Assembly (NCBI GenBank): GCA_015059495.1
Contig: SVAI01000001.1
Location: forward strand, 186,001 to 250,000
Source of the DNA: Bacillota bacterium
GTDB taxonomy: Bacteria > Bacillota_I > Bacilli_A > RF39 > UBA660
Reading direction: 5' to 3'
DNA: 64,000 nucleotides
Part shown: piece after piece, positions 1 to 64,000 of the stretch
How positions within the stretch are numbered: position 1 is the stretch's first letter
Layout: every line of letters begins with the position of its first letter
The notes under the pieces: generated by a model
The model's input: the letters and a program-made list of their open reading frames with translations, nothing else
The model's database searches: none
What the model was told of the DNA's origin: nothing
Program-made: the position numbers and the translations under genes

Positions 1-2553
1 AGACTAAACGAGAAGAATAAAAGAAATTTTCTTACTGTGGCTATATCAATAGTCTTATTGCTTATTGTTTTTATAACAATAGGCTTTTCTGCGTTCCAAT
101 CAAGTTTAGACATAGGTACACTTGCTGCAACATTTAGAATTAATAAAGATATAAGAATAACTAAAATATCACTTGATAATGCTACTAATAATGCTATATC
201 TAATTGGCAAGATTATAATACAACATCTATTAGTACTAATATAGATTTACCTAGTAGTAATTCAACTATTACTTATGAAGTAGAAATAACTAATCTAGGT
301 AATATAGAAATGGGTATACTTGGTATTAGTGGTCTTCCTTCTAACTTAGATTATGAATTAACTAATTATACTTTAAAAGATGAATTATGTGATCATATAG
401 ATAATGATGAATGTAAATTAGGATCAGTATCTAAATTACTAATAACTTTAAAATATAAGAATAATGGTTTTGATAGTAGTAATACTAACTATAATATTCA
501 ATTAGATTTTGACTTTAGAAGATTCTATAGTATTACTTATGTTAATTTAAATAGTACTAATTTACCAACTAAAGTTATAGAAGGGGATAACATTGAATTT
601 ACTTTAAATACTCCATATCCATCAAGTGTTCACTTTGATGGTACAACTAATGCTAGTTATAATTCTTCAACAGGTAAAATAAATATTAATGATATTAATG
701 ATGATATAACTATATCTTATTTAACTATGTCATATTTTGTAGCATATGATGGAGTAAATAATCAATTATTTAATCAATTTAGTACTACAAATATAAAATC
801 ATTTAGTAGAAATACTACAAAGACTTTAAGTGAAGTACAAGCTATGGTTAATAATAATACTGCATATATTATAAGTACATCATCAACTGATCCAGATTAT
901 CCAAGCAATAATGAAATATATGGATGGGTAGAAAATAATAATTTCTATTGGTGGTCTGAAGCTAATGTAGTTTACTATCATCCATACACTTTAGGTGCCT
1001 TTAGACTTATGACTAACTTAACAACAGTTGATTTAAATGGTACAAATACATCACTAGTAAGAAACTTTGCACATTGGTTTGATAAAGATGCTAAACTAAC
1101 TACAATTAATGGTAAGATTAATACTTCTGGACTTGTTTTAGAATATAATCCAAACTTTAATTATGGTAATGACCAAGATGAAAATGCTTCAAGTGGATTT
1201 GGCTTAACTTATATGTTTAATGACTGTAAGATACTTACAAGTATTGATACAAGTGAAATAACAACAACCAATTCTTCAGACCTTAAGAGAATGTTTGGTG
1301 GTTGTGCTAAATTAACTTCACTAGATGTTAGTCATTTCGATACTCATAATGCAAGAAGCATGTATTGGATGTTTAGAAAATTTGAAAAAGTAAAAGAACT
1401 AGACTTAAGAAGTTTTGATACATCTAATGTTGAAAGTATGTATGGTATGTTTATTACTGCAACAGGACTTGAAACAATATATTTAGGTGAAAACTTTGAT
1501 ACATCTAAAGTTAAACAATTTAATAGAATGTTTGATTCAGCAACAAATCTTAAAACTATATATGCATATAATGACTTTCAATTAAATAGTAAAGTATCTG
1601 ATTCCTCAATGTTTAATAATGCTAAAAAACTAGTTGGTTCAGCTAATACTTTAGATGCAACACCATATAGTTCATCTTATACAAATAGTGCATATGCAAA
1701 ACTAGCTCATAATGGGGTAAAAGGTTATTTAACACCATATGCTAGTGATACATATTATACAATCACTTATAATTTAGATGGTGGTACTGCAGATAATCCA
1801 ACTGTATATAATGAAAACACTAGAACATTTACTTTAATTAATCCAACTAAGATTGGTTATACATTTATTGGATGGACAGGAAGCAATGGTGATACACCAG
1901 AACTTACAGTAACTATAGAACAAGGTTCATCTGGAGATAGAACATATACAGCACATTTTGAAGAAAATACTGTAGATATGTTCCCTAAAGTATTTGCAAT
2001 ATCTGGTTCATGTAACTTTAATGGTTCATCAGCTAATATAACAGGGGATACATGTGTTAATGACTTAGATGGAACTGTATATACTAATAATAAATATATA
2101 GATACTGGAATAGCTTTATATAACAATGAAAATCTATATAAAGACTTTGAAATATCATTTGAAATAAGTAATTATGTACCATCACAACAAGAAAACAATT
2201 CAGGAGATAATAATCAAAATACAGTAATGAACTCTAAAACAGAGAATCAAACAACTAACCCAGGAGTAGTATTTAGACGTAAAGGAAATCAATTTGAATT
2301 TAGATCATTTTCAACATCAGCAAACGCTAATTATACATCTGGTGCAACATATAAAATTGCAAGAATTAATAGAAAAATATATACAAGTGTAAATGGTTCA
2401 GCATATACCTTATTAGATGATAATTCATCATTTAATTCACCATTTGATTTAACTGTATGGTTTGGTGCATCTAAAAATGCAAGTGGAGTTCCATTTAGAT
2501 TTACTAAATGTACACTGTCTAATATTTACATTAAAATAGGTTCTTTTAGTTGA
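1..2553 (+). CDS. BspA-like DUF285 surface protein, 5' end cut by window
   Basis: The reading frame is open to base 1 (reading RLNEKNKRNFLTVAIS before the membrane segment), so the true start lies outside the window; the GTG at 37 is unlikely. A hydrophobic segment is followed by GFSAFQSSLDI, which resembles the cleavage region of SipW-type exported proteins. The middle carries degenerate DUF285 units (LTSLDVSHFDTHNARSMYW, then DTSNVESMYGMF), near 1310-1620. A Listeria-Bacteroides (Flg_new/InlB-type) repeat with ITYNLDGG and GYTFIGWTG follows near 1755-1965, and then a C-terminal beta-rich region that could be lectin-like. It is probably a secreted adhesin. No LPXTG motif is seen, and the ligand is unknown. 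It stops with TGA, which supports the standard code. Confidence 0.82.
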   Translation, partial: RLNEKNKRNFLTVAISIVLLLIVFITIGFSAFQSSLDIGTLAATFRINKDIRITKISLDNATNNAISNWQDYNTTSISTNIDLPSSNSTITYEVEITNLGNIEMGILGISGLPSNLDYELTNYTLKDELCDHIDNDECKLGSVSKLLITLKYKNNGFDSSNTNYNIQLDFDFRRFYSITYVNLNSTNLPTKVIEGDNIEFTLNTPYPSSVHFDGTTNASYNSSTGKININDINDDITISYLTMSYFVAYDGVNNQLFNQFSTTNIKSFSRNTTKTLSEVQAMVNNNTAYIISTSSTDPDYPSNNEIYGWVENNNFYWWSEANVVYYHPYTLGAFRLMTNLTTVDLNGTNTSLVRNFAHWFDKDAKLTTINGKINTSGLVLEYNPNFNYGNDQDENASSGFGLTYMFNDCKILTSIDTSEITTTNSSDLKRMFGGCAKLTSLDVSHFDTHNARSMYWMFRKFEKVKELDLRSFDTSNVESMYGMFITATGLETIYLGENFDTSKVKQFNRMFDSATNLKTIYAYNDFQLNSKVSDSSMFNNAKKLVGSANTLDATPYSSSYTNSAYAKLAHNGVKGYLTPYASDTYYTITYNLDGGTADNPTVYNENTRTFTLINPTKIGYTFIGWTGSNGDTPELTVTIEQGSSGDRTYTAHFEENTVDMFPKVFAISGSCNFNGSSANITGDTCVNDLDGTVYTNNKYIDTGIALYNNENLYKDFEISFEISNYVPSQQENNSGDNNQNTVMNSKTENQTTNPGVVFRRKGNQFEFRSFSTSANANYTSGATYKIARINRKIYTSVNGSAYTLLDDNSSFNSPFDLTVWFGASKNASGVPFRFTKCTLSNIYIKIGSFS

Positions 2554-2667
2554 AATTTATAAAAAATTGAGATATATTAAAAATAGCATAGGACATACTT
2601 TAAAATTTAACATGACGACACTGACATTAATATAACTTATGCAGTATATAAATATGGAGGTGAAAAA

Positions 2668-3384
2668 ATGGAAAAAAATAATGGGGGAAGACTATTAGCT
2701 GTTATTGCTTTAGTAGTAGCTGTTGCTGGTTTATCATTAGGTTTTGCATCATTCTCAACTAGTTTAAGAATTGATACTGCTGCTAATGTTACAACTGGTA
2801 CATCAAACTGGAATGTTGGTTTCTCAACTGACGGAACTTCAATCGAAGACGTTTCTACAGCAAGAACTGTTTCTGCAAATGAAACAGGAAATGCAGGAGT
2901 TATTGATGTAACTAAATACACAATTGCTCAAAATACTAATGCTACACTATCAACTACTACAGGTTCAAGTGTATCATATAACTTAAGTATTCTAAATAAA
3001 GGTACTCTTACTGCATATTTAGATTCAGTTAACTTTGATAACGTAGCTGTAACTTGTACAAGTGCTGCTGCTGGAACTTCTCATTTATATGAAGGTGTAG
3101 AAGGCGCAGGATCAACAAGAGATGGTGGTAACTCATTAGCTATCTCAAACACTGATTGTGCTAAGATGTTTGGCGTATCACTATCAATTGGTGGAACAAC
3201 TTATACATCAACACCAGCAAGCATTAGTTCTTCAACAATCGCTGCAGGTGGTAGTGCTCCAGTAGTATTAACAGTATCTTATAAAGATGATGCTGATGCT
3301 AGAGCAGTTGCTGCAACATTAGACGGTGATATTGTTGTTACATTAGGATCTATTTCTGTAGTTTATACAAGTAATGGTAACTAA
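2668..3384 (+). CDS. Small TasA/CalY-like secreted structural protein, SipW-type substrate
   Basis: This is a 238-residue protein. It starts at the ATG preceded by GGAGGTG with 6-base spacing. Residues 8-27 are hydrophobic and run into FASFSTSLRI, the layout of SipW-processed TasA/camelysin proteins. The rest is Thr/Ser/Ala/Gly-rich with few charges, and YNLSILNKGTLTAYL looks like a strand of a TasA-like beta-sandwich. Codon use differs from neighbouring genes (many GCT, GGT, AAC and TTC codons), as in highly expressed genes. The next gene is a SipW-like peptidase, its likely processing enzyme. A perfect hairpin sits between the two and could keep this gene's mRNA more abundant. A fibre or surface-layer role is inferred from this context, not from homology I could run. 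Confidence 0.75.
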   Translation: MEKNNGGRLLAVIALVVAVAGLSLGFASFSTSLRIDTAANVTTGTSNWNVGFSTDGTSIEDVSTARTVSANETGNAGVIDVTKYTIAQNTNATLSTTTGSSVSYNLSILNKGTLTAYLDSVNFDNVAVTCTSAAAGTSHLYEGVEGAGSTRDGGNSLAISNTDCAKMFGVSLSIGGTTYTSTPASISSSTIAAGGSAPVVLTVSYKDDADARAVAATLDGDIVVTLGSISVVYTSNGN

Positions 3385-3394
3385 TAATTAAATT

Positions 3395-3418
3395 ATATTA
3401 AGATTTCAATCTTAATAT
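3395..3418 (+). terminator. Intercistronic hairpin, leaky terminator or mRNA stabiliser
   Basis: A perfect 11-bp inverted repeat (ATATTAAGATT / AATCTTAATAT, 2-base loop) lies between the TasA-like gene and the sipW-like gene. Only a short T run (TCTTT) follows, so partial termination or 3'-end protection is likelier than a full stop. Confidence 0.55.
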
Positions 3419-3449
3419 TCTTTAACAAAATCATTTGGGAGATGATTTA

Positions 3450-4574
3450 ATGAAGAAAGGATATAAAAGATTATTAATATTCGAAATCATCTTTATACTA
3501 CTATTTATTCTAAGTGGTTTTGTATCAAGTATATTAAGTGGATATATAAAAGTTATTTCTTTAGTAGGTATTTTAATATTATTTAAACTACTTTTTGGTT
3601 TTGAAAAAGATAGGCATAGATATATTAAGAGTATCTGTATGGAAATACTTATTTATTTTTTAATATATTTTATACTATATTATCTATTAGGTATATTAAT
3701 AGGCTTTGTAAAAATAGTTAATTATTTTTCAGCAAAAGGCATTATAGACGTAATATTACCTTTAATACTTACTATTCTTTTAAAAGAATATCTAAGATAC
3801 ATGACGTTAACTAAATCAGAAGGTTCAAAATTATTAATAGTCTTTAGTGTATTATTTTTTATTATATTTGATATTGCTGGAACAATTAATGAATCTATTT
3901 TTGCATCATCATATTCATTCTTTTGCTTTATAGCAATAACTGTTATACCTACAATAAGTGCAAATATATTTTGTAGTTATTTATCTTATAAAACAGGTTA
4001 TAAACCAGCATTGCTATATATGTTCATAAAGAGTTTATATGTATATATAATACCAATTGTACCTAATCCAAATGAATATATATATTCAATAATTGAATTA
4101 ATAGTACCAATGATATTTTTATATAAAATCTACAAGTTCTACTTAGTAGATAAAGATGAAGAAATTCTAAGAGAATATCATAAAAATAAATTACTTCCAT
4201 TGATAATACCAACATTAATAGTTATTTTTTTAGTATATCTAACATCAGGATATTTTAAATATCATGCTATAGCTATTGCTAGTGGTTCTATGACACCTAA
4301 CATAAGAAAAGGTGATGTAGTAGTCATTGAAAAAACTAATGACTATGAACATATTGAAATAGGAGATGTCCTAGCACATAGAAAAGGTAATATTATAGTA
4401 GTACATAGAGTAATAAAAAAATTAATAATTGAAGGTAAATATTATTTTTACACTAAAGGTGATTATAATGATTCACCAGATAATTATGAAATAACAGAGG
4501 ATATGGTATATGGTATAGTAAATATAAAAATACCAGTCATAGGATATCCTACTGTATGGTTAAATGACTTGTAA
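3450..4574 (+). CDS. sipW: ER-type (SipW-like) signal peptidase with multi-span N-terminus
   Basis: This is a membrane signal peptidase of family S26B, which uses a Ser-His dyad. The ATG at 3450 is chosen over the in-frame TTG at 3435 because GGGAG lies 8 bases before it. About 270 residues with roughly seven membrane spans precede the catalytic domain. That domain shows IASGSMTPNIRKGDVV (catalytic Ser280), VVHRV (His319 in place of the bacterial Lys) and the ER-type box TKGDYNDSPD. B. subtilis SipW is about 190 residues, so the N-terminal membrane part here is an extension. It very probably cleaves the preceding TasA-like protein and the DUF285 adhesins whose N-termini have the same form. 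A separate LepB with a Ser-Lys dyad exists at 23852. Confidence 0.88.
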   Translation: MKKGYKRLLIFEIIFILLFILSGFVSSILSGYIKVISLVGILILFKLLFGFEKDRHRYIKSICMEILIYFLIYFILYYLLGILIGFVKIVNYFSAKGIIDVILPLILTILLKEYLRYMTLTKSEGSKLLIVFSVLFFIIFDIAGTINESIFASSYSFFCFIAITVIPTISANIFCSYLSYKTGYKPALLYMFIKSLYVYIIPIVPNPNEYIYSIIELIVPMIFLYKIYKFYLVDKDEEILREYHKNKLLPLIIPTLIVIFLVYLTSGYFKYHAIAIASGSMTPNIRKGDVVVIEKTNDYEHIEIGDVLAHRKGNIIVVHRVIKKLIIEGKYYFYTKGDYNDSPDNYEITEDMVYGIVNIKIPVIGYPTVWLNDL

Positions 4575-4591
4575 TAAAAGGAAGTGAAACA

Positions 4592-5677
4592 ATGAGAAAT
4601 GCCACTATAGATCATCATTTTAATGAAGAAAAATATCAAATATGTAGAGCAAGAGTAATTATATTTTCTATTTTTTTAGCAATATTTTTAGGTATAGGCA
4701 TTTTCTTATGTCATAACGTAGTTAAAAGAACACAATTTGCTCCAGTAAAATATTGTGACACAGGTTCACAAGACTACAGAGTATACTTAAAAGAAAATGA
4801 ATTCTATTCAGATGAATTCCTACCAAAAGGAATGGCTTATCCAACAACAGCAATTGATTATATTGAATTTAATTATAATTATATATTTAATATTGACGAT
4901 ATAGCTACTATGGATTTTGAATATGAAATTCTAGGAGACTTAGTAATTGAAAATAATTCAACCAAAAAAACATCTCTAAAAGAAACACATACTTTAGTTG
5001 AAGCTAAATCAAAATCACTAAAAGGATCTAATGAAATAGTAATTAATGAAAAATTTAAAGTAGATTATGCAGAATATAATACATTTGCTAATAAATATAG
5101 AACATTCTATGCAATGGATACTAATAGTTACTTAAAAGTATATATGAAAGTAAAAAGAAACACTATAGATGGTTCTAAATATACTTTAAAAAATGATACT
5201 ATTAAGATTAATGAAGTAAGTATTCCTTTATCTGAAAGAGCTATTGAAATGAATATTGATTCACAAAATAATAAGGTATGTGATGAAATAAGTTTTTCGG
5301 AAACTCAAACAATTAATTATACTAACTTAGGTATAGCAGTTCTTTGTATAGCTATATCACTATATCTAACAAAGAAATTAATTTATACTTATAAGAGAAT
5401 GCTTAGAAGAAGAAGTATCTATGATCAATATATTAATAAATTATTAAAAGAATATGATAGATTAATAGTAGTAACTAAAACTCTAATAGACTTTAGAAAG
5501 TATAATATTATTAAAGTACCTGAATTTGATGAACTATTAGATGTAAGAGATAACTTAAAAGTACCTATTAATTATTATTGTTATGTTAAACATTATAAAG
5601 GAATATTATATATTAAAAATGAAGATGATATATATGCATTATTCTTAAGTTCAGAAATGTTAGAAAAGGATAAATAA
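4592..5677 (+). CDS. DUF5305-like bitopic membrane protein
   Basis: This 361-residue protein begins 17 bases after the sipW-like gene with a GGAAGTG ribosome site. Membrane segments lie near residues 22-44 and 243-262. Between them is an extracytoplasmic beta-rich domain that starts YRVYLKENEFYSDEFLPKG and continues with DYIEFNYNYIFNIDD, a pattern I associate with DUF5305 proteins found beside ER-type signal peptidases. A basic cytoplasmic tail of about 95 residues follows. The operon position suggests help with processing or assembly of the SipW substrates. The family call is from memory of the pattern and is only moderately sure; no enzyme motif is visible. Confidence 0.65.
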   Translation: MRNATIDHHFNEEKYQICRARVIIFSIFLAIFLGIGIFLCHNVVKRTQFAPVKYCDTGSQDYRVYLKENEFYSDEFLPKGMAYPTTAIDYIEFNYNYIFNIDDIATMDFEYEILGDLVIENNSTKKTSLKETHTLVEAKSKSLKGSNEIVINEKFKVDYAEYNTFANKYRTFYAMDTNSYLKVYMKVKRNTIDGSKYTLKNDTIKINEVSIPLSERAIEMNIDSQNNKVCDEISFSETQTINYTNLGIAVLCIAISLYLTKKLIYTYKRMLRRRSIYDQYINKLLKEYDRLIVVTKTLIDFRKYNIIKVPEFDELLDVRDNLKVPINYYCYVKHYKGILYIKNEDDIYALFLSSEMLEKDK

Positions 5678-5690
5678 TTTATCCTTTTTT
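5664..5690 (+). terminator. Intrinsic terminator after the sipW operon
   Basis: AAAAGGATAAA / TTTATCCTTTT, an 11-bp stem with a 3-base loop, running straight into T residues. The stop codon of the upstream gene is inside the stem. The T run lies 17 bases before the next -10 box. Confidence 0.85.
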
Positions 5691-5704
5691 ATATTATTTT
5701 GTTG

Positions 5705-5713
5705 TGTTATAAT
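5705..5713 (+). promoter_or_regulatory. Extended -10 promoter for the lipoprotein gene
   Basis: TGTTATAAT; TATAAT at 5708-5713. There is no good -35 hexamer; the position is occupied by the T tract of the preceding terminator. The expected start point is about 5720. Confidence 0.6.
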
Positions 5714-5737
5714 TAAAAAAGAATAGGAATGATATTT

Positions 5738-6142
5738 ATGAAAAAAGTATTTAGTTTATTAGTTATATGTTTATTATTAACTTCATGTGGAAGTAAAAAA
5801 GAAGATAATACTAAAGTACAAGAAGATACAAAACAACAAGAAACTGCTACTGATATGGGATATTCTCTAGTAAAGAAAGAAGATAATGCAAGTGTGTATA
5901 TATCTGATGAAAATATTAGATTTAATGGAGTTAATGTTAAAAACGCTTTAAATAGTGGTGCATTAAAGATTGATGATATTGTAAGTAATATGTCATATGT
6001 TACCTTAGATGATGATAAATCTAATATGTATATTATTGAACAAGATGAAGAATCATTCTATGTAATGGAATGTGATAAAGATAATAATCATAATACTTAT
6101 ATTGGAACAGATTTTGATGTAGTAGTAGATTCATGTAAATAA
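5738..6142 (+). CDS. Small predicted lipoprotein of unknown function
   Basis: The ATG at 5738 is preferred to the one at 5729 because AGGA at 5725-5728 gives proper spacing only to the later codon. The 134-residue product has a short basic N-terminus, a hydrophobic core and the lipobox LLTSC with Cys17, followed by a Lys/Glu/Gln-rich linker. The mature domain (about 90 residues) is acidic, ends in Cys, and has no motif I recognise. It should be lipid-anchored on the outer face of the membrane. It is a single-gene unit with its own promoter and terminator. Confidence 0.75.
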   Translation: MKKVFSLLVICLLLTSCGSKKEDNTKVQEDTKQQETATDMGYSLVKKEDNASVYISDENIRFNGVNVKNALNSGALKIDDIVSNMSYVTLDDDKSNMYIIEQDEESFYVMECDKDNNHNTYIGTDFDVVVDSCK

Positions 6143-6166
6143 TAGTGATTTAATCACTATTTTTTA
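6141..6166 (+). terminator. Intrinsic terminator after the lipoprotein gene
   Basis: AATAGTGATT / AATCACTATT, a 10-bp stem around one base plus the flanking T tract (TTTTTTA). The T tract sits at the -35 distance of the next promoter. Confidence 0.85.
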
Positions 6167-6180
6167 TTTTTTTAAAATTG

Positions 6181-6189
6181 TGTTATAAT
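6181..6189 (+). promoter_or_regulatory. Extended -10 promoter for the carD-like gene
   Basis: TGTTATAAT; TATAAT at 6184-6189, 22 bases before the ATG at 6212, which implies a leader of about 15 bases that starts next to the AAGGAAGGTG ribosome site. Confidence 0.6.
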
Positions 6190-6211
6190 TAAATTACAAG
6201 GAAGGTGTTGC

Positions 6212-6697
6212 ATGTTTAAAGTTAATGATTATGTTGTATATAACTATAGCGTTTGCAAAGTTAAAGAAATTAAAGAAATAAATAACAACATGTACTATGT
6301 ATTAGTACCTGTTATAGATGAATCACTAACTATTAAAGCACCAACAACTCAAGAAAACGTTAACATAAGACCACTATTATCTAAAAGTGATGTAAAGAAA
6401 TTATTTAAGAAAATGCCTGATATTGAATTAATCAAACTTAAAGATCATTCTCTAGAAGCAGAGTATAAAAGATTACTAACAACTGGTAATAGAGAAGATT
6501 TAGTAAAAATAATTAAAACTACTTACATCAGAAATAAAAAAAGACAAGATAATGGTAAGAAAATTGGTGAAAAAGATGATATATACTTTAACATTGCTGA
6601 AAAGAGTTTATACAACGAACTAGCACTTGTTTTAGACAAAAGTGTAGAGCAAATTCATGACATGGTAGTTAAGGCATTACAAAATAGTAAAGAATAG
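6212..6697 (+). CDS. carD: CarD/CdnL family RNA polymerase-binding regulator
   Basis: The 161-residue product has the CarD architecture. An N-terminal Tudor-like RNAP-interaction domain (FKVNDYVVYNYSVCKVKEI, then YYVLVPV and IRPLL) covers residues 1-60, and a helical C-terminal domain contains the usual Arg/Lys/Leu-rich helices (EYKRLLTTGNREDLVKIIK). CarD proteins bind the RNAP beta subunit and adjust open-complex stability at rRNA and other promoters. The gene stands alone, with its own promoter and terminator. The length matches Firmicute CarD proteins. Confidence 0.87.
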   Translation: MFKVNDYVVYNYSVCKVKEIKEINNNMYYVLVPVIDESLTIKAPTTQENVNIRPLLSKSDVKKLFKKMPDIELIKLKDHSLEAEYKRLLTTGNREDLVKIIKTTYIRNKKRQDNGKKIGEKDDIYFNIAEKSLYNELALVLDKSVEQIHDMVVKALQNSKE

Positions 6698-6730
6698 AGC
6701 TATTATAAATAAGGCTTATTCTTTTTTTTT
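6692..6730 (+). terminator. Intrinsic terminator after the carD-like gene
   Basis: GAATAgAGC pairs with GCTTATTC (one bulged G) across a 13-base loop and is followed by nine T residues. Confidence 0.65.
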
Positions 6731-6778
6731 GACTTTATTTATGATAAACTATAATTAGATAAGAAAAGAGTGAGTATT

Positions 6779-7696
6779 ATGGAAAAGAAAAAACTATCTA
6801 TTATTGTTTCTTGTTACAACGAAGAAGAAACAATTCCAATGTTTTATCCAGCTGTTGTTAGTGTAGCAGAAAAGATGGATAATTTAGATTTTGAATTTTT
6901 ATTTGTAGATGATGGTTCTAAAGATAATTCACTTAAATTAATTAAAAAATATGCAAAAAATGATAGTAGAGTTAAATACATTTCTTTTTCTAGAAACTTT
7001 GGTAAAGAAGCAGCAATGTATGCTGGTTTAAAAGAAGCAACTGGAGATTATATAACTGTTATGGATTGTGATTTACAAGATCCACCAGTATTATTACAAG
7101 AGATGTATAAATATATTTGTCATGATGGATATGATATTGTTGCAACACGTAGAGTAACTAGAGTTGGTGAACCAAAGATTAGAAGTTTCTTTGCAAGACA
7201 ATTCTATAAACTAATTAATAAAATGACTGATAAAGTTGAAATAGTTGATGGTGCAAGAGACTTTAGATTAATGACAAGACAAGTAGTTGATTCTATATTA
7301 GAATTAAATGAATATAATAGATTCTCTAAAGGTTTATTCTCATTTGTAGGATATAAAGTTAAATATATTGAATATGAAAATATTAAAAGAATAGCAGGAG
7401 ATACTAAGTGGTCATTTACTAGTTTATTTAAATATGCTATAGATGGTATTATAGCATTTACTACTAAACCATTAACTTGGCCAATATACTTTGGTATTCT
7501 ATTTATATTAGCATCTATTATTATGTTATTTATAACAATATTTAATTATAGTAATTTACTAACTATTATTACATTATTATTATTTGCATTTGGTTTATTA
7601 TTTATATTTATAGGTAATATTGGTTTATATCTAGCTAAAGATTATTTAGAAAATAAAAAAAGACCAATATATATTGTTAAAGAGAAAGAATTGTAG
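6779..7696 (+). CDS. Polyprenyl-phosphate glycosyltransferase, GT2 (GtrB/DPM1-like)
   Basis: The ATG at 6779 is used rather than the in-frame GTG at 6770, because the purine-rich ribosome site overlaps the GTG. The product has 305 residues. The GT2 domain carries LSIIVSCYNEEE, LFVDDGSKDNS, SRNFGKEAAMYAGL and the metal/substrate motif MDCDLQDPP. Two C-terminal membrane spans (near 230-295) are typical of GtrB/YkcC proteins, which move a sugar from UDP-glucose or a similar donor onto undecaprenyl phosphate. The next gene is a GT-C-like integral membrane protein, the expected partner that would use the lipid-linked sugar outside the cell. The sugar and the acceptor are unknown. Confidence 0.88.
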   Translation: MEKKKLSIIVSCYNEEETIPMFYPAVVSVAEKMDNLDFEFLFVDDGSKDNSLKLIKKYAKNDSRVKYISFSRNFGKEAAMYAGLKEATGDYITVMDCDLQDPPVLLQEMYKYICHDGYDIVATRRVTRVGEPKIRSFFARQFYKLINKMTDKVEIVDGARDFRLMTRQVVDSILELNEYNRFSKGLFSFVGYKVKYIEYENIKRIAGDTKWSFTSLFKYAIDGIIAFTTKPLTWPIYFGILFILASIIMLFITIFNYSNLLTIITLLLFAFGLLFIFIGNIGLYLAKDYLENKKRPIYIVKEKEL

Positions 7697-7704
7697 GTGT
7701 TATT

Positions 7705-9171
7705 ATGGGAATTATATTTACTTTTTTAATAGGTTTATTTATGGCATTTGAACCAATAACAGATAATGATTGGTTCTGGCATTATGTAGTAGGTAATGTT
7801 ATTGATAAAACACATCAAATACCTACACATGAATTATTTGGTTGGTATAAAGATTATGCATGGACAGCACATGAATGGCTAACTGAATTTTGTATGTATA
7901 AACTAGGACCAATCGGAGACATAGTTATTATGTTAATTATATTCTTAGGTTTATATTTCTTAATGGCTAAAATGTTAAAAGTTAAATTTAATAAATTATT
8001 TGATTTTAAACTAGTATATTTATTAATGATGACAGTATTCTTTAAAGTAACTGGTCCAAGACCATATATCTTAAGTTTAGTATTTATGGCTTACTTAGTA
8101 TATGTAGTATTTAGTTACTTAGATGATAATAAAAAGTTTAATAAATTAATATATACTATACCATTATTACAAATAGTATGGGTTAATTTCCATGGTGGTT
8201 CTTCATCACTTCCATACATTTTAATTGTAGGTATACTATTATGTGATCTATTCGTTAAATTCTTTAAATTTAAAGAGAGTAGATGGACAGATTTTAAACT
8301 AACTAAAGATAAAATAAAAACATTATTTATAGTACTAGGTTTAACTATTGTAGCATCTTGTATAAATCCATTTGGTTATAAAATGTTATTATATCCATTT
8401 ACTAATATGGCAGATACATCTATGTTAGAAAACATAACTGAATGGGCAAGTGCAAACTTCCATGGTTTCTTTGGTATATATCTATTTGTTATAGTAGCAT
8501 TCCCATTATTTAATTTAATATTAAATAAAAATAAAATGAAATTACATGAAATAGGATTCCAATTAGTATTCTTATTTATGGCAATGCGTTCTCAAAGATT
8601 TATTGGTATGTATGCTATATATTCAATGTGGACACTAGGTAAATACTTCTTCGTAACTGATGAAATGTATGAAACATTAAGAAAACCATTTAAAAAGTTT
8701 GAAAAAGTTATTACTGTATGTTTTTGTATGTTATTAGTTACTGGATGTGTTCTAGTAGCATATAAACAAGTTCATTCATTTGCTTCATTTGCAAATACTA
8801 ATGTTATTGATAATGATGGATTCTATTCAGATGAAGCGGTTAAACAAGTAATTAAATTAAAACCAAAAAGATTATATAATGATTATTCTCAAGGTGGATA
8901 TTTATTATATAAACTAAATGAATATAATGCATTAGACGATGTTAAAATATTCGCTTATGGACTAGGGGACGTATTCTCTCAGGAAATACTACCTGAATCT
9001 AGATCTATTGAAAATCTAACAGATAATACAAGAGAGTTAATTGAAAAATATAACTTTGATGTAATGTTAACAACAAAGAATAAACCTCTACATTATTTCT
9101 TAGATGAAATGAAAGAATATAGTCTTTATTACAGTGATGATATGTGCTATATTTATATTAAGGTGATGTAA
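7705..9171 (+). CDS. GT-C-like multi-span membrane glycosyltransferase
   Basis: This 488-residue protein has around ten membrane spans. Its first external loop has DNDWFWHYVVGNVID followed by IPTHELFGWYKDYAWTAHEW, a pattern of GT-C/GT39-like proteins that act on polyprenyl-phosphate sugars, with conserved Asp/His residues. The C-terminal region (about 390-488) is soluble and probably extracytoplasmic. The ribosome site AGGTG overlaps the stop of the GT2 gene, which indicates translational coupling. Together the pair could glycosylate surface proteins or a wall polymer. The exact family is uncertain because only the loop signature supports it. Confidence 0.65.
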   Translation: MGIIFTFLIGLFMAFEPITDNDWFWHYVVGNVIDKTHQIPTHELFGWYKDYAWTAHEWLTEFCMYKLGPIGDIVIMLIIFLGLYFLMAKMLKVKFNKLFDFKLVYLLMMTVFFKVTGPRPYILSLVFMAYLVYVVFSYLDDNKKFNKLIYTIPLLQIVWVNFHGGSSSLPYILIVGILLCDLFVKFFKFKESRWTDFKLTKDKIKTLFIVLGLTIVASCINPFGYKMLLYPFTNMADTSMLENITEWASANFHGFFGIYLFVIVAFPLFNLILNKNKMKLHEIGFQLVFLFMAMRSQRFIGMYAIYSMWTLGKYFFVTDEMYETLRKPFKKFEKVITVCFCMLLVTGCVLVAYKQVHSFASFANTNVIDNDGFYSDEAVKQVIKLKPKRLYNDYSQGGYLLYKLNEYNALDDVKIFAYGLGDVFSQEILPESRSIENLTDNTRELIEKYNFDVMLTTKNKPLHYFLDEMKEYSLYYSDDMCYIYIKVM

Positions 9172-9173
9172 CA

Positions 9174-9668
9174 ATGATAAAGAAAATATTAGGGATTGGT
9201 TTTATTGTTTTAGTAGTATTTATAGGACTATGGTATTATTTTACTTTTAAATATGTACCTAAAGGTGAAGTATTTGATATTAGATATGAAAATGTTGAAT
9301 TAATTTCATTTAAAGGTCATCCAGAAACAGAAAAAGCAGAAATAAGAAATCATGGTTTATATACAAGAACTAACTTTACAGCAAACAATGAAGAGTTAAC
9401 TTATACATTTACTGCAACAAACGATGGAACACTAGAGGCTAAACTTAAGTATAATCCAATCTATTTAAGAACAGATATGTACTTTAAAAAACATGTATAT
9501 TACAGAGTTTCTTATCTAGATGGTAGTGAAATTAAAAAAGGTGATACTTTAAATCCAGGTGAAACTAAAACATTTAAAGTTTATATTAAATATACAAACA
9601 CTGATTTAGTAACACAAAATTCACAATTCTATGAATCATTAGTGTGGTTAGTATATGTAAGAAAATAA
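9174..9668 (+). CDS. Membrane-anchored beta-sandwich protein, unknown function
   Basis: The start is 2 bases after the previous stop, with AAGGTGATG as ribosome site inside the upstream gene, so this is the third gene of the glycosyltransferase operon. Residues 5-26 form one membrane span. The external part (about 135 residues) is beta-rich and contains LTYTFTATNDGTLEAKL, which resembles strands in TasA/camelysin-like domains, and a late GDTLNPGETKTFKVYIKY strand pair. There is no catalytic motif. It may present or bind the sugar product or a surface protein; this is inference from the operon. Confidence 0.6.
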   Translation: MIKKILGIGFIVLVVFIGLWYYFTFKYVPKGEVFDIRYENVELISFKGHPETEKAEIRNHGLYTRTNFTANNEELTYTFTATNDGTLEAKLKYNPIYLRTDMYFKKHVYYRVSYLDGSEIKKGDTLNPGETKTFKVYIKYTNTDLVTQNSQFYESLVWLVYVRK

Positions 9669-9690
9669 GTTTAAAAAAACTTATTTTTTT
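9664..9690 (+). terminator. Intrinsic terminator of the glycosyltransferase operon
   Basis: AATAAGTTT / AAACTTATT around AAAA, then a T run. The stop codon lies inside the 5' arm. Confidence 0.85.
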
Positions 9691-9712
9691 ATTTTTAAAA
9701 TTGTATACAATA

Positions 9713-9721
9713 TGTTATAAT
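9713..9721 (+). promoter_or_regulatory. Extended -10 promoter for the DUF285 gene at 9751
   Basis: TGTTATAAT with TATAAT at 9716-9721; it is followed by AAGGAG (9737-9742) and ATG at 9751. Confidence 0.6.
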
Positions 9722-9750
9722 AACATATAGCAGAATAAGGAGATGACATC

Positions 9751-11799
9751 ATGAGAATACAATATAAAATATCCTTAATTATTATTAGTATCTTTTTAGT
9801 ATTATCTTTAATGCTCAGTTCTTCTTATGCCTTATGGGTATTTAATGTATCACAAGAAAGTGCTAATGTGATACAAAGTGATTGTTTTGAAATAACACTT
9901 ACAGATAATAATCCAATTGGTTTAGGTGCATCATTTCCAATGAGAGACTCTGATGGAGTACAAACAACACCATATACATTTACAATAAGAAATATATGTA
10001 ATCATCCAGCTGATTTTCAAATTAATTTAGAAACTTTAAATACATCAACAATAGATGAAGAGTTTATTAAAGCAGATCTTAATGGACATATAACAGAATA
10101 TAATGCTGCAGAAAGTGTTGAACCAACAATAAGTGGTGCAAGAAGTGCTGCAATGTTATATGAAGATACTTTAGCGGTTAATGGAGAAAAGACATATAAC
10201 CTAAGAATATGGGTTAATGAAACTGCAACACAGGATGATGTAGAAAATAAATCTTTTGCATCTAAGATTAGTGTTAAAGCAACTGTTAAAAAACAATATG
10301 CTGAAGGTACATTAATATCTGGTCCAAAACTTAATGTCGCACTTAAAACGCTAGCAGGGGATACTAATCCAAATTATTCCACTTCTAACACTTCTATAAC
10401 ATCAATTGAATGGAGTGAAAATGCACCATTAGAAAGTGATAATGCAATTAATATTGCAGAAGACAAAACAACAACACCAATATACGCTTGGTTTAATGAT
10501 GGAATAATTTACATTTATACTGAACTTGACAAAATATATTTGAATAAAGATTCTTCAAGCATGTTCAGAGCAATGACTGAAGTCAAAAAAATAGATACAA
10601 CAATTTTTGACACATCGAAATCAACTACAATGCACGGCATGTTCTATGAAACAAACAAACTATCAAGTTTGGACGTGAGCCATTTTGATACCTCAAAAGT
10701 AAAAAATATGCGTACTATGTTTTATGGAATGAGTAGTTTAACAAGTTTAGATGTAAGTCATTTTAATACCTCAAACGTAACGGATATGAGTTATATGTTT
10801 AATGGAATGAGTAGTTTAACAAGTTTAGATGTAAGCCATTTTGATACCTCGAATGTAACTGAAATGTATCAAATGTTTTATGGAATGAGTAATTTAACAA
10901 GTTTAGATGTAAGTGATTTTAATACCTCAAATGTAACTAATATGGGGAGTATGTTTTATGGCATGAGTAGTTTATCAAGTTTAGATGTAAGTCATTTTAA
11001 TACCTCAAATGTAACTAATATGAGGAGTATGTTTAATGGCATGAGTAATTTAACAAGTTTAGATGTAAGTCATTTTGATACCTCAAATGTAACAGATATG
11101 TCATATATGTTTGATAAATTATCAAATGTTGAAATACTTGATGTAAGTAATTTTGATACGTCAAATGTAACAAATATGAGTTACATGTTTTTTGGCATAA
11201 ATAATATAACAAGTTTGGATGTAAGCCATTTTGATACCTCCAATGTAACCGACTTTGCTTGGATGTTTGGAAAATGCGCAAATATTAAAGAACTAGATTT
11301 AAGCAACTTTGACACTAGCAGTGCAAAAAATATTGGCTCTTTGTTTAGACAAATGAAAAATCTAACTTCCTTGAAATTTGGAGATAAATTCGATACTAAA
11401 AATGTTGTAGAATTTGGTGGAACATTTAGTGAGTGTAATTCTTTAGAATATTTGGATATAAGTTTCTTTGATACAAGGAATGCAACTTCAATAGAAAATT
11501 TATTTTCTTATATGCCTAATTTGAAAGAATTACATTTAGGCGATAATTTTGATACCTCAAAAGTAATCAAAGCATATAATGTTTTTTTGGGCTGTGGAAA
11601 TTTAGAAAAAATCTATGTTAAAAAAAATTGGGATCTATCAAATGCAACTGAAGTAACAAATATATTTGGATCTAATAAAAAACTTACAGGTGGAGCAGGA
11701 ACAAAATACTCTTATGAAAATAATAATAATATAGAATATGTTCGTATTGATGATCCAGAAAATGGAAAACCAGGATACTTTACTTTAGAAGAAAATTAA
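9751..11799 (+). CDS. BspA-like adhesin with about 13 DUF285 repeats
   Basis: This 682-residue protein has a signal segment ending SSSYALWVF, the SipW-substrate style. A TasA-like N-terminal domain (about 30-190) follows. Then come roughly thirteen 26-residue units of the form FDTSNVTDMSYMFNGMSSL with TSLDVSH, spanning about residues 290-640 and ending in diverged copies. DUF285 units form BspA-type leucine-rich solenoids that usually bind host or bacterial surface ligands. There is no LPXTG, and the C-terminal motif shared by the three paralogues after rpoC is missing (the end reads GKPGYFTLEEN). The central units are almost identical in DNA with a 78-bp period, so copy number can probably change by recombination. 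Confidence 0.87.
   Translation: MRIQYKISLIIISIFLVLSLMLSSSYALWVFNVSQESANVIQSDCFEITLTDNNPIGLGASFPMRDSDGVQTTPYTFTIRNICNHPADFQINLETLNTSTIDEEFIKADLNGHITEYNAAESVEPTISGARSAAMLYEDTLAVNGEKTYNLRIWVNETATQDDVENKSFASKISVKATVKKQYAEGTLISGPKLNVALKTLAGDTNPNYSTSNTSITSIEWSENAPLESDNAINIAEDKTTTPIYAWFNDGIIYIYTELDKIYLNKDSSSMFRAMTEVKKIDTTIFDTSKSTTMHGMFYETNKLSSLDVSHFDTSKVKNMRTMFYGMSSLTSLDVSHFNTSNVTDMSYMFNGMSSLTSLDVSHFDTSNVTEMYQMFYGMSNLTSLDVSDFNTSNVTNMGSMFYGMSSLSSLDVSHFNTSNVTNMRSMFNGMSNLTSLDVSHFDTSNVTDMSYMFDKLSNVEILDVSNFDTSNVTNMSYMFFGINNITSLDVSHFDTSNVTDFAWMFGKCANIKELDLSNFDTSSAKNIGSLFRQMKNLTSLKFGDKFDTKNVVEFGGTFSECNSLEYLDISFFDTRNATSIENLFSYMPNLKELHLGDNFDTSKVIKAYNVFLGCGNLEKIYVKKNWDLSNATEVTNIFGSNKKLTGGAGTKYSYENNNNIEYVRIDDPENGKPGYFTLEEN
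10675..11298 (+). repeat. 78-bp tandem repeat coding for DUF285 units
   Basis: The phrase GTAAGYCATTTTRATACCTC recurs at 10675, 10753, 10831, 10909, 10987, 11065, 11143 and 11221, exactly 78 bases apart (the copies at 10675, 10909 and 11143 differ slightly). The copies from 10753 to 11065 are the most alike, so the expansion looks recent. The repeat stays in frame with the protein. Confidence 0.92.
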
Positions 11800-11824
11800 A
11801 AAAGGAATTATTTAATTCCTTTTT
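11799..11824. terminator. Bidirectional terminator between convergent genes
   Basis: AAAAAGGAATTA / TAATTCCTTTTT overlaps both stop codons, of the + strand adhesin and the - strand YigZ-like gene, with A/T tracts on both sides. Confidence 0.8.
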
Positions 11825-12167
11825 CTATTGCTCCTTTAGCAGCATTTAAATATGTTCTAGTTAAAAGTCCAGCCCCAAGTTTAGTTCCACCAAAGTATCT
11901 AACCACGGCAACTAAACAATTGTCTAACTGTTTCATTTCAAGTAAGTTATATATTGGCATTCCTGCTGTACCACTAGGTTCCTTATCATCTGATTTTTTT
12001 GCTGTATTACATACTTTATATGCATAAGGTATATGTCTTGCTTTTTTATTATCTTCCCATAACTTATCTATTATTTCCTTTGCTTCATCAATACTATCTA
12101 TTTCATAGTAATAAGCAATGAATTTACTTTTTTTAACTTCTTCCACATATTCACTAATAAGTTTCAT
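11808..12167 (-). CDS. YigZ/IMPACT-family (UPF0029) protein, N-terminal domain only
   Basis: The 119-residue product contains the UPF0029 core: SKFIAYYYEIDSIDEAKE, then HIPYAYKV, DDKEPSGTAGMPI and VVRYFGGTKLGAGLLTRTY. Family members (B. subtilis YvyE, E. coli YigZ) are about 205-215 residues, with a second DUF1949 domain that is absent here. The stop overlaps the terminator shared with the convergent adhesin, so this end looks settled rather than a sequencing break. GGTGA precedes the ATG. The cellular role is not well known; eukaryotic IMPACT binds the GCN1 pathway. Confidence 0.85.
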   Translation of the reverse strand: MKLISEYVEEVKKSKFIAYYYEIDSIDEAKEIIDKLWEDNKKARHIPYAYKVCNTAKKSDDKEPSGTAGMPIYNLLEMKQLDNCLVAVVRYFGGTKLGAGLLTRTYLNAAKGAIEKGIK

Positions 12168-12184
12168 AAGTAATCACCAAAATA

Positions 12185-12193
12185 ATTATAACA
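12185..12193 (-). promoter_or_regulatory. Extended -10 promoter for the YigZ-like gene
   Basis: On the minus strand this reads TGTTATAAT, 18 bases before the ATG at 12167. It diverges from the uvrC promoter. Confidence 0.55.
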
Positions 12194-12209
12194 TAACACA
12201 TACTAAATA

Positions 12210-12218
12210 TGGTATAAT
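12210..12218 (+). promoter_or_regulatory. Extended -10 promoter for uvrC
   Basis: TGGTATAAT with TATAAT at 12213-12218, followed by AAAGGAG (12242-12248) and ATG at 12257. Confidence 0.55.
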
Positions 12219-12256
12219 TATGTCTATAAATGCTTATTAAGAAAGGAGATAAACTT

Positions 12257-14032
12257 ATGAAATTTAAAGATAAATTAGCTCTTTTACCAGATCTTCCAGG
12301 TTCATATCAAATGTATGATGAAAATGGAGTTATTATCTATGTTGGTAAAGCTAAGAATTTAAAGAAAAGAGTATCTTCTTACTTTAATAGGGAACATACA
12401 GGTAAAACTAAGAAGTTAGTCGAAAACATCGCAGACTTTAAATATATTGTTGCTAACTCTGAAGTTGAAGCTTTCTTAATTGAAATAAACTTAATTAAAA
12501 AATATAAACCTAAATATAATATATCTTTAATGGATGCTAAGTCTTATCCATATATTGAATATATATCTAAACCTTATCCTAAATTAAAGATAAGTAGATA
12601 TTTAAATGTTAAAAAAAGTGATAATAAATTATTATTTGGTCCATATCCTAACGCTTATGCTGCAAGAAGAATAGTTAACTTAATTAATAGATTATATCCC
12701 TTAAAAAAATGCGATAACCAAAAAGAATTATGTTTATATTATCACATTGGGGAATGTCTAGGATATTGCTCTAAAGCGTTAGATAAAACTAAAGTAGAGG
12801 AAATGGAGCGTGAAATTCTATCTTTCTTAAGAGGTAATGATAAGATACTTAAAGATAAGATAATGGATAAAATAAAAGTATATTCAGATAACTTAAACTT
12901 TGAAATGGCACAACAACTAAAAGAAGAACTAGAGTATATTAATATTATTTCTGAAAAACAAAATATTGTCTTACATGACCTAGTTAATAGGGATGTATTT
13001 GGTTTTTACTACAAAGATGGATATATGTCAGTAGATGTATTCTATGTAAGAAATGGTAAATTAGTAGGTAATAAATCAGATATTTATATTTGTTTAGATG
13101 AAGAAGATGCCTGTGAATATTACATAAGTGAATTTTATAATAAACATGAAATACCTAAAGAAGTATTTGTTACATCTAATTTAAATAAAGAACTACTTGA
13201 AAGTGTAGTTAATACTAAATTTATAACACCACTTAAAAGTGTTAAAAAATCACTTTTAGATATGGCTATTATGAATGCTAAAATGAATTATGAAAATAAA
13301 TTTAAATTACTAGAAAAAGAAGATGAAAGAACTTTAGGTTCTAATGAAGAATTAAAGAACTTACTTAACTTAAATAAATTAACTAGAATAGATCTATTTG
13401 ATAACTCAAATCTATTTGGTACTTTTGCAGTATCATCAATGGTAGTGTTTATTAATGGTAAACCTGCTAAAAATGAATATCGTAAATATAAAATAATTGT
13501 AGATAAAAATGATGATTATCATACTATGCAAGAAGTTATATATCGTAGATATTCTAGAGCTATGCAAGAAAATACTGAACTACCTGATTTAATACTTGTA
13601 GATGGTGGAATAAACCAAATACATGCTACTAAAGAAGTATTAAATGATTTAGGATTAAATCTTAATGTTGCAGGTCTTAAAAAAGATAATAAACATAATA
13701 CTAACTCACTAATAGATTTAAATGAACAAGAAATAGAACTAGATATAACATCAAATCTATTCCATTACTTAACTAGAATGCAAGATGAAGTACATAGATT
13801 TGCTATTACTTATCATAGACAAATAAGAAGTAAAGGTAATTTATCTTCTATATTAGATAATGTACCTAATATAGGTGCTAAAAGAAGAAATGATTTAATT
13901 AAACATTTTAAAACTATTACTAAAATAAAAGAAGCATCACTTGATGAACTAACTAAAATAATACCTAAAGATACAGCAATTAATTTACAAGAGTATCTAA
14001 AATCCTTGGAGGAAAAGCATGAAAACAATTAA
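12257..14032 (+). CDS. uvrC: Excinuclease ABC subunit C
   Basis: The ATG at 12257 has AAAGGAG 8 bases upstream and is preferred to the in-frame ATG at 12230. The product has 591 residues. It carries an N-terminal GIY-YIG nuclease domain (LPGSYQMYDENGVIIYVGKA), which cuts 3' of the lesion; a Cys-containing region (CLYYHIGECLGYC); a UVR motif (FEMAQQLKEELEYI); an RNase H-like 5' nuclease domain (IDLFDNSNLFGT, then DLILVDGGINQ); and a C-terminal helix-hairpin-helix (VPNIGAKRRNDLIKHF). It acts with UvrAB in nucleotide excision repair. The 3' end overlaps the next gene by 14 bases, so it shares an operon with the Rnf-like genes and queA. Confidence 0.96.
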   Translation: MKFKDKLALLPDLPGSYQMYDENGVIIYVGKAKNLKKRVSSYFNREHTGKTKKLVENIADFKYIVANSEVEAFLIEINLIKKYKPKYNISLMDAKSYPYIEYISKPYPKLKISRYLNVKKSDNKLLFGPYPNAYAARRIVNLINRLYPLKKCDNQKELCLYYHIGECLGYCSKALDKTKVEEMEREILSFLRGNDKILKDKIMDKIKVYSDNLNFEMAQQLKEELEYINIISEKQNIVLHDLVNRDVFGFYYKDGYMSVDVFYVRNGKLVGNKSDIYICLDEEDACEYYISEFYNKHEIPKEVFVTSNLNKELLESVVNTKFITPLKSVKKSLLDMAIMNAKMNYENKFKLLEKEDERTLGSNEELKNLLNLNKLTRIDLFDNSNLFGTFAVSSMVVFINGKPAKNEYRKYKIIVDKNDDYHTMQEVIYRRYSRAMQENTELPDLILVDGGINQIHATKEVLNDLGLNLNVAGLKKDNKHNTNSLIDLNEQEIELDITSNLFHYLTRMQDEVHRFAITYHRQIRSKGNLSSILDNVPNIGAKRRNDLIKHFKTITKIKEASLDELTKIIPKDTAINLQEYLKSLEEKHENN

Positions 14033-15071
14033 TATTGTTAGAGAACAAAATATTAAAGTATTAAAAGATTATACTGATAAATTAGATATTGATTATATAT
14101 ATGTACCTTTTGAAAAAGAAGAAAATATTAAAGTTAAATTACAAGAATCTGTTTTAAAAGGTCAATTACTATATGAAGATAATAACACTAAAAGATATTC
14201 TAGTATATCTGGTACAGTAGTTAAAATAGATAAACATTTAATTATAATTAAAAATAATTATAAAGAATTAACTACTAATACTAGAGCAAGAAAACTAGAT
14301 GATTTATCACAAGAATCTTTTGAAAAATATTATTCTAATAATAAAATTAAATCTATGTTATCTAATGAAATAAATAATTTATATATTAATGCTATTGATG
14401 ATGATCCATTTACATTTAATAAATATATGTATCTAAAAAAAGATATTAATGAAATAGCTAATGTAATTAATATGTTATATAGATTATTTAAAATAAATAG
14501 AATAACATTTGTAATTAAGAATTCTTATAATGATTTATTAGATAGTTATAAAGTAAATATTAACTACTATAAAGTAGAGGATATTTATCCTATAGGTCAT
14601 AAATATTTAATAGATAAATTCTTACTTAAGAATTCTTCTGATTACTTAATTGATTTACAAGATATAATAGATATGATCTATGAAATAAAGAAAAATAAAG
14701 TACAAACTGAAAAATATATAACTATAAATGGAGATATAGATGATCCTAAAGTATATAATGTTAAAAAATATTGTTCTTTAAATGAAATATATACTAATAT
14801 TAAAGGTAAAGATGTTATTTTAAATAATAGTTTATGTGGAAGAATAGTTAAAAATGATCAAATAATTGATGATAATACTTTTAGTTTAATTATTAGAAAT
14901 AAACAAGAAAATAAAGAAGTAGAGTGTTCTAAATGTGGACTATGTTTTAATGTATGTCCAATGAAAATAAATCCACTTAAAAAAGATGATAGATGTATTG
15001 CATGTGGATTATGTAATTACGTATGTCCATCTAAAATAAATATATATGAAAGGATACAAAAACATGAATAG
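14019..15071 (+). CDS. rnfC: Short RnfC-like iron-sulfur protein
   Basis: The 350-residue product starts inside the uvrC 3' end with GGAGG as ribosome site. The N-terminal part has the barrel-sandwich signature of RnfC/NqrA (VLKGQLLYED, then SSISGTVVKI). The C-terminus has two clustered 4Fe-4S motifs: CSKCGLCFNVCP and, 14 residues on, CIACGLCNYVCP. Typical RnfC proteins are about 430-450 residues with a glycine-rich NADH/FMN Rossmann part. I see no such Gly-rich loop in the middle region here, so NADH binding may be lost or altered. The next gene is RnfD-like, but no RnfG, E, A or B follows. Confidence 0.8.
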   Translation: MKTINIVREQNIKVLKDYTDKLDIDYIYVPFEKEENIKVKLQESVLKGQLLYEDNNTKRYSSISGTVVKIDKHLIIIKNNYKELTTNTRARKLDDLSQESFEKYYSNNKIKSMLSNEINNLYINAIDDDPFTFNKYMYLKKDINEIANVINMLYRLFKINRITFVIKNSYNDLLDSYKVNINYYKVEDIYPIGHKYLIDKFLLKNSSDYLIDLQDIIDMIYEIKKNKVQTEKYITINGDIDDPKVYNVKKYCSLNEIYTNIKGKDVILNNSLCGRIVKNDQIIDDNTFSLIIRNKQENKEVECSKCGLCFNVCPMKINPLKKDDRCIACGLCNYVCPSKINIYERIQKHE

Positions 15072-15975
15072 TCATTTAAAATCTAAATATGCTAATTTTA
15101 ATATAGTATTAATGTATTATGTTATAGTAAGTATCTTAACTATATATGCAACATATAAAAATGGTATCATGTTATTTAATAAACATTTAGTACCTTTTAT
15201 ATCTATATTTAAACCAATAAATGTAGTTTTAATAGCAACATTTATACCTTTATTAGTAAACTTTATATATACTAAATATATTAAAAAAGAAAAGTATATC
15301 TTAAAAGAAGATTACTTTCCTGTATACATGTCTTTAATAAGTTTATGTCTACCAATTAATTTAGATATACACTTATTTATGTTATTAACTCTTATATTTA
15401 GTATAGTAAGATTATTCTATAAATTTGATATTAATTATTATGCTATTATTAAATTATTAATGGTATTACTATTAATATTAATAGGTAAATATTCATATAT
15501 GAGTTTATATGATATAAATGTTGAAACTAATTTAACAACTTTAGATATGTTTTTAGGTAGAGGTATAGGTGGTATAGCAACATCTAATATCCTTTTATTA
15601 ATAATTTGTTACTTAATTTTATGTTTTAACTTTACATATAAAAAAGAAATACCTATAATATCTTTTGTTAGTTATTTAGCTACAGTTATTATTTATTCAA
15701 TTATATTTAATAATAATGTAATAGTTAATGTTAAACAATTAATAAGTAGCGAATTTATATATGCTATTATTGTTATTGCTACTATGTCATTTTATAGTCC
15801 AGTAGATTTTAAATCTAGGGTTATATTTGCTATTCTAGTAGGGGTATTATCATTTATATTTAATATGATATTTAATATCTATGAAGGAGTATTTGTAGCT
15901 ATAATTGTAAGTAATATAATAATACTAATAATAAATAAAATAGGAAGTGTTAAAAATGAACATAAACGAATTTGA
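15064..15975 (+). CDS. rnfD: RnfD/NqrB-like membrane subunit
   Basis: The ATG at 15064 is chosen over 15046 because GAAAGGA lies 9 bases before it. The 303-residue protein is mostly membrane spans (about nine). It contains [18 protein letters not shown], the RnfD/NqrB segment whose Thr carries covalent FMN in the family, and [12 protein letters not shown] in an early loop. In known Rnf complexes RnfD passes electrons within a Na+- or H+-pumping ferredoxin:NAD+ oxidoreductase. It overlaps the rnfC-like stop by 8 bases and the queA start by 20 bases. The other subunits are missing from this operon. Confidence 0.82.
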
Positions 15976-16984
15976 TTATGAATTACCAGAAGAAAGAATT
16001 GCTCAAAGTCCACTTAAGGATAGATCATCTTCTAAATTATTAGTTATGGATAAAAATACTGGAGAATTAACTCATGAAGTATTCTCTAATATTATTAATT
16101 ATTTAAATAAAGGTGATGTATTAGTTTTAAATAATACTAAAGTTATTCCTGCACGTCTTATAGGTGAAAAAGAAGATACTCATGCTCATATTGAGTTATT
16201 ACTATTAAAAACATTAGAAAACGATGTATGGGAATGCTTATCTAGGCCACAAAAGAGATTAAAAGTAGGAACAATAGTATCTTTTGGTGATGGCCTTTTA
16301 AAAGCTAAGGTAATTGAGTTATTTGATGAAGGTATTGTTCATGTTAAATTAATATATGATGGAATACTTTATGAAATATTAGATAAACTAGGTGAAATGC
16401 CACTTCCACCATATATTCATGAAAAACTAAAAGACAAAGACAGATACCAAACAGTATATGCTAAAATCGAAGGTAGTGCAGCAGCTCCAACTGCAGGACT
16501 ACATTTTACTAATGAATTACTTGAAGAACTAAAACAAAAAGGTGTAATAATTACCTTTGTAACTCTTCATGTTGGTCTTGGTACATTTAGACCAGTAATG
16601 GAAGAAAATGTGCTTGATCATAAAATGCACTCTGAATACTATGAAATGAGTGAAGAAACTGCAAATATTTTAAATAAAGCAAAAGAAGAAGGAAGAAGAA
16701 TAATAAGCGTTGGTACAACATCATGTCGTACACTTGAAACAATAGCGAGAGACAACAATGGTAGATTCAAAAGTTGTAAAGGTAACACTGATATCTTTAT
16801 TTATCCAGGTTTTGAATTTAAAGCAATTAATGGATTAATTACTAATTTCCATTTACCTAAATCTACATTAGTTATGTTAGTATCAGCATTCTCTAAAAAA
16901 GAATATATCTTAAATGCATATAAAGTAGCTATAGAAAATGATTATAGATTCTTCTCATTTGGAGATGCAATGTTTATAAAATAA
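15956..16984 (+). CDS. queA: S-adenosylmethionine:tRNA ribosyltransferase-isomerase
   Basis: The 342-residue protein aligns by eye over its length with Que[74 protein letters not shown] and [18 protein letters not shown]. It transfers the ribosyl part of SAM to preQ1 in tRNA, the penultimate step of queuosine synthesis. The ATG at 15956 follows AGGAAGTG and replaces the in-frame GTG at 15947. It is the last gene of the uvrC-rnfCD-queA run and is followed by a strong terminator. No tgt or preQ1 genes are next to it. Confidence 0.96.
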
Positions 16985-17010
16985 ACTCAAGATATTTGAG
17001 TTTATTTTAT
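16978..17010 (+). terminator. Strong intrinsic terminator after queA
   Basis: AAAATAAACTCAA pairs with TTGAGTTTATTTT. The 3' arm also supplies TTGAGT (16996-17001), a candidate -35 for the next promoter. Confidence 0.9.
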
Positions 17011-17024
17011 TTACATGTTATAAT
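16996..17024 (+). promoter_or_regulatory. Promoter embedded in the queA terminator
   Basis: TTGAGT (16996-17001), 17-base spacer, TATAAT (17019-17024) with an upstream TG. The expected start is about 17031, next to AGGTGG, so the leader is about 12 bases. Confidence 0.6.
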
Positions 17025-17042
17025 TTCTATAGGTGGTAGTTA

Positions 17043-17306
17043 GTGAATATTGATAATTTTAGTAAAGAAGAACTTATTAAATATAAAGAATTACTTGAAG
17101 AAATAAAAATTACTAAAATTTGGCGTAATATCAATATATCTTATACAACACTTTCTACTATATTCTTTATATATTTTTCTAGACAATCTCAAATTAAACC
17201 ATCTGTTGTATGTGCTTTAATAACAGTACTAGGCTTTAATTTTATTTCTTATAATAATAGAGAAATAGATAGTGCTAATAAAAAAATATTAAAAATGAAA
17301 GAGTGA
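17043..17306 (+). CDS. Small two-span membrane protein
   Basis: This 87-residue protein has a GTG start, chosen because AGGTGG lies 6 bases before it and no ATG competes. The N-terminal 30 residues are charged and helical (KEELIKYKELLEEIKITK), then two hydrophobic segments follow (about 34-49 and 55-70), and a short charged tail ends in KKILKMKE. No family is recognised. The next gene starts 4 bases after its stop, so the two are co-transcribed, but a link to rRNA methylation is not evident. Confidence 0.65.
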   Translation: MNIDNFSKEELIKYKELLEEIKITKIWRNINISYTTLSTIFFIYFSRQSQIKPSVVCALITVLGFNFISYNNREIDSANKKILKMKE

Positions 17307-17310
17307 TTAT

Positions 17311-18501
17311 ATGTATAAAATAACGTCACTAAATAATCAAGGATTAGGTATATGCTATGTTAATAATAAAATAACTTTTGTTTATAATACCTTAATCGGT
17401 GATGTAGTGGATATCGAAATAATAAGAACTACTTCTAAATATAATATAGCTAAAGTTAAAAATTATATAAAAAGAAGTGATTCCTATAAAGCATCTTTTT
17501 GTAAATATTCATCTACTTGTGGTGGATGTAATTTCTTAAATATGTCTTATGAAGATACGCTAGTATATAAAAGAGAAAAAGTAGAACATGTACTTAAAAA
17601 ATTTGCTAATATAGATGAATATGTAGCTATAGTTTCTTCAGATAATAGATATAATTATAGAAATAAAATAACACTACAAGTACAAAATAAAGAAATAGGA
17701 TATTATACTTATAATACTAATGAAATAGTAGCTATAGATAATTGCTTAATAGCTAAAGATTCAATTAATCAAATAATACCTATCTTAAAAGAATTTAATG
17801 TTAATAATGGTAAAATAATAATACGTTGTAATTATATAGATGAACTATTAATACATATAATTACTGATGATAGAGTTAAAGTACCAACTAATTTACCATC
17901 TAATATTAAAGGAATAGTAGTTAACTCTAAAACATTATATGGAGATAACTTCTTAATAGATAAAATAGGGGATAAATACTTTAAATTATCATATGATTCA
18001 TTCTTTCAAGTTAATAATTATGTCTCATCTATTATCTTTGATTTAATAGATAAACATATCTTAAAAGATGAAAATATATTAGACTTATATTGTGGGGTAG
18101 GAACACTAGGTTTAAGTACTTACATAAAAGATAAAAAATTATATGGTATTGAAATAGTAGAGAATGCTATTAACAACGCTATATATAATGCTAAACATAA
18201 TAGTGTAGTAAATTATGATTATAAATGTGGTAAAGTAGAAGATCAAATAAGTAGATATATTAATGAAAATATTGGAGTAGTAATAGTAGATCCTCCAAGA
18301 AAAGGATTAGACAAAAAAGCACTAAATTCAATACTTGCTATTAATCCTAAACAAGTAATATATGTATCTTGTGATCCAATTACTTTAGCAAGAGATTTAA
18401 ATACCTTAAAAGATAGATATAAAATAGAATATATATGTGCATTAGATATGTTTCCAAATACCTATCATGTAGAAACATTTGTAGTATTAAAAAGAAAATA
18501 A
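17311..18501 (+). CDS. rlmD: 23S rRNA (uracil-C5)-methyltransferase, RlmD/RumA type
   Basis: This 396-residue protein belongs to the TrmA/RumA family. A TRAM-like N-terminus (GLGICYVNNKITFVYNTLIGD) precedes a 4Fe-4S site (CKYSSTCGGC, with a later Cys in DNCLIA). The SAM domain has DSFFQVNN, ILDLYCGVGTLGLS and VIVDPPRKGLDKKAL, and the catalytic Cys lies in YVSCDPITLARDL. Family enzymes methylate C5 of U1939 or U747 in 23S rRNA. Firmicutes often have RlmCD forms, so which position is methylated cannot be told from sequence. It is co-transcribed with the small membrane protein before it. Confidence 0.9.
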   Translation: MYKITSLNNQGLGICYVNNKITFVYNTLIGDVVDIEIIRTTSKYNIAKVKNYIKRSDSYKASFCKYSSTCGGCNFLNMSYEDTLVYKREKVEHVLKKFANIDEYVAIVSSDNRYNYRNKITLQVQNKEIGYYTYNTNEIVAIDNCLIAKDSINQIIPILKEFNVNNGKIIIRCNYIDELLIHIITDDRVKVPTNLPSNIKGIVVNSKTLYGDNFLIDKIGDKYFKLSYDSFFQVNNYVSSIIFDLIDKHILKDENILDLYCGVGTLGLSTYIKDKKLYGIEIVENAINNAIYNAKHNSVVNYDYKCGKVEDQISRYINENIGVVIVDPPRKGLDKKALNSILAINPKQVIYVSCDPITLARDLNTLKDRYKIEYICALDMFPNTYHVETFVVLKRK

Positions 18502-18579
18502 ATGTGTGATAAACAATATATAATGAAGATAATTACGAATATAAAATAAATACAATAAAAGAAGATTTAAGAGGTTAAT

Positions 18580-19068
18580 ATGATAACAATAAATAGAGTT
18601 AATAAAGAAGAAAAATACTTACTAGATAATTTGTTACAATTATATTTACATGATATTAGTTTATATTTTCCAATGGATTTTGATTCAAAAGAAGGTAAAT
18701 ATATATATGATGATTTATCAAAATATTTTGATGGATCAAATAACTATGCATACTTATTAAAAGATGATGAAAATATAATTGGTTTTTCTTTAGTAGATAC
18801 TACGGAAGATAATACAATGGTTATTCAAGAAATGTTTATTTTAAATAACTATAAGAGTAAGGGTTATGGTAAAGAAATAGCAACAAAGATATTTGATATG
18901 CATAAAGGTAATTGGGTAGTTAAAGCACTTCCTTGTTCACCTAAAGCAGAGAATTTTTGGAAAAGAACAATTGAGGAATATACTAATAACACAAATGAAT
19001 TAGAATATATTGGTAAATATAATAGAGCGGTATTTAAATTTAATAATGAAAAAATACCAAATAAATAG
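18580..19068 (+). CDS. GNAT-family N-acetyltransferase
   Basis: The 162-residue product shows a GNAT fold pattern: YAYLLKDDENIIGFSLV (beta2-beta3), IQEMFILNNYKSKGYGKEIATKIF with the acetyl-CoA loop K-x-x-G-Y-G, and PCSPKAENFWKRTIEEY (beta5 and the last helix). The substrate is unknown. GAGG precedes the ATG. The preceding 78 bases hold no strong terminator, so weak read-through from the methyltransferase gene is possible. Confidence 0.8.
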   Translation: MITINRVNKEEKYLLDNLLQLYLHDISLYFPMDFDSKEGKYIYDDLSKYFDGSNNYAYLLKDDENIIGFSLVDTTEDNTMVIQEMFILNNYKSKGYGKEIATKIFDMHKGNWVVKALPCSPKAENFWKRTIEEYTNNTNELEYIGKYNRAVFKFNNEKIPNK

Positions 19069-19119
19069 ACAAATAAAATTAAATATGATTTAATATAATT
19101 AAAGAAAGAGGGAGACTTT

Positions 19120-19482
19120 ATGGGAAAAGAAGATAAGGAAGCAAAAGTGGTAGAAAAAGAAGAAACTACTGAAGTTAAAGAAGAAGTAAAAGAAACTAAA
19201 AAGGAAAAGAAAAATGATGTTGCAATAACTATTATTAAAAAAGTATGGGATATCATTTTCTGGGTTGCAGTTTTATGTTTAGTTGCAATTTGGATTGCAG
19301 ACTTTGCATTTGTTAAACAAGACAAGGATCCAAAATTCTGTATTAAAAAAGAAACTATTACTACAGAAAAAGGAACTATCGAAGCTTGTACTGGTCTAGG
19401 TTATAAAGTATATAAATACAATACTGCTGGACTAGAAGGTGCAAGAGATTTTGGACCATTCTGGCAAGATTATAGAAAATAA
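19120..19482 (+). CDS. Small membrane protein with charged N-terminal tail
   Basis: This 120-residue protein starts after AAAGAGGGAG. Residues 1-35 are almost only Lys, Glu, Val and Thr. One membrane span (about 43-65, VWDIIFWVAVLCLVAIWIAD) is followed by a small external part with two Cys (KFCIKKETI, EACTGLGYKVYKY) that could form a disulfide. No known family is recognised. It is a single gene with a clear terminator. The many GTT, GCA and GGT codons suggest fair expression. Confidence 0.7.
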   Translation: MGKEDKEAKVVEKEETTEVKEEVKETKKEKKNDVAITIIKKVWDIIFWVAVLCLVAIWIADFAFVKQDKDPKFCIKKETITTEKGTIEACTGLGYKVYKYNTAGLEGARDFGPFWQDYRK

Positions 19483-19506
19483 CATTAGTCTCTAATGTTT
19501 TTTTTA
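19481..19506 (+). terminator. Intrinsic terminator
   Basis: AACATTAG / CTAATGTT around TCT, then a T run; it begins at the stop codon of the gene at 19120. Confidence 0.85.
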
Positions 19507-19551
19507 TGCATATAATTATATTAAGCAATAATTTGATTATTGAAGGAGCAT

Positions 19552-19599
19552 ATGTTTGAAAAACAAAATTTTGTTGTATTTTTATATATTTTATGTTAA
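19552..19599 (+). CDS. Possible 15-codon small ORF upstream of the riboswitch
   Basis: GAAGGAG (19542-19548) lies 3 bases before ATG, and the frame reads MFEKQNFVVFLYILC, then stop. A TATAAT at about 19511-19516 could drive it. The spacing is tight and the ORF is very short, so it may be chance. It ends just before the riboswitch region. Confidence 0.25.
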   Translation: MFEKQNFVVFLYILC

Positions 19600-19612
19600 A
19601 GTATTAACACAA

Positions 19613-19739
19613 AGAAGTATCTATGGGCAAAACAGGTGAAAATCTGCGGCGCAAAGCTTTAGAACCTAAGGATTAATATTAATTAATTACGGTCGTCAGT
19701 ATTTAAGGGGGAAAATATTAATTTATGGTAGTCAGCTGC
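19613..19739 (+). ncRNA. c-di-GMP-I (GEMM) riboswitch with extended P3
   Basis: The aptamer shows ATGGGCAAA, a P2 hairpin CAGGT-GAAA-ATCTG (19633-19646, GAAA tetraloop), then GCGCAAAGC, the tetraloop receptor halves CCTAAG (19665-19670) and TATGG (19724-19728), and the closing TAGTCAGCTGC. These match the clostridial GEMM-I consensus. Between the receptor halves, ATTAATATT (19672-19680) pairs with AATATTAAT (19714-19722), and the loop contains a second GGTCGTCAG phrase, so P3 is longer than usual. The 3' end shares bases with the terminator that follows, so ligand binding should change read-through into the large adhesin gene. The direction (on or off) is not certain. Confidence 0.85.
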
Positions 19740-19768
19740 ATTTGTTTGTATAAACAAGTGCTTTTTTT
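19738..19768 (+). terminator. Riboswitch expression-platform terminator
   Basis: GCATTTGTTT / AAACAAGTGC (10-bp stem with one G-U pair, loop GTAT) followed by TTTTTTT. The first three bases of the stem overlap the aptamer's closing strand, as expected of a transcriptional riboswitch. Confidence 0.88.
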
Positions 19769-19794
19769 GTTTTAAGGAGAAGAGAGGTAAATTT

Positions 19795-22700
19795 ATGGAT
19801 AAGAAGAAATTATTAGCATTAGCAATATTCTTAATCATGGGTTTCTTTATGATTACATTTGCCAATCCATCTGATCAACTAACACCAGTTGATAATAATG
19901 CAAATGAACCTGTGGCTGATAATACTAATGCAAACCAAACAACACCTACTGATAATGCACAAAATAGACCAACTACACCTGCTGCAAATGCGGGAACAAC
20001 TACTAATACCCCAGTTGTAACACCAGTAGTTGATGATAATACAGATACTCAACCAACTAATGACGATGAAAAAAATGATCCTCAAGTAAACATTTATACT
20101 GTTACTTTTGTTGATCATGATGGAAAGGCTTTAAAGATTCAAGCTGTAGCTGAACATCAAGATGCAACAGCTAGTGATATTAAAGTTTTAGATTACACAG
20201 TAGGTAATATGACTTATACATTTGCTAAATGGGATAAGGATTTTACTGATGTAACATCAAACTTAACTGTTAAAGCTTTATACAACGTAAAATCAATTAT
20301 TGCTGTAGTAGTAATTGATGGAGAAAAGACTGATAAAACAGTTGAAGTATACGTTAATGAAGATACTGAAAATAAAAAGAATGTTAAATTAACTGAAGAT
20401 AACATTAATGATTATATTAATGTTGAAGAGTTACCAGAAGAAAATGCTGGTGAAACTAACACAGCTAAAGAATTAAAATACGATAAAGAAGATGGATATA
20501 TTATCGTAGTTGATACTGATAAAATCGATTACACAATTACTGGTACTAAAACTGAAGAAGGAACTGTAACAGTAAATGGTAAAGATGAAATCACTGCTAA
20601 TATCGGTGATGTAGTAGTATTGGATAATAAACCAGCATATGGTTATGAATTTGATCATTATGTAGCAACTGATAGTGATGGAAATGAAGTTGAAATTATA
20701 ACTAAAGATGGAGAATCTATAATTATAGTAGATACAAAAGATATTGAAGTTACTGCAGTTTACGTAGAACATGAATTTGATGTAACATTCAAAGCTCATG
20801 GATATGAAACTACTCAAAAAGTTGCTTACAAAAAAGCTGCTGTAAATAAAGAAGATGAATTAACAGAAGCAAATAAGAATTATGAAGAAGCAGGATGGGC
20901 TTATACATATTCTCAATGGGATACCGATTTCTCATCAATCATTGCAGATACTGTAGTAAATGCAGTTTATACTAGAGAAGCAATCCCATATACAATTAAT
21001 TACAGATATGTAATTGAAGGAACTAATAACGAAGGATATTTTGTTGAAGGTGAAAATACTAACCAAACATCTTACGATGTAAGAGATACATTTAGATTAG
21101 TAGATCCTTCAAAAACAGGATATGACTTTGTTAAATGGACAGAAGGTAATAAAACTGTAACTGGTATTACTGCTGGTGAATTCGGTGAAAGAACATTCAC
21201 TGCTGTATTTAAACCAAGTAAAAATAACAAATACAGAGTTATTACTTATGCTGAAAGATTAGAAGAAAAAGAAAATGCTCAAAATGCAACAGATAGAAAA
21301 TATGCACTTATTAAAAATAATACATATAACTATACTGCTAAAGCAACAACTGGAGCTTCTGTTGAAGTAACTCCAGCTGCAATGAAGGGATTTGTTGCTC
21401 CAGCTGCACAAACTAAGACTATCGAAGCAGATGGTTCAACAACATATACATTCTTCTATGATAGAGAAGTACATACGTTAACATTTAAATTAAATGGAGA
21501 AGTTATGGAAGGATATCCTCAAACATTAAAATATGGAACTCCTATTACAGCTCCAACATTAAGTGCTGATGAAGGATATACATTAGTAGGATTTGGTAAT
21601 GTTGCAAAAACTATGGGAGAAACTGATCTAACATATACTGCAACAATTACTCCAAACGAAGATACTAAATATAGAGTAATTTCTTATACTCAAAAATTAG
21701 TTGTTAATCCAGAAGCTGATTCTGAATTATCAAATTATACAGTAATTAAAAATGCTACTTATAACTATACTGGTGAAGCTACAACTAATACAAAAGTAAC
21801 TGTTACACCAGCTGCTATGAGAGGATTTGTTACACCAGCTGCTCAAGAAAAAACAATTGCAGGTGATGGAACAACTGTTTATGAATTCTTTTATAATAGA
21901 GAAGAACACCAATTATCATTTATAGTAGATGGTAATGTTATGAGTGGATATCCAAAAACATTAAGATTTGGTGCTGCAATTACTGCTCCAACAGTTAATG
22001 TACCACAAGGATATACATTCTCAGGATTTGGAACTATTGCTTCTAATATGGAAACTACAGATTTAACTTATAGCGGAACTATTACACCAAATAAAAATAC
22101 TAAATACTATGTAGTAGTAAAAGAAGAAGATTTAAATGGAAATATGATTGAAGTTTCAAGAACTGATAAGACTGGAACTACAGGTGAAACAGCTACTGCA
22201 ACTGTAGATAATAAAGTAGGATTTACTGTAGATGCTAATGAAAAATCAACTACAATTAATGGTAATGGTAAATCTGAAATAGTATTTAATTACACAAGAA
22301 TTAAGAGTACTTTAACATTTACAATAAAAGATACTGATACAAATGCTGTTGAAACAGTTAAGACTGTTGAAAATGTACCATATGGTGCAAGAATAGCTTC
22401 TTATGCTCCAACTGCAAATGATTATACTATTGCTGAAGGTTATAATTTCTCAACATGGACTTTAACTGGTAATATGCCAGCTGAAGCTAAAACAATTGAA
22501 GCAACTAAGACTATTAAGAAATTTACAGTTAGATGGTCTGTAGATGGTAGAGTAGTAGAAACTGATACTAATGTAACTTATGGTTCTAAACCACAATATA
22601 ATGGATCTACTCCAAGTAAGAGCCCAGTTACTGATGAATCAGGTTATAAATACAACTATACATTTACAGGATGGAAAGATTTAACAAGTGATACAATTAT

Positions 22701-23769
22701 TACAGATAATACAACATTTAATGCTGAATTAGTAACATTAAAAGCTGAAATAATTGATGGTAAACAATTATCATATACACTAAAGGATAATACACAAAAT
22801 ATTAAAAATGATATTATTGTTACTGTAATAGATGAAAATAATAAAGTTGTTAAAAAATTATCAAATGACGATTATTCAACAGACTTTGATAATACTAAAC
22901 TAACATATGATAATAATAAAAATTTAACTATTAGCTACTCCTATAAGAATAATAACTTAACTAATAATAAGTTATTCTATGAAATAAGAAGAAAAGCATT
23001 TAATACTAAATTTGAAGTAATTAGTGTTGGTAATACATATGAAGCGTCAAATAATTATTGTTATGAATTCGATTGCTCAGAAGATACAACAACTGTAGCA
23101 TTAGACAATAAAGTGTTAGAAGTAATCGAACATTATAATCAACGCATTGATGTTAATAAAGTAACAGCTAACTATAAAACAACTGGAAATGAAGTATTAT
23201 ATTTACCAAAACGTAGTGACGGTAAACCACAAGAAGTAAGATGGACTGAAATTAAAAACGGTGATATTTACGATCCTGTCTATATTGCTCATAGTGCAAA
23301 CTATGACTATAGAAATACATTCGTAAGAGACGCATCTAATACTACTGTAAAACATGGTGAAAATTATCCACAATATTCATATAAAGATGGTAAAGACATG
23401 TCCGGTACTAAATGTGAAGATGTTGAAAAAGTTAAAGACTATTGTGATGGATATGAAGGATTTTTAACAGGAATATGTTATGGACAATGGATATATAAAT
23501 ATGTTCCAACAGATTGTTCATACGATTATAAATATGTAGCTAGAACTGCTCAAACTAAGAACTTATACAGAATTAAGGATGAAAAGTTCGTAGAATACAA
23601 ACCTGTAAGATATGATATTAATATGGATGATATTAATACTGTAACAATTGAATATTATAATCATGGTAATGAAGATGAACATGTTAAAGCAGGAAACTAT
23701 GTAGTAGTATTCGAATATGATAGAGTATTAAATAAATTTGTTTGCATCGATGAACACGAAGTTAAATAG
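19795..23769 (+). CDS. Large repeat-rich secreted surface protein under c-di-GMP control
   Basis: This 1324-residue protein has a signal peptide (MDKKKLLALAIFLIMGFF, likely cleavage after TFA near residue 23), then a low-complexity Asn/Thr/Pro/Asp linker to about residue 100. Many Ig-like/InlB B-type and MucBP-like repeats follow, marked by VTFVDHDGKAL, GYDFVKWTEGN and FTGWKD. Two adjacent copies of a unit of about 140 residues begin KYRVITYAERL and KYRVISYTQKL, each with a conserved VTPAAM-x-GFV segment. The C-terminal 250 residues are Cys- and Tyr-rich (CYGQWIYKYVPTDCSYDYKY). No LPXTG, GW or LysM anchor is visible. It is probably an adhesin or matrix protein. GGAGAAGAGAGGT precedes the ATG. 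Confidence 0.85.
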   Translation: MDKKKLLALAIFLIMGFFMITFANPSDQLTPVDNNANEPVADNTNANQTTPTDNAQNRPTTPAANAGTTTNTPVVTPVVDDNTDTQPTNDDEKNDPQVNIYTVTFVDHDGKALKIQAVAEHQDATASDIKVLDYTVGNMTYTFAKWDKDFTDVTSNLTVKALYNVKSIIAVVVIDGEKTDKTVEVYVNEDTENKKNVKLTEDNINDYINVEELPEENAGETNTAKELKYDKEDGYIIVVDTDKIDYTITGTKTEEGTVTVNGKDEITANIGDVVVLDNKPAYGYEFDHYVATDSDGNEVEIITKDGESIIIVDTKDIEVTAVYVEHEFDVTFKAHGYETTQKVAYKKAAVNKEDELTEANKNYEEAGWAYTYSQWDTDFSSIIADTVVNAVYTREAIPYTINYRYVIEGTNNEGYFVEGENTNQTSYDVRDTFRLVDPSKTGYDFVKWTEGNKTVTGITAGEFGERTFTAVFKPSKNNKYRVITYAERLEEKENAQNATDRKYALIKNNTYNYTAKATTGASVEVTPAAMKGFVAPAAQTKTIEADGSTTYTFFYDREVHTLTFKLNGEVMEGYPQTLKYGTPITAPTLSADEGYTLVGFGNVAKTMGETDLTYTATITPNEDTKYRVISYTQKLVVNPEADSELSNYTVIKNATYNYTGEATTNTKVTVTPAAMRGFVTPAAQEKTIAGDGTTVYEFFYNREEHQLSFIVDGNVMSGYPKTLRFGAAITAPTVNVPQGYTFSGFGTIASNMETTDLTYSGTITPNKNTKYYVVVKEEDLNGNMIEVSRTDKTGTTGETATATVDNKVGFTVDANEKSTTINGNGKSEIVFNYTRIKSTLTFTIKDTDTNAVETVKTVENVPYGARIASYAPTANDYTIAEGYNFSTWTLTGNMPAEAKTIEATKTIKKFTVRWSVDGRVVETDTNVTYGSKPQYNGSTPSKSPVTDESGYKYNYTFTGWKDLTSDTIITDNTTFNAELVTLKAEIIDGKQLSYTLKDNTQNIKNDIIVTVIDENNKVVKKLSNDDYSTDFDNTKLTYDNNKNLTISYSYKNNNLTNNKLFYEIRRKAFNTKFEVISVGNTYEASNNYCYEFDCSEDTTTVALDNKVLEVIEHYNQRIDVNKVTANYKTTGNEVLYLPKRSDGKPQEVRWTEIKNGDIYDPVYIAHSANYDYRNTFVRDASNTTVKHGENYPQYSYKDGKDMSGTKCEDVEKVKDYCDGYEGFLTGICYGQWIYKYVPTDCSYDYKYVARTAQTKNLYRIKDEKFVEYKPVRYDINMDDINTVTIEYYNHGNEDEHVKAGNYVVVFEYDRVLNKFVCIDEHEVK

Positions 23770-23780
23770 TTAATTATAAG

Positions 23781-23812
23781 GCATAAACTATAAAGTTTAT
23801 GCTTTATTTTTT
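23781..23812 (+). terminator. Intrinsic terminator after the large surface protein
   Basis: GCATAAACT / AGTTTATGC around ATAA, followed by TTTATTTTTT. Confidence 0.88.
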
Positions 23813-23851
23813 GCATTAATAATGCTATTATATAAGTGAGGTAGGGTACTT

Positions 23852-24364
23852 ATGGATTTTAGAGAAATTAATGAATTTTTTAGAGATTTTGGTAAATACA
23901 TAATAGCTGTAGTTGTTGCAATATTATTATTCCTTTATGTTATATCATTCATGCAAGTTTCTGGACCATCTATGGAACCAACATTTAAAGCAGGAGACTT
24001 AGTGTTTATTTCAAAACTTCACTATAGATTTGGTGAACCTAAAAGAGGAGACATCCTTGTATTTGAAAACAATGGACTTAAAAACTTAATTAAAAGAGTT
24101 GTAGGATTACCTGGAGATAAAATAGAATTTAAGGATAATACTTTATATTTAAATGATCAACCATATAAAGAAGATTATTTAGGTGAAGGTATTGTAACTT
24201 ATGATTTCAAGAGCGATGTAATACCAGATAATTGTTATTTAGTATTAGGAGATAACAGACCTAATTCACAAGACTCAAGAGAATTAGGATGTATAGAAAA
24301 AGATAAGATAATTGGTAAAGTAGTCTTTAGATTCTGGCCAGTTAATAAAATGAAGATGTTTTAA
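23852..24364 (+). CDS. lepB: Signal peptidase I, Ser-Lys type
   Basis: The 170-residue protein has one N-terminal membrane span (about 17-35), the catalytic Ser40 in VSGPSMEPT, Lys81 in LIKRVVGLPGD, and the box GDNRPNSQDSR. This is the standard bacterial (P-type) leader peptidase for Sec substrates and differs in mechanism from the SipW-like enzyme at 3450. It is likely to process the large surface protein just upstream. The start follows GAGGTAGGG. The PH-domain gene follows 14 bases later in the same operon. Confidence 0.95.
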   Translation: MDFREINEFFRDFGKYIIAVVVAILLFLYVISFMQVSGPSMEPTFKAGDLVFISKLHYRFGEPKRGDILVFENNGLKNLIKRVVGLPGDKIEFKDNTLYLNDQPYKEDYLGEGIVTYDFKSDVIPDNCYLVLGDNRPNSQDSRELGCIEKDKIIGKVVFRFWPVNKMKMF

Positions 24365-24378
24365 AGGAGAGATAAATT

Positions 24379-24780
24379 ATGGCATACATGAAAACAAAAG
24401 AAATAACTAAATATTTCTACTTTTATAAAGAATTAGATATTAAAGAATTACCTAAATATGTTACAGACTATATTGATAGTGATGAAAAAATATTATGTGC
24501 ATATGCAACACGTAGAGATAAAGGTGTATTTACAGATAAGAAAATACTATTATTTGATGTTAAAGGTCTAAGTTTAACTTCAAAACAAATACATACTATT
24601 CCTTATAATTCAGTATCATCATTAGCGGTAATGTTTGACCTTTCAAGAGCTGAATTAATATTCTACTTAGATAGTGGTTATCCTCTAGTACTTAAGTTTA
24701 GAAACATGAATGGTGAAGCTAAAGGTAAACTAAGAGTTCTATACTCAGAGATTAGTAAAATAATAAGAAACAAGAAGTAA
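24379..24780 (+). CDS. Bacterial PH-domain protein
   Basis: The 133-residue product fits the bacterial PH domain (bPH_1 type) from about residue 25 on: EKILCAYATRRDKGVFTDKKILLFD, GLSLTSKQIHTIPYNSVSSL, then strands ELIFYLDSGYPLVLKF and a C-terminal helix. There is no membrane span. Function is unknown in the family; membrane or protein binding is possible. AAGGAGAG precedes the ATG, and it is probably co-transcribed with lepB. Confidence 0.78.
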   Translation: MAYMKTKEITKYFYFYKELDIKELPKYVTDYIDSDEKILCAYATRRDKGVFTDKKILLFDVKGLSLTSKQIHTIPYNSVSSLAVMFDLSRAELIFYLDSGYPLVLKFRNMNGEAKGKLRVLYSEISKIIRNKK

Positions 24781-24804
24781 GTGCTTATAGCACTTATTTT
24801 TTTT
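24778..24804 (+). terminator. Intrinsic terminator of the lepB operon
   Basis: TAAGTGCT / AGCACTTA followed by eight T residues. Confidence 0.85.
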
Positions 24805-24888
24805 GTGTCAAATTATGTATAATTTTTAAAATAAAAAAGGAAATAAGAAACTTATCGATAATATATCTTATGAGAGGTGAAATATATT

Positions 24889-25788
24889 ATGGATAATTAT
24901 TATGATCAAATTAAAGAAAGATTAGTAGATGTAGAAATACAAAATAGAGTAAAAGATTACTCAAAAAATAAATATACATTAGAAAAGTATTATGAGATAG
25001 GTAAACTGCTAATTGAAGCCCAAGGAGGAGAAAAAAGGGCAAAATATGGTGGTAGGCTAATAAAGGAATATGCTATTAAACTAAGTAATGAATTAGGTAA
25101 AGTGTACTCATATAGGTCTTTAAATTATATGATTAAATATTATGAGTATCAAAAAGTGCAGGCAGTGCCTGCAAATTTAAGCTGGTCACATTATATTGAA
25201 TTACTATCTTTAAAAAATAGAAAGGCGATAGATTATTATATAAATAAATGTATTCAAGGCAATTTATCGACGAGAAAATTAAGAACGTTAATTAAGTCTA
25301 AAGAATATGAAAGGTTACCTGAGAATACAAAAAATAAACTAATAGCCAAAGAAGAGATTAATATAACTGATGTAGTACCAAATCCAATTGTTATTAATAA
25401 TCCTAATAATGTTGATATAGTAAAAGAAAAAGTATTACAACAATTGATACTTGAAGATATTCCATCATTTTTAGAACAACTGGGATCAGGTTTTACTTTT
25501 ATTAAAAATGAATATCCAATTAAGTTAGGTGATACATATAATTATATAGATATATTGTTGTTTAATTATATATATAATTGCTTTGTAGTAGTAGAACTTA
25601 AAGTAAATGAGTTAAGAAAAGAATATATAGGACAAATAGAAACATATGTTAATTATATTGATAATAATGTTAAACAAATTAATCATAATAAAACTATAGG
25701 TATAATTGTATCTAAGCTTAATAATAAATATATTATTAAATATTGTACTAATCCTAATATATTATTTAAAGAATATTTAATAAAATAA
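24889..25788 (+). CDS. DUF1016-family PD-(D/E)XK nuclease (YhcG-like)
   Basis: The ATG at 24889 is preferred to the GTG at 24877, which lies in the GAGAGGTGA ribosome site. The 299-residue product has the DUF1016 N-terminal helical domain (YEIGKLLIEAQGGEKRAKYG, SYRSLNYMIKYYE, LSWSHYIELL) and a C-terminal nuclease core (IDILLFNY, then FVVVELK, then GQIETYVNY), fitting a PD-(D/E)XK fold. E. coli YhcG-like members are about 350 residues. These genes are patchy and often lie near defence or mobile loci; the cellular target is unknown. A GC-rich palindrome sits inside the gene at 25157-25173. It is a single gene with its own terminator. Confidence 0.85.
   Translation: MDNYYDQIKERLVDVEIQNRVKDYSKNKYTLEKYYEIGKLLIEAQGGEKRAKYGGRLIKEYAIKLSNELGKVYSYRSLNYMIKYYEYQKVQAVPANLSWSHYIELLSLKNRKAIDYYINKCIQGNLSTRKLRTLIKSKEYERLPENTKNKLIAKEEINITDVVPNPIVINNPNNVDIVKEKVLQQLILEDIPSFLEQLGSGFTFIKNEYPIKLGDTYNYIDILLFNYIYNCFVVVELKVNELRKEYIGQIETYVNYIDNNVKQINHNKTIGIIVSKLNNKYIIKYCTNPNILFKEYLIK
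25157..25173. repeat. GC-rich palindrome inside the DUF1016 gene
   Basis: TGCAGGCA-G-TGCCTGCA, a perfect 8-bp inverted repeat with a one-base centre. It is striking because the flanking DNA is very AT-rich. It encodes part of VQAVPA just before the conserved LSWSHY. Confidence 0.8.
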
Positions 25789-25813
25789 AAAGGAACTATC
25801 TAGTTCTTTTTTT
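25787..25813 (+). terminator. Intrinsic terminator after the DUF1016 gene
   Basis: AAAAAGGAACTA / TAGTTCTTTTTTT (2-base loop), starting at the stop codon. Confidence 0.85.
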
Positions 25814-25901
25814 AGTATATGAATAATAATTTAATGATGAAATTTCATAAGTAATTAGGTGTAAAACACAAGTGTAAAGTTGAATGATAATTTACAACAC
25901 G

Positions 25902-25928
25902 ATTAACATTATATGTTACAATGTTAAT
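25902..25928 (+). promoter_or_regulatory. Promoter -10 box inside an inverted repeat before deoD
   Basis: ATTAACATT (25902-25910) and AATGTTAAT (25920-25928) form a perfect 9-bp inverted repeat with a 9-base spacer. The extended -10 TGTTACAAT (25914-25922) lies within it. A repressor site is the natural reading; no regulator gene is adjacent. Confidence 0.5.
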
Positions 25929-25946
25929 GTAAAGGAGAGTAGACAA

Positions 25947-26672
25947 ATGAAACCACAAGATTATCCAATTCATATAGATGCTAAGAAGAATCAAATTGCT
26001 GAAGCAGTTCTTATGCCTGGTGATCCACTAAGAGCTAAATATATAGCTAAGAAATATTTAAAGAACGCTAAATTAGTTACTAGTGTAAGAAATATGTTTG
26101 GTTACACTGGAACATATAAAGGTAAAAGAGTAACAGTAATGGGTTCAGGTATGGGTATGCCTTCAATGAGTATCTATGCATTTGAATTATTCTATTTTTA
26201 CAATGTACAAAGAGTTATAAGAATCGGAACATGTGGAGTAGTATCTCCTAACATTGAAGTTCCTGAATTAATCTTAGCTAAAGATGTATACAGTTTATCT
26301 AACTTTGCATACATCTATGATGGTACTAGAACACATATCGAAAAACCATCTTCAAAATTAAATAAAAAGATTATTGAAACAGCTAAGAAACAAGGAAAGA
26401 AATTAAATGTTGGTACTGTACTTACATGTGATCAATTTGGACCATATATTAATATGGATAGAGTATTAAAGATGATTCCTAAAAAGAACACTCCAATTGC
26501 AGAAGAAATGGAAGCCTATGCATTATTACATGTTGCTAAAGTATTTAAAAGAGAAGCAACAGCTATTGTTACTGCAGTAGACTCTAAATTTAGTGATGTA
26601 GTTCTATCAGTTAAAGATAGAGAAAAATCACTAGATGACATGATTACGTTAGCTTTAGATTCTATAATCTAA
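25947..26672 (+). CDS. deoD: Purine nucleoside phosphorylase, DeoD type
   Basis: The ATG at 25947 follows AAAGGAG by 9 bases and gives 241 residues, close to the usual 235-240; the longer in-frame reading from 25884 is upstream DNA containing the promoter. Motifs are IHIDAKKNQIAEAVLMPGDP (substrate pocket), MGSGMGMPSMSIYAFEL (phosphate site), RIGTCGV and EEMEAYALL with the ribose-binding Glu. It splits purine (deoxy)nucleosides to base and (deoxy)ribose 1-phosphate. It is monocistronic, with a likely operator over its promoter. Confidence 0.95.
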   Translation: MKPQDYPIHIDAKKNQIAEAVLMPGDPLRAKYIAKKYLKNAKLVTSVRNMFGYTGTYKGKRVTVMGSGMGMPSMSIYAFELFYFYNVQRVIRIGTCGVVSPNIEVPELILAKDVYSLSNFAYIYDGTRTHIEKPSSKLNKKIIETAKKQGKKLNVGTVLTCDQFGPYINMDRVLKMIPKKNTPIAEEMEAYALLHVAKVFKREATAIVTAVDSKFSDVVLSVKDREKSLDDMITLALDSII

Positions 26673-26720
26673 TGTTATAAAAAAGAATAAGGGTTGGTAG
26701 ATTAGCACTAATTTACCATA

Positions 26721-26755
26721 AAATAAAGACTACGAAATGTAGTCTTTATTTTATT
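26721..26755. terminator. Bidirectional terminator between deoD and tRNA-Gln
   Basis: AAATAAAGACTAC / GTAGTCTTTATTT (13-bp stem, 5-base loop) with T-rich flanks on both strands. It serves deoD on + and the tRNA on -. Confidence 0.88.
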
Positions 26756-26764
26756 ATTCAAACT

Positions 26765-26840
26765 TGGCTGCCTAGGTAGGATTCGAACCTACGAAATCGA
26801 AGGGTCAGAGCCTTCTGCCTTACCGCTTGGCTACTAGGCA
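26765..26840 (-). tRNA. tRNA-Gln, anticodon CUG
   Basis: The reverse strand reads TGCCTAG (acceptor), a D arm with AGCCAAGCGGTAAGGC, an anticodon stem GAAGG/CCTTC with loop CTCTGAC (anticodon CTG), a T arm with GTTCGAATC, and CTAGGCA + G + encoded CCA. The length is 76. Gln identity fits the U1 start and the anticodon. Confidence 0.93.
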
Positions 26841-26853
26841 ATTTATATATATA

Positions 26854-26882
26854 ATTATACAAAATAGGCAAACATTTGTAAA
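26854..26882 (-). promoter_or_regulatory. Promoter of tRNA-Gln
   Basis: On the minus strand: TTTACA, 17-base spacer, TATAAT, placed about 14 bases before the tRNA 5' end. Confidence 0.75.
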
Positions 26883-26883
26883 C

Positions 26884-26912
26884 TTGCATTATCTAAAAAT
26901 ATATAGTAAAAT
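26884..26912 (+). promoter_or_regulatory. Promoter of the HD-domain gene
   Basis: TTGCAT (26884-26889), 17-base spacer, TAAAAT (26907-26912). It is divergent from the tRNA promoter. Confidence 0.6.
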
Positions 26913-26947
26913 GATAGGGCTTACTTAATAGTTAAACAGGTGAAAAA

Positions 26948-27412
26948 ATGCAAAAAGAATTTAACGATATAATAAAAGATATAATTACTAACGAAGAATT
27001 TATGAAATTACAAGGTGAAGTACATCACTCAACAACAAGATTTAATCACTCACTTAGAGTAGCTTATGAAGTATATAATAAATTAAAAGATAATAATCAA
27101 AATTACGTTGATGCAACACGTGCAGCACTTTTACATGATTTCTTCTTCGATGATGATTTATCATCAAGTCAAAGCGATAGATTAAATAATCATCCATTGA
27201 TTGCACTAGAAAATGCTAAAAAATATTTTGATATTAATGAATTACAAGAAAACATAATACTTTCTCATATGTATCCATTATCTTATTGTTTGCCAAGATT
27301 TAAAGAATCTTGGATAGTATCATTAATGGATAAAAAAGTAACTATACTTGAATTTAAAAGATATGGTTTTAAAAAATCTTATAATAATAATTTCAAAAGA
27401 AAAAGAGCTTAA
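26948..27412 (+). CDS. HD-domain phosphohydrolase
   Basis: The 154-residue product carries the HD metal-binding set: His34 in HSLRVAYEV, the His63-Asp64 pair in AALLHDFFFDDD, His82 in NNHPLIALENA, His107 in ILSHMYP and a late Asp in SLMDKK. It is shorter than most HD hydrolases and single-domain, probably acting on a nucleotide or phosphate ester; the substrate is unknown. AGGTGA precedes the ATG. It is convergent with the nucleotidase-like gene, with stops directly abutting. Confidence 0.85.
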   Translation: MQKEFNDIIKDIITNEEFMKLQGEVHHSTTRFNHSLRVAYEVYNKLKDNNQNYVDATRAALLHDFFFDDDLSSSQSDRLNNHPLIALENAKKYFDINELQENIILSHMYPLSYCLPRFKESWIVSLMDKKVTILEFKRYGFKKSYNNNFKRKRA

Positions 27413-27428
27413 TTAAGCTCCTTTTTTT
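27401..27428. terminator. Bidirectional terminator between convergent genes
   Basis: GAGCTTAATTAAGCTC palindrome flanked by an A tract and TTTTTTT, overlapping the 3' ends of both genes. Confidence 0.85.
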
Positions 27429-27988
27429 AATAACTTCTTATAAACATCAATTGCTTCATCAAAGTTTACTACTTTATATACATTATCTGATTCAACTTCC
27501 ATGTTATATGGTGCACTCATACAAATAACCTTTACATAATCACTAATAGCATTAATATTATGTGGATTATCTTCACCCATAACTTTAATATCAAATTTCT
27601 TTATTACTTTTGTTTTATCTTCGTTACAAAAAGCTATACCATCATATTTTATACCATTCTTAGCAAGCCATCCTTTTACAACACCTCTCATAAATAATCC
27701 AAGTAAAGTCTTATTAGCACTTAATGCTCTAGATGTAATAATATAAACTTTACCACCATTATTTCTGATGTATTCAATAAACTCTTTAGCTTGTGGTCTA
27801 ACTTCTTTAAAACAATATTTAAAATTTTTTCTCCAGAATCTTGCTTCTTCTTTTTTACTACAGTTATAGATTTCTCTAATAGAGTAACCATTTCTATTAA
27901 CTATATTACCAAAGTATTTCATACCTTGTTCTATTTGAAATGTAGCAATATCTGTTAAGAATCCATCTATATCGATTCCTACATTCAT
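27413..27988 (-). CDS. HAD-like 5'-nucleotidase family protein (YqfW/NT5C-like)
   Basis: The 191-residue product begins MNVGIDIDGFLTD, the DxDGxxxD nucleophile motif of HAD phosphatases in the 5'(3')-deoxyribonucleotidase group. It continues with VRPQAKEFIEYIRNNGGKVYIITSR (motif II), and the late VIKKFDIKVMGEDNP provides motif III/IV-type Lys and Asp. A nucleotide or related phosphate is the likely substrate. AAAGGATGA lies before the ATG. It diverges from the next + strand gene. Confidence 0.8.
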   Translation of the reverse strand: MNVGIDIDGFLTDIATFQIEQGMKYFGNIVNRNGYSIREIYNCSKKEEARFWRKNFKYCFKEVRPQAKEFIEYIRNNGGKVYIITSRALSANKTLLGLFMRGVVKGWLAKNGIKYDGIAFCNEDKTKVIKKFDIKVMGEDNPHNINAISDYVKVICMSAPYNMEVESDNVYKVVNFDEAIDVYKKLLKKGA

Positions 27989-28048
27989 ATCTAATCATCC
28001 TTTAAAACAAAATAATTATATAATATATTTAATTATTTTTCAACTTCA

Positions 28049-28057
28049 TGATATAAT
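28049..28057 (+). promoter_or_regulatory. Extended -10 promoter for the gene at 28082
   Basis: TGATATAAT with TATAAT at 28052-28057, followed by GGGGGA and ATG at 28082. Confidence 0.5.
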
Positions 28058-28081
28058 GTACTTAATTAAAGGGGGATTATT

Positions 28082-28693
28082 ATGTTAGATATTAATACTA
28101 AAGTAAGTAAACTTAAAAGAATTAATATTGATTCTAATGTAATTAATTATTTAAAAGAAAGATTATCTAATCTATATATAAAAATAGGAGAAATTTATCA
28201 AGGCAATATCTTTGATCTAATGAATCAAAATGCATTAGAAGGTTGGTGTTGTCAAACAACTGAATCTGCTATTGTATTTTTAGATGATAATGATTACTTA
28301 GAAAGAGGATATTTAACTTTTGAAAATATTCATTCTAGATATTACCATTCATGGATTTGTTTTAATTATAATTCAGTTGATTATGTATTTGATCCAGTAT
28401 TAAATTTAATAACTAAAAAGAATTATTATGAAAGATTATTTAATACCGATGTATTAGTTAAAATAAAGGCCTCTGAGCTTAAAAAAGAACTCATTAATAA
28501 AATTACATCATATAAGCCAGTTGAGTGCAAAAATAAGGTTTTAAAAGAACTATATGATAAATATAAAAATGAAGAAGCAATAATGAGTGTACCAGATGAT
28601 ATAACAGAACCATTATATAGAAATAATAGTGGATATAAAATGAAATTAAATAATAATAAAATAAAAGAATTAAAAGCACATTATTATTATTAG
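28082..28693 (+). CDS. Unknown protein with possible transglutaminase-like Cys-His-Asp set
   Basis: The 203-residue product has no family that I can name with certainty. It contains GWCCQTTES (Cys56/Cys57), YYHSWICF (His89) and YVFDPVLNL (Asp104), in the order and spacing seen in papain-like/transglutaminase-fold enzymes. It has no signal peptide or membrane span, so it would act in the cytoplasm. The C-terminal third is Lys- and Asn-rich. It has a strong GGGGGA ribosome site, and the DUF3592 gene follows almost directly. Function is open: protease, amidase or non-catalytic. Confidence 0.6.
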   Translation: MLDINTKVSKLKRINIDSNVINYLKERLSNLYIKIGEIYQGNIFDLMNQNALEGWCCQTTESAIVFLDDNDYLERGYLTFENIHSRYYHSWICFNYNSVDYVFDPVLNLITKKNYYERLFNTDVLVKIKASELKKELINKITSYKPVECKNKVLKELYDKYKNEEAIMSVPDDITEPLYRNNSGYKMKLNNNKIKELKAHYYY

Positions 28694-28719
28694 TGTTAAA
28701 ATATAGATGGGTGATACCT

Positions 28720-29058
28720 ATGAAGAAATTATTAATAATTGTTGTAATAGCATTAATTATATTATTTGTAGTAAGAATAGTAATGTTATATCCAAAAAAT
28801 GAAACAAGTTATACTCAAAAGATAAACGCTAAAGTAGTGAATGTTAATGAAAGAAAAGTATCTACAGGAGGAAAGTTTCCAAGAACAATGATATATTATT
28901 TTTTAGAAGTAGAATATCAAATAGATGATGAAATAATTAAGACTACCTGTGAAGGAGCACTATCTGCTTATTCTAAAAGTAAAATAGGTGAAGAAATAGA
29001 AGTATTATATAATCCTAATAATAAAAATAAATGTAAACTAATGAATTCTATATCTTGA
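28720..29058 (+). CDS. DUF3592-like small membrane protein
   Basis: The ATG at 28720 follows GATGGGTGA; the longer frame from 28693 has no ribosome site. The product has 112 residues: one N-terminal membrane span (about 3-22), then a small beta domain with INAKVVNVNERKV, YYFLEVEYQID and IGEEIEVLYNPNNKNKC, the strand pattern of DUF3592 proteins. Function is unknown. It is probably co-transcribed with the gene before it. Confidence 0.65.
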   Translation: MKKLLIIVVIALIILFVVRIVMLYPKNETSYTQKINAKVVNVNERKVSTGGKFPRTMIYYFLEVEYQIDDEIIKTTCEGALSAYSKSKIGEEIEVLYNPNNKNKCKLMNSIS

Positions 29059-29068
29059 TTACTATAAA

Positions 29069-29096
29069 ATACTAGTTAAATGCTAGCATTTTTTTA
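29069..29096 (+). terminator. Intrinsic terminator
   Basis: ATACTAG / CTAGCAT (one mismatch, 7-base loop) followed by a T run. Confidence 0.6.
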
Positions 29097-29099
29097 TTA

Positions 29100-29127
29100 T
29101 TGACAATTATAATAGAAATGTTAAAAT
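29100..29127 (+). promoter_or_regulatory. Promoter of the HTH gene at 29159
   Basis: TTGACA (29100-29105), 16-base spacer, TAAAAT (29122-29127) with an upstream TG. Confidence 0.6.
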
Positions 29128-29158
29128 AGTAATAATTTTTAAAGGGGGAAATGATAAG

Positions 29159-29587
29159 ATGAATTATTCGTATGATAAATATATAAATCCTGAATATAAT
29201 CCATTTAAATTAATAAGAATAGTAAAAAATTATAGTACCGAAGACATGGCTATGCTATTAAATTGTACAAGAGCATATATAAAAATGATAGAAAATGGTG
29301 AAAGAGTATTATCAGAAAAAACACTACAAGAAAAACTGTGTTTACTTGGTATTAGTATGGAAGATTACATAGAACTATGTAGATTTTTATTAAGATTACA
29401 AAAGTCGGGATTAGAAGAATATCGTGCTTATCCATTAGCACTAGTAAAAGCATTAGGAATAGTATATAGTGATGAAAGAAAGCAATGTGATGGATTAGCT
29501 AAAATTCCACATTTTAGATCAAGGGTGAAAAGCAATCCTGAAACATTAGAAAGAAAATATATAACAATTCATACTGTATATAGATAA
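29159..29587 (+). CDS. XRE-type helix-turn-helix protein
   Basis: The 142-residue product has a Cro/XRE-like HTH at about residues 18-60 (LIRIVKNYSTEDMAMLLNC, then AYIKMIENGERVLSEKTLQ), but the remaining 80 residues match nothing I know. The tail is basic (HFRSRVKSNPETLERKY). It may be a chromosomal regulator or a remnant of a mobile element; it sits just left of the 40-bp direct repeat at 29650. AAAGGGGGA lies before the ATG. Confidence 0.7.
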   Translation: MNYSYDKYINPEYNPFKLIRIVKNYSTEDMAMLLNCTRAYIKMIENGERVLSEKTLQEKLCLLGISMEDYIELCRFLLRLQKSGLEEYRAYPLALVKALGIVYSDERKQCDGLAKIPHFRSRVKSNPETLERKYITIHTVYR

Positions 29588-29649
29588 ATATAAATGCATA
29601 TTAATATGATGGAAATAATATCTTGTTTTTTTTTATACTTACAAACAAT

Positions 29650-29690
29650 AAAAAAACTAACCAAAAGGTTAGTATTTTTTTAAATTGGTA
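29650..29690 (+). repeat. 40-bp direct repeat, left copy (terminator plus tRNA-end sequence)
   Basis: Seven A, CTAACC-AAAA-GGTTAG, TA, seven T, then AAATTGGTA. The same sequence, with one T fewer, lies at 33623-33662, where TGGTA is the 3' end of tRNA-Met on the other strand. Here no tRNA body follows. The hairpin can act as a terminator for the HTH gene. Confidence 0.85.
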
Positions 29691-29710
29691 CGGATAAATA
29701 GTATATCCGA

Positions 29711-29737
29711 AACTTAGGATTAATTCCTAAGTTTTTT
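29711..29737 (+). terminator. Second intrinsic terminator before the ABC operon
   Basis: AACTTAGGA / TCCTAAGTT around TTAAT, then T residues. The region 29588-29766 otherwise holds only the repeat copy and a promoter. Confidence 0.8.
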
Positions 29738-29738
29738 A

Positions 29739-29747
29739 TGTTATAAT
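29739..29747 (+). promoter_or_regulatory. Extended -10 promoter of the ABC operon
   Basis: TGTTATAAT, TATAAT at 29742-29747, directly after the terminator T tract. GAGGTGG and ATG 29767 follow. Confidence 0.55.
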
Positions 29748-29766
29748 AAAATAGAGGTGGAAAGTT

Positions 29767-30471
29767 ATGATAGAAATAAAAAATGTAACTAAAAAATATG
29801 GAAATAAAAAAGCAATAGATGATATATCATTTAATGTTAATGATGGTGACATCTTTGCTTTTATAGGACATAATGGAGCTGGTAAAACAACACTTATTAA
29901 GGCAATGGTTGGAATACATGATTTTGAAAGTGGTGATATCTTAATTGATGGTAAATCAATTAAAAATGATCCTATTGAATGTAAAAAATTAATGGCTTTT
30001 GTTCCAGATAATCCAGAAACTTATGAACATATGAAGGCAATAGATTATATTAACTTTATCTGTGATATGTATGATGTTGATCAAGAAACGAGAGAAAAGA
30101 ATATTAAAAAATATGCTAAGTTATTTGATATGGAAACTAAATTAAATGATACTATAGATAGTTATTCTCATGGTATGAAACAAAAAATAGTATTAATATC
30201 TGCATTAGCCCATAATCCTAAAATATTAATTATGGATGAACCATTTGTAGGCTTAGATCCAAAAGCTGTATTTGATATAAAAGAAGTACTACAAGAAATG
30301 GTTAAAGAGGGAAAGATAGTCTTTTATTCGACTCATATATTAGATGTTGCTGAAAAGTTATGCTCAAGAGTAGCAATAATAAAAGAAGGTAAGTTAGTAA
30401 AATGTGGTGATATGAAGAGTATTAAAGGAGATAAATCTCTAGAAAAAGTATTTATGGAGCTTGAAAAATAA
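29767..30471 (+). CDS. ABC transporter ATP-binding protein
   Basis: The 234-residue product has Walker A GHNGAGKTT, a Q-loop region (LMAFVPDNPETYEHM), signature SYSHGMKQK, Walker B ILIMDEPFVGLDP and the H-switch STHILDVAEKL. It is of the exporter type seen with ABC-2-like permeases (drug, bacteriocin or lipid export). The permease gene overlaps its stop by one base. The substrate is unknown. Confidence 0.93.
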   Translation: MIEIKNVTKKYGNKKAIDDISFNVNDGDIFAFIGHNGAGKTTLIKAMVGIHDFESGDILIDGKSIKNDPIECKKLMAFVPDNPETYEHMKAIDYINFICDMYDVDQETREKNIKKYAKLFDMETKLNDTIDSYSHGMKQKIVLISALAHNPKILIMDEPFVGLDPKAVFDIKEVLQEMVKEGKIVFYSTHILDVAEKLCSRVAIIKEGKLVKCGDMKSIKGDKSLEKVFMELEK

Positions 30472-32096
30472 TGAAAAAACTAATATCCTTAATCAAAGCA
30501 ACAATGACAAGCAATATGCAAATATTCAAAATTAATACTAAAGGAAAGAAAGGTAAAATAAATATCTTTTTAGTATCTTTAATAGCAATTTATTTAATGG
30601 GAGCAATATTTGGATATGCTTGGTATTTCTTAGAAAAACTATCTTTAATGCATATAGAATATTTAATATTACCATTAGCAACATTTTTAGTATCTTTATT
30701 TACTCTAATCGAGGGTATCTATAAATGTGGGCCACTAATCTTTAACTGTAAGGATGATCAATTACTATTATCTTTACCAATTAAGAAAAACATAGTACTA
30801 TTTGTTAGATTATTTAAGTTCTATGTTTTTGAACTTATGTTTAATACACTATTTTTACTACCTGTAATATTAGCCTATATAATATTTGTAAAAGTAACAG
30901 CAATTAGTTTTTATATAACTACAATAATAATGCTATTATTATTACCTATAATACCAATAATATTATCTTGTATTTTAGGATTTATGTCTAGTTATATATC
31001 ATCTAAATTTAAATATAAAAATATAGTTGAAATAGTAATGTCGTTTATCTATTTATTATCATTTTTATATCTATATTCACAAGGTAATAAAATAATGGAT
31101 TATATAATGAATAATGCCTCAAATATAAATGATATGATAACTAAAATATATTATCCTGCAGGTATTTATTCATCATTAACTACAAACTTTAAAATATTAG
31201 ATTTATTAGTATTTATAATTATTAATATATCATTACTTGTTATTTCTATTTATTTATTAAGTTTATTTTATTTTAAAATTAATTCTAACTTAAAAGAAGT
31301 AACTAAAACTAAATCTATAAGTAATAATAAAGAATTAAAAATAAAAACAAGTAGTAAAACATCATCGTTAATAAAAAAAGAATTAAATACCTTCTTTAAT
31401 ATACCTGTATTTATTGTTAATGCGGGATTTTCAATGATTTTATATATAATAATGTGTATAGTCTTAATAACTAAACTAGATGGGTTAATTAATATGATTA
31501 ATTCAACTGGATTATTAATGATACCATCTAGTTTAATTACTAATAATATGCCAATAATAATATTCTTAATTATATCTTTAATTGCATATACAACATCTAT
31601 AACAAGTTCAATGATAAGCTTAGAAGGTAAGAATATTAATAATTTAAAATCATTACCAGTTAGTGCTAAAACAATACTTAATTCTAAAATACTAGCATGT
31701 ATTGTAATTACAACACCAATACTAATATTAGGCTGCATAGCTCTTATTATTAAATTTAAAATAAGTATTATTAATGGAATAATGTTACTTTTATTAGCAG
31801 TTCTTATTCCTTTAGTAAATCATTTTTTAGGATTAATAATAAATTTAAAACATCCTAAACTTGATTATGAATCTCCAACAGATGTTATTAAACAAAGTGC
31901 AAGTGTCTTTATTTCAATGATGCTAGGTGGATTACTTGTTCTTGCAAGTATAGGTATAGTAATAGCTATATTTAATAAATATAATACATCTATTATTTTA
32001 TTAATAGTTGTGACATTCTATATAATAGTAGATCTAATACTATATAAATTATTATCTAATATTGGACCTAAAGAATTTAAAAAGTTAAATATATAA
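30471..32096 (+). CDS. ABC-2-like exporter permease, two membrane halves
   Basis: This 541-residue protein has about twelve membrane spans in two sets, joined by a polar stretch (KTKSISNNKELKIKTSSKTS) around residue 280. It resembles the long permeases that pair with a single ATPase. The ATG overlaps the ATPase stop (TAATG). It contains no catalytic motifs. The neighbouring genes give no substrate clue except a lipoprotein and an anchored protein downstream, which might be accessory or immunity-type proteins. Confidence 0.8.
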   Translation: MKKLISLIKATMTSNMQIFKINTKGKKGKINIFLVSLIAIYLMGAIFGYAWYFLEKLSLMHIEYLILPLATFLVSLFTLIEGIYKCGPLIFNCKDDQLLLSLPIKKNIVLFVRLFKFYVFELMFNTLFLLPVILAYIIFVKVTAISFYITTIIMLLLLPIIPIILSCILGFMSSYISSKFKYKNIVEIVMSFIYLLSFLYLYSQGNKIMDYIMNNASNINDMITKIYYPAGIYSSLTTNFKILDLLVFIIINISLLVISIYLLSLFYFKINSNLKEVTKTKSISNNKELKIKTSSKTSSLIKKELNTFFNIPVFIVNAGFSMILYIIMCIVLITKLDGLINMINSTGLLMIPSSLITNNMPIIIFLIISLIAYTTSITSSMISLEGKNINNLKSLPVSAKTILNSKILACIVITTPILILGCIALIIKFKISIINGIMLLLLAVLIPLVNHFLGLIINLKHPKLDYESPTDVIKQSASVFISMMLGGLLVLASIGIVIAIFNKYNTSIILLIVVTFYIIVDLILYKLLSNIGPKEFKKLNI

Positions 32097-32107
32097 AAGG
32101 AGTATTA

Positions 32108-32686
32108 ATGAATACAGAAAAAATAAATATGATTCTTGATAAAATAAAACAACAGCAACAAAAAAATAAGCAAAATTTTTCGACAAACATCACGATTCTT
32201 GTTATTTTATTGATATTTGTTATAATCACTGTAGGATCTGGTTCAAAAAAATATGAAACAGCAAATAATGAAATTGCTGAAAATGAAACAACTACAATTA
32301 CAGAAAAGGAAACACTGACAATTACAGAAAAATATTATATTGAAAAAGTGATTGATTGTGTAAAAAAAGGAATATCCGAAAATGATGAATATTATTATTC
32401 TGGAATAATTTTACATGATAGATATATAGAAGTAGGTTTATATCCGAAGAAAAAAATGAAAAAGGAAATGATAGAATCAGAGGCGTTAAAAATAACGAAA
32501 AAGATTCTACCAGAATTACAAAAATATGAATATAAAAAAGGACTATTTATAAAACAAAACTATGATTTTGTAACATTTATTTTTTATGGAATAGATGATA
32601 TAGGAGAATACACTCGAGGAGCTGGTTCGTGGAAACAAATAGAAATATTAAAAGTAAATGAAATGACTGAAAATGATATAGAGTAG
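32108..32686 (+). CDS. Membrane-anchored protein of unknown function
   Basis: This 192-residue protein starts 11 bases after the permease with AAAGGAG. Residues 1-22 are polar (KIKQQQQKNKQN), residues 26-41 form one membrane span, and the external part has a Glu/Thr-rich linker (EIAENETTTITEKETL) and a small alpha/beta domain ending in GAGSWKQIEILKVNE. No family is recognised. Codon use is less uniform than in the housekeeping genes nearby, so recent acquisition is possible. Confidence 0.6.
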   Translation: MNTEKINMILDKIKQQQQKNKQNFSTNITILVILLIFVIITVGSGSKKYETANNEIAENETTTITEKETLTITEKYYIEKVIDCVKKGISENDEYYYSGIILHDRYIEVGLYPKKKMKKEMIESEALKITKKILPELQKYEYKKGLFIKQNYDFVTFIFYGIDDIGEYTRGAGSWKQIEILKVNEMTENDIE

Positions 32687-32694
32687 GAAGGAAA

Positions 32695-33621
32695 ATGATG
32701 AAAAAATATTTAAAATTTTTATTTATTATTGCATTTTCATTAATAGTATGTGGATGCGAAAGCAAAGTTAATACAAGTAATTTGGTTGGCTTATGGAAGT
32801 TAACAACTAAAAAATATATAGAAAATGATACAATCGAAAAAGAAAAATCTATTTATTTTTATGAAGATAATACATTTATTGCAAAAGAGTGTAGTCATTT
32901 ATCACTAATAAAGAATTGTGATGAAGGTTTTGGACTGTGGAGTGGAACATATAAAAAGAGCAATAACAAAATATTGCTGACATTTACTGAATCAAATTTA
33001 TTAATAAATGAAAACGAATTAACTAAACCATCTCAAAAATTAGCATTTAAAGATGAGTATAGGATATGTGAATTGGATAATAGCAATAATTGCACGTCTA
33101 TTGAATATAATAGCATGTTAAGTTCTAAAGAAGATAAATATGATATTACTAAAGTAACAGTTAATGATTCTGTTGAAAACTTTTTTTCGGATAACATTCA
33201 AAAAACAATAACTAGTTTTTTGGATGAAATAGCTAATGAACTAAATATAAGTGCAACCAAACTCTTGAACAAAGAAGATAAAATAATAGACTTTAAATAT
33301 AAAACATATTATCATGATAATGATAGTTATCACTTTGTATACGAGAATACAAATAAAGATAGTGTTAAGTATACAATAGATAAAAAAGAAGATTCATACG
33401 TTATTACTTTTATATCATATTCAGATGGAAAAGATAGTACGATATCATCAGCTGTAAGAAATATGCTACCACGTAATAGTATATTAGGTATTTCAAAAAA
33501 AGATATTGATGTAATGTCATCTTGTTTTAATAGATATTATGTTTCATCGTGTGGGGATGCATTAATAATGACAAGTGATCATGGATATTCACTGCCAAAA
33601 ATTAGAATTAATATTTTATAA
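32695..33621 (+). CDS. Predicted lipoprotein with lipocalin-like N-terminal part
   Basis: The 308-residue product has an N-terminal hydrophobic segment ending in IVCGC, a plausible lipobox. The sequence NLVGLWKLTTKKYIENDTI, followed by IYFYEDNTFI and SGTYKKSNNKILLTF, resembles the strands of small lipocalin-like domains that open with LVGxW. The C-terminal half (from about residue 150) matches nothing known. AAGGAA precedes two adjacent ATG codons. It ends inside the right copy of the 40-bp repeat region. Confidence 0.65.
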   Translation: MMKKYLKFLFIIAFSLIVCGCESKVNTSNLVGLWKLTTKKYIENDTIEKEKSIYFYEDNTFIAKECSHLSLIKNCDEGFGLWSGTYKKSNNKILLTFTESNLLINENELTKPSQKLAFKDEYRICELDNSNNCTSIEYNSMLSSKEDKYDITKVTVNDSVENFFSDNIQKTITSFLDEIANELNISATKLLNKEDKIIDFKYKTYYHDNDSYHFVYENTNKDSVKYTIDKKEDSYVITFISYSDGKDSTISSAVRNMLPRNSILGISKKDIDVMSSCFNRYYVSSCGDALIMTSDHGYSLPKIRINIL

Positions 33622-33622
33622 C

Positions 33623-33662
33623 AAAAAAACTAACCAAAAGGTTAGTATTTTTTAAATTGGTA
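33623..33662. repeat. 40-bp direct repeat, right copy, overlapping a shared terminator
   Basis: It matches 29650-29690 except for one T. The stem CTAACC/GGTTAG with A and T tracts terminates the lipoprotein gene on + and tRNA-Met on -. The last bases (TGGTA) are the 3' end of the tRNA. Confidence 0.88.
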
Positions 33663-33734
33663 GCGCCTGTGTGATTCGAACACACGACCTACCGGGTATG
33701 AACCGGTTGCTCTAGCCAGCTGAGCTAAAGCGCC
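33658..33734 (-). tRNA. Elongator tRNA-Met, anticodon CAU
   Basis: The reverse strand reads GGCGCTT, TAGCTCAGCTGGCTAGAGC (D arm), ACCGG-TTCATAC-CCGGT (anticodon CAT), GTGTG-TTCGAAT-CACAC and AGGCGCT + A + CCA, 77 bases. The G1-U72 pair and D arm match the elongator tRNA-Met of bacilli rather than the initiator. Confidence 0.93.
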
Positions 33735-33753
33735 ATAACACAATAACAAATAC

Positions 33754-33783
33754 ATTATAACAACTACCAATAAATTTTGTCAA
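33754..33783 (-). promoter_or_regulatory. Promoter of tRNA-Met
   Basis: On the minus strand: TTGACA, 18-base spacer, TATAAT with a TGT extension, about 20 bases before the tRNA. Confidence 0.75.
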
Positions 33784-33812
33784 TAAAAAATGCAAAAAAA
33801 GTCCAAAAACAC

Positions 33813-33841
33813 TTGCAATTACGCGTAAAATCTTATATAAT
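33813..33841 (+). promoter_or_regulatory. Promoter of the rpoB leader region
   Basis: TTGCAA (33813-33818), 17-base spacer, TATAAT (33836-33841). The expected start is about 33848, just before the long-range pairing element. Confidence 0.65.
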
Positions 33842-33871
33842 TTAAATATATTTGTCTCAAAGAGGGAACTG

Positions 33872-33916
33872 GTGAGCAATTTGAATATATTATTATCTCC
33901 TACAATCGAAAAATAA
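33872..33916 (+). CDS. Possible 14-codon leader peptide
   Basis: AGAGGGAA (33861-33868) is followed by GTG at 33872, and the frame reads MSNLNILLSPTIEK, then stop. It lies between the two halves of the long-range stem and 12 bases before the terminator hairpin, as in attenuation leaders. It has no run of one amino acid that would suggest tRNA sensing, so it could be chance. Confidence 0.35.
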   Translation: MSNLNILLSPTIEK

Positions 33917-33927
33917 ATTTAATTAAA

Positions 33928-33960
33928 ATCCATTAATAGTACTACTAATGGATGTTTTTT
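33928..33960 (+). terminator. Attenuator-like terminator upstream of rpoB
   Basis: ATCCATTA / TAATGGAT (8-bp stem plus a weak TA extension), then G and six T residues. It lies between the leader promoter and the rpoB promoter. Confidence 0.75.
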
Positions 33961-34026
33961 CGTGAGACAAAAAAATTAAAAAGCTATTAATAAGGTGGAT
34001 GCGAAAAGCCTATTAAAATATATTAA

Positions 34027-34068
34027 CAGCATATTTCTTATATTAGGGCTAAAGAAATAATAATGCTG
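34027..34068 (+). promoter_or_regulatory. Hairpin between leader RNA and rpoB promoter
   Basis: CAGCAT/ATGCTG and ATTTCTT/AAGAAAT stack with a 4-base bulge, around a 12-base loop. No T tract follows. It would be transcribed only by read-through from the leader promoter. Role unknown. Bases 33972-34105 hold no gene. Confidence 0.45.
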
Positions 34069-34105
34069 CTAAAACTACTTGTTGTGCATAGTAGAAAAAA
34101 TAATT

Positions 34106-34134
34106 GACATATCTCTTTAATTTTATTAAAATTA
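34106..34134 (+). promoter_or_regulatory. rpoB promoter
   Basis: TTGACA (34106-34111), 17-base spacer, TAAAAT (34129-34134). The predicted start is about 34141, giving a leader of about 54 bases. Confidence 0.75.
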
Positions 34135-34194
34135 AACACTGTGTCTTATTTTAAAAATGCACTAAAAATATTATAGGTACGGGGTGATTTGTTT

Positions 34195-37100
34195 ATGGCA
34201 TACAAGACTAAAAAGTTTGGTGACCATGCAGAGAGAAGAACTTTCTCAAAAATTAATAACACACTTGAATTGACAGATCTACTTTCAATTCAAAAAGATT
34301 CCTACCAATGGTTTTTGGATGAAGGAATCAAAGAAACTTTTGATGACTTATTCCCAGTAGAAAGTTTTACAGGAAATATCTCATTAGAGTTTGGAGATTA
34401 TTATTTTGATGAACCTAGATACTCTATAAAGGAATCAAAGGAAAGAATGGTAAACTATGCTGCACCATTAAAGGTACAAGCTAGAGTATTCATTCATGAA
34501 ACTGGAGAAGTTAAAGAACAAGAAATCTTCTTAGGTGACATTCCTATGATGACTGATGCTGGAACATTTATTATAAATGGAGCAGAAAGAGTTGTAGTTT
34601 CACAATTAGTAAGAAGTCCATCTATTTATTACAAGAGAGAAATAGATAAGAGTGGACGTCATATTATTACTTCAGAAGTAATTCCAAACAAAGGTACTTG
34701 GTTAGAATACGAACTTGATGCAAGAGACGTATTATACGTAAGAATTGATAGAACTAGAAAAGTTCCAGTTACTACATTCTTAAGAGCATTAGGTTTATCT
34801 TCAGACGAAGACATTAAAGCAGTATTTGGTGATAATCAATATATTATCAATACTATTGAAAAAGATAATACTAAAAACACTGATGAAGCTTTAATTGAAA
34901 TCTATGAAAAATTAAGACCAGGAGAACCAGCTACTCTAGATTCAGCTAAGAACCAATTAATTACTAGATTCTTTGATCATTTTAGATATGATTTAGCTAA
35001 AGTAGGTAGATATAAATTTAACAAAAAGTTAAATGTTGTTGATAGACTTATCAATCAAACACTTGCTGAAGATATCAAAGACAAAGACGGAAATGTAGTT
35101 GCTGAAAAGGGTACTTTAGTTGATAAAGATGTATTAGAAAAATTAAAAGAAGTATTTGCTACTGGAATTAATGTAAAAGAAGTAAAAATTAATGAAGAAT
35201 TAGATAATTATAATACTGTTCAAACAGTTAAAGTTGTTGATCCAAAAGATGGAAGAAAGACTATTACTTTAATTGGTAATGATCAATCAATTGATTCTAG
35301 AAGATTAACTACATCTGATATTTATGCTTCACTATCTTATTATTTAGGATTACATGTAGGTATTGGTAAAGATGATGAAATCGATCACTTATCAAATAGA
35401 CGTGTAAGACAAGTTGGTGAATTAGTTCAAAAACAATTTGGTGTAGGTATGTCAAGAATGGAAAGAGTTATTCGTGAAAGAATGACTACTCAAGAACTTG
35501 ATGCAGTTACTCCAAAAACATTAATTAATATCAGACCAGTTACTGCTGCTTTAAAAGAATTCTTTGGTTCATCACAACTTTCAGAATTCATGGATCAAGT
35601 AAACCCAATTTCAGAATTAACAAATAAGAGACGTTTATCTTCTTTAGGACCAGGTGGTATCTCAAGAGATAGAGCATCATTCGAAGTTCGTGACGTTAAC
35701 CCATCACACTACGGTAGAATTTGTCCTATTGAGTCACCAGAAGGTCAAAATATCGGTCTTATTACATCTTTAGCTTCTTATGCTAAAGTTAATGAATTTG
35801 GATTTATTCAAACTCCATATAGAAGAGTAGTAGATTTAAAAGTTACAGATGAAGTAGAATACTTAACTGCTGATGAAGAAGCTAATTATTACATTACATC
35901 TGCAACAATCCCTCTAAATGAAGACGGAACTATTAAAGATAAACAAGTTGTAGCTAGACTTAATGGTGAAACTGTAATGGTTAACAAAGAAAAAGTTGAC
36001 TTTATGGATGTTGCACCAGCTCAAATTGTTTCAATTACAACAAGTTGTATTCCATTCTTAGAACACGACGATGCTCACCGTGCCCTAATGGGTGCCAACA
36101 TGCAAAGACAAGCTGTTCCACTTCTTCAACCAGAAAGTCCAATTGTTGGTACTGGTGTTGAATATGTTGCTGCTAAATATAGTGGTGCTACAATCATTGC
36201 TAAAGCTGATGGTGTAGTAGAATATGCTGACTCTTTAAAAATCGTTGTTAAAAATGCTAAGGGTGAAGATACTTACTATTTAGCAAACTTCGAAAGAAGT
36301 AATGCTTCAACTACAATTAACCATAAACCATTAGTTAAAAAAGGTGATAAGGTTAAACGTGGTGAAGTTATCGCTGATGGTCCTTCTACACAAAATGGTG
36401 AATTAGCATTAGGTAGAAATATGACAGTTGCATTCATGACATGTAACGGTTATAACTATGAAGATGCTGTAGTATTATCAGAAAGATTAGTTAAAGATGA
36501 TGCTTATACATCATTACATATCGAACATTATGATATTGAATGTAGAGATACTAAATTAGGACCTGAAGAAATTACAAGAGATATTCCAAATGTTGGTGAA
36601 GAAGCTAGAAAGAATCTAGATGCTAACGGTATTGTAAGAATTGGTACTGAAGTAAAAGATGGAGATATCCTAGTTGGTAAAGTTACTCCAAAAGGTGTTC
36701 AAGAATTAACTTCAGAAGAAAAATTATTACATGCAATCTTTGGTGAAAAGACTAGAGAAGTTAGAGATACTTCACTAAGAGTTGAACACGGTGCTGGTGG
36801 TATTGTTCATGATGTTAAAGTTTATACTAAAGAAAACTCAGAAGAACTACCTGCTGGTGTATCAATGAGAATTTGTGTATATATTATTCAAAAGAGAAAG
36901 ATTCAAATCGGAGATAAAATGTCTGGTAGACACGGTAACAAAGGTGTTATCTCATTAATTTTACCAGAAGAAGATATGCCATATATGGCAGATGGTACTC
37001 CTGTAGATATTATTCTTAACCCACAAGGTGTTCCTTCACGTATGAACATCGGACAAATCCTAGAATTACATTTAGGTATGGCTGGTAAGAAATTAGGAGT

Positions 37101-37821
37101 TAAATATGCAACTCCAGTATTCGATGGTGCTACTCAACAAGAAATCTATGACCAAATGAAAGAAGCTGGCATGGAAGAAGACGGTAAAGTAGTATTATAC
37201 GATGGTAAAACTGGTGAAGCATTCGACAACAGAGTTGCTGTTGGTGTAATGTACATGATCAAATTAGACCATATGGTTGATGATAAGATTCATGCTAGAT
37301 CAACTGGTCCTTACTCATTAGTTACACAACAACCTTTAGGTGGTAAAGCACAATTTGGTGGTCAAAGATTCGGAGAAATGGAAGTTTGGGCACTATATGC
37401 TTACGGTGCTGCTCACGTACTACAAGAAATGTTAACTGTTAAATCAGATGACGTTATTGGACGTGTTAAAGTTTATGAAGCTTTAGTTAAAGGTAAGACT
37501 ATTGATACTGCTGGTGTTCCTGAATCATTCAGAGTATTAGTTAAAGAATTCCAAGCTTTAGGTTTAGATGTACAAGTTTTAAATAACGATGATACTCTAG
37601 TAGACTTAAAAGAAATGGAAAATGCTGAAGATGATAGTGATTCTCTAAAAATAGATGAATTAACTAAAGAAAAAGATGAAGTAAAAGAAGAAATAGTTGA
37701 AGAACCAACAGAAGACAATGACTTTGAGGTTGAAGACGAAGATGAATTTGAAGACGGAGATTTAGACGATTTAGAATTCCCTGAAGATCCTGAAGAGTTA
37801 AAGGAGGATGATCTTATATGA
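34195..37821 (+). CDS. rpoB: RNA polymerase beta subunit
   Basis: This 1208-residue protein uses ATG at 34195 after GGGGTGA; the in-frame TTG at 34189 is inside the spacer. Landmarks are [18 protein letters not shown], the rifampicin cluster [38 protein letters not shown], and [13 protein letters not shown] near the active site. The residue matching E. coli His526 is Asn477 (in LTNKRR). The last 70 residues are an acidic Glu/Asp-rich tail, unlike most beta subunits. rplJ and rplL are not upstream; a tRNA and a leader region are. It overlaps rpoC by 4 bases. Confidence 0.98.
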
Positions 37822-40800
37822 TGGAAGTAAATAATTTTAAAGGTATAAGAATATCTATAGCATCACCAGAAAAGATCAGAGAATGGTCATATGGTGAAGT
37901 TAAAAAACCTGAAACTATCAACTATAGAACACAAAAACCTGAAAGAGACGGACTTTTCTGTGAAAAGATCTTTGGTCCAACTAAGGATTATGAATGTTCA
38001 TGTGGAAAGTATAAAAGATTAAGATATAAAAATGTTGTCTGCGATAGATGTGGTGTTGAAGTTACTGCATCTAAAGTTAGAAGAGAGAGAATGGGACACA
38101 TCGAACTTGCTGCTCCATGCTCTCACATCTGGTTCTTTAAAGGTATTCCTTCTAAGATGGGATTAGTTCTTGACTTATCTCCAAGAGATTTAGAAGAAGT
38201 AATTTACTATGTATCTTATATTGTATTAGATCCAGGTAAAGCACCTTTAGAGAAAAAACAAACATTATCTGATAAAGAATATAGAGCATATTATGAAAAA
38301 TATGGTGATTTATTCAAAGTAGGTATGGGTGCTGAAGCTATCCAAACATTACTAAAAGAAGTAGATTTAGATAAAGAAATCGAAAATATCAGAAAAGAAT
38401 TAGAAGATGCTACAGGACAAAAGAGAATTCGTCTTGTTAAGAGACTTGATTGCTTAGTAGCATTCAAAGAATCTGGAAATAGACCTGAGTGGATGGTACT
38501 AGATGTACTTCCAGTTATTCCACCAGATTTAAGACCTATGATTCAATTAGATGGTGGTAGATTTGCTACATCTGACTTAAATGATTTATATAGAAGAATC
38601 ATTAACAGAAATAACCGTTTAAAGAAATTAATTGAACTTGGAGCTCCAACAATCATTATTCAAAATGAAAAACGTATGCTTCAAGAAGCAGTAGATTCAT
38701 TATTTGATAACGGTAGACGTGGAAGAAGTGTTACTGCAGCTGGTAATAGACCACTTAAGTCACTATCTTCAATGTTAAAAGGTAAACAAGGTAGATTTAG
38801 ACAAAACTTACTTGGTAAACGTGTTGACTATTCTGGTCGTTCAGTTATCACAGTAGGTCCAGCTCTAAGAATGTACCAATGTGGTTTACCAAAAGATATG
38901 GCCCTAGAACTATTCAAACCACATGTTATTAATGGTTTAGTTGAAAGAGGACTTGCACATAATATTAAAGGTGCTAAAAAATTAATTGATAATAAAGATG
39001 AATGTGTATGGGATGTTGTAGAAGATGTTATTACTGAACATCCAGTATTATTAAACCGTGCACCTACATTACATAGACTAGGTATCCAAGCATTCGAACC
39101 AGTACTTATCGGTGGTAAAGCAATTAGACTTCACCCATTAGTTTGTGCAGGATTTAATGCAGACTTCGATGGTGACCAAATGGCTATCCATGTTCCATTA
39201 AGTGAAGATGCTAAAGCTGAAGCTAGAGTATTAATGCTTTCTGCAAACAACATCTTAACTCCAAAAGATGGATCTCCAATCGTTGCTCCATCACAAGATA
39301 TGATTCTAGGTAACTATTATATTACTATTGAAGAAGCTGGACTTCCAAATGAAGGTAAAGTTTATAGAAATTCTAATGATGCTTTAATGGCTTATGAAAG
39401 AAGAGAAATCTCTTTACATACAAGAATTGCTATTCCAGTTAATTCATTTAGACATAAAATATTTACTGATGAACAAAAAGATATGTACTTAGTTACAACA
39501 GTAGGTAAGATTAAATTCAATGAAATTTTACCTAACTCATATCCATACCTAAATGAACCAACTAAGGAAAACATTGAAGGTATGACTCCAATGAAATATT
39601 TCTTACCAATGGGAACAGATATTCCAAAGGCAATCTCTGAATTACCTATAACTGAACCATTCGCTAAGAAAGCATTCAAGAATTTAATTGCTCAAATATT
39701 TAAGAGATATCAAACAACTGAAACATCAGTTATGTTAGATAAATTAAAAGATTTAGGATTTAAATATTCTACAATTGCTGGTATTTCAATTTCAATGAGC
39801 GACGTTATTACTTCATCTATTAAAGAAGATGTAATTAATGATACTCAAGAAAAAGTTGATAAAGTACAAAAGCAATTTGCTAGAGGTTTAATTACTGAAG
39901 AAGAAAGACATAACACAGTAGTTGATCTATGGAATAAAGCTGTTGACACTGTATCTAAAGACTTAGAAGATGTTGCCAAGAAAGACACTAAGAACCCAAT
40001 CTTAATGATGATGAATTCTGGTGCCCGTGGTAGTATTTCTCAGTTCACTCAGTTATCAGGTATGCGTGGTTTAATGGCAAAACCAAATGGTGAAACTATT
40101 GAAATTCCAATTAAGTCTAACTTAATGGAAGGTGTAGACGTAACAGAATTCTTCTTAGGTGCACACGGTGGACGTAAAGGTACTGCCGATACAGCCTTAA
40201 AAACAGCAGACTCTGGTTACTTAACTAGACGTTTAGTTGAAGTTGTACAAGATGTTATCGTTAGAGAAGCAGATTGTGGAACTATGGCTGGTGTAGACGT
40301 AGGAGATTTATTAGATGACAATGGTGAAGTAATTGAACCAATGATTGAAAGAATTGTTGGTAGATATACTGCAACTAAAGTTATTGATCCAGAAACTAAG
40401 AAAACAATTATTGAAAGAAATGAATACATTACTGATTCAATCGGTAAGAAGATTGTTAATGCTGGTATTAAAAAGATTAAGATTAGATCTGCTCTAGCAT
40501 GTAACAGCGCTAATGGCGTATGTCAACATTGTTATGGTAGAAACTTAGCTACTGGTAACCCAGTTGAAATTGGTGAAGCTGTTGGTATTATGGCTGCTCA
40601 ATCAATCGGTGAACCAGGTACTCAGTTAACATTAAGAACATTCCACAATGGTGGTGTTGCTTCAGGTGAAGATATTACTCAAGGTTTACCTCGTGTAGAA
40701 GAGTTATTTGAAGCTAGAAACCCTAAAGGTAAAGCTACTATTGCTGAAATTTCTGGTAAAGTTACAAAGATTGAAGAAAATAATGCTAAGTATAAGATTA

Positions 40801-41510
40801 CTGTTACAAATGATGTAGAAACAAGAGAACACTCAACTAACTATAATGCTAAATTATGTGTAGAAAAGGGTTCAGTTGTTAAAGCAGGAGATAAATTAAC
40901 TTATGGTTCAATTTCTCCAAAAGAATTATTAGCTGTAACAGATCCAATTACTGCTCAACAATATATTGTTAAAGAAATTCAAAAAGTTTATAAATCTCAA
41001 GGTGTTGATGTTTCAGATAAACACATTGAAATTATTGCTAAACGTATGATTTCTAAAGTTAAAGTACTAGATAGTGGAGACACTAATTTAGTAGCTGGAC
41101 TTTCAGTATCTCTAAGAGAATTTGCTGATACTAATAAACCAGTATTATTAGAAGGAAAAGTTCCTGCAACTGGACTTCCAATTATGCTTGGTATTACTAA
41201 GGCATCTTTAGAAACAGATTCATTCTTATCTGCAGCATCATTCCAAGAAACAACTAGAGTATTAACAGAAAGTGCTATTAAAGGTAAGGTAGACTTATTA
41301 AGAGGTCTAAAAGAAAATGTTATTATTGGTAAATTAATTCCTGCTGGTACTGGTGCAAGAGAATATTCAGATGTAGGTATTGAACTACAAAAAGAATTCT
41401 TATCAGATGATGCATCAGAAATACTAGAAGAACAATTAATGAGCGAAGATGACTCTGACGAAGTAGAAGCAATTGCTGATACTAAAGAAGTAGAAACAGA
41501 AGAAGAATAA
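37818..41510 (+). CDS. rpoC: RNA polymerase beta' subunit
   Basis: The 1230-residue protein starts at ATGATGG, overlapping the rpoB stop, with AAGGAGG at 37801-37807. The N-terminal zinc site is [20 protein letters not shown]. The catalytic Mg motif NADFDGDQM covers residues 447-455 (Asp449, 451, 453). The trigger loop region has [20 protein letters not shown], and a second zinc site has [13 protein letters not shown]. The C-terminus is acidic (ESDDSDEV-like stretch, then EVETEEE), paralleling the acidic RpoB tail. A terminator directly follows, and then a surface-protein array. Confidence 0.98.
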
Positions 41511-41528
41511 TATCTTCTTCTTTTTTTT
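41498..41528 (+). terminator. Intrinsic terminator after rpoC
   Basis: AGAAGAAGA / TCTTCTTCT with an 8-9 base loop overlapping the stop codon, then eight T residues. The two downstream paralogues have terminators of very similar sequence. Confidence 0.82.
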
Positions 41529-41561
41529 GCTAAAAAGTAGTGTAAACAAGGTACATAACTA

Positions 41562-41590
41562 TTGTAAAAATATAATATGTTTGATACAAT
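41562..41590 (+). promoter_or_regulatory. Promoter of the first DUF285 paralogue
   Basis: TTGTAA (41562-41567), 17-base spacer, TACAAT (41585-41590) in the phrase TTTGATACAATTT, which recurs before the third paralogue. Confidence 0.6.
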
Positions 41591-41638
41591 TTGTTTAATA
41601 ATACAACATAGTATCTACTTGAAAGTAAAGAGGTGCAT

Positions 41639-43294
41639 ATGAAAAATAAATACGTTAAAATTCTTATCATAATAGCTGCATTTTTAGTATTATCACTTGT
41701 TACAAGTGCATCATATGCATACTTCGTAGCAAATGTACAAGGAAATGAAAACTCAAATAATACAGTAATTACCACTGGTGATGTTTCACTATATGTTGCT
41801 GATGATGGTGTTGTTAGATTATCTAACGCTTATCCAACACAATATGTTGAAAAAGTGTTTGGTATAACTAATATAGGTTCTGCAACAACCACATATAATG
41901 TATACCTATCAAATATAATAAATACATTTGCAGATAAAAATGATTTAGTTTATACAATCAGAAGTATAAGAGCACCAGGAATGTATCAAGGACTAACACA
42001 GGTAGATGGTTGTGCAAATTCGAATGAAAGAGTAGTACCAAGTATAGTAGGAGAAGAATCAAATATTATATCATCATGTCAAATTAATCCAGGTGAATTA
42101 CAACTATATGTACTAACAATAACATTTAAAGATGATGGTACTAATCAAGATGATAATAAAGGTAAGAAATTTGCTGCTCTAGTTTCAGTTAATGATTATT
42201 ATGATAATTTAGAACAAACTGCAACTATAGAGACAGGACTTGATCTAAATAGAGACTTAAGAATGTTGGCAGGAGACCCGATTACTAACATTGAAGAATA
42301 TGATGAAAATATTCAAAGAATAGAATTTAGTTCAACTGCACCAACTGAAGAAGATAAATTTATATATGTAGAAGGTGGAGATACTACAACAGATATTAAA
42401 GCTTGGTTTAAAAATGGAACAATCTATATATACTCAAGTGAAGATACAATTTATTTACCAAGTGATAGTTCTCATATGTTTGCAGGAATGAAAAATTTAA
42501 CATATGTAGATTTAAGTCATTTTGATACCTCAAACGTAACAAAAATGGTAGGTATGTTTAAAAACGATAAATCAATAACTAGTATTGATTTAACCAATTT
42601 TGATACATCAAATGTTACCGACATGGAAGGAATTTTTGCAGGATGTGGAAATGTTGAACATATTTACTTTGGTGAGAATTTTAATACTTCTAATGTAGAA
42701 AATATGAGAAGTGTGTTTCAAAATACATACGCTTTAAGAGAAGTAGATTTATCTCACTTTGATACATCAAAAGTAACAAGCATGGCTTGGATGTTCTGTG
42801 CAAGTGGTATTGTTTCATTAGATCTATCATCATTTGATACCTCAAACGTAACAAGTATGCGTTTAATGATAGCAAATATGGATAGGGTATCATCAATTAA
42901 TTTAGGAGAAAACTTTGATACAAGCAAAGTAACTGACATGTTCCATATGTTTAGAAATATAAGATATGTTACAACTCTAGATTTAGGAAATAAATTTAGC
43001 GTAGAAAAAGCAGATGATGTATCTGGAATGTTTATGCAAGAAGCAAATCAAACAGCTTTAGTAACTATTAAATCTAACAAAGATTTAGTATTTAAAAATG
43101 ATGCATTAAACGATAAGGTGTTTTACAAAACAACAGTAATAGTTGGTGGAAAAGGTACTGTATATAAAACAAACAATGAATCAACTAACGGATATAAATA
43201 TGCCGTAATAGACTGTGGTACAAAAAGACCAGGTTACTTAACATATAGTGGAACTGCAGAAGAATATGAACAATTCTGTTCACAATTTGATTAA
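41639..43294 (+). CDS. DUF285 surface protein, array copy 1, SipW-type N-terminus
   Basis: The ATG at 41639 follows AGAGGTG. The product has 551 residues. The N-terminus has a hydrophobic segment ending SASYAYFVANVQGNENSNNT, typical of SipW-processed precursors. A TasA-like domain (about 30-190) contains FGITNIGSATTTYNVYLSN and the phrase DDGTNQDDNKGK shared by all three paralogues. About seven DUF285 units (HFDTSNVTKMVGMFK) follow. The C-terminus reads AVIDCGTKRPGYLTYSG and EEYEQFCSQFD, nearly identical in copies 2 and 3. There is no LPXTG. It has its own promoter and terminator. The role is probably adhesion. Confidence 0.85.
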   Translation: MKNKYVKILIIIAAFLVLSLVTSASYAYFVANVQGNENSNNTVITTGDVSLYVADDGVVRLSNAYPTQYVEKVFGITNIGSATTTYNVYLSNIINTFADKNDLVYTIRSIRAPGMYQGLTQVDGCANSNERVVPSIVGEESNIISSCQINPGELQLYVLTITFKDDGTNQDDNKGKKFAALVSVNDYYDNLEQTATIETGLDLNRDLRMLAGDPITNIEEYDENIQRIEFSSTAPTEEDKFIYVEGGDTTTDIKAWFKNGTIYIYSSEDTIYLPSDSSHMFAGMKNLTYVDLSHFDTSNVTKMVGMFKNDKSITSIDLTNFDTSNVTDMEGIFAGCGNVEHIYFGENFNTSNVENMRSVFQNTYALREVDLSHFDTSKVTSMAWMFCASGIVSLDLSSFDTSNVTSMRLMIANMDRVSSINLGENFDTSKVTDMFHMFRNIRYVTTLDLGNKFSVEKADDVSGMFMQEANQTALVTIKSNKDLVFKNDALNDKVFYKTTVIVGGKGTVYKTNNESTNGYKYAVIDCGTKRPGYLTYSGTAEEYEQFCSQFD

Positions 43295-43295
43295 A

Positions 43296-43321
43296 AGGAA
43301 GAGTAATCTTCTTCTTTTTTT
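43296..43321 (+). terminator. Intrinsic terminator after array copy 1
   Basis: GAAGAGTAATCTTCTTC followed by a T run; nearly the same sequence follows copy 2. Confidence 0.7.
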
Positions 43322-43359
43322 GTAAATTACAAAAAAATGTTTTTATTTTTGATTAGTTA

Positions 43360-43368
43360 TGATACAAT
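43360..43368 (+). promoter_or_regulatory. Promoter -10 of array copy 2
   Basis: TGATACAAT with TACAAT at 43363-43368. A T-rich tract occupies the -35 position. Confidence 0.5.
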
Positions 43369-43400
43369 CTAATTAGAATAAAAGATAGGAATAAAGTAAG

Positions 43401-45251
43401 ATGAAAAATAAGTGTTTTAATTTAATTGTAATAGTTGCAACAGTTTTAGTAATAACTTTAGTGGCAACAACATCGTATGCCTATTTTACAGCAACAGTAC
43501 AAGGTAATAATGAAGTAAATACGTCTGTTATTACAACTGGAAATATGTCTTTAACTTTTATTGATGATTCAGTTGTTGGATTATACAATATGTATCCAAC
43601 TCAATCAGTTGAAAAGGAATTCTATATTGAAAATACAGGTGAAGTAGAATCTAACTATGACGTATATTTTTCAAATATAATAAATGACTTTGCAGATAAG
43701 AGTGATTTAGTGTATATAGTAGAATCACTTAGTGGAGAAAATTTAACTGCTGGATGCGAAGTTTTATCACAAAGAATAGTTCCATCAATATCTAATGAAG
43801 AATCAAAAATTATTTCTTCGTGTCCAATCGGAGTAGGCCAAAAACATGGATATAAACTTACAATAGTTTTTGTTGATGATGGTACAAATCAAGATGATAA
43901 TAAAGGAAAACATTTTAGTGCTAAATTAAGCGTTAATGAAGTATATCAACAAACAGAACAAATAGCATACTTACAACCTGGACCTATGTTTAACGAAAGT
44001 ATGAAGGTATTATCTAATGCTTCAACTTCTAATAGAAATGAAGGCGATATAGAGGGTTTTGAAGGTGCAAACTTGTATATAAACGACAGAAAACTAGGAT
44101 ATAATTATGTAGTAGATGACAGTATTAAATACATTACTATTTCTAATACTGCACCTCAAGCAAGTGATAATGCAATTAAAGTAAATGATGTTACATCATA
44201 TTATGATATATATGCTTGGTATAAAAATAATACAATATATTTATATACTGAAGCAGATGAAATATATTTAAACTTAGATAGTGCATTTACATTCTTTAAT
44301 CTAAATGGAATGGAATCTATAGATTTATCTATATTCAATACTTCAAAAGTATATACAATGGATTTTATGCTAGCTGAAATGTCAAATTTAAAAAATATAA
44401 ATTATGGTAGTAATTTTAATACATCAAATGTAAGATATATGGCCGGATTATTTGATGATGATATTTCATTAACATCTCTTGATGTATCATCATTTGATAC
44501 CTCAAAAGTTATTACTATGATGAGCACATTTAACCATATTGCTTCACTAGAATCACTTGATGTATCTAGTTTAAACACTTCAAATGTTAAGAATATGGAT
44601 TATATGTTTAATGAATTGAACATAGAAACTTTAACTCTAGGATCTAATTTTAATACTTCAAAAGTAACAAGCATGAAGTATATGTTTGCTGGTTGTAAAA
44701 ATTTAAAAAGCTTAGATTTATCAACATTTAACACATCTAATGTAGAAGGCATGGCAGGTATATTTGTAGCTTGTAATAAAATAAAAACATTAGATCTTTC
44801 ATCATTTAATACTTCAAAAGTTACTAGTATGAAGCAAATGTTTAAAGAAATGACAGGATTAGAGTCTTTGAATCTAGGAAATAATTTTGATACATCTAAT
44901 GTAACAAATATGCATCAAATGTTCGCATACTTAAAAAAACTAAGGATTCTTAATCTAGGATCTAAATTTAACGTATCTAAAGTTACAAATGGATATGACA
45001 TGTTCCAAAATCCTTCAGGAGTCTTAACAACAATCTATTCAACAAATGATTTAGTTTATGCTCCAGGTGCTAATATAAATAATATGTTCTGGAGTACTAG
45101 AACACTTGTAGGTGGTAAAGGGACAGCATATAGTTCTCAACATGATCATGGCGATTATGCTGTTATAGACTGTGGAACTAAGAGACCAGGTTATTTAACA
45201 TTTAATGGTACTGAAGAAGAATATGAACAATTTTGTTCACAATTTGATTAA
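43401..45251 (+). CDS. DUF285 surface protein, array copy 2, SipW-type N-terminus
   Basis: The 616-residue product has the same plan as copy 1: hydrophobic segment to TTSYAYFTATVQGNNEVNTS, a TasA-like domain with FYIENTGEVESNYDVYFSN and DDGTNQDDNKGK, an added 40-residue stretch near 200-245, and about eight DUF285 units (SFDTSKVITMMSTFN and similar). The C-terminus AVIDCGTKRPGYLTFNG plus EEYEQFCSQFD is identical to copy 3. The ribosome site is weak (AGGA well upstream of the ATG). It is monocistronic. Confidence 0.84.
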   Translation: MKNKCFNLIVIVATVLVITLVATTSYAYFTATVQGNNEVNTSVITTGNMSLTFIDDSVVGLYNMYPTQSVEKEFYIENTGEVESNYDVYFSNIINDFADKSDLVYIVESLSGENLTAGCEVLSQRIVPSISNEESKIISSCPIGVGQKHGYKLTIVFVDDGTNQDDNKGKHFSAKLSVNEVYQQTEQIAYLQPGPMFNESMKVLSNASTSNRNEGDIEGFEGANLYINDRKLGYNYVVDDSIKYITISNTAPQASDNAIKVNDVTSYYDIYAWYKNNTIYLYTEADEIYLNLDSAFTFFNLNGMESIDLSIFNTSKVYTMDFMLAEMSNLKNINYGSNFNTSNVRYMAGLFDDDISLTSLDVSSFDTSKVITMMSTFNHIASLESLDVSSLNTSNVKNMDYMFNELNIETLTLGSNFNTSKVTSMKYMFAGCKNLKSLDLSTFNTSNVEGMAGIFVACNKIKTLDLSSFNTSKVTSMKQMFKEMTGLESLNLGNNFDTSNVTNMHQMFAYLKKLRILNLGSKFNVSKVTNGYDMFQNPSGVLTTIYSTNDLVYAPGANINNMFWSTRTLVGGKGTAYSSQHDHGDYAVIDCGTKRPGYLTFNGTEEEYEQFCSQFD

Positions 45252-45253
45252 AG

Positions 45254-45279
45254 GGAAGAGTAATCTTCTTCTTTTTTTT
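45254..45279 (+). terminator. Intrinsic terminator after array copy 2
   Basis: GGAAGAGTAATCTTCTTC with a T run, matching the terminator of copy 1. Confidence 0.7.
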
Positions 45280-45312
45280 ATGTCAAATTACAAACAATTA
45301 TCAATAATTCAA

Positions 45313-45341
45313 TTGAATAATAATGTTTAATTTGATACAAT
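45313..45341 (+). promoter_or_regulatory. Promoter of array copy 3
   Basis: TTGAAT (45313-45318), 17-base spacer, TACAAT (45336-45341) within TTTGATACAATTT. Confidence 0.6.
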
Positions 45342-45383
45342 TTAAGTGATAATGAATAAAATAAGAAAGTGAATAATAGCGAT

Positions 45384-46958
45384 ATGAAAAGAAAATATGT
45401 TAAAACATTAATTGTTGTGGCGGCACTTTTAATTTTATCTTTAGTAACAAGTGCATCATATGCGTTCTATGTTGCATACGTACATGGAAATGAAAATGCA
45501 AATAATACAGTTATTACAACAGGAGATATGCAATTGTTTTTTCAAGATGGTGGCGTAATAACTTTAGATAATGCCTATCCAACAAAGTCAGTTGAAAAAT
45601 ACTTTGGAATTGTAAATGCTGGAGATTTGCCAGCAACATATGATTTATATTTATCAGAAATAATTAATAATTTTGCAGATAAGAATGATTTAGTATATAC
45701 AATTGAAAGTGTAACACTAGATCCTGAGTTTCAATTCTTACCTTCAGAGCAAGGATGTGATGTAACAACTCAAACTGTAGTTCCAAGTCAAGTAGGAGAC
45801 TCATCAAGAATTGTTTCATCTTGTCCTATAGGAGTAGGAAAACAACATGCATATAAAATAACTTTCACATTTAAAGATGACGGAACTAATCAAGATGACA
45901 ACAAGGGTAAAGGATTTAGAGCTAAGATTAGTGTAAACGAATATAAAGAAGCAGAACAAATAGCTTTATTAGAAGCAGGACCTTCATTTAATAATCATAT
46001 TAAATCATTAGCAGGAACTTTACCAGGAAGTGATCCATTAACTGATTTTACTAATGAATATCACCATCCACAATGGAATAATACTCCAGATATGGAAAGT
46101 AGAGGAGCAGACGCTCTAACAGCAACTAAAGATAACAATATTAAACATTTTATTGTTAGTACTACTGCACCATCTGCAAGCGATAATGCAATAAATGTTA
46201 ATAGTCCTATATCATATTATGATATTAAAGCTTGGTATAAAAATAATACAATTTATTTATATACAACAGCAGATAAAATATATTTAAATGAAAATGCAGC
46301 ATTTACATTCTCTGGTTTACAAGAACTAATAGATTTAGATTTAACTAAGTTTGATTCATCAAGAGCATTTGACTTATCATATTTATTTTCGGAAGATTAT
46401 AAAATAAAAAGTATAGATTTAAGTTTGTTTGATACAACAAATGCTGTAGATACATCACGAATGTTTTATGAAGCAAAAAGTTTACAATCACTTGATATAA
46501 GTAGTTTTGATACAAGGAATGTAAGTAATATGAGACAAATGTTTAAGGGATTAAGAACTGCAAAAACATTAAATCTAGGAGATAATTTTTATACATCAAA
46601 AGTAACAAATATGTATCAATTATTTCAAACTTTACGTGGCATAGAAACTCTAGATCTTGGATCACACTTTGACGTATCAAATGTAATTGATGCTAGAGAT
46701 ATGTTTCAAGTCAGCGGTGAAACTTCTATTTTTAAAACAATATATTCAACACAAGATTTAATTTTTTCATCAGCTGATTCTACATCATATATATTTTGGG
46801 GCAATCCTGAATTAAAAGGTGGATATGGAACATCATACAGTCTTGCTAAATCACATGGAGATTATGCTGTTATAGACTGTGGAACAAAGAGACCAGGATA
46901 TTTAACATTTAATGGTACTGAAGAAGAATATGAACAATTCTGTTCTCAATTTGATTAA
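45384..46958 (+). CDS. DUF285 surface protein, array copy 3, SipW-type N-terminus
   Basis: The ATG at 45384 aligns with the starts of copies 1 and 2 (MKRKYVKTLIV against MKNKYVKILII); the GTG at 45369 is a less likely alternative because the sequence AGAAAGTG that would serve as ribosome site overlaps it. The product has 524 residues. It shares SASYAFYVAYVHGNENANNT, DDGTNQDDNKGK, and the C-terminal AVIDCGTKRPGYLTFNG plus EEYEQFCSQFD. It has only about five DUF285 units, fewer than copies 1 and 2. Unlike them it lacks the GAAGAG terminator and runs towards the valS T-box. Confidence 0.83.
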   Translation: MKRKYVKTLIVVAALLILSLVTSASYAFYVAYVHGNENANNTVITTGDMQLFFQDGGVITLDNAYPTKSVEKYFGIVNAGDLPATYDLYLSEIINNFADKNDLVYTIESVTLDPEFQFLPSEQGCDVTTQTVVPSQVGDSSRIVSSCPIGVGKQHAYKITFTFKDDGTNQDDNKGKGFRAKISVNEYKEAEQIALLEAGPSFNNHIKSLAGTLPGSDPLTDFTNEYHHPQWNNTPDMESRGADALTATKDNNIKHFIVSTTAPSASDNAINVNSPISYYDIKAWYKNNTIYLYTTADKIYLNENAAFTFSGLQELIDLDLTKFDSSRAFDLSYLFSEDYKIKSIDLSLFDTTNAVDTSRMFYEAKSLQSLDISSFDTRNVSNMRQMFKGLRTAKTLNLGDNFYTSKVTNMYQLFQTLRGIETLDLGSHFDVSNVIDARDMFQVSGETSIFKTIYSTQDLIFSSADSTSYIFWGNPELKGGYGTSYSLAKSHGDYAVIDCGTKRPGYLTFNGTEEEYEQFCSQFD

Positions 46959-46961
46959 TTA

Positions 46962-46990
46962 TTTACAAAATAATTCTTAAATGCTATAAT
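46962..46990 (+). promoter_or_regulatory. Promoter of the valS T-box leader
   Basis: TTTACA (46962-46967), 17-base spacer, TATAAT (46985-46990). Confidence 0.75.
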
Positions 46991-46996
46991 ATACGT

Positions 46997-47203
46997 GTAT
47001 TTCGAAGACATAAGAGGAGTACTAAATGATATTAATCAAAGAGAGTCTATGTTTGGTGAAAATAGATATTAATACTTTAGGAAGGTTGCTTATAGAGAAA
47101 TAATCGTATAGCTCGTTACGCTAATTTAAGTGTATGATTAATAAATCATAAAGTAAGGTGGTACCGTGGGATTATCTCACCCTTACATTTATGATTTTTT
47201 TTA
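46997..47203 (+). ncRNA. T-box leader sensing tRNA-Val
   Basis: Stem I shows ATAAG/CTTAT at its base, the loop-E pair AGTA and GAA, AGAGAG and the apical TTTGGTGAAA. The specifier loop reads GAAG-GTT-G, so the specifier codon is GUU (47085-47087, Val), matching the gene downstream. The T-box AAGGTGGTACCGTGG is at 47155-47169. The terminator pairs AATCATAAAGTAAGG (from 47144) with CCTTACATTTATGATT (to 47196) and ends in T residues. Uncharged tRNA-Val should stabilise the antiterminator and switch valS on. Confidence 0.93.
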
Positions 47204-47226
47204 TTTAAAAAAAAGGAGTTAAGAAT

Positions 47227-49755
47227 ATGAAAGAATTAGACAAGAAGTATGATCATTTATCTGTAGAAAAAGATAAATATAATGAATGGAAAACAAAGGG
47301 ATATTTTACACCTGGAGACAAGAGTAAAAATACCTTCTCAATTGTTATTCCACCACCAAATGTAACAGGTGTATTACACCTTGGACATGCATATGACGTT
47401 GCTATTCAAGATGCTATCATTAGATATAAAAGAATGATTGGCTTTGATACATTATGGTTACCTGGTATGGATCATGCCGCAATTGCAACTGAAGCTAAAG
47501 TAGTTCAAAGACTAAAAGAACAAGGTATTAATAAATATGAACTAGGTAGAGAAAAATTCTTAGATGCTTGTTGGGATTGGACTAGAGAACATGCAGATAT
47601 AATTAGAAATCAATGGGCTGCAATGGGAGTATCTGTAGATTATACTAGAGAAAGATTTACTCTAGATGAAGGATTAAATAAAGCAGTTACTAAAGTATTT
47701 GTAGATTATTATAATGAAGGTCTAATCTATAGAGGTGAAAAGATAATTAACTGGGATCCAGAAGCTCAAACTGCATTATCTAATGAAGAAGTTATTTATA
47801 GTGAAGAAAAGAGTGCTTTTTATCACTTAAAATATAAAATTGTTGGAACAAATGAATATTTAGATGTTGCAACAACAAGACCTGAAACTCTATTTGGTGA
47901 TACAGCAGTAGCAGTAAACGAAAATGATGAGAGATATAAAAAATACATTGGTATGAGTGTTGAATTACCATTTATGAATAAAAATATTCCAATTATTGCT
48001 GATGAACATGCAGACATGGAAAAGGGTACTGGTGTAGTTAAAATTACTCCTGCTCATGACCCTAACGATTTTGAAGTAGGTAACAGACATAATCTAGAAC
48101 GTATTTGTATTTTAAATGATGATGCTACATTAAATGAAAATGTTCCTGAAAAATATCAAGGAATGAGTAGAGAACAAGCTAGAGAAGAAGTATTAAAAGA
48201 TCTAGAAAAAGAAGGTTTATTACTTCAAGTTGAACCATTAACACACGAAGTAGGACACTCTGAAAGAACTGGTGTAATGGTTGAACCAATGATTAAAAAA
48301 CAATGGTTTGTTAATATGGAAAGTCTATCTAAAAAATTAATGGACTTCCAAGCTGATAAAGACAAAAAAGTTAGTTTTGTACCAAAGAAATTTGAAAACA
48401 CATTATTTGCATGGATGAGAGATTGTCACGACTGGTGTATTTCACGTCAACTTTGGTGGGGACATCAAATTCCTGCTTGGTATAAAGGTGATGAAATCTA
48501 TGTAGGTATGGAAGCTCCTGAAGGTGAAGGATGGGTAAGAGATGAAGATGTATTAGATACATGGTTCTCATCTGCATTATGGCCATTCTCAACACTTGGC
48601 TGGCCAGAACCAACTGAAGACTTAAAACGTTTCTTCCCAAATGATTGTCTAGTAACAGGATATGATATTATTTTCTTCTGGGTATCACGTATGATATTCC
48701 AATCTGAACATATTTTAGATGTAAGACCATTTAAAGATTGTATTATCCATGGTCTAGTTAGAGCTGCAGATGGAAGAAAAATGTCTAAGTCATTAGGTAA
48801 TGGTATTGATCCATTTGATATGATTGATAAATATGGTGTTGATGCTCTAAGATATTATTTAAATACTGATTGTGCATTTGGTACAGACCTTAGATTTGAT
48901 GAAACAAAAATGACTTCAACATGGAATTATATTAATAAGATTTGGAATGCGTCAAGATTCGTACTATTAAATATTAGTGATCTAAAAGAATTAACATTTG
49001 ATAATTTAACTGATGAAGATAAATGGATTTTAACTAAATATGAAAATATTGTTAAATCAAGTATTAAACATATGGATAAATATGAATTTAATTTATTTGG
49101 TGCTGAAACATATGGATTTATCTATGATGATTTCTGTAGTAACTATATTGAATTTGCTAAATTCAATAGTGAATCTGCTACTACTAAATCAGTACTATGT
49201 TATGTACTAACTGGTATCCTAAAGATGTTACATCCATTTATGCCATTTGTCACTGAAGAAATTTATCAAAGTTTACCAATTAAAGATGCTGAATCTATTA
49301 TGATTTCAGAATATCCTAAGTACAATAAAGAATATGTATTTAAAGATGAATTAAATAGTGTTGAAGAAAAGATTAACTTTATTAAACAATTTAGAAATGT
49401 TAAAACTGAAAATAATATTCCTAAAGAAGCTAAAGTTATCATAAATACTAATGATGATATAATCATTAAGATGTTAAAACTAAGTGATGTTTTAATTAAT
49501 GATAAATTAGATATTAAATCATACAATGTTAAAACTAATAATTATGAAGCTACTATCTTCTATGAAAAAGAAGAAAGTGAAGAAGATAAATTATTAAAAG
49601 AAAAACAAATTAATGATTTAAAAGCATCTATTGAAAGAAGACAAAAATTACTTTCTAATGAAAATTATGTTAATAAAGCTCCAGCTAATATAGTTGAACA
49701 AGATAAAATAAAATTAGCTGAAGAACAAAAGAAATTAGAAGAACTATTAAAATAA
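47227..49755 (+). CDS. valS: Valyl-tRNA synthetase
   Basis: The 842-residue class I synthetase has the HIGH-type motif in PPPNVTGVLHLGHA, DTLWLPGMDHAAIAT, the editing (CP1) domain with TTRPETLFGDTAVAV and GTGVVKITPAHDPND, CISRQLWWGHQIP, and GRKMSKSLGNG (KMSKS). A C-terminal coiled coil (about 780-842) is characteristic of ValS. It is slightly shorter than the usual 880 residues. AAAAGGAG lies before the ATG. Expression is set by the T-box just upstream. Confidence 0.97.
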   Translation: MKELDKKYDHLSVEKDKYNEWKTKGYFTPGDKSKNTFSIVIPPPNVTGVLHLGHAYDVAIQDAIIRYKRMIGFDTLWLPGMDHAAIATEAKVVQRLKEQGINKYELGREKFLDACWDWTREHADIIRNQWAAMGVSVDYTRERFTLDEGLNKAVTKVFVDYYNEGLIYRGEKIINWDPEAQTALSNEEVIYSEEKSAFYHLKYKIVGTNEYLDVATTRPETLFGDTAVAVNENDERYKKYIGMSVELPFMNKNIPIIADEHADMEKGTGVVKITPAHDPNDFEVGNRHNLERICILNDDATLNENVPEKYQGMSREQAREEVLKDLEKEGLLLQVEPLTHEVGHSERTGVMVEPMIKKQWFVNMESLSKKLMDFQADKDKKVSFVPKKFENTLFAWMRDCHDWCISRQLWWGHQIPAWYKGDEIYVGMEAPEGEGWVRDEDVLDTWFSSALWPFSTLGWPEPTEDLKRFFPNDCLVTGYDIIFFWVSRMIFQSEHILDVRPFKDCIIHGLVRAADGRKMSKSLGNGIDPFDMIDKYGVDALRYYLNTDCAFGTDLRFDETKMTSTWNYINKIWNASRFVLLNISDLKELTFDNLTDEDKWILTKYENIVKSSIKHMDKYEFNLFGAETYGFIYDDFCSNYIEFAKFNSESATTKSVLCYVLTGILKMLHPFMPFVTEEIYQSLPIKDAESIMISEYPKYNKEYVFKDELNSVEEKINFIKQFRNVKTENNIPKEAKVIINTNDDIIIKMLKLSDVLINDKLDIKSYNVKTNNYEATIFYEKEESEEDKLLKEKQINDLKASIERRQKLLSNENYVNKAPANIVEQDKIKLAEEQKKLEELLK

Positions 49756-49781
49756 AAGACTATTATTAGTCTTTTATTTTT
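49751..49781 (+). terminator. Intrinsic terminator after valS
   Basis: AATAAAAGACTA / TAGTCTTTTATT around TTAT, with T residues after. Confidence 0.87.
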
Positions 49782-49789
49782 GTTATAAT
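49781..49789 (+). promoter_or_regulatory. Extended -10 promoter of lemA
   Basis: TGTTATAAT directly abuts the valS terminator; TATAAT is at 49784-49789. Confidence 0.6.
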
Positions 49790-49811
49790 TAATAATAGGG
49801 AGATGAGATAT

Positions 49812-50357
49812 ATGACATATGTTATTATTGGGGTAATAGTATTAATAATTCTATATATAATTGTAACCATTAATTCTATTATTAAGCTTAGAAATAGAGT
49901 TGATGAATCTTTTTCTACAATGGATGTATACCTAAAAAAGAGATGGGATTTAATACCTTCGATTGTCGAAGTAGTAAAAGGTTATTCTAAACATGAAAAT
50001 GAAACTCTAAAAGATGTAATATCATTAAGAAATAATACTTATGATAATTTAAATACTAATGAAAAAATAGATACTAATATTAGAGTTAGTGAAAGAGTTT
50101 CTAAATTAATGATTTTAGCAGAAAATTATCCAGAATTAAAAGCATCTGATAATTTTAAGCAATTAACTAATCAATTAACTCAAGTAGAGGATGAAATATT
50201 AAAAGCAAGAAAATATTATAATGCTAATGTTAGAGTATATAACACAAAAATAGAAATGTTTCCTAATAATTTAGTTGCTGCTTTATTTAATATTAAATCT
50301 AGAAATATGTTTGAGGCTAAAGAGGAAGAAAAAGAAAATATTAAAATAGAATTGTAG
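49812..50357 (+). CDS. lemA: LemA family membrane protein
   Basis: The ATG at 49812 suits GGGAG at 49798-49802; the ATG at 49803 is too close to it. The 181-residue product has an N-terminal membrane span (about 3-24), then the long helical LemA domain with NRVDESFSTMDVYLKKRWDLIP, LTNQLTQVEDEILKARKYYNANVR and YNTKIEMFPNNLVA. LemA proteins are often encoded with DUF2207 or TPM-domain proteins, as here. The biochemical role is unknown. It is the first gene of an apparent lemA-DUF2207-radical SAM unit. Confidence 0.93.
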   Translation: MTYVIIGVIVLIILYIIVTINSIIKLRNRVDESFSTMDVYLKKRWDLIPSIVEVVKGYSKHENETLKDVISLRNNTYDNLNTNEKIDTNIRVSERVSKLMILAENYPELKASDNFKQLTNQLTQVEDEILKARKYYNANVRVYNTKIEMFPNNLVAALFNIKSRNMFEAKEEEKENIKIEL

Positions 50358-50365
50358 GAATAAAA

Positions 50366-52183
50366 ATGGAAATCATTGGAGTTTATTTATTAATTTTAAT
50401 TATAGGAATAATTGATAAAGTATTCTTTGTAGGACCTAATTCAAGGTATCGTAAATTAAAAATAGCATCAGTAATAATACTTTTAATAGGATTAGGAATT
50501 GGTGTATATTATGGATTTAAAATTTTAAATAATAGCAAACCAATAGGAAATGATGGTGTTTCAGTTTCTTCTGGATTTGATATCAATTCATATGAAGTAG
50601 AATTAGATGTTCAAAAGAATAATAAAATTGATGTTACAGAAAGAATAGAGACATATTTTAAAACTACTGGAAAACATGGTATTTACAGATTTATACCATA
50701 TTGGTCTGAATATACATCATCAGATAAAAAAATAATGTCAAGAAGAGCAGATATTTCAGATATTAAAGCAATAGGGGAAAAATATACTTTAGATACTGTT
50801 AAAGGTAAGAAAAGAATAAAAATAGGTAGTGCATCTAAAACATTACCAATAGGAACACATAATTATTTAATTCAATACAATTATGATTTTGGAAAAGATC
50901 CATATAAAGGTTTTGATGAATTAATATTCCATTGTTATGGTGATTATTGGGGAACAAGTATAAATAATCCGAGTGTTAAGATAAGATTGCCTCAAGAAGT
51001 AGATTTAAATAATAAAATAAATTTATATACTGATAAGTATAGAGAGAAGAACGTTAATGATAATTTTATTATTAAATATGATAAAAATATAATTAATATT
51101 AATCCTAAACCAGGTGTTTCACTAACAAATGCACTTACAGTAAGTATTAAATTACCAGAAAATTATTTTAGTTCAAGTGTATCCGGTATATTTGGTATGT
51201 CATTCTTAATATGTTTATTTTGTATATTTGTAGCTATATTTGCAGTAAAATCATGGTTCAAAGTTGGAAAAGATTTTAAAGATATAGAAACAGTAGAATT
51301 CTATCCTCCATACCAATTTGATGCTGCACAAGTAGGATACATTAATAGTTCATTGGTAGGTGGTAAACTAATTGGTGCCTTAATTGTAGGTTTGGCTGCA
51401 AAAGGATATATTTCAATAGAAAAAAAAGGATATAATCATTATATCCTTAAAAGAGAAAATAAAAACTTTGCTCTAGATCCAATAACAACAAATGAACAAA
51501 TGGTATTAGATCAATTATTTTATGGTGATAACTTCTTAGAAACAGAATTACCACTATCAACAACAACTACTATTATAAAAGATGTAGAAGATAATCTAGT
51601 TAAAACACTAGATGATCAATTGTATAATAAAAAATCATATAATTTAATGTTAGTATTTTCAATCTTATTTGCCGTATGTAATTTAGCATTAGGAATTGCA
51701 TATACTTCAATTAAAGATATGGATGCATCATTTAACTTCTTATATTTAATAGCATTAATATCTAATGCTGTAACATTTATATTTGCAGGATTATTAAAGA
51801 GTAATACTCAATTTAGTGCATCAATTAAAGCAAAAATAAAAGGGTTCAAAAGATATCTAGAACTAGCTGAAAAAGAACAAATTGAAGCACAAGCACAAGA
51901 TAATCCATACTTATTTTATGATATATTACCATATGCCTATGTTTTAGGTATTACAAAAATATGGATAGATAAATTTAAAGTTATTCCACTACCAAAATAT
52001 GATACTGGAAACTTTGATTTTACAAATGTAGAAAGTATAAATGATATTTCAAATGACATTAGTAGAAATTCATACACATCAACATCATCATCATCATCTT
52101 CTAGTGGATGCTCATCATGTGGTGGTGGATGCTCATCATGTGGTGGCGGTTGCTCATCGTGCGGAGGTGGTGGATCATGGTAA
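50366..52183 (+). CDS. DUF2207 membrane protein with CSSCGGG-repeat tail
   Basis: The 605-residue protein begins with a membrane span pair, then the DUF2207 external domain (INSYEVELDVQKNNKIDVTE, GKHGIYRFIPY, about 70-265), then a span, a cytoplasmic WH-like part (EFYPPYQFDAAQVGYI), two more spans near 430-475, and a soluble end. The tail is a Ser run followed by three exact CSSCGGG units and GSW (Cys582, 585, 589, 592, 596, 599). DUF2207 tails are usually Gly/Ser-rich; the regular Cys pairs are the special point. The radical SAM/SPASM gene overlaps the last 7 bases, and its ribosome site GGAGGTGG lies inside the tail codons. Confidence 0.88.
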   Translation: MEIIGVYLLILIIGIIDKVFFVGPNSRYRKLKIASVIILLIGLGIGVYYGFKILNNSKPIGNDGVSVSSGFDINSYEVELDVQKNNKIDVTERIETYFKTTGKHGIYRFIPYWSEYTSSDKKIMSRRADISDIKAIGEKYTLDTVKGKKRIKIGSASKTLPIGTHNYLIQYNYDFGKDPYKGFDELIFHCYGDYWGTSINNPSVKIRLPQEVDLNNKINLYTDKYREKNVNDNFIIKYDKNIININPKPGVSLTNALTVSIKLPENYFSSSVSGIFGMSFLICLFCIFVAIFAVKSWFKVGKDFKDIETVEFYPPYQFDAAQVGYINSSLVGGKLIGALIVGLAAKGYISIEKKGYNHYILKRENKNFALDPITTNEQMVLDQLFYGDNFLETELPLSTTTTIIKDVEDNLVKTLDDQLYNKKSYNLMLVFSILFAVCNLALGIAYTSIKDMDASFNFLYLIALISNAVTFIFAGLLKSNTQFSASIKAKIKGFKRYLELAEKEQIEAQAQDNPYLFYDILPYAYVLGITKIWIDKFKVIPLPKYDTGNFDFTNVESINDISNDISRNSYTSTSSSSSSSGCSSCGGGCSSCGGGCSSCGGGGSW

Positions 52184-53166
52184 AAGAATTTATTTTACAA
52201 TGGCACATTTCTGAAGTATGTAACTTAAAATGTAAGCACTGTTATCAAGAAGATCATGTATGTAAAGTATTAAAATACGATAAACTAATGATAATATTAG
52301 AACAATATAAAGAACTATTAAAAAAGTTAAAAGTTAAAGGTCATATAAACTTAACTGGAGGAGAACCTCTATGTTCTCCTTACTTTTTTAAACTATTAGA
52401 GCAATTTAAAAAAGACAGTGATTTATATAGTTTTTCTATATTAACTAATGGAACATTAATAACTGATGAAATAGCAAAAAAAATAAGTGAGTATAATCCA
52501 CAATATGTTCAAGTTAGTTTAGAAGGATCTAAAAAAACTAATGATTATATACGTGGAAAAGGCGTATATAAAAAAGTAGGTAAAGCGTTATTATATTTAA
52601 AAAAATATAATATATTTACTTCTATATCATTTACTGCTACTAAGATAAACTATCAAGAATTACCAAGTGTAGTTAAGTTTGCAAGAAAATATAAAGTTGA
52701 TAATGTTTGGACAGATAGGTTTATCCCATTAGGTTCTGCATTTGATAAAGATTTTGTATTGTCGCTTGATGAAACAAAAAAATATATAAAAATATTACAA
52801 AAAGAAAAAATAAATAATATTAATAAAAAGAGTAAGACATCAGTATCTATGAATAGAGCTCTACAATTTTTAAAGACAAATAATTTGGCATACTCATGTA
52901 GTGCAGGTAAGAATCTATTAACAGTAATGGAAAATGGAGATTTAGTGCCATGCAGAAGAATGCCAATAGTTGTAGGAAATTTATTTAAAGACAGTATGTA
53001 TAATTTATATAAAAATAATAAAGTATTAAAAGAATTAAGAGAAGACAATATACCTAGTGATTGTAAAAAATGTGAATACTCAAATAGATGTAGGGGTGGC
53101 CTTAAGTGTTTAACTTATGCAATCTATGGAGATTTAGATCATAAGGACATTGGATGTTATATGTAA
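52177..53166 (+). CDS. Radical SAM/SPASM-type peptide maturase candidate
   Basis: The start is the ATG at 52177 (MVKEFILQWH), placed right before the domain and 8 bases after GGAGGTGG; the frame upstream is the shifted Cys/Gly tail of the preceding gene. The 329-residue product has the SAM-radical cluster CNLKCKHC (Cys15, 19, 22), NLTGGEPL and SFSILTNGT. The C-terminal SPASM-type region has Cys in AYSCSAGK, VPCRRMP, DCKKC, NRCRGG, KCLTYA and DIGCYM, enough for auxiliary Fe-S clusters. Such enzymes install thioether or carbon cross-links in peptides or act as sulfatase maturases. Overlap with a CSSCGGG tail makes that tail the obvious candidate substrate. Confidence 0.88.
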   Translation: MVKEFILQWHISEVCNLKCKHCYQEDHVCKVLKYDKLMIILEQYKELLKKLKVKGHINLTGGEPLCSPYFFKLLEQFKKDSDLYSFSILTNGTLITDEIAKKISEYNPQYVQVSLEGSKKTNDYIRGKGVYKKVGKALLYLKKYNIFTSISFTATKINYQELPSVVKFARKYKVDNVWTDRFIPLGSAFDKDFVLSLDETKKYIKILQKEKINNINKKSKTSVSMNRALQFLKTNNLAYSCSAGKNLLTVMENGDLVPCRRMPIVVGNLFKDSMYNLYKNNKVLKELREDNIPSDCKKCEYSNRCRGGLKCLTYAIYGDLDHKDIGCYM

Positions 53167-53195
53167 AGATAGATTGATTATAATCTATCTTTTTT
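53165..53195 (+). terminator. Intrinsic terminator of the lemA operon
   Basis: AAAGATAGATT / AATCTATCTTT, a short loop and a T run. Confidence 0.87.
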
Positions 53196-53203
53196 GTTAT
53201 AAT
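53174..53203 (+). promoter_or_regulatory. Promoter of xerD overlapping the upstream terminator
   Basis: TTGATT (53174-53179, inside the terminator), 18-base spacer, TATAAT (53198-53203) with a TG extension. The leader would be only about 10 bases. Confidence 0.5.
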
Positions 53204-53219
53204 TATTATAGTGATAGTT

Positions 53220-54104
53220 ATGGATAAAGATATCAAAAATTATATGTTATATTTAAAAAATGAAAGAAACTATTCTAAATTAACTTTAGAAAATTATTTA
53301 TTTGATTTAAATAAATATAAAGATTATTTAGATACTAATAAGATTAATTATCTAAATATATCTAAAGATGATATTAGAAACTTTTTAAAATATTTAGATC
53401 AAATTAAATTAAAGAATTCGTCTATATCTAGAATACTTAGTAGTCTAAGAAGTTTTTATTCATACCTTTTAATACAAGATAAGATTAAATATAATCCATA
53501 TAAATTAATAAGAAATCCTAAACTAGAAAAGAAATTACCAGTATTCTTATCTTATGAAGAGTTCATGGAACTTTTAGAAAAGATTAAAAATGATGATGAT
53601 TTATCTATAAGAAATAAACTTATTTTAGAAATGTTATATTCTTCAGGATTAAGAGTTAGTGAATTAACATCAATTAAAATAAAAGATATAGATATGAAAG
53701 AAAAATCTATTAGAGTATTAGGTAAAGGTAATAAAGAAAGAATAGTATATTTTAGTGATTATGCACTAGATGCCTTAAATGAATATTTAAATGGACCAAG
53801 ACAAGAACTATTAAATGGTAAAACTAGTGATTATTTATATATTAATAGATTAGGTAATAAACTAACTAGAAGTGGAGTAGAATTTATTATTAAAAAAATA
53901 GTAGAACAAACATCACTTAAATATAATATATCACCACACGTTTTAAGACATACATTTGCAACCCATTTATTAGAGTCTGGAGCAGACCTTCGATCTGTTC
54001 AAACATTACTTGGACATTCATCACTTGCATCTACTCAAATATATACTCATATAACATCAGATTACCTAAGAAAAGTATATAATGATAGTTTTCCTAGAAA
54101 ATAA
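53220..54104 (+). CDS. xerD: Tyrosine site-specific recombinase, XerD/XerC type
   Basis: The 294-residue product has a SAM-like N-terminal DNA-binding domain (1-90) and a catalytic domain with Arg145 (SSGLRVSEL), Lys169 (GKGNKER), His240 and Arg243 (HVLRHTFATHLL), His266 (LLGHSS) and Tyr275 (QIYTHI). Size and motifs fit the chromosomal Xer recombinases that resolve dimers at dif, rather than phage integrases. The ATG at 53220 is preferred; GTG at 53211 has no ribosome site. No dif-like site or second xer gene is seen in the window. Confidence 0.9.
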   Translation: MDKDIKNYMLYLKNERNYSKLTLENYLFDLNKYKDYLDTNKINYLNISKDDIRNFLKYLDQIKLKNSSISRILSSLRSFYSYLLIQDKIKYNPYKLIRNPKLEKKLPVFLSYEEFMELLEKIKNDDDLSIRNKLILEMLYSSGLRVSELTSIKIKDIDMKEKSIRVLGKGNKERIVYFSDYALDALNEYLNGPRQELLNGKTSDYLYINRLGNKLTRSGVEFIIKKIVEQTSLKYNISPHVLRHTFATHLLESGADLRSVQTLLGHSSLASTQIYTHITSDYLRKVYNDSFPRK

Positions 54105-54142
54105 GTATAATTAGTGTAAACTTACATTAATTATACTTTTTT
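54104..54142 (+). terminator. Intrinsic terminator after xerD
   Basis: AAGTATAATTA and TAATTATACTT form a long stem continued by TGTAA/TTACA, with a T run. Confidence 0.87.
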
Positions 54143-54157
54143 TATACTTGATTTTGT

Positions 54158-54166
54158 TGTTATAAT
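54158..54166 (+). promoter_or_regulatory. Extended -10 promoter of ppdK
   Basis: TGTTATAAT; TATAAT at 54161-54166. The terminator T tract of xerD (to about 54143) occupies the -35 position. Confidence 0.6.
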
Positions 54167-54193
54167 AAAAGAGTATTATGAAAGGATGATGTT

Positions 54194-56833
54194 ATGACAA
54201 AATATGTGTATTTATTCACTGAGGGTAATGCAAATATGCGTGAACTATTAGGTGGTAAAGGTGCTAACTTAGCCGAAATGACTAATATTGGTTTACCTGT
54301 TCCTCAAGGTTTTACAATAACTACTGAGGCATGTACTCAATATTATGAAGACGGTAGAGAAATTAATGAAGAAATCCAAAGTCAAATCAATGAATACATT
54401 GAGAAGATGGAAGGTATTACTGGTAAAAAGTTTGGAGATAAAGAAAATCCACTTTTAGTTTCAGTTAGATCTGGAGCTAGAGCTTCAATGCCAGGTATGA
54501 TGGATACTATTTTAAATTTAGGTTTAAATGAAGAAGTAGTAGAAGTATTAGCAGAAAAATCTCAAAATCCAAGATGGGCTTGGGATTGCTATAGAAGATT
54601 TATTCAAATGTATTCTGACGTAGTTATGGAAGTAGGAAAGAAATACTTTGAAGAATTAATTGATAAAATGAAAGAAGCTAAGGGAGTTAAACAAGATGTA
54701 GAATTAACTGCAGATGATTTAAAAGAATTAGCAAGACAATTTAAAGAAGAATATAAAAATAAAATTGGTACAGATTTCCCAACTGATCCAAAAGAACAAT
54801 TAATGGGTGCTATTAAAGCAGTATTCCGTTCATGGGATAATCCAAGAGCTAATGTTTATAGAAGAGACAATGATATTCCTTATTCATGGGGAACAGCAGT
54901 AAATGTTCAATCTATGGCATTTGGTAACATGGGTGATGATTGTGGTACTGGTGTAGCATTTACTAGAGACCCAGCTACTGGTGAAAAAGGTTTATTTGGT
55001 GAATTCTTAACTAATGCTCAAGGTGAAGATGTTGTTGCAGGTGTTAGAACTCCAATGAAGATTGCTGAAATGGAAGAAAAATTCCCTGAAGCATTTAAAC
55101 AATTTAAAGAAGTATGTAAGATCTTAGAAGATCATTATAGAGATATGCAAGATATGGAGTTTACTGTTGAACATGGAAAACTTTATATGTTACAAACTAG
55201 AAATGGTAAACGTACAGCTCAAGCTGCTTTAAAGATTGCTTGTGATTTAGTTGATGAAGGAATGCGTACTGAAGAAGAAGCAGTTCTTATGATTGATCCA
55301 AGAAATTTAGATACATTATTACATCCACAATTTGCCGTTCAAGAATTAAAGAAAGCAACACCAATTGGTAAAGGGTTAGGAGCTTCTCCAGGAGCTGCTT
55401 GTGGTAAGATTGTATTTACTGCAGAAGATGCTGAGCGTCTTGGTATCGGTGGTAAAGGAGAAAAAGTTGTTCTTGTTAGACTTGAAACTTCACCAGAAGA
55501 TATCACTGGTATGAAAGCTGCTCAAGGTATATTAACAGTTCGTGGTGGTATGACATCTCATGCTGCAGTTGTTGCTCGTGGTATGGGTACATGTTGTGTA
55601 TCTGGATGTGGAGACATCGCTATGGATGAAGCAAATAAATGCTTTACTCTAGCAGGAAAAACATTCAAAGAAGGAGATGTTATCTCAATTGATGGTTCAA
55701 CTGGTAACATCTATGACGGAGAAATTAAAACAGTTGATGCAACTATCGCTGGTGAATTCGGTAGAGTTATGGAATGGGCTGATAAGTTCAGAACACTAAA
55801 GGTAAGAACTAATGCTGATACTCCAAAAGATACTAAAAAAGCTATCGAATTAGGTGCTGAAGGTATTGGTTTATGTAGAACAGAACATATGTTCTTTGAT
55901 GAAGAAAGAATATTTAATTTAAGAAGAATGATTCTTTCTGAAACTGTTGAAGATAGAGAAAAATATTTAGATTTATTAATTCCTTATCAAAAAGGTGATT
56001 TCAAAGCAATGTATAAAGAATTAAAAGGTCTACCAATGACAGTTAGATACATTGATCCACCATTACATGAATTCGTTCCAAAAACTGATGCTGAAATGGA
56101 AGCATTAGCAAAAGAAATGGGAATGAGTGTAGAACATATCAAAGAAGTATGCGATGAATTACATGAATTCAACCCAATGATGGGACACAGAGGTTGTAGA
56201 TTAGCTGTTACATATCCTGAAATTGCTAAGATGCAAACTAGAGCTTTAATCGAAGCTGCTATTGAAGTTAAAGAAGAAGATGGATTTGATATTGTTCCTG
56301 AAATAATGATTCCTCTAGTAGGAGAAAAGAAAGAATTAGATTTCGTTAAGAATATCGTAGTAGAAACTGCAGAACTAGTTAAGAAAGAAAAGAATTCAGA
56401 CATTGAATACCACATCGGTACAATGATTGAAATTCCTCGTGCTGCATTACTTGCTGATGAAATAGCTGAGTCTGCTGAGTTCTTCTCATTTGGTACAAAT
56501 GACTTAACTCAAATGACATTTGGTTTCTCAAGAGATGATGCTGGTAAATTCTTAGGTTCATACTATGCTAATAAGATTTATGAACAAGATCCATTTGCTA
56601 AATTAGATCAACATGGTGTTGGTAAATTAGTTAAGATGGCAGTTGAACTTGGTAAGAAAACTAGACCAAACATTAAATTAGGAATCTGTGGAGAACATGG
56701 TGGAGATCCTCAATCTGTAGAATTCTGCCATAACATAGGATTAACTTATGTTTCATGTTCACCATTTAGGGTTCCAATTGCTAGATTAGCTGCTGCACAA
56801 GCCGCAATCAAGTCTGGGAAGCAAAACAAATAG
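54194..56833 (+). CDS. ppdK: Pyruvate, phosphate dikinase
   Basis: The 879-residue enzyme interconverts pyruvate + ATP + Pi with PEP + AMP + PPi. The N-terminal ATP-grasp domain has GGKGANLAEM and VSVRSGARASMPGMMDT; the swivelling phospho-His domain has GGMTSHAAVVARGMG (catalytic His); the C-terminal TIM barrel has EGIGLCRTEHMF, FGTNDLTQMTFGFSRDD and the catalytic Cys in GICGEHGGDP. Length and motifs match bacterial PPDK exactly. The codon use suggests high expression. It probably serves glycolysis or gluconeogenesis with PPi. It is monocistronic. Confidence 0.98.
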   Translation: MTKYVYLFTEGNANMRELLGGKGANLAEMTNIGLPVPQGFTITTEACTQYYEDGREINEEIQSQINEYIEKMEGITGKKFGDKENPLLVSVRSGARASMPGMMDTILNLGLNEEVVEVLAEKSQNPRWAWDCYRRFIQMYSDVVMEVGKKYFEELIDKMKEAKGVKQDVELTADDLKELARQFKEEYKNKIGTDFPTDPKEQLMGAIKAVFRSWDNPRANVYRRDNDIPYSWGTAVNVQSMAFGNMGDDCGTGVAFTRDPATGEKGLFGEFLTNAQGEDVVAGVRTPMKIAEMEEKFPEAFKQFKEVCKILEDHYRDMQDMEFTVEHGKLYMLQTRNGKRTAQAALKIACDLVDEGMRTEEEAVLMIDPRNLDTLLHPQFAVQELKKATPIGKGLGASPGAACGKIVFTAEDAERLGIGGKGEKVVLVRLETSPEDITGMKAAQGILTVRGGMTSHAAVVARGMGTCCVSGCGDIAMDEANKCFTLAGKTFKEGDVISIDGSTGNIYDGEIKTVDATIAGEFGRVMEWADKFRTLKVRTNADTPKDTKKAIELGAEGIGLCRTEHMFFDEERIFNLRRMILSETVEDREKYLDLLIPYQKGDFKAMYKELKGLPMTVRYIDPPLHEFVPKTDAEMEALAKEMGMSVEHIKEVCDELHEFNPMMGHRGCRLAVTYPEIAKMQTRALIEAAIEVKEEDGFDIVPEIMIPLVGEKKELDFVKNIVVETAELVKKEKNSDIEYHIGTMIEIPRAALLADEIAESAEFFSFGTNDLTQMTFGFSRDDAGKFLGSYYANKIYEQDPFAKLDQHGVGKLVKMAVELGKKTRPNIKLGICGEHGGDPQSVEFCHNIGLTYVSCSPFRVPIARLAAAQAAIKSGKQNK

Positions 56834-56904
56834 TCATTATTCGTTGAAATAAAGGCTATTCAGAAATTCTTAAGATTTATAAATAGAATAATTAATTAAG
56901 AAAT

Positions 56905-56947
56905 AAAGACTAAATTGACTTATTTGTCGTACAATTTAGTCTTTTTT
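56905..56947 (+). terminator. Intrinsic terminator after ppdK
   Basis: AAAGACTAAATTG / CAATTTAGTCTTT (13-bp stem) with TTTTTT. It marks the left edge of the accessory block. Confidence 0.87.
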
Positions 56948-56994
56948 GTTGGTTTTAGAGGTAATTGTGCGACAAGAAAATGGAGGTGTAGAAA

Positions 56995-57474
56995 GTGCGA
57001 TTACTATATACTAAACCAAAACTATATGATTTATCTCAAGGATCAAGAATAGCATTTGTTAGACAGTTTAGAATGATGAGTCAGGATTCAGTATCGGACA
57101 AATTAGGTATAACTGGTGAGTGTAAGAGAAGAACGATGACTAGATATGAAAAAAGTAATAGGAATCCAAAAGATGATAGATTACATGAAATAGCAACTAT
57201 TTTAAATGTTAATACTAATTCTATAAAGAAGTATGATTATAGGAATCCATTAGATGTGGTTTATATGCTTATGTGGTTAGAAGAATTAATTCCTAACTAT
57301 GTAATAGATATATCAAAAGTAGCTAAAGTAGATGATGTTTATACTAGTTTTATTAGAAAAGCAATAGATGAATGGAATGTTATGAGAAATAAGAGACTAA
57401 AAAGAGAAATATCTTATGAAGAATATATTGAATGGAAATTAAATTATGAGTTGGAGGTAGATTATGCAAGATAA
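56995..57474 (+). CDS. HTH (XRE-like) DNA-binding protein of the accessory island
   Basis: The 159-residue product has a GTG start, fixed by GGAGGTG 6 bases upstream. An XRE-type HTH spans about residues 15-65 (SRIAFVRQFRMMSQDSVSDK, then TRYEKSNRNPKDDRLHEIA). The C-terminal part is helical and Glu/Arg-rich (EEYIEWKLNYELE). It overlaps the ParB-like gene by 11 bases. HTH plus ParB pairs are typical of plasmids and integrated elements, where the HTH protein often represses the operon. There is no obvious integrase here. Confidence 0.78.
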   Translation: MRLLYTKPKLYDLSQGSRIAFVRQFRMMSQDSVSDKLGITGECKRRTMTRYEKSNRNPKDDRLHEIATILNVNTNSIKKYDYRNPLDVVYMLMWLEELIPNYVIDISKVAKVDDVYTSFIRKAIDEWNVMRNKRLKREISYEEYIEWKLNYELEVDYAR

Positions 57475-58309
57475 GATAGAACAAATAGAGATTAGTGATA
57501 TTGATACATTTAAGAATCATCCATTTAGAGTTAAACAAGATGAGTCATTCTATGAATTAGTAGAAAGTATTAAAAATAATGGATTACTTAATCCGATTGT
57601 AGTTAGAAAGAAAGGTAATAGGTATGAATTAATATCAGGTCATAGAAGAAAAGAAGTAATGGAATTATTAGGCAACGAATATATAAATGCAATAGTTAGA
57701 GATTTATCAGATGATGAAGCAACAATAGAAATGGTAGATTCTAATATATACAGAGATAAGATACTACCAAGTGAAAAGGCATTTGCTTATAAGATGAAAT
57801 TAGATGCTATTAAACATCAAGGTAAAACTAGTGGAACTGGGTGCCATAAGTCAAGAGATACAATTAGTAATGAAAGTGGTAGGCAAATACAAAATTATGT
57901 AAGATTAACTAATTTAATACCTGATATCTTAAAGTTAGTAGATAATACAGTTTTGTATGATAAAAAGACCCATTTAACTATGGGAATAAAACCTGCTGTA
58001 GAATTATCATATCTTAACAAAGATGAACAACAATTAGTTTATGAAACTATTAAGTATATCGATGCAACTCCTAGTCATGCTCAAGCAATAAAGATAAAAG
58101 GATTAAGCAAGGAAAAAGAACTAAATTTTAATAGTTTAGAAGAAATTATGTCTCAAAATAAAGGAATCCAAAATGAAACCATATCATTTAATAAAAATAA
58201 AATAGAAAGTGCATTACCAATAGAATTAATGCAAAGAGATAAGAGATATATTGAAGAATATATAATTAAAGCAATTAATTACTATAACAAGAAACAAAAA
58301 GAATTGTAA
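57464..58309 (+). CDS. ParB/Spo0J-like N-domain protein
   Basis: The 281-residue product carries the ParB N-terminal (CTP-binding/Srx-like) domain: ISDIDTFKNHPFRV, ELVESIKNNGLLNPIVVRKKG, ELISGHRRKEVMELLG and a helical section (VDSNIYRDKILPSEKAFAYKMK). The Cys-containing GTGCHKSRDTISNESGRQ segment precedes the HTH-like region (NYVRLTNLIPDILKLVD). Such proteins are plasmid/ICE-type ParBs; no ParA is next to it. ParA absence makes a regulatory or replication-related role as likely as partition. It starts within the HTH gene, so it is coupled. Confidence 0.87.
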   Translation: MQDKIEQIEISDIDTFKNHPFRVKQDESFYELVESIKNNGLLNPIVVRKKGNRYELISGHRRKEVMELLGNEYINAIVRDLSDDEATIEMVDSNIYRDKILPSEKAFAYKMKLDAIKHQGKTSGTGCHKSRDTISNESGRQIQNYVRLTNLIPDILKLVDNTVLYDKKTHLTMGIKPAVELSYLNKDEQQLVYETIKYIDATPSHAQAIKIKGLSKEKELNFNSLEEIMSQNKGIQNETISFNKNKIESALPIELMQRDKRYIEEYIIKAINYYNKKQKEL

Positions 58310-58365
58310 CAGGTCTTGTAGATATTTTACATTCTGGTAGTATAGGTATAAGGAGGATTGATACT

Positions 58366-58857
58366 ATGGATTACGATGTAGAAGTAAGTAAATTAGTATC
58401 TCCAGGTAAATTATGTGTTTTAGCATCAAGACCTGGCGTGGGCAAATCATCTTTAGCAAGAAAAGTTGCTATGCTTGTTTCAAATGATAGCAAAGTTTTA
58501 ATCATTGATTTAGATGACAATAAAGTGGAAGAAGAAATATTAGAAAATACGAATATAACATATAATAGATCATTAAGTGATGTAGATGAGATTGTGAATA
58601 ATATAAAGAATAACGACTATACTTTAGTAGTGATAGATTACATTCAATTATTAACTAGTGTAAAAGCAAATTTAACAAAACTTAAAAATATTTCAGAGAG
58701 AAAGAATATATGTATTTTAGCAATATCTCAATTACCTCATAGTTTTAACTTTGGAAACATAACAGAGAATGAATTTATAGTAGATATGCAATTATTTTCA
58801 GATTCAATAGTTATATTAAGCAAACAAGGTGGAATACAGAACTTAACAATAGTTTAA
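58366..58857 (+). CDS. Small DnaB-like RecA-fold ATPase
   Basis: The 163-residue product starts after AAGGAGG. It has Walker A ASRPGVGKSSLARKVA, Walker B LVVIDYIQLLT and ISQLPHS, the order and wording of the DnaB helicase C-terminal domain (whose sequences read DYLQL and SQLNR). DnaB C-domains are about 260 residues and replicative helicases about 450. Here the N-terminal primase-interacting domain and the C-terminal end with the arginine finger are absent. It may be a degenerate or specialised ATPase of the element. The frame ends cleanly, so this is not an obvious frameshift. Confidence 0.75.
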   Translation: MDYDVEVSKLVSPGKLCVLASRPGVGKSSLARKVAMLVSNDSKVLIIDLDDNKVEEEILENTNITYNRSLSDVDEIVNNIKNNDYTLVVIDYIQLLTSVKANLTKLKNISERKNICILAISQLPHSFNFGNITENEFIVDMQLFSDSIVILSKQGGIQNLTIV

Positions 58858-58869
58858 TCAATTTACCGA

Positions 58870-58898
58870 TTGCGAAATTTGTCGAATTATGGTATATT
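58870..58898 (+). promoter_or_regulatory. Promoter of the structured small RNA
   Basis: TTGCGA (58870-58875), 17-base spacer, TATATT (58893-58898) with an upstream TGG. Confidence 0.65.
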
Positions 58899-58904
58899 AT
58901 TTGT

Positions 58905-59017
58905 AGCAATGGTAGTACATTGCGTTGAACCATTTGACTTTGCTTTGCAAGTCAGTACTCACTTCTTTTAACATAGAAGTAGTAAAATGTAGTCATGTAG
59001 TATCGACTACTTTTTTT
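58905..59017 (+). ncRNA. Structured small RNA of about 110 bases, unknown class
   Basis: Between a good promoter and a terminator lie hairpins but no ORF. H1 is GCAATG-GTAGTA-CATTGC (58906-58923). H2 is TGACTT..AAGTCA (58935-58954). H3 is TACT(C)ACTTCT with AGAAGTAGTA (58956-58984, one bulged C). The terminator stem is GTAGTC/GACTAC (58989-59010) plus seven T. AATGGT in H1 can instead pair with ACCATT at 58929-58934, a possible switch. I cannot assign it to a known family; it could be a regulatory RNA of the island. Confidence 0.6.
58989..59017 (+). terminator. Terminator of the small RNA
   Basis: GTAGTC / GACTAC with a 10-base loop, then TTTTTTT. Confidence 0.82.
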
Positions 59018-59079
59018 GTGCAATCAGGTTCTTGTATTTTAGAAAACTAGTATGTTAATATATAATTGGAGGTAATTGT

Positions 59080-59619
59080 ATGGAGGATTTGTTAGTTAGA
59101 TTAGAACCAGTAGATAATAGAATATTTGAACTTAAAACAAGAGAAGTATTAACAGATAAAGATGCTAAAAATTTAGTAGATAAGAATATACATTTTACTT
59201 GGTGGAACAAGAAAGAAAAGTCTATGATGACTTTACCTGGTAAGGTTATTGGATACGAAGATGGAAAGTTAAAAATATTTACTTATAGCATAACATTTGA
59301 AGATGATTCAGTAGATGAAGAACATAACAAAATGATAGAAGTAATTCCTATAGATGAAATAGAAGATTATATGACATTTGATAACTATACAAAGGAGTTT
59401 TGGAATCTGACAGAAATAATAGAGTGTGATGAGAAAGATCAACCATTAAAGAAAATTTATAAAGTAGAGAATATATTTGGTGAGAGCGTTGAGTGTATTA
59501 TAGAGATGTTTGATTCATTTAGTATAGCTATGACTTATAAATTATCTAACGGAGATGTAGTTAGAACGGGATATCCATTGTATTTCATTAAGAGTATAGA
59601 AGAAAAGAAGTTTAATTAA
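59080..59619 (+). CDS. Unknown accessory protein
   Basis: The 179-residue acidic protein has no signal peptide, membrane span or motif I know. It is rich in Trp/Phe/Tyr and beta-strand-like segments (IHFTWWNKKEKSMMTLPGK, KVIGYEDGKLKIFTYSITF, VVRTGYPLYFIKSIEE), suggesting a beta-barrel or SH3-like fold. GGAGG precedes the ATG. It lies between the small RNA and the type I restriction operon; it could be an island cargo gene. Function is unknown. Confidence 0.65.
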   Translation: MEDLLVRLEPVDNRIFELKTREVLTDKDAKNLVDKNIHFTWWNKKEKSMMTLPGKVIGYEDGKLKIFTYSITFEDDSVDEEHNKMIEVIPIDEIEDYMTFDNYTKEFWNLTEIIECDEKDQPLKKIYKVENIFGESVECIIEMFDSFSIAMTYKLSNGDVVRTGYPLYFIKSIEEKKFN

Positions 59620-59645
59620 AGGTTTATTAAACTTTAAAACATTTA

Positions 59646-59676
59646 GAGTGGTCAATTGTATTGATTGCTCTTTTTT
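59646..59676 (+). terminator. Intrinsic terminator before the hsd operon
   Basis: GAGTGGTCAAT / ATTGATTGCTC (imperfect stem, loop TGT) with TTTTTT. Bases 59677-59810 hold no gene; the hsd promoter must lie here, but no convincing -35/-10 pair stands out. Confidence 0.65.
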
Positions 59677-59810
59677 GTGTCACAAAACTTGTTAAAATTG
59701 GTTATTTAGGTGCAATTATGTAATAACTACTAAACAAACTGAACAAATTCTCGATTTTTACTGAAAATTAGCCCAAATTATGATAAAATTATGTATAGTG
59801 AGGTGTAAAT

Positions 59811-61307
59811 ATGAATGAGGTAGAATTAAAACATTTAGAAGATAAACTATGGGCAGCAGCAGATAAGATGAGAGGTGCTGTTTCTGTAGCTGATTATAAA
59901 TTTATTGTATTAGGCTTAATATTCCTAAAATACATATCAGATTCGTTTGAAGAAAAATATAAAGAACTAGTTGAAGAGGGAGCAGGATTAGAAGAAGAAA
60001 GAGATTGCTATACTGCAGAAAATATATTCTATGTTCCTAAGAATGCTAGATGGGAATATTTAGTAGAGCATTCTAAAGATTCTAATATTGGTGAAATCAT
60101 TGATGATGCCTTAACTTTAATTGAAAAGGAAAATACATCATTAAAGAATGTATTACCTAAAAATTATAATTCTCCTACTATGAGAAATGTTAATTTAGGA
60201 GAATTACTAGACTTATTTACAAATATCAAAGTCGGTACTAAAGAAGCTAAAGAAAAAGATTTATTAGGTAGAATATATGAATATTTTTTAGGACAATTCG
60301 CAAAGAATGAATTACAAAAAGGTGGAGAATTCTATACTCCAGCATGTTTAGTTAGAACTATGGTAGAATGTATAGAACCTTTTAATGGAAAAGTATATGA
60401 CCCTGCATGTGGTTCTGGTGGTATGTTTGTTCAATCTATGAAGTTTGTAGAAGAACATCAAGGTAATGTTTACAATATTGGTATATATGGACAAGAAAAG
60501 AATCCAACAACATGGAGATTAGCAAAAATGAATTTAGCTATTCGTTCTATGTACGGAGATTTAGGAAAATATGCAGCAGATACTTTTACAGAAGACTTAC
60601 ATAAAGATTTAAAAGCAGATTTTATATTAGCTAATCCTCCATTTAACTTAGAATGGGAAAGAGATAAAGTAGAGAATGATTCTAGATGGAGATATGGTTT
60701 AGCTCCTAAGAATAATGCAAACTATGCTTGGCTACAACATATGATTTCTAAATTATCTCAAAATGGTAAAATGGCTTGTATCCTTGCCAATGGTTCATTA
60801 TCAGCAGGAGGTCAAGAGGGAGAAATTAGAAAGAATCTTATAGAGAATGATTTGGTAGATTGTATTATAGCAATGCCAACTAATTTATTTTATACAGTAA
60901 CAGTTCCATGTTCTATATGGATTATTAATAGAAACAAGAAACAAAGAAATAAGACTTTATTTATAAATGCAAATAACTTAGGAACTATGGTTACTAGAAG
61001 ATTAAGAGAACTTAGTTCAGATGATATAAAGAAGATTGCAGATACTTATCATAATTATCAAAATGATGAAAATTATTCAGATAATAAAGGATTTTGTTAT
61101 TCTGCAACAACAGAAGAAATTCAATCAAATGATTATGTATTAACACCTGGTAGATATGTAGGTGTAGAGGATAGTAATGAAGATGATATTCCTTTTGAAG
61201 AAAAGATGAAGAATATCACATCAGAATTATCTAAACAATTTGAAGAGTCTCATAAACTAGAAGAAGAAATAAGAAAAAATTTAAAAGCAATTGGATATGA
61301 TATTTAA
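59811..61307 (+). CDS. hsdM: Type I restriction-modification methyltransferase, HsdM
   Basis: The 498-residue product has the N-terminal helical HsdM_N domain (LEDKLWAAADKMRGAVSVAD), motif I VYDPACGSGGMFVQS (about 196-210), motif IV ILANPPFNLEW (Asn274-Phe277), and the target-proximal VDCIIAMPTNLFY. N6-adenine methylation within an HsdM2S complex is the expected activity. GAGGTG precedes the ATG. It is the first gene of hsdM-hsdS-HEPN-hsdR. Confidence 0.97.
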   Translation: MNEVELKHLEDKLWAAADKMRGAVSVADYKFIVLGLIFLKYISDSFEEKYKELVEEGAGLEEERDCYTAENIFYVPKNARWEYLVEHSKDSNIGEIIDDALTLIEKENTSLKNVLPKNYNSPTMRNVNLGELLDLFTNIKVGTKEAKEKDLLGRIYEYFLGQFAKNELQKGGEFYTPACLVRTMVECIEPFNGKVYDPACGSGGMFVQSMKFVEEHQGNVYNIGIYGQEKNPTTWRLAKMNLAIRSMYGDLGKYAADTFTEDLHKDLKADFILANPPFNLEWERDKVENDSRWRYGLAPKNNANYAWLQHMISKLSQNGKMACILANGSLSAGGQEGEIRKNLIENDLVDCIIAMPTNLFYTVTVPCSIWIINRNKKQRNKTLFINANNLGTMVTRRLRELSSDDIKKIADTYHNYQNDENYSDNKGFCYSATTEEIQSNDYVLTPGRYVGVEDSNEDDIPFEEKMKNITSELSKQFEESHKLEEEIRKNLKAIGYDI

Positions 61308-61309
61308 TA

Positions 61310-61325
61310 ATACAAATTGTGATTT
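61310..61325 (+). repeat. 16-bp direct repeat, copy before hsdS
   Basis: ATACAAATTGTGATTT occurs here and at 62563-62578, so the two copies bracket hsdS. Both lie just after a stop codon and shortly before a ribosome site. Confidence 0.9.
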
Positions 61326-61345
61326 GCATGAGAGGAGATGATAGA

Positions 61346-62560
61346 ATGGAACAAACAAATTATAAGTTTCAAGATGTTTGTGAAATAGTAACAGATTATG
61401 TAGCAAATGGTAGTTTTAAATCACTAGCTGATAATGTACAATATAGTGATAAAAAAGATTACGCTAGATTAATTAGATTAGTGGATTATAATAATAATTA
61501 TGATGAAAAGAATGCAGTATGGGTTCCTGAATCATCTTATAATTTTTTGAAAAAGTCAGTTTTATATGGTGATGAAGTAATTATTAGTAATGTAGGGGCA
61601 AATTTAGGAACTGTATTTAAATGTCCGAAATTAAATTATCCTATGACTCTAGGTCCAAATTCGTTATTGGTAAGAACAAATGATTTGTGTAATCAAAATT
61701 ATTTATATTACTATTTAAAATCAAAAATCGGGTACAGTAAACTAATGGCTCTTGTTTCAGGTTCTGCAATGCCTAAATTTAACAAAACAGAATTACGAAA
61801 TATGGAAATATCTTTACCTGATAGAGAATACCAAGATAAAGTCGCAGAAGTTTTAATTAAAATTGATAAAAAGATAGAACTTAATAATGAGATAAATAAT
61901 AATTTGCATGACTTAGCTGAACAACAATTTAATGAAATATATTCTTTGGGTTCTCCTAAAAAATTAGATGAATTATTATTTAATGTTTCAACAGGTTCTA
62001 GACCAAAAGGAGGAGCACAGGAAAGTGGTATTCCAAGTATAGGGGCAGAAAAAATAGAAAAATTTGGAATATATGATTACTCATCTGAAAAGTATATATC
62101 TGAAGATTACTATGAAAAATTAAAAAATGGAAAAATAAATAGTGGAGATGTACTTTTATATAAGGATGGAGCATATACTGGAAAAGTTTCTATGAGTTTA
62201 GATGGATTCCCACATAATAAAGCAGCAGTTAATGAACATGTATTTATATTAAATACTGAGAATAACTGGGCACAAAATTATTTATATTTTGTTTTGTATA
62301 ACAAAGATAATAAAGAGATGCTTCATAGATTAGCAAGTTCAAAGGCTGCTCAACCAGGATTGAATCAAGTAGAATTAAAAAGTATTGAAATTAATATATG
62401 TGATAAAGATGATATTTTAAAATTTGAAAATAGTGTTAAACCAATTATGGAAAAGATTGCTCTTAATTCATTAGAAAATAAAAGACTAGCTGAATTAAGA
62501 GATACTCTATTACCAAAGTTAATGAATGGTGAAATAGAGTTAGATAATATAGAGATTTAA
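61346..62560 (+). CDS. hsdS: Type I restriction specificity subunit, HsdS
   Basis: The ATG at 61346 follows GAGAGGAGATG; the GTG at 61319 lies in the 16-bp repeat. The 404-residue product has two target-recognition domains (about 5-150 and 200-350), each followed by a conserved long helix region (REYQDKVAEVLIKIDKKIEL, and NSLENKRLAELRDTLLPKL). The first TRD has PMTLGPNSLLVRT and SGSAMPKFNKTELRNMEI; the second has STGSRPKGGAQESGIPSIGA and SSKAAQPGLNQVELKSI. The recognised sequence cannot be read from the protein. Confidence 0.95.
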   Translation: MEQTNYKFQDVCEIVTDYVANGSFKSLADNVQYSDKKDYARLIRLVDYNNNYDEKNAVWVPESSYNFLKKSVLYGDEVIISNVGANLGTVFKCPKLNYPMTLGPNSLLVRTNDLCNQNYLYYYLKSKIGYSKLMALVSGSAMPKFNKTELRNMEISLPDREYQDKVAEVLIKIDKKIELNNEINNNLHDLAEQQFNEIYSLGSPKKLDELLFNVSTGSRPKGGAQESGIPSIGAEKIEKFGIYDYSSEKYISEDYYEKLKNGKINSGDVLLYKDGAYTGKVSMSLDGFPHNKAAVNEHVFILNTENNWAQNYLYFVLYNKDNKEMLHRLASSKAAQPGLNQVELKSIEINICDKDDILKFENSVKPIMEKIALNSLENKRLAELRDTLLPKLMNGEIELDNIEI

Positions 62561-62562
62561 TC

Positions 62563-62578
62563 ATACAAATTGTGATTT
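62563..62578 (+). repeat. 16-bp direct repeat, copy after hsdS
   Basis: Same ATACAAATTGTGATTT as at 61310-61325. Confidence 0.9.
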
Positions 62579-62592
62579 AGAAAAGGAGTATT

Positions 62593-63342
62593 ATGTTCGG
62601 AGATTTATTACAATACGATTTTATAAACAAAAGTATTACCAAGAATGATATTGAATCAGTTAAAAGGATAGTAAATGCCGAGAGTATGAAATTAACATAT
62701 TTTCAAGATTTACATAAGAATGAATCAAAGTTTACGATTAAGGAACAATTTGAAAATGAAAGATTTTATTGTCTTAGTTTAAATAGAAGTATCAATGACT
62801 TACAAATATCATTTTTGAATGTATACTATTATAGAAATATGAATAAGTCTACCGATGGTAAGTATAAGTTATATAGACTTAAAGATGCTGTATGCTATGA
62901 AGAATTGTACTTTTATTACTTCTTTATTACAATTGATAGCATATTTAAGATTATAGATAAGACAGCTATTTTACTAAATGATAGTTTAAGTTTAGGGCTT
63001 AATAAACAAGATAATAATTTGAATATGGCAGTTATTAAAGCAATGGCAACTATTCAAGATGAGAATACAGCGGAGATTAACAGTTATTTAAAATTCATGT
63101 CAAATTATAAGAAATTACAAATGCATCTTATGAAAGAAAAATATAGAAACAAGAATACCCATGATTTTACAAGTGAAATACCAAAATACAGAATTAAAGA
63201 TAATCAAATATTTTTTGATAAAAGTTTAAAGATAGATGATACATATAATGATTTACTAGATTTATTTAAGGAGTTAAGGAAGTATCTTAAATTAGTAGAT
63301 GAAGTAGTATTATATAGTATTAAAATGCAAGGAAGTGTTTAG
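62593..63342 (+). CDS. HEPN-like protein within the type I R-M operon
   Basis: The 249-residue product is strongly helical and starts after AAAAGGAG. Near the end of a long helix it has RNKNTHDF (Arg185, His190), the R-x4-H motif of HEPN ribonucleases, followed by a C-terminal helix bundle (YNDLLDLFKELRKYL). The N-terminal half is aromatic-rich (LNVYYYRNMN, YEELYFYYFFITIDSIFK). HEPN proteins act as RNases in abortive infection and toxin systems, and anticodon nucleases such as PrrC and RloC are linked to type I R-M. It ends 1 base before hsdR. The fold is inferred; a non-nuclease HEPN-like protein is possible. Confidence 0.6.
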   Translation: MFGDLLQYDFINKSITKNDIESVKRIVNAESMKLTYFQDLHKNESKFTIKEQFENERFYCLSLNRSINDLQISFLNVYYYRNMNKSTDGKYKLYRLKDAVCYEELYFYYFFITIDSIFKIIDKTAILLNDSLSLGLNKQDNNLNMAVIKAMATIQDENTAEINSYLKFMSNYKKLQMHLMKEKYRNKNTHDFTSEIPKYRIKDNQIFFDKSLKIDDTYNDLLDLFKELRKYLKLVDEVVLYSIKMQGSV

Positions 63343-63343
63343 T

Positions 63344-64000
63344 ATGTTTAATGAAGAACAATTAGAAGATGCAACATTAGATATATTTGAAAGTTTAGGT
63401 TATGAAAGATTAAATGGTTATGATTTAGATAGAGATTATCATAGTGTTTTTATGGAGGATTGTTTATTTGATGACCTATGTAGAATTAATAAAGATTTTA
63501 CTGATATTCAAATACAAGATGCTATAAAGACAATCAAAACTCTTTCTCATGGTAATCCAGTAGAAGATAATAAAATCTTTACTAGATATCTAATTGAGGG
63601 TGTACCAGTACAAGTTAAAACTAGTACAGGCTATCAATACAAGAATGTTAAACTAATTGACTTTGATCATATTAATAATAATCATTTCCAAGCTATTCAA
63701 CAATTTACAATTATAGAATTTGATACTAAAAGACCAGATATTATTATCTTTATAAATGGTATTCCTTTAGTGGTAGTTGAACTTAAAACAGCTACTAATG
63801 AAGATGTTAAATTAGAAGATGCTTATACTCAATTAACTGGTTATAGAAATGTTTATATTCCGTCATTATTCAAGTATAATCAATTCTTAGTAATAAGTGA
63901 TGGTGTTACTGCAAAAGCAGGAACTATAACAAGTCCTTATTCAAGATTTAGTGATTGGAAGAAAGTAGAAGATACAGATGAAGTATATGAAAACATGCCA
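63344..64000 (+). CDS. hsdR: Type I restriction endonuclease subunit HsdR, 3' end cut by window
   Basis: The frame is open from ATG 63344 to the window end (219 codons). AAGGAAGTG lies upstream within the HEPN-like gene. The visible part is the HsdR N-terminal domain: QLEDATLDIFESLGYERLNG, then the PD-(D/E)XK core RPDIIIFINGIPLVVVELK with the catalytic Asp and Glu-x-Lys, and AYTQLTGYRNVYIPSLFKYN plus FLVISDGVTAKAGTI. The helicase motor domain (DEAD motifs) would lie beyond the window. It should cleave DNA after ATP-driven translocation with HsdM and HsdS. Confidence 0.95.
   Translation, partial: MFNEEQLEDATLDIFESLGYERLNGYDLDRDYHSVFMEDCLFDDLCRINKDFTDIQIQDAIKTIKTLSHGNPVEDNKIFTRYLIEGVPVQVKTSTGYQYKNVKLIDFDHINNNHFQAIQQFTIIEFDTKRPDIIIFINGIPLVVVELKTATNEDVKLEDAYTQLTGYRNVYIPSLFKYNQFLVISDGVTAKAGTITSPYSRFSDWKKVEDTDEVYENMP

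Follow-up and report, generated by a model that had tools for sequence, protein, structure and literature searches.

A SPASM radical SAM enzyme paired with cysteine-rich tails of DUF2207 and other membrane proteins, and a proposed modification of these tails

A radical SAM enzyme with a SPASM domain, encoded directly behind a DUF2207 membrane protein, probably modifies the cysteines in the repetitive tail of that protein, with the tail staying on the membrane protein and thioether cross-links as the likeliest chemistry. The pair was found in a stretch of 64,000 nucleotides from a Bacillota bacterium of the gut (hereafter the window), in which the relevant features are the following:

49803 to 50357, plus strand: LemA-family membrane protein of 184 aa (Pfam PF04011, E 9.5e-50)
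50366 to 52183, plus strand: DUF2207 membrane protein of 605 aa (PF09972, E 5.1e-18; PF20990, E 2.8e-25), the proposed substrate
52109 to 52180, plus strand: Cys/Gly tail CSSCGGG-CSSCGGG-CSSCGGG-GSW, predicted to be disordered and cytosolic, the proposed modified region
52163 to 52167, plus strand: GGAGG, the ribosome-binding site of the enzyme as read from the sequence, within the Gly codons of the third CSSCGGG unit
52177 to 52183, plus strand: overlap of seven bases, ATGGTAA, joining the start codon of the enzyme and the stop codon of the DUF2207 gene, as read from the sequence
52177 to 53166, plus strand: radical SAM/SPASM enzyme of 329 aa (PF04055, E 3.4e-23; PF13186 SPASM, E 1.4e-7), the proposed modifier of the tail
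52219 to 52242, plus strand: CNLKCKHC, the CX3CX2C motif of the radical SAM 4Fe-4S cluster, its Cys invariant in 16 orthologues
52897 to 53157, plus strand: seven SPASM Cys (C241, C259, C296, C299, C305, C311 and C327) of two auxiliary clusters, assigned by conservation

The DUF2207 protein possesses both Pfam domains above cut-off, five membrane helices and the Gly-rich C-terminus that is typical of its Cys-less relatives, while the NCBIfam scan returned no match for it, and hence none to TIGR04222. Its C-terminus is GCSSCGGGCSSCGGGCSSCGGGGSW, the last 26 residues being SGCSSCGGGCSSCGGGCSSCGGGGSW, and contains three exact CSSCGGG units at residues 582-602 (nucleotides 52109-52171), and the three units had been described in a sequence-only reading of this DNA. 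In the AF2 model five helices are followed by a disordered end, in which residues 567-605 have a pLDDT below 50, near 32. The tail side of the membrane helices is rich in Lys and Arg.

The enzyme gene starts at the ATG at 52177, as opposed to the mechanical start of the open reading frame at 52108. That it overlaps the last seven bases of its neighbour, with its ribosome site inside the tail, had also been claimed earlier and is borne out by the sequence. GGAGG stands ahead of the enzyme start in 38 of 47 loci, while the repeat unit one step upstream has it in 23 of 47, and the overlap NTGGTAR recurs in all 16 loci of the window's family that have the pair and in about 55 of the 58 loci of the DUF2207-type enzyme branch, the latter count having been tallied by eye from locus listings. 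The assignment of the enzyme to the radical SAM/SPASM proteins follows from the CX3CX2C motif, from PF04055 and PF13186 scores above cut-off, from the seven SPASM Cys, which are invariant among the 16 orthologues or absent just in one truncated sequence, and from its fold, which fits the partial TIM barrel of such enzymes: the AF2 model (pTM 0.84) finds its best PDB matches in SkfB, SuiB, anSME and PqqE, all of which modify peptides or proteins, and SkfB is the top match by both sequence and fold. Membership in an existing NCBIfam maturase family was rejected, every score being far below cut-off: the highest-scoring model, SbtM, gave 153.6 of the 350 bits required, the ACGX maturase model TIGR04340 gave 144 of 400, and the PapB model NF047865 gave 106 of 340. 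The related enzymes described below are likewise accepted by no NCBIfam maturase model, with the same trend towards SbtM. No RRE or leader was identified for the enzyme and tail pair.

Enzyme and tail occur together without exception inside the window's family. Among 386 genomes of this family that were searched for the enzyme, 16 genomes from 14 genera hold an orthologue with 61-100% identity, and the next matches fall to about 31%. The tails were sought separately in the same 386 genomes by a DNA pattern for C-x-x-C-G-G-G: C-S-S-C-G-G-G was found in exactly the 16 genomes with the enzyme, always directly before the enzyme gene, and a further 16 genomes gave single, unrelated matches to the wider pattern. 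The probability that two sets of 16 in 386 coincide at random is about 10^-27.9 with ancestry ignored, a value which overstates the significance because the genomes are related. Co-occurrence across genomes was the check that had been proposed from the sequence alone, and Cys tails and enzyme are concordant throughout the family. A chance motif was rejected as an explanation on account of the confinement of the tails to the 16 genomes with the enzyme and of the conservation of the tail residues. When the pattern was sought in 392 genomes, most of them from the same class, four unrelated matches turned up besides the window's own. The valS gene and/or the integrase gene, which flank the cassette in the window, are retained in three congeners, but lemA, the DUF2207 gene and the radical SAM gene are missing there; one congener (G004) has other genes in the interval from valS to the integrase gene.

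Comparison of the coding sequences demonstrates, at this level, that selection acts on the Cys residues of the tail and that tail and enzyme co-diverge. The 55 distinct tail DNA sequences encode just 21 protein versions, in which Cys -7, Gly -6 to -3, Ser -2 and Trp -1 are invariant and other positions of the units rarely change, with codons varying freely. The distances of DUF2207 protein and enzyme correlate between pairs (r 0.89; 0 of 2000 permutations), with a mean identity of about 47% for the DUF2207 body and 70% for the enzyme. Tails differ in their number of repeats: most have two or three exact units and a few have one (as in L166) or none, a variation also seen in known repeat substrates. 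The idea that the tail is kept merely as a carrier of the ribosome site was rejected, given that Cys residues far upstream of the site are conserved and both Cys codons are used; it is also contradicted by locus L167 (gene order LemA, enzyme, DUF2207), in which the Cys tail is kept with no enzyme gene after it.

For the DUF2207 tail we infer a cytosolic location. The carriers are multi-pass proteins of 600-730 aa, and for 14 of 15 of them the positive-inside rule predicts a tail that faces the cytosol. The DUF2207_N proteins, which adjoin related enzymes elsewhere (see below), have a hydrophobic N-terminal segment, an outside domain and one helix followed by the tail, with more Lys/Arg on the tail side in 11 of 11, narrowly in some. 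For the TIGR04222 partners the rule gives an ambiguous side.

On a DUF2207 tree built without the tail sequences, none of the 47 Cys-less proteins lies near an enzyme gene, whereas each of the 20 Cys-tailed proteins does. Where relatives lack the enzyme, their DUF2207 proteins have Gly-rich ends free of Cys, for example GGGFGGGFSSGGGFGGGGGGGRF. The nearest of these already end in GGSW, the -GSW end being common to both groups, and the Cys units therefore took the place of a Gly/Phe tail. Second DUF2207 proteins, Cys-less and with no enzyme nearby, are present in the window's genome and in two others (G042 and G043); the one in the window's genome (G000:C1:473655-473825; L108:1362-3050 on the reverse complement) has the tail SSGGGGFSSGGGGGGSFGGGGGGGGFR, common to the sister species examined. 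On DUF2207 proper the Cys tail was gained once on the tree, and so a test on independent pairs has no power there; the perfect match within DUF2207 thus amounts to one evolutionary event kept since. Support that is independent of this event is provided by the occurrence on three host types, by horizontal spread, by the second family and by genomes that have or lack the cassette.

This wider distribution was obtained by scanning 84,980 species genomes with the alignment of the 16 enzymes, which returned 80 related enzyme loci from several phyla, many of them from metagenome-assembled genomes and with some contigs present in both collections used. At least 55% identity is reached at 57 of the 80, from uncultured Bacilli and Pseudobutyrivibrio including isolates, and all of these except L133 adjoin a DUF2207 protein with a CSSCGGG-type tail. 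The other 23 loci (39-47% identity) come from Clostridium (including C. ljungdahlii), Acetivibrio, Ruminococcus-type MAGs, Thiomargarita, Bacteroidetes, a deltaproteobacterium and others, and adjoin different membrane proteins, which Pfam and NCBIfam identify mostly as DUF2207_N or TIGR04222 proteins, with tails of the types (CSSC)nGGGGAD, GCSSGCSSG or GGCGGCGGGGD. Four of the five TIGR04222-type partners scanned pass the TIGR04222 cut-off (L171, L173, L177 and L189), and L168 fails it. With the window's locus included, a Cys/Gly/Ser tail adjoins the enzyme in 78 of 81 cases, again as tallied by eye. The exceptions are L133, in which the tail is shortened and out of frame (L133:1627-2070), by assembly collapse or as a real pseudogene, a condition seen at no other core locus; L174, with no partner on a contig of 3.5 kb; and L169, whose genome encodes five TIGR04222 proteins elsewhere, at least three of them Cys-tailed. 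In the enzyme tree the 81 tail-associated enzymes form one branch (support 92), the sister of the ACGX maturases, and its sub-branches match the host protein and the end of the tail (GSW, GGAD or GGCGGD). The Cys spacing likewise differs by branch (CSSCGGG, CSSCSSC, GCSSGCSSG and CGGCGG). The enzyme lies upstream of its apparent target in L170, L176, L182, L183, L187 and L188. A prospective second test covered 198 genomes of another family: two of them have (Cys)GGGGAD tails, and precisely these two also gave a match to the enzyme (E below 1e-80).

These results bear unequally on the sequence-only reading, which had proposed that the tail of a LemA/DUF2207 membrane system may be cross-linked. 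Modification of the tail, of which cross-linking would be the likeliest form, gains from the co-occurrence within the family and its repetition in the second one, while the restriction to LemA and DUF2207 does not stand: LemA, whose gene lies upstream at 19 of 43 related loci, was rejected as a constant partner, and the same enzyme branch adjoins Cys tails of DUF2207_N and TIGR04222 type.

At L184:1-3999 three consecutive membrane proteins with different sequences, each with a (CSSC)n/GGC tail, precede a single enzyme gene, and one enzyme may serve several targets there. One of the two genomes from the second family has an additional membrane protein with a (CSSC)nGGGGAD tail, encoded on a contig without an enzyme match (G878:C42; L227, L230); since the enzyme of this genome adjoins another such tail protein, action in trans is suggested. 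At L181:8458-8577, 3.5 kb downstream of the enzyme, lies an open frame of 40 codons of CSCGCTGG repeats, which may be a separate gene for a Cys-rich peptide or noise.

The pairing suggests that the tail is the substrate of the enzyme. In the mechanism that we propose, the membrane protein would carry from its synthesis onwards a C-terminal tail of Cys-Ser-Ser-Cys-Gly-Gly-Gly units, disordered and lying in the cytosol, and the overlapping gene would provide a cytosolic SPASM radical SAM enzyme, which would use S-adenosylmethionine and its iron-sulfur clusters to abstract hydrogen atoms from residues of the tail. The Cys residues would thereby be altered unit by unit, most likely through a thioether that joins the Cys sulfur to a carbon atom in a Ser or Gly close by. 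Among the Cys modifications made by SPASM-type enzymes thioethers are the most frequent, and from this we infer the type of bond, a thioether cross-link. The acceptors of SCIFF enzymes lie among Asp, Glu and Thr; none of these three residues is present in the tails, and the acceptor would therefore have to be Ser or Gly. The tail would be neither cut off nor exported and would remain on the membrane protein, with metal binding, redox sensing or stabilisation as its candidate roles. No third gene is constant across the 16 family loci, and a two-gene system is the simplest reading.

The main rival to the thioether is the formation of heterocycles, as by MNIO enzymes. We consider it unlikely, although it deserves more weight than the alternatives below, that the Cys residues are modified in some way other than a thioether, by a thio-oxazole-like or other change of the backbone or by epimerisation; the product would be a tail that binds metal as the MNIO-made bufferins do. 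The top NCBIfam model, SbtM, is named for a thio(seleno)oxazole modification, though its score is far below cut-off and the name is itself a database prediction. TIGR04222 Cys tails were predicted in 2025 to be MNIO substrates, and the Cys-derived thio-oxazoles of bufferins bind copper (PMC12452194). No MNIO gene (PF05114) was found in the window's genome, and of 16 genomes that hold an enzyme of the wider branch 15 have none either, as if one enzyme had replaced the other. The nearest folds point away from this chemistry: the solved SPASM enzymes SkfB, SuiB and anSME form thioethers or C-C bonds, or else oxidise Cys/Ser, and are not known to make thio-oxazoles.

Two further explanations dispense with a modified tail that stays in place. 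On the one hand, the tail might be unmodified, its Cys residues binding a metal or an iron-sulfur cluster directly, with the enzyme linked to it through a common process or joint translation. CxxC pairs are indeed common metal ligands, and a ribosome site within the tail codons could link the two genes by translational coupling alone. The linkage, however, persists where the gene order is swapped (L167, L170, L176, L183, L187 and L188) or the genes are separated (L169), and shared translation is therefore not the reason for it; in addition, a SPASM enzyme needs a substrate, which no conserved third gene supplies, and a Cys spacing that varies between branches would be unusual for a fixed metal site. 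We regard this explanation as improbable. On the other hand, the tail might be a RiPP core, which the cell would modify, cleave off the membrane protein and set free as a small peptide. A C-terminal core beside a SPASM enzyme has a RiPP-like appearance, and the ACGX maturases of the nearest branch have, where a partner is seen, a small repeat peptide. Against this, no peptidase or exporter gene, of the sort that serves leader cleavage and the usual export in RiPP pathways, is common to the 16 loci, the carrier is a large multi-pass protein whose tail is mostly predicted to be cytosolic, and the -GSW end is shared with Cys-less relatives that have no enzyme, so that we give release of a peptide very little credence.

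A modified tail retained by its membrane protein, the reading that we prefer, has its closest counterpart in the MNIO-TIGR04222 systems, in which a multi-pass membrane protein with a C-terminal Ser/Gly/Cys tail is likewise found next to a Cys-modifying metalloenzyme, and some partners of the SPASM branch are TIGR04222 proteins above cut-off, as in those systems. The enzyme classes are nevertheless unrelated, and the TIGR04222 tails have been placed in the periplasm, i.e. outside (PMC12452194), whereas the DUF2207 tails are predicted to be cytosolic; that paper mentions neither SPASM nor DUF2207. The ACGX system resembles ours in a Cys-Gly repeat target beside a SPASM enzyme, the enzymes being sister branches, but its target is a small peptide, while the window's enzyme neighbours a protein of 605 aa with CSSCGGG units. 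The ranthipeptide maturase PapB and the sactipeptide maturase SkfB are also SPASM enzymes with Cys-containing targets, but these are short precursor peptides, and the bond made by PapB runs from Cys to Asp or Glu (PMC9413430), acceptors that the tails here do not contain. Like the proposed system, anSME, which is among the best fold matches, and QhpD act on a protein and release no product; the target of anSME is the active-site Cys/Ser of a sulfatase, in contrast to the repeated tail of a membrane protein here. QhpD acts on a quinohemoprotein subunit.

The literature searched, which left many subscription papers outside its scope, contains no report of a SPASM enzyme with DUF2207 or with such Cys tails, in agreement with the earlier statement that a maturation of this kind is undescribed for the DUF2207 family. 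What we rate as new is the proposed SPASM modification of a Cys repeat on the tails of resident membrane proteins, across three host families. We lean slightly towards a broader view, in which a dedicated SPASM branch rebuilds the Cys/Gly/Ser tails of unrelated or distant membrane proteins across phyla, the tails staying cytosolic, and MNIO enzymes have reached the same solution independently on TIGR04222 tails. If so, modified tails that span phyla could sense metals or redox state or act as a stable anchor. Most of the SPASM enzymes whose peptide targets are known work on short precursors that end up outside the cell, whereas the apparent target here, the tail of a multi-pass membrane protein, stays. 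The pairing sets two unrelated enzyme classes beside one kind of tail and gives the first concrete lead, in the literature searched, on what purpose DUF2207 and TIGR04222 proteins with low-complexity tails, both widespread, may have. The branch includes the culturable Pseudobutyrivibrio ruminis DSM 9787 and Clostridium ljungdahlii, which makes the chemistry directly testable.

Two minor observations concern other genes of the same genome. It also holds an ACGX-type SPASM maturase (G000:C1:733279-734301; L107), 32% identical to the window's enzyme, of which near-identical copies with the same next gene downstream are present in two other genera (G351 and G012; L109 and L110), so that the whole resembles a recently exchanged cassette. 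An ACG-repeat peptide was seen only beside the group of enzymes with 31% identity (L047); it precedes the ACGX maturase at L047/L109. In the window itself, positions 43401-45251 and 45369-46958 encode adjacent BspA-like surface proteins with leucine-rich 'SSFNTSKV' repeats and the same last 30 residues (AVIDCGTKRPGYLTFNGTEEEYEQFCSQFD), and this common end is possibly an attachment or processing signal.
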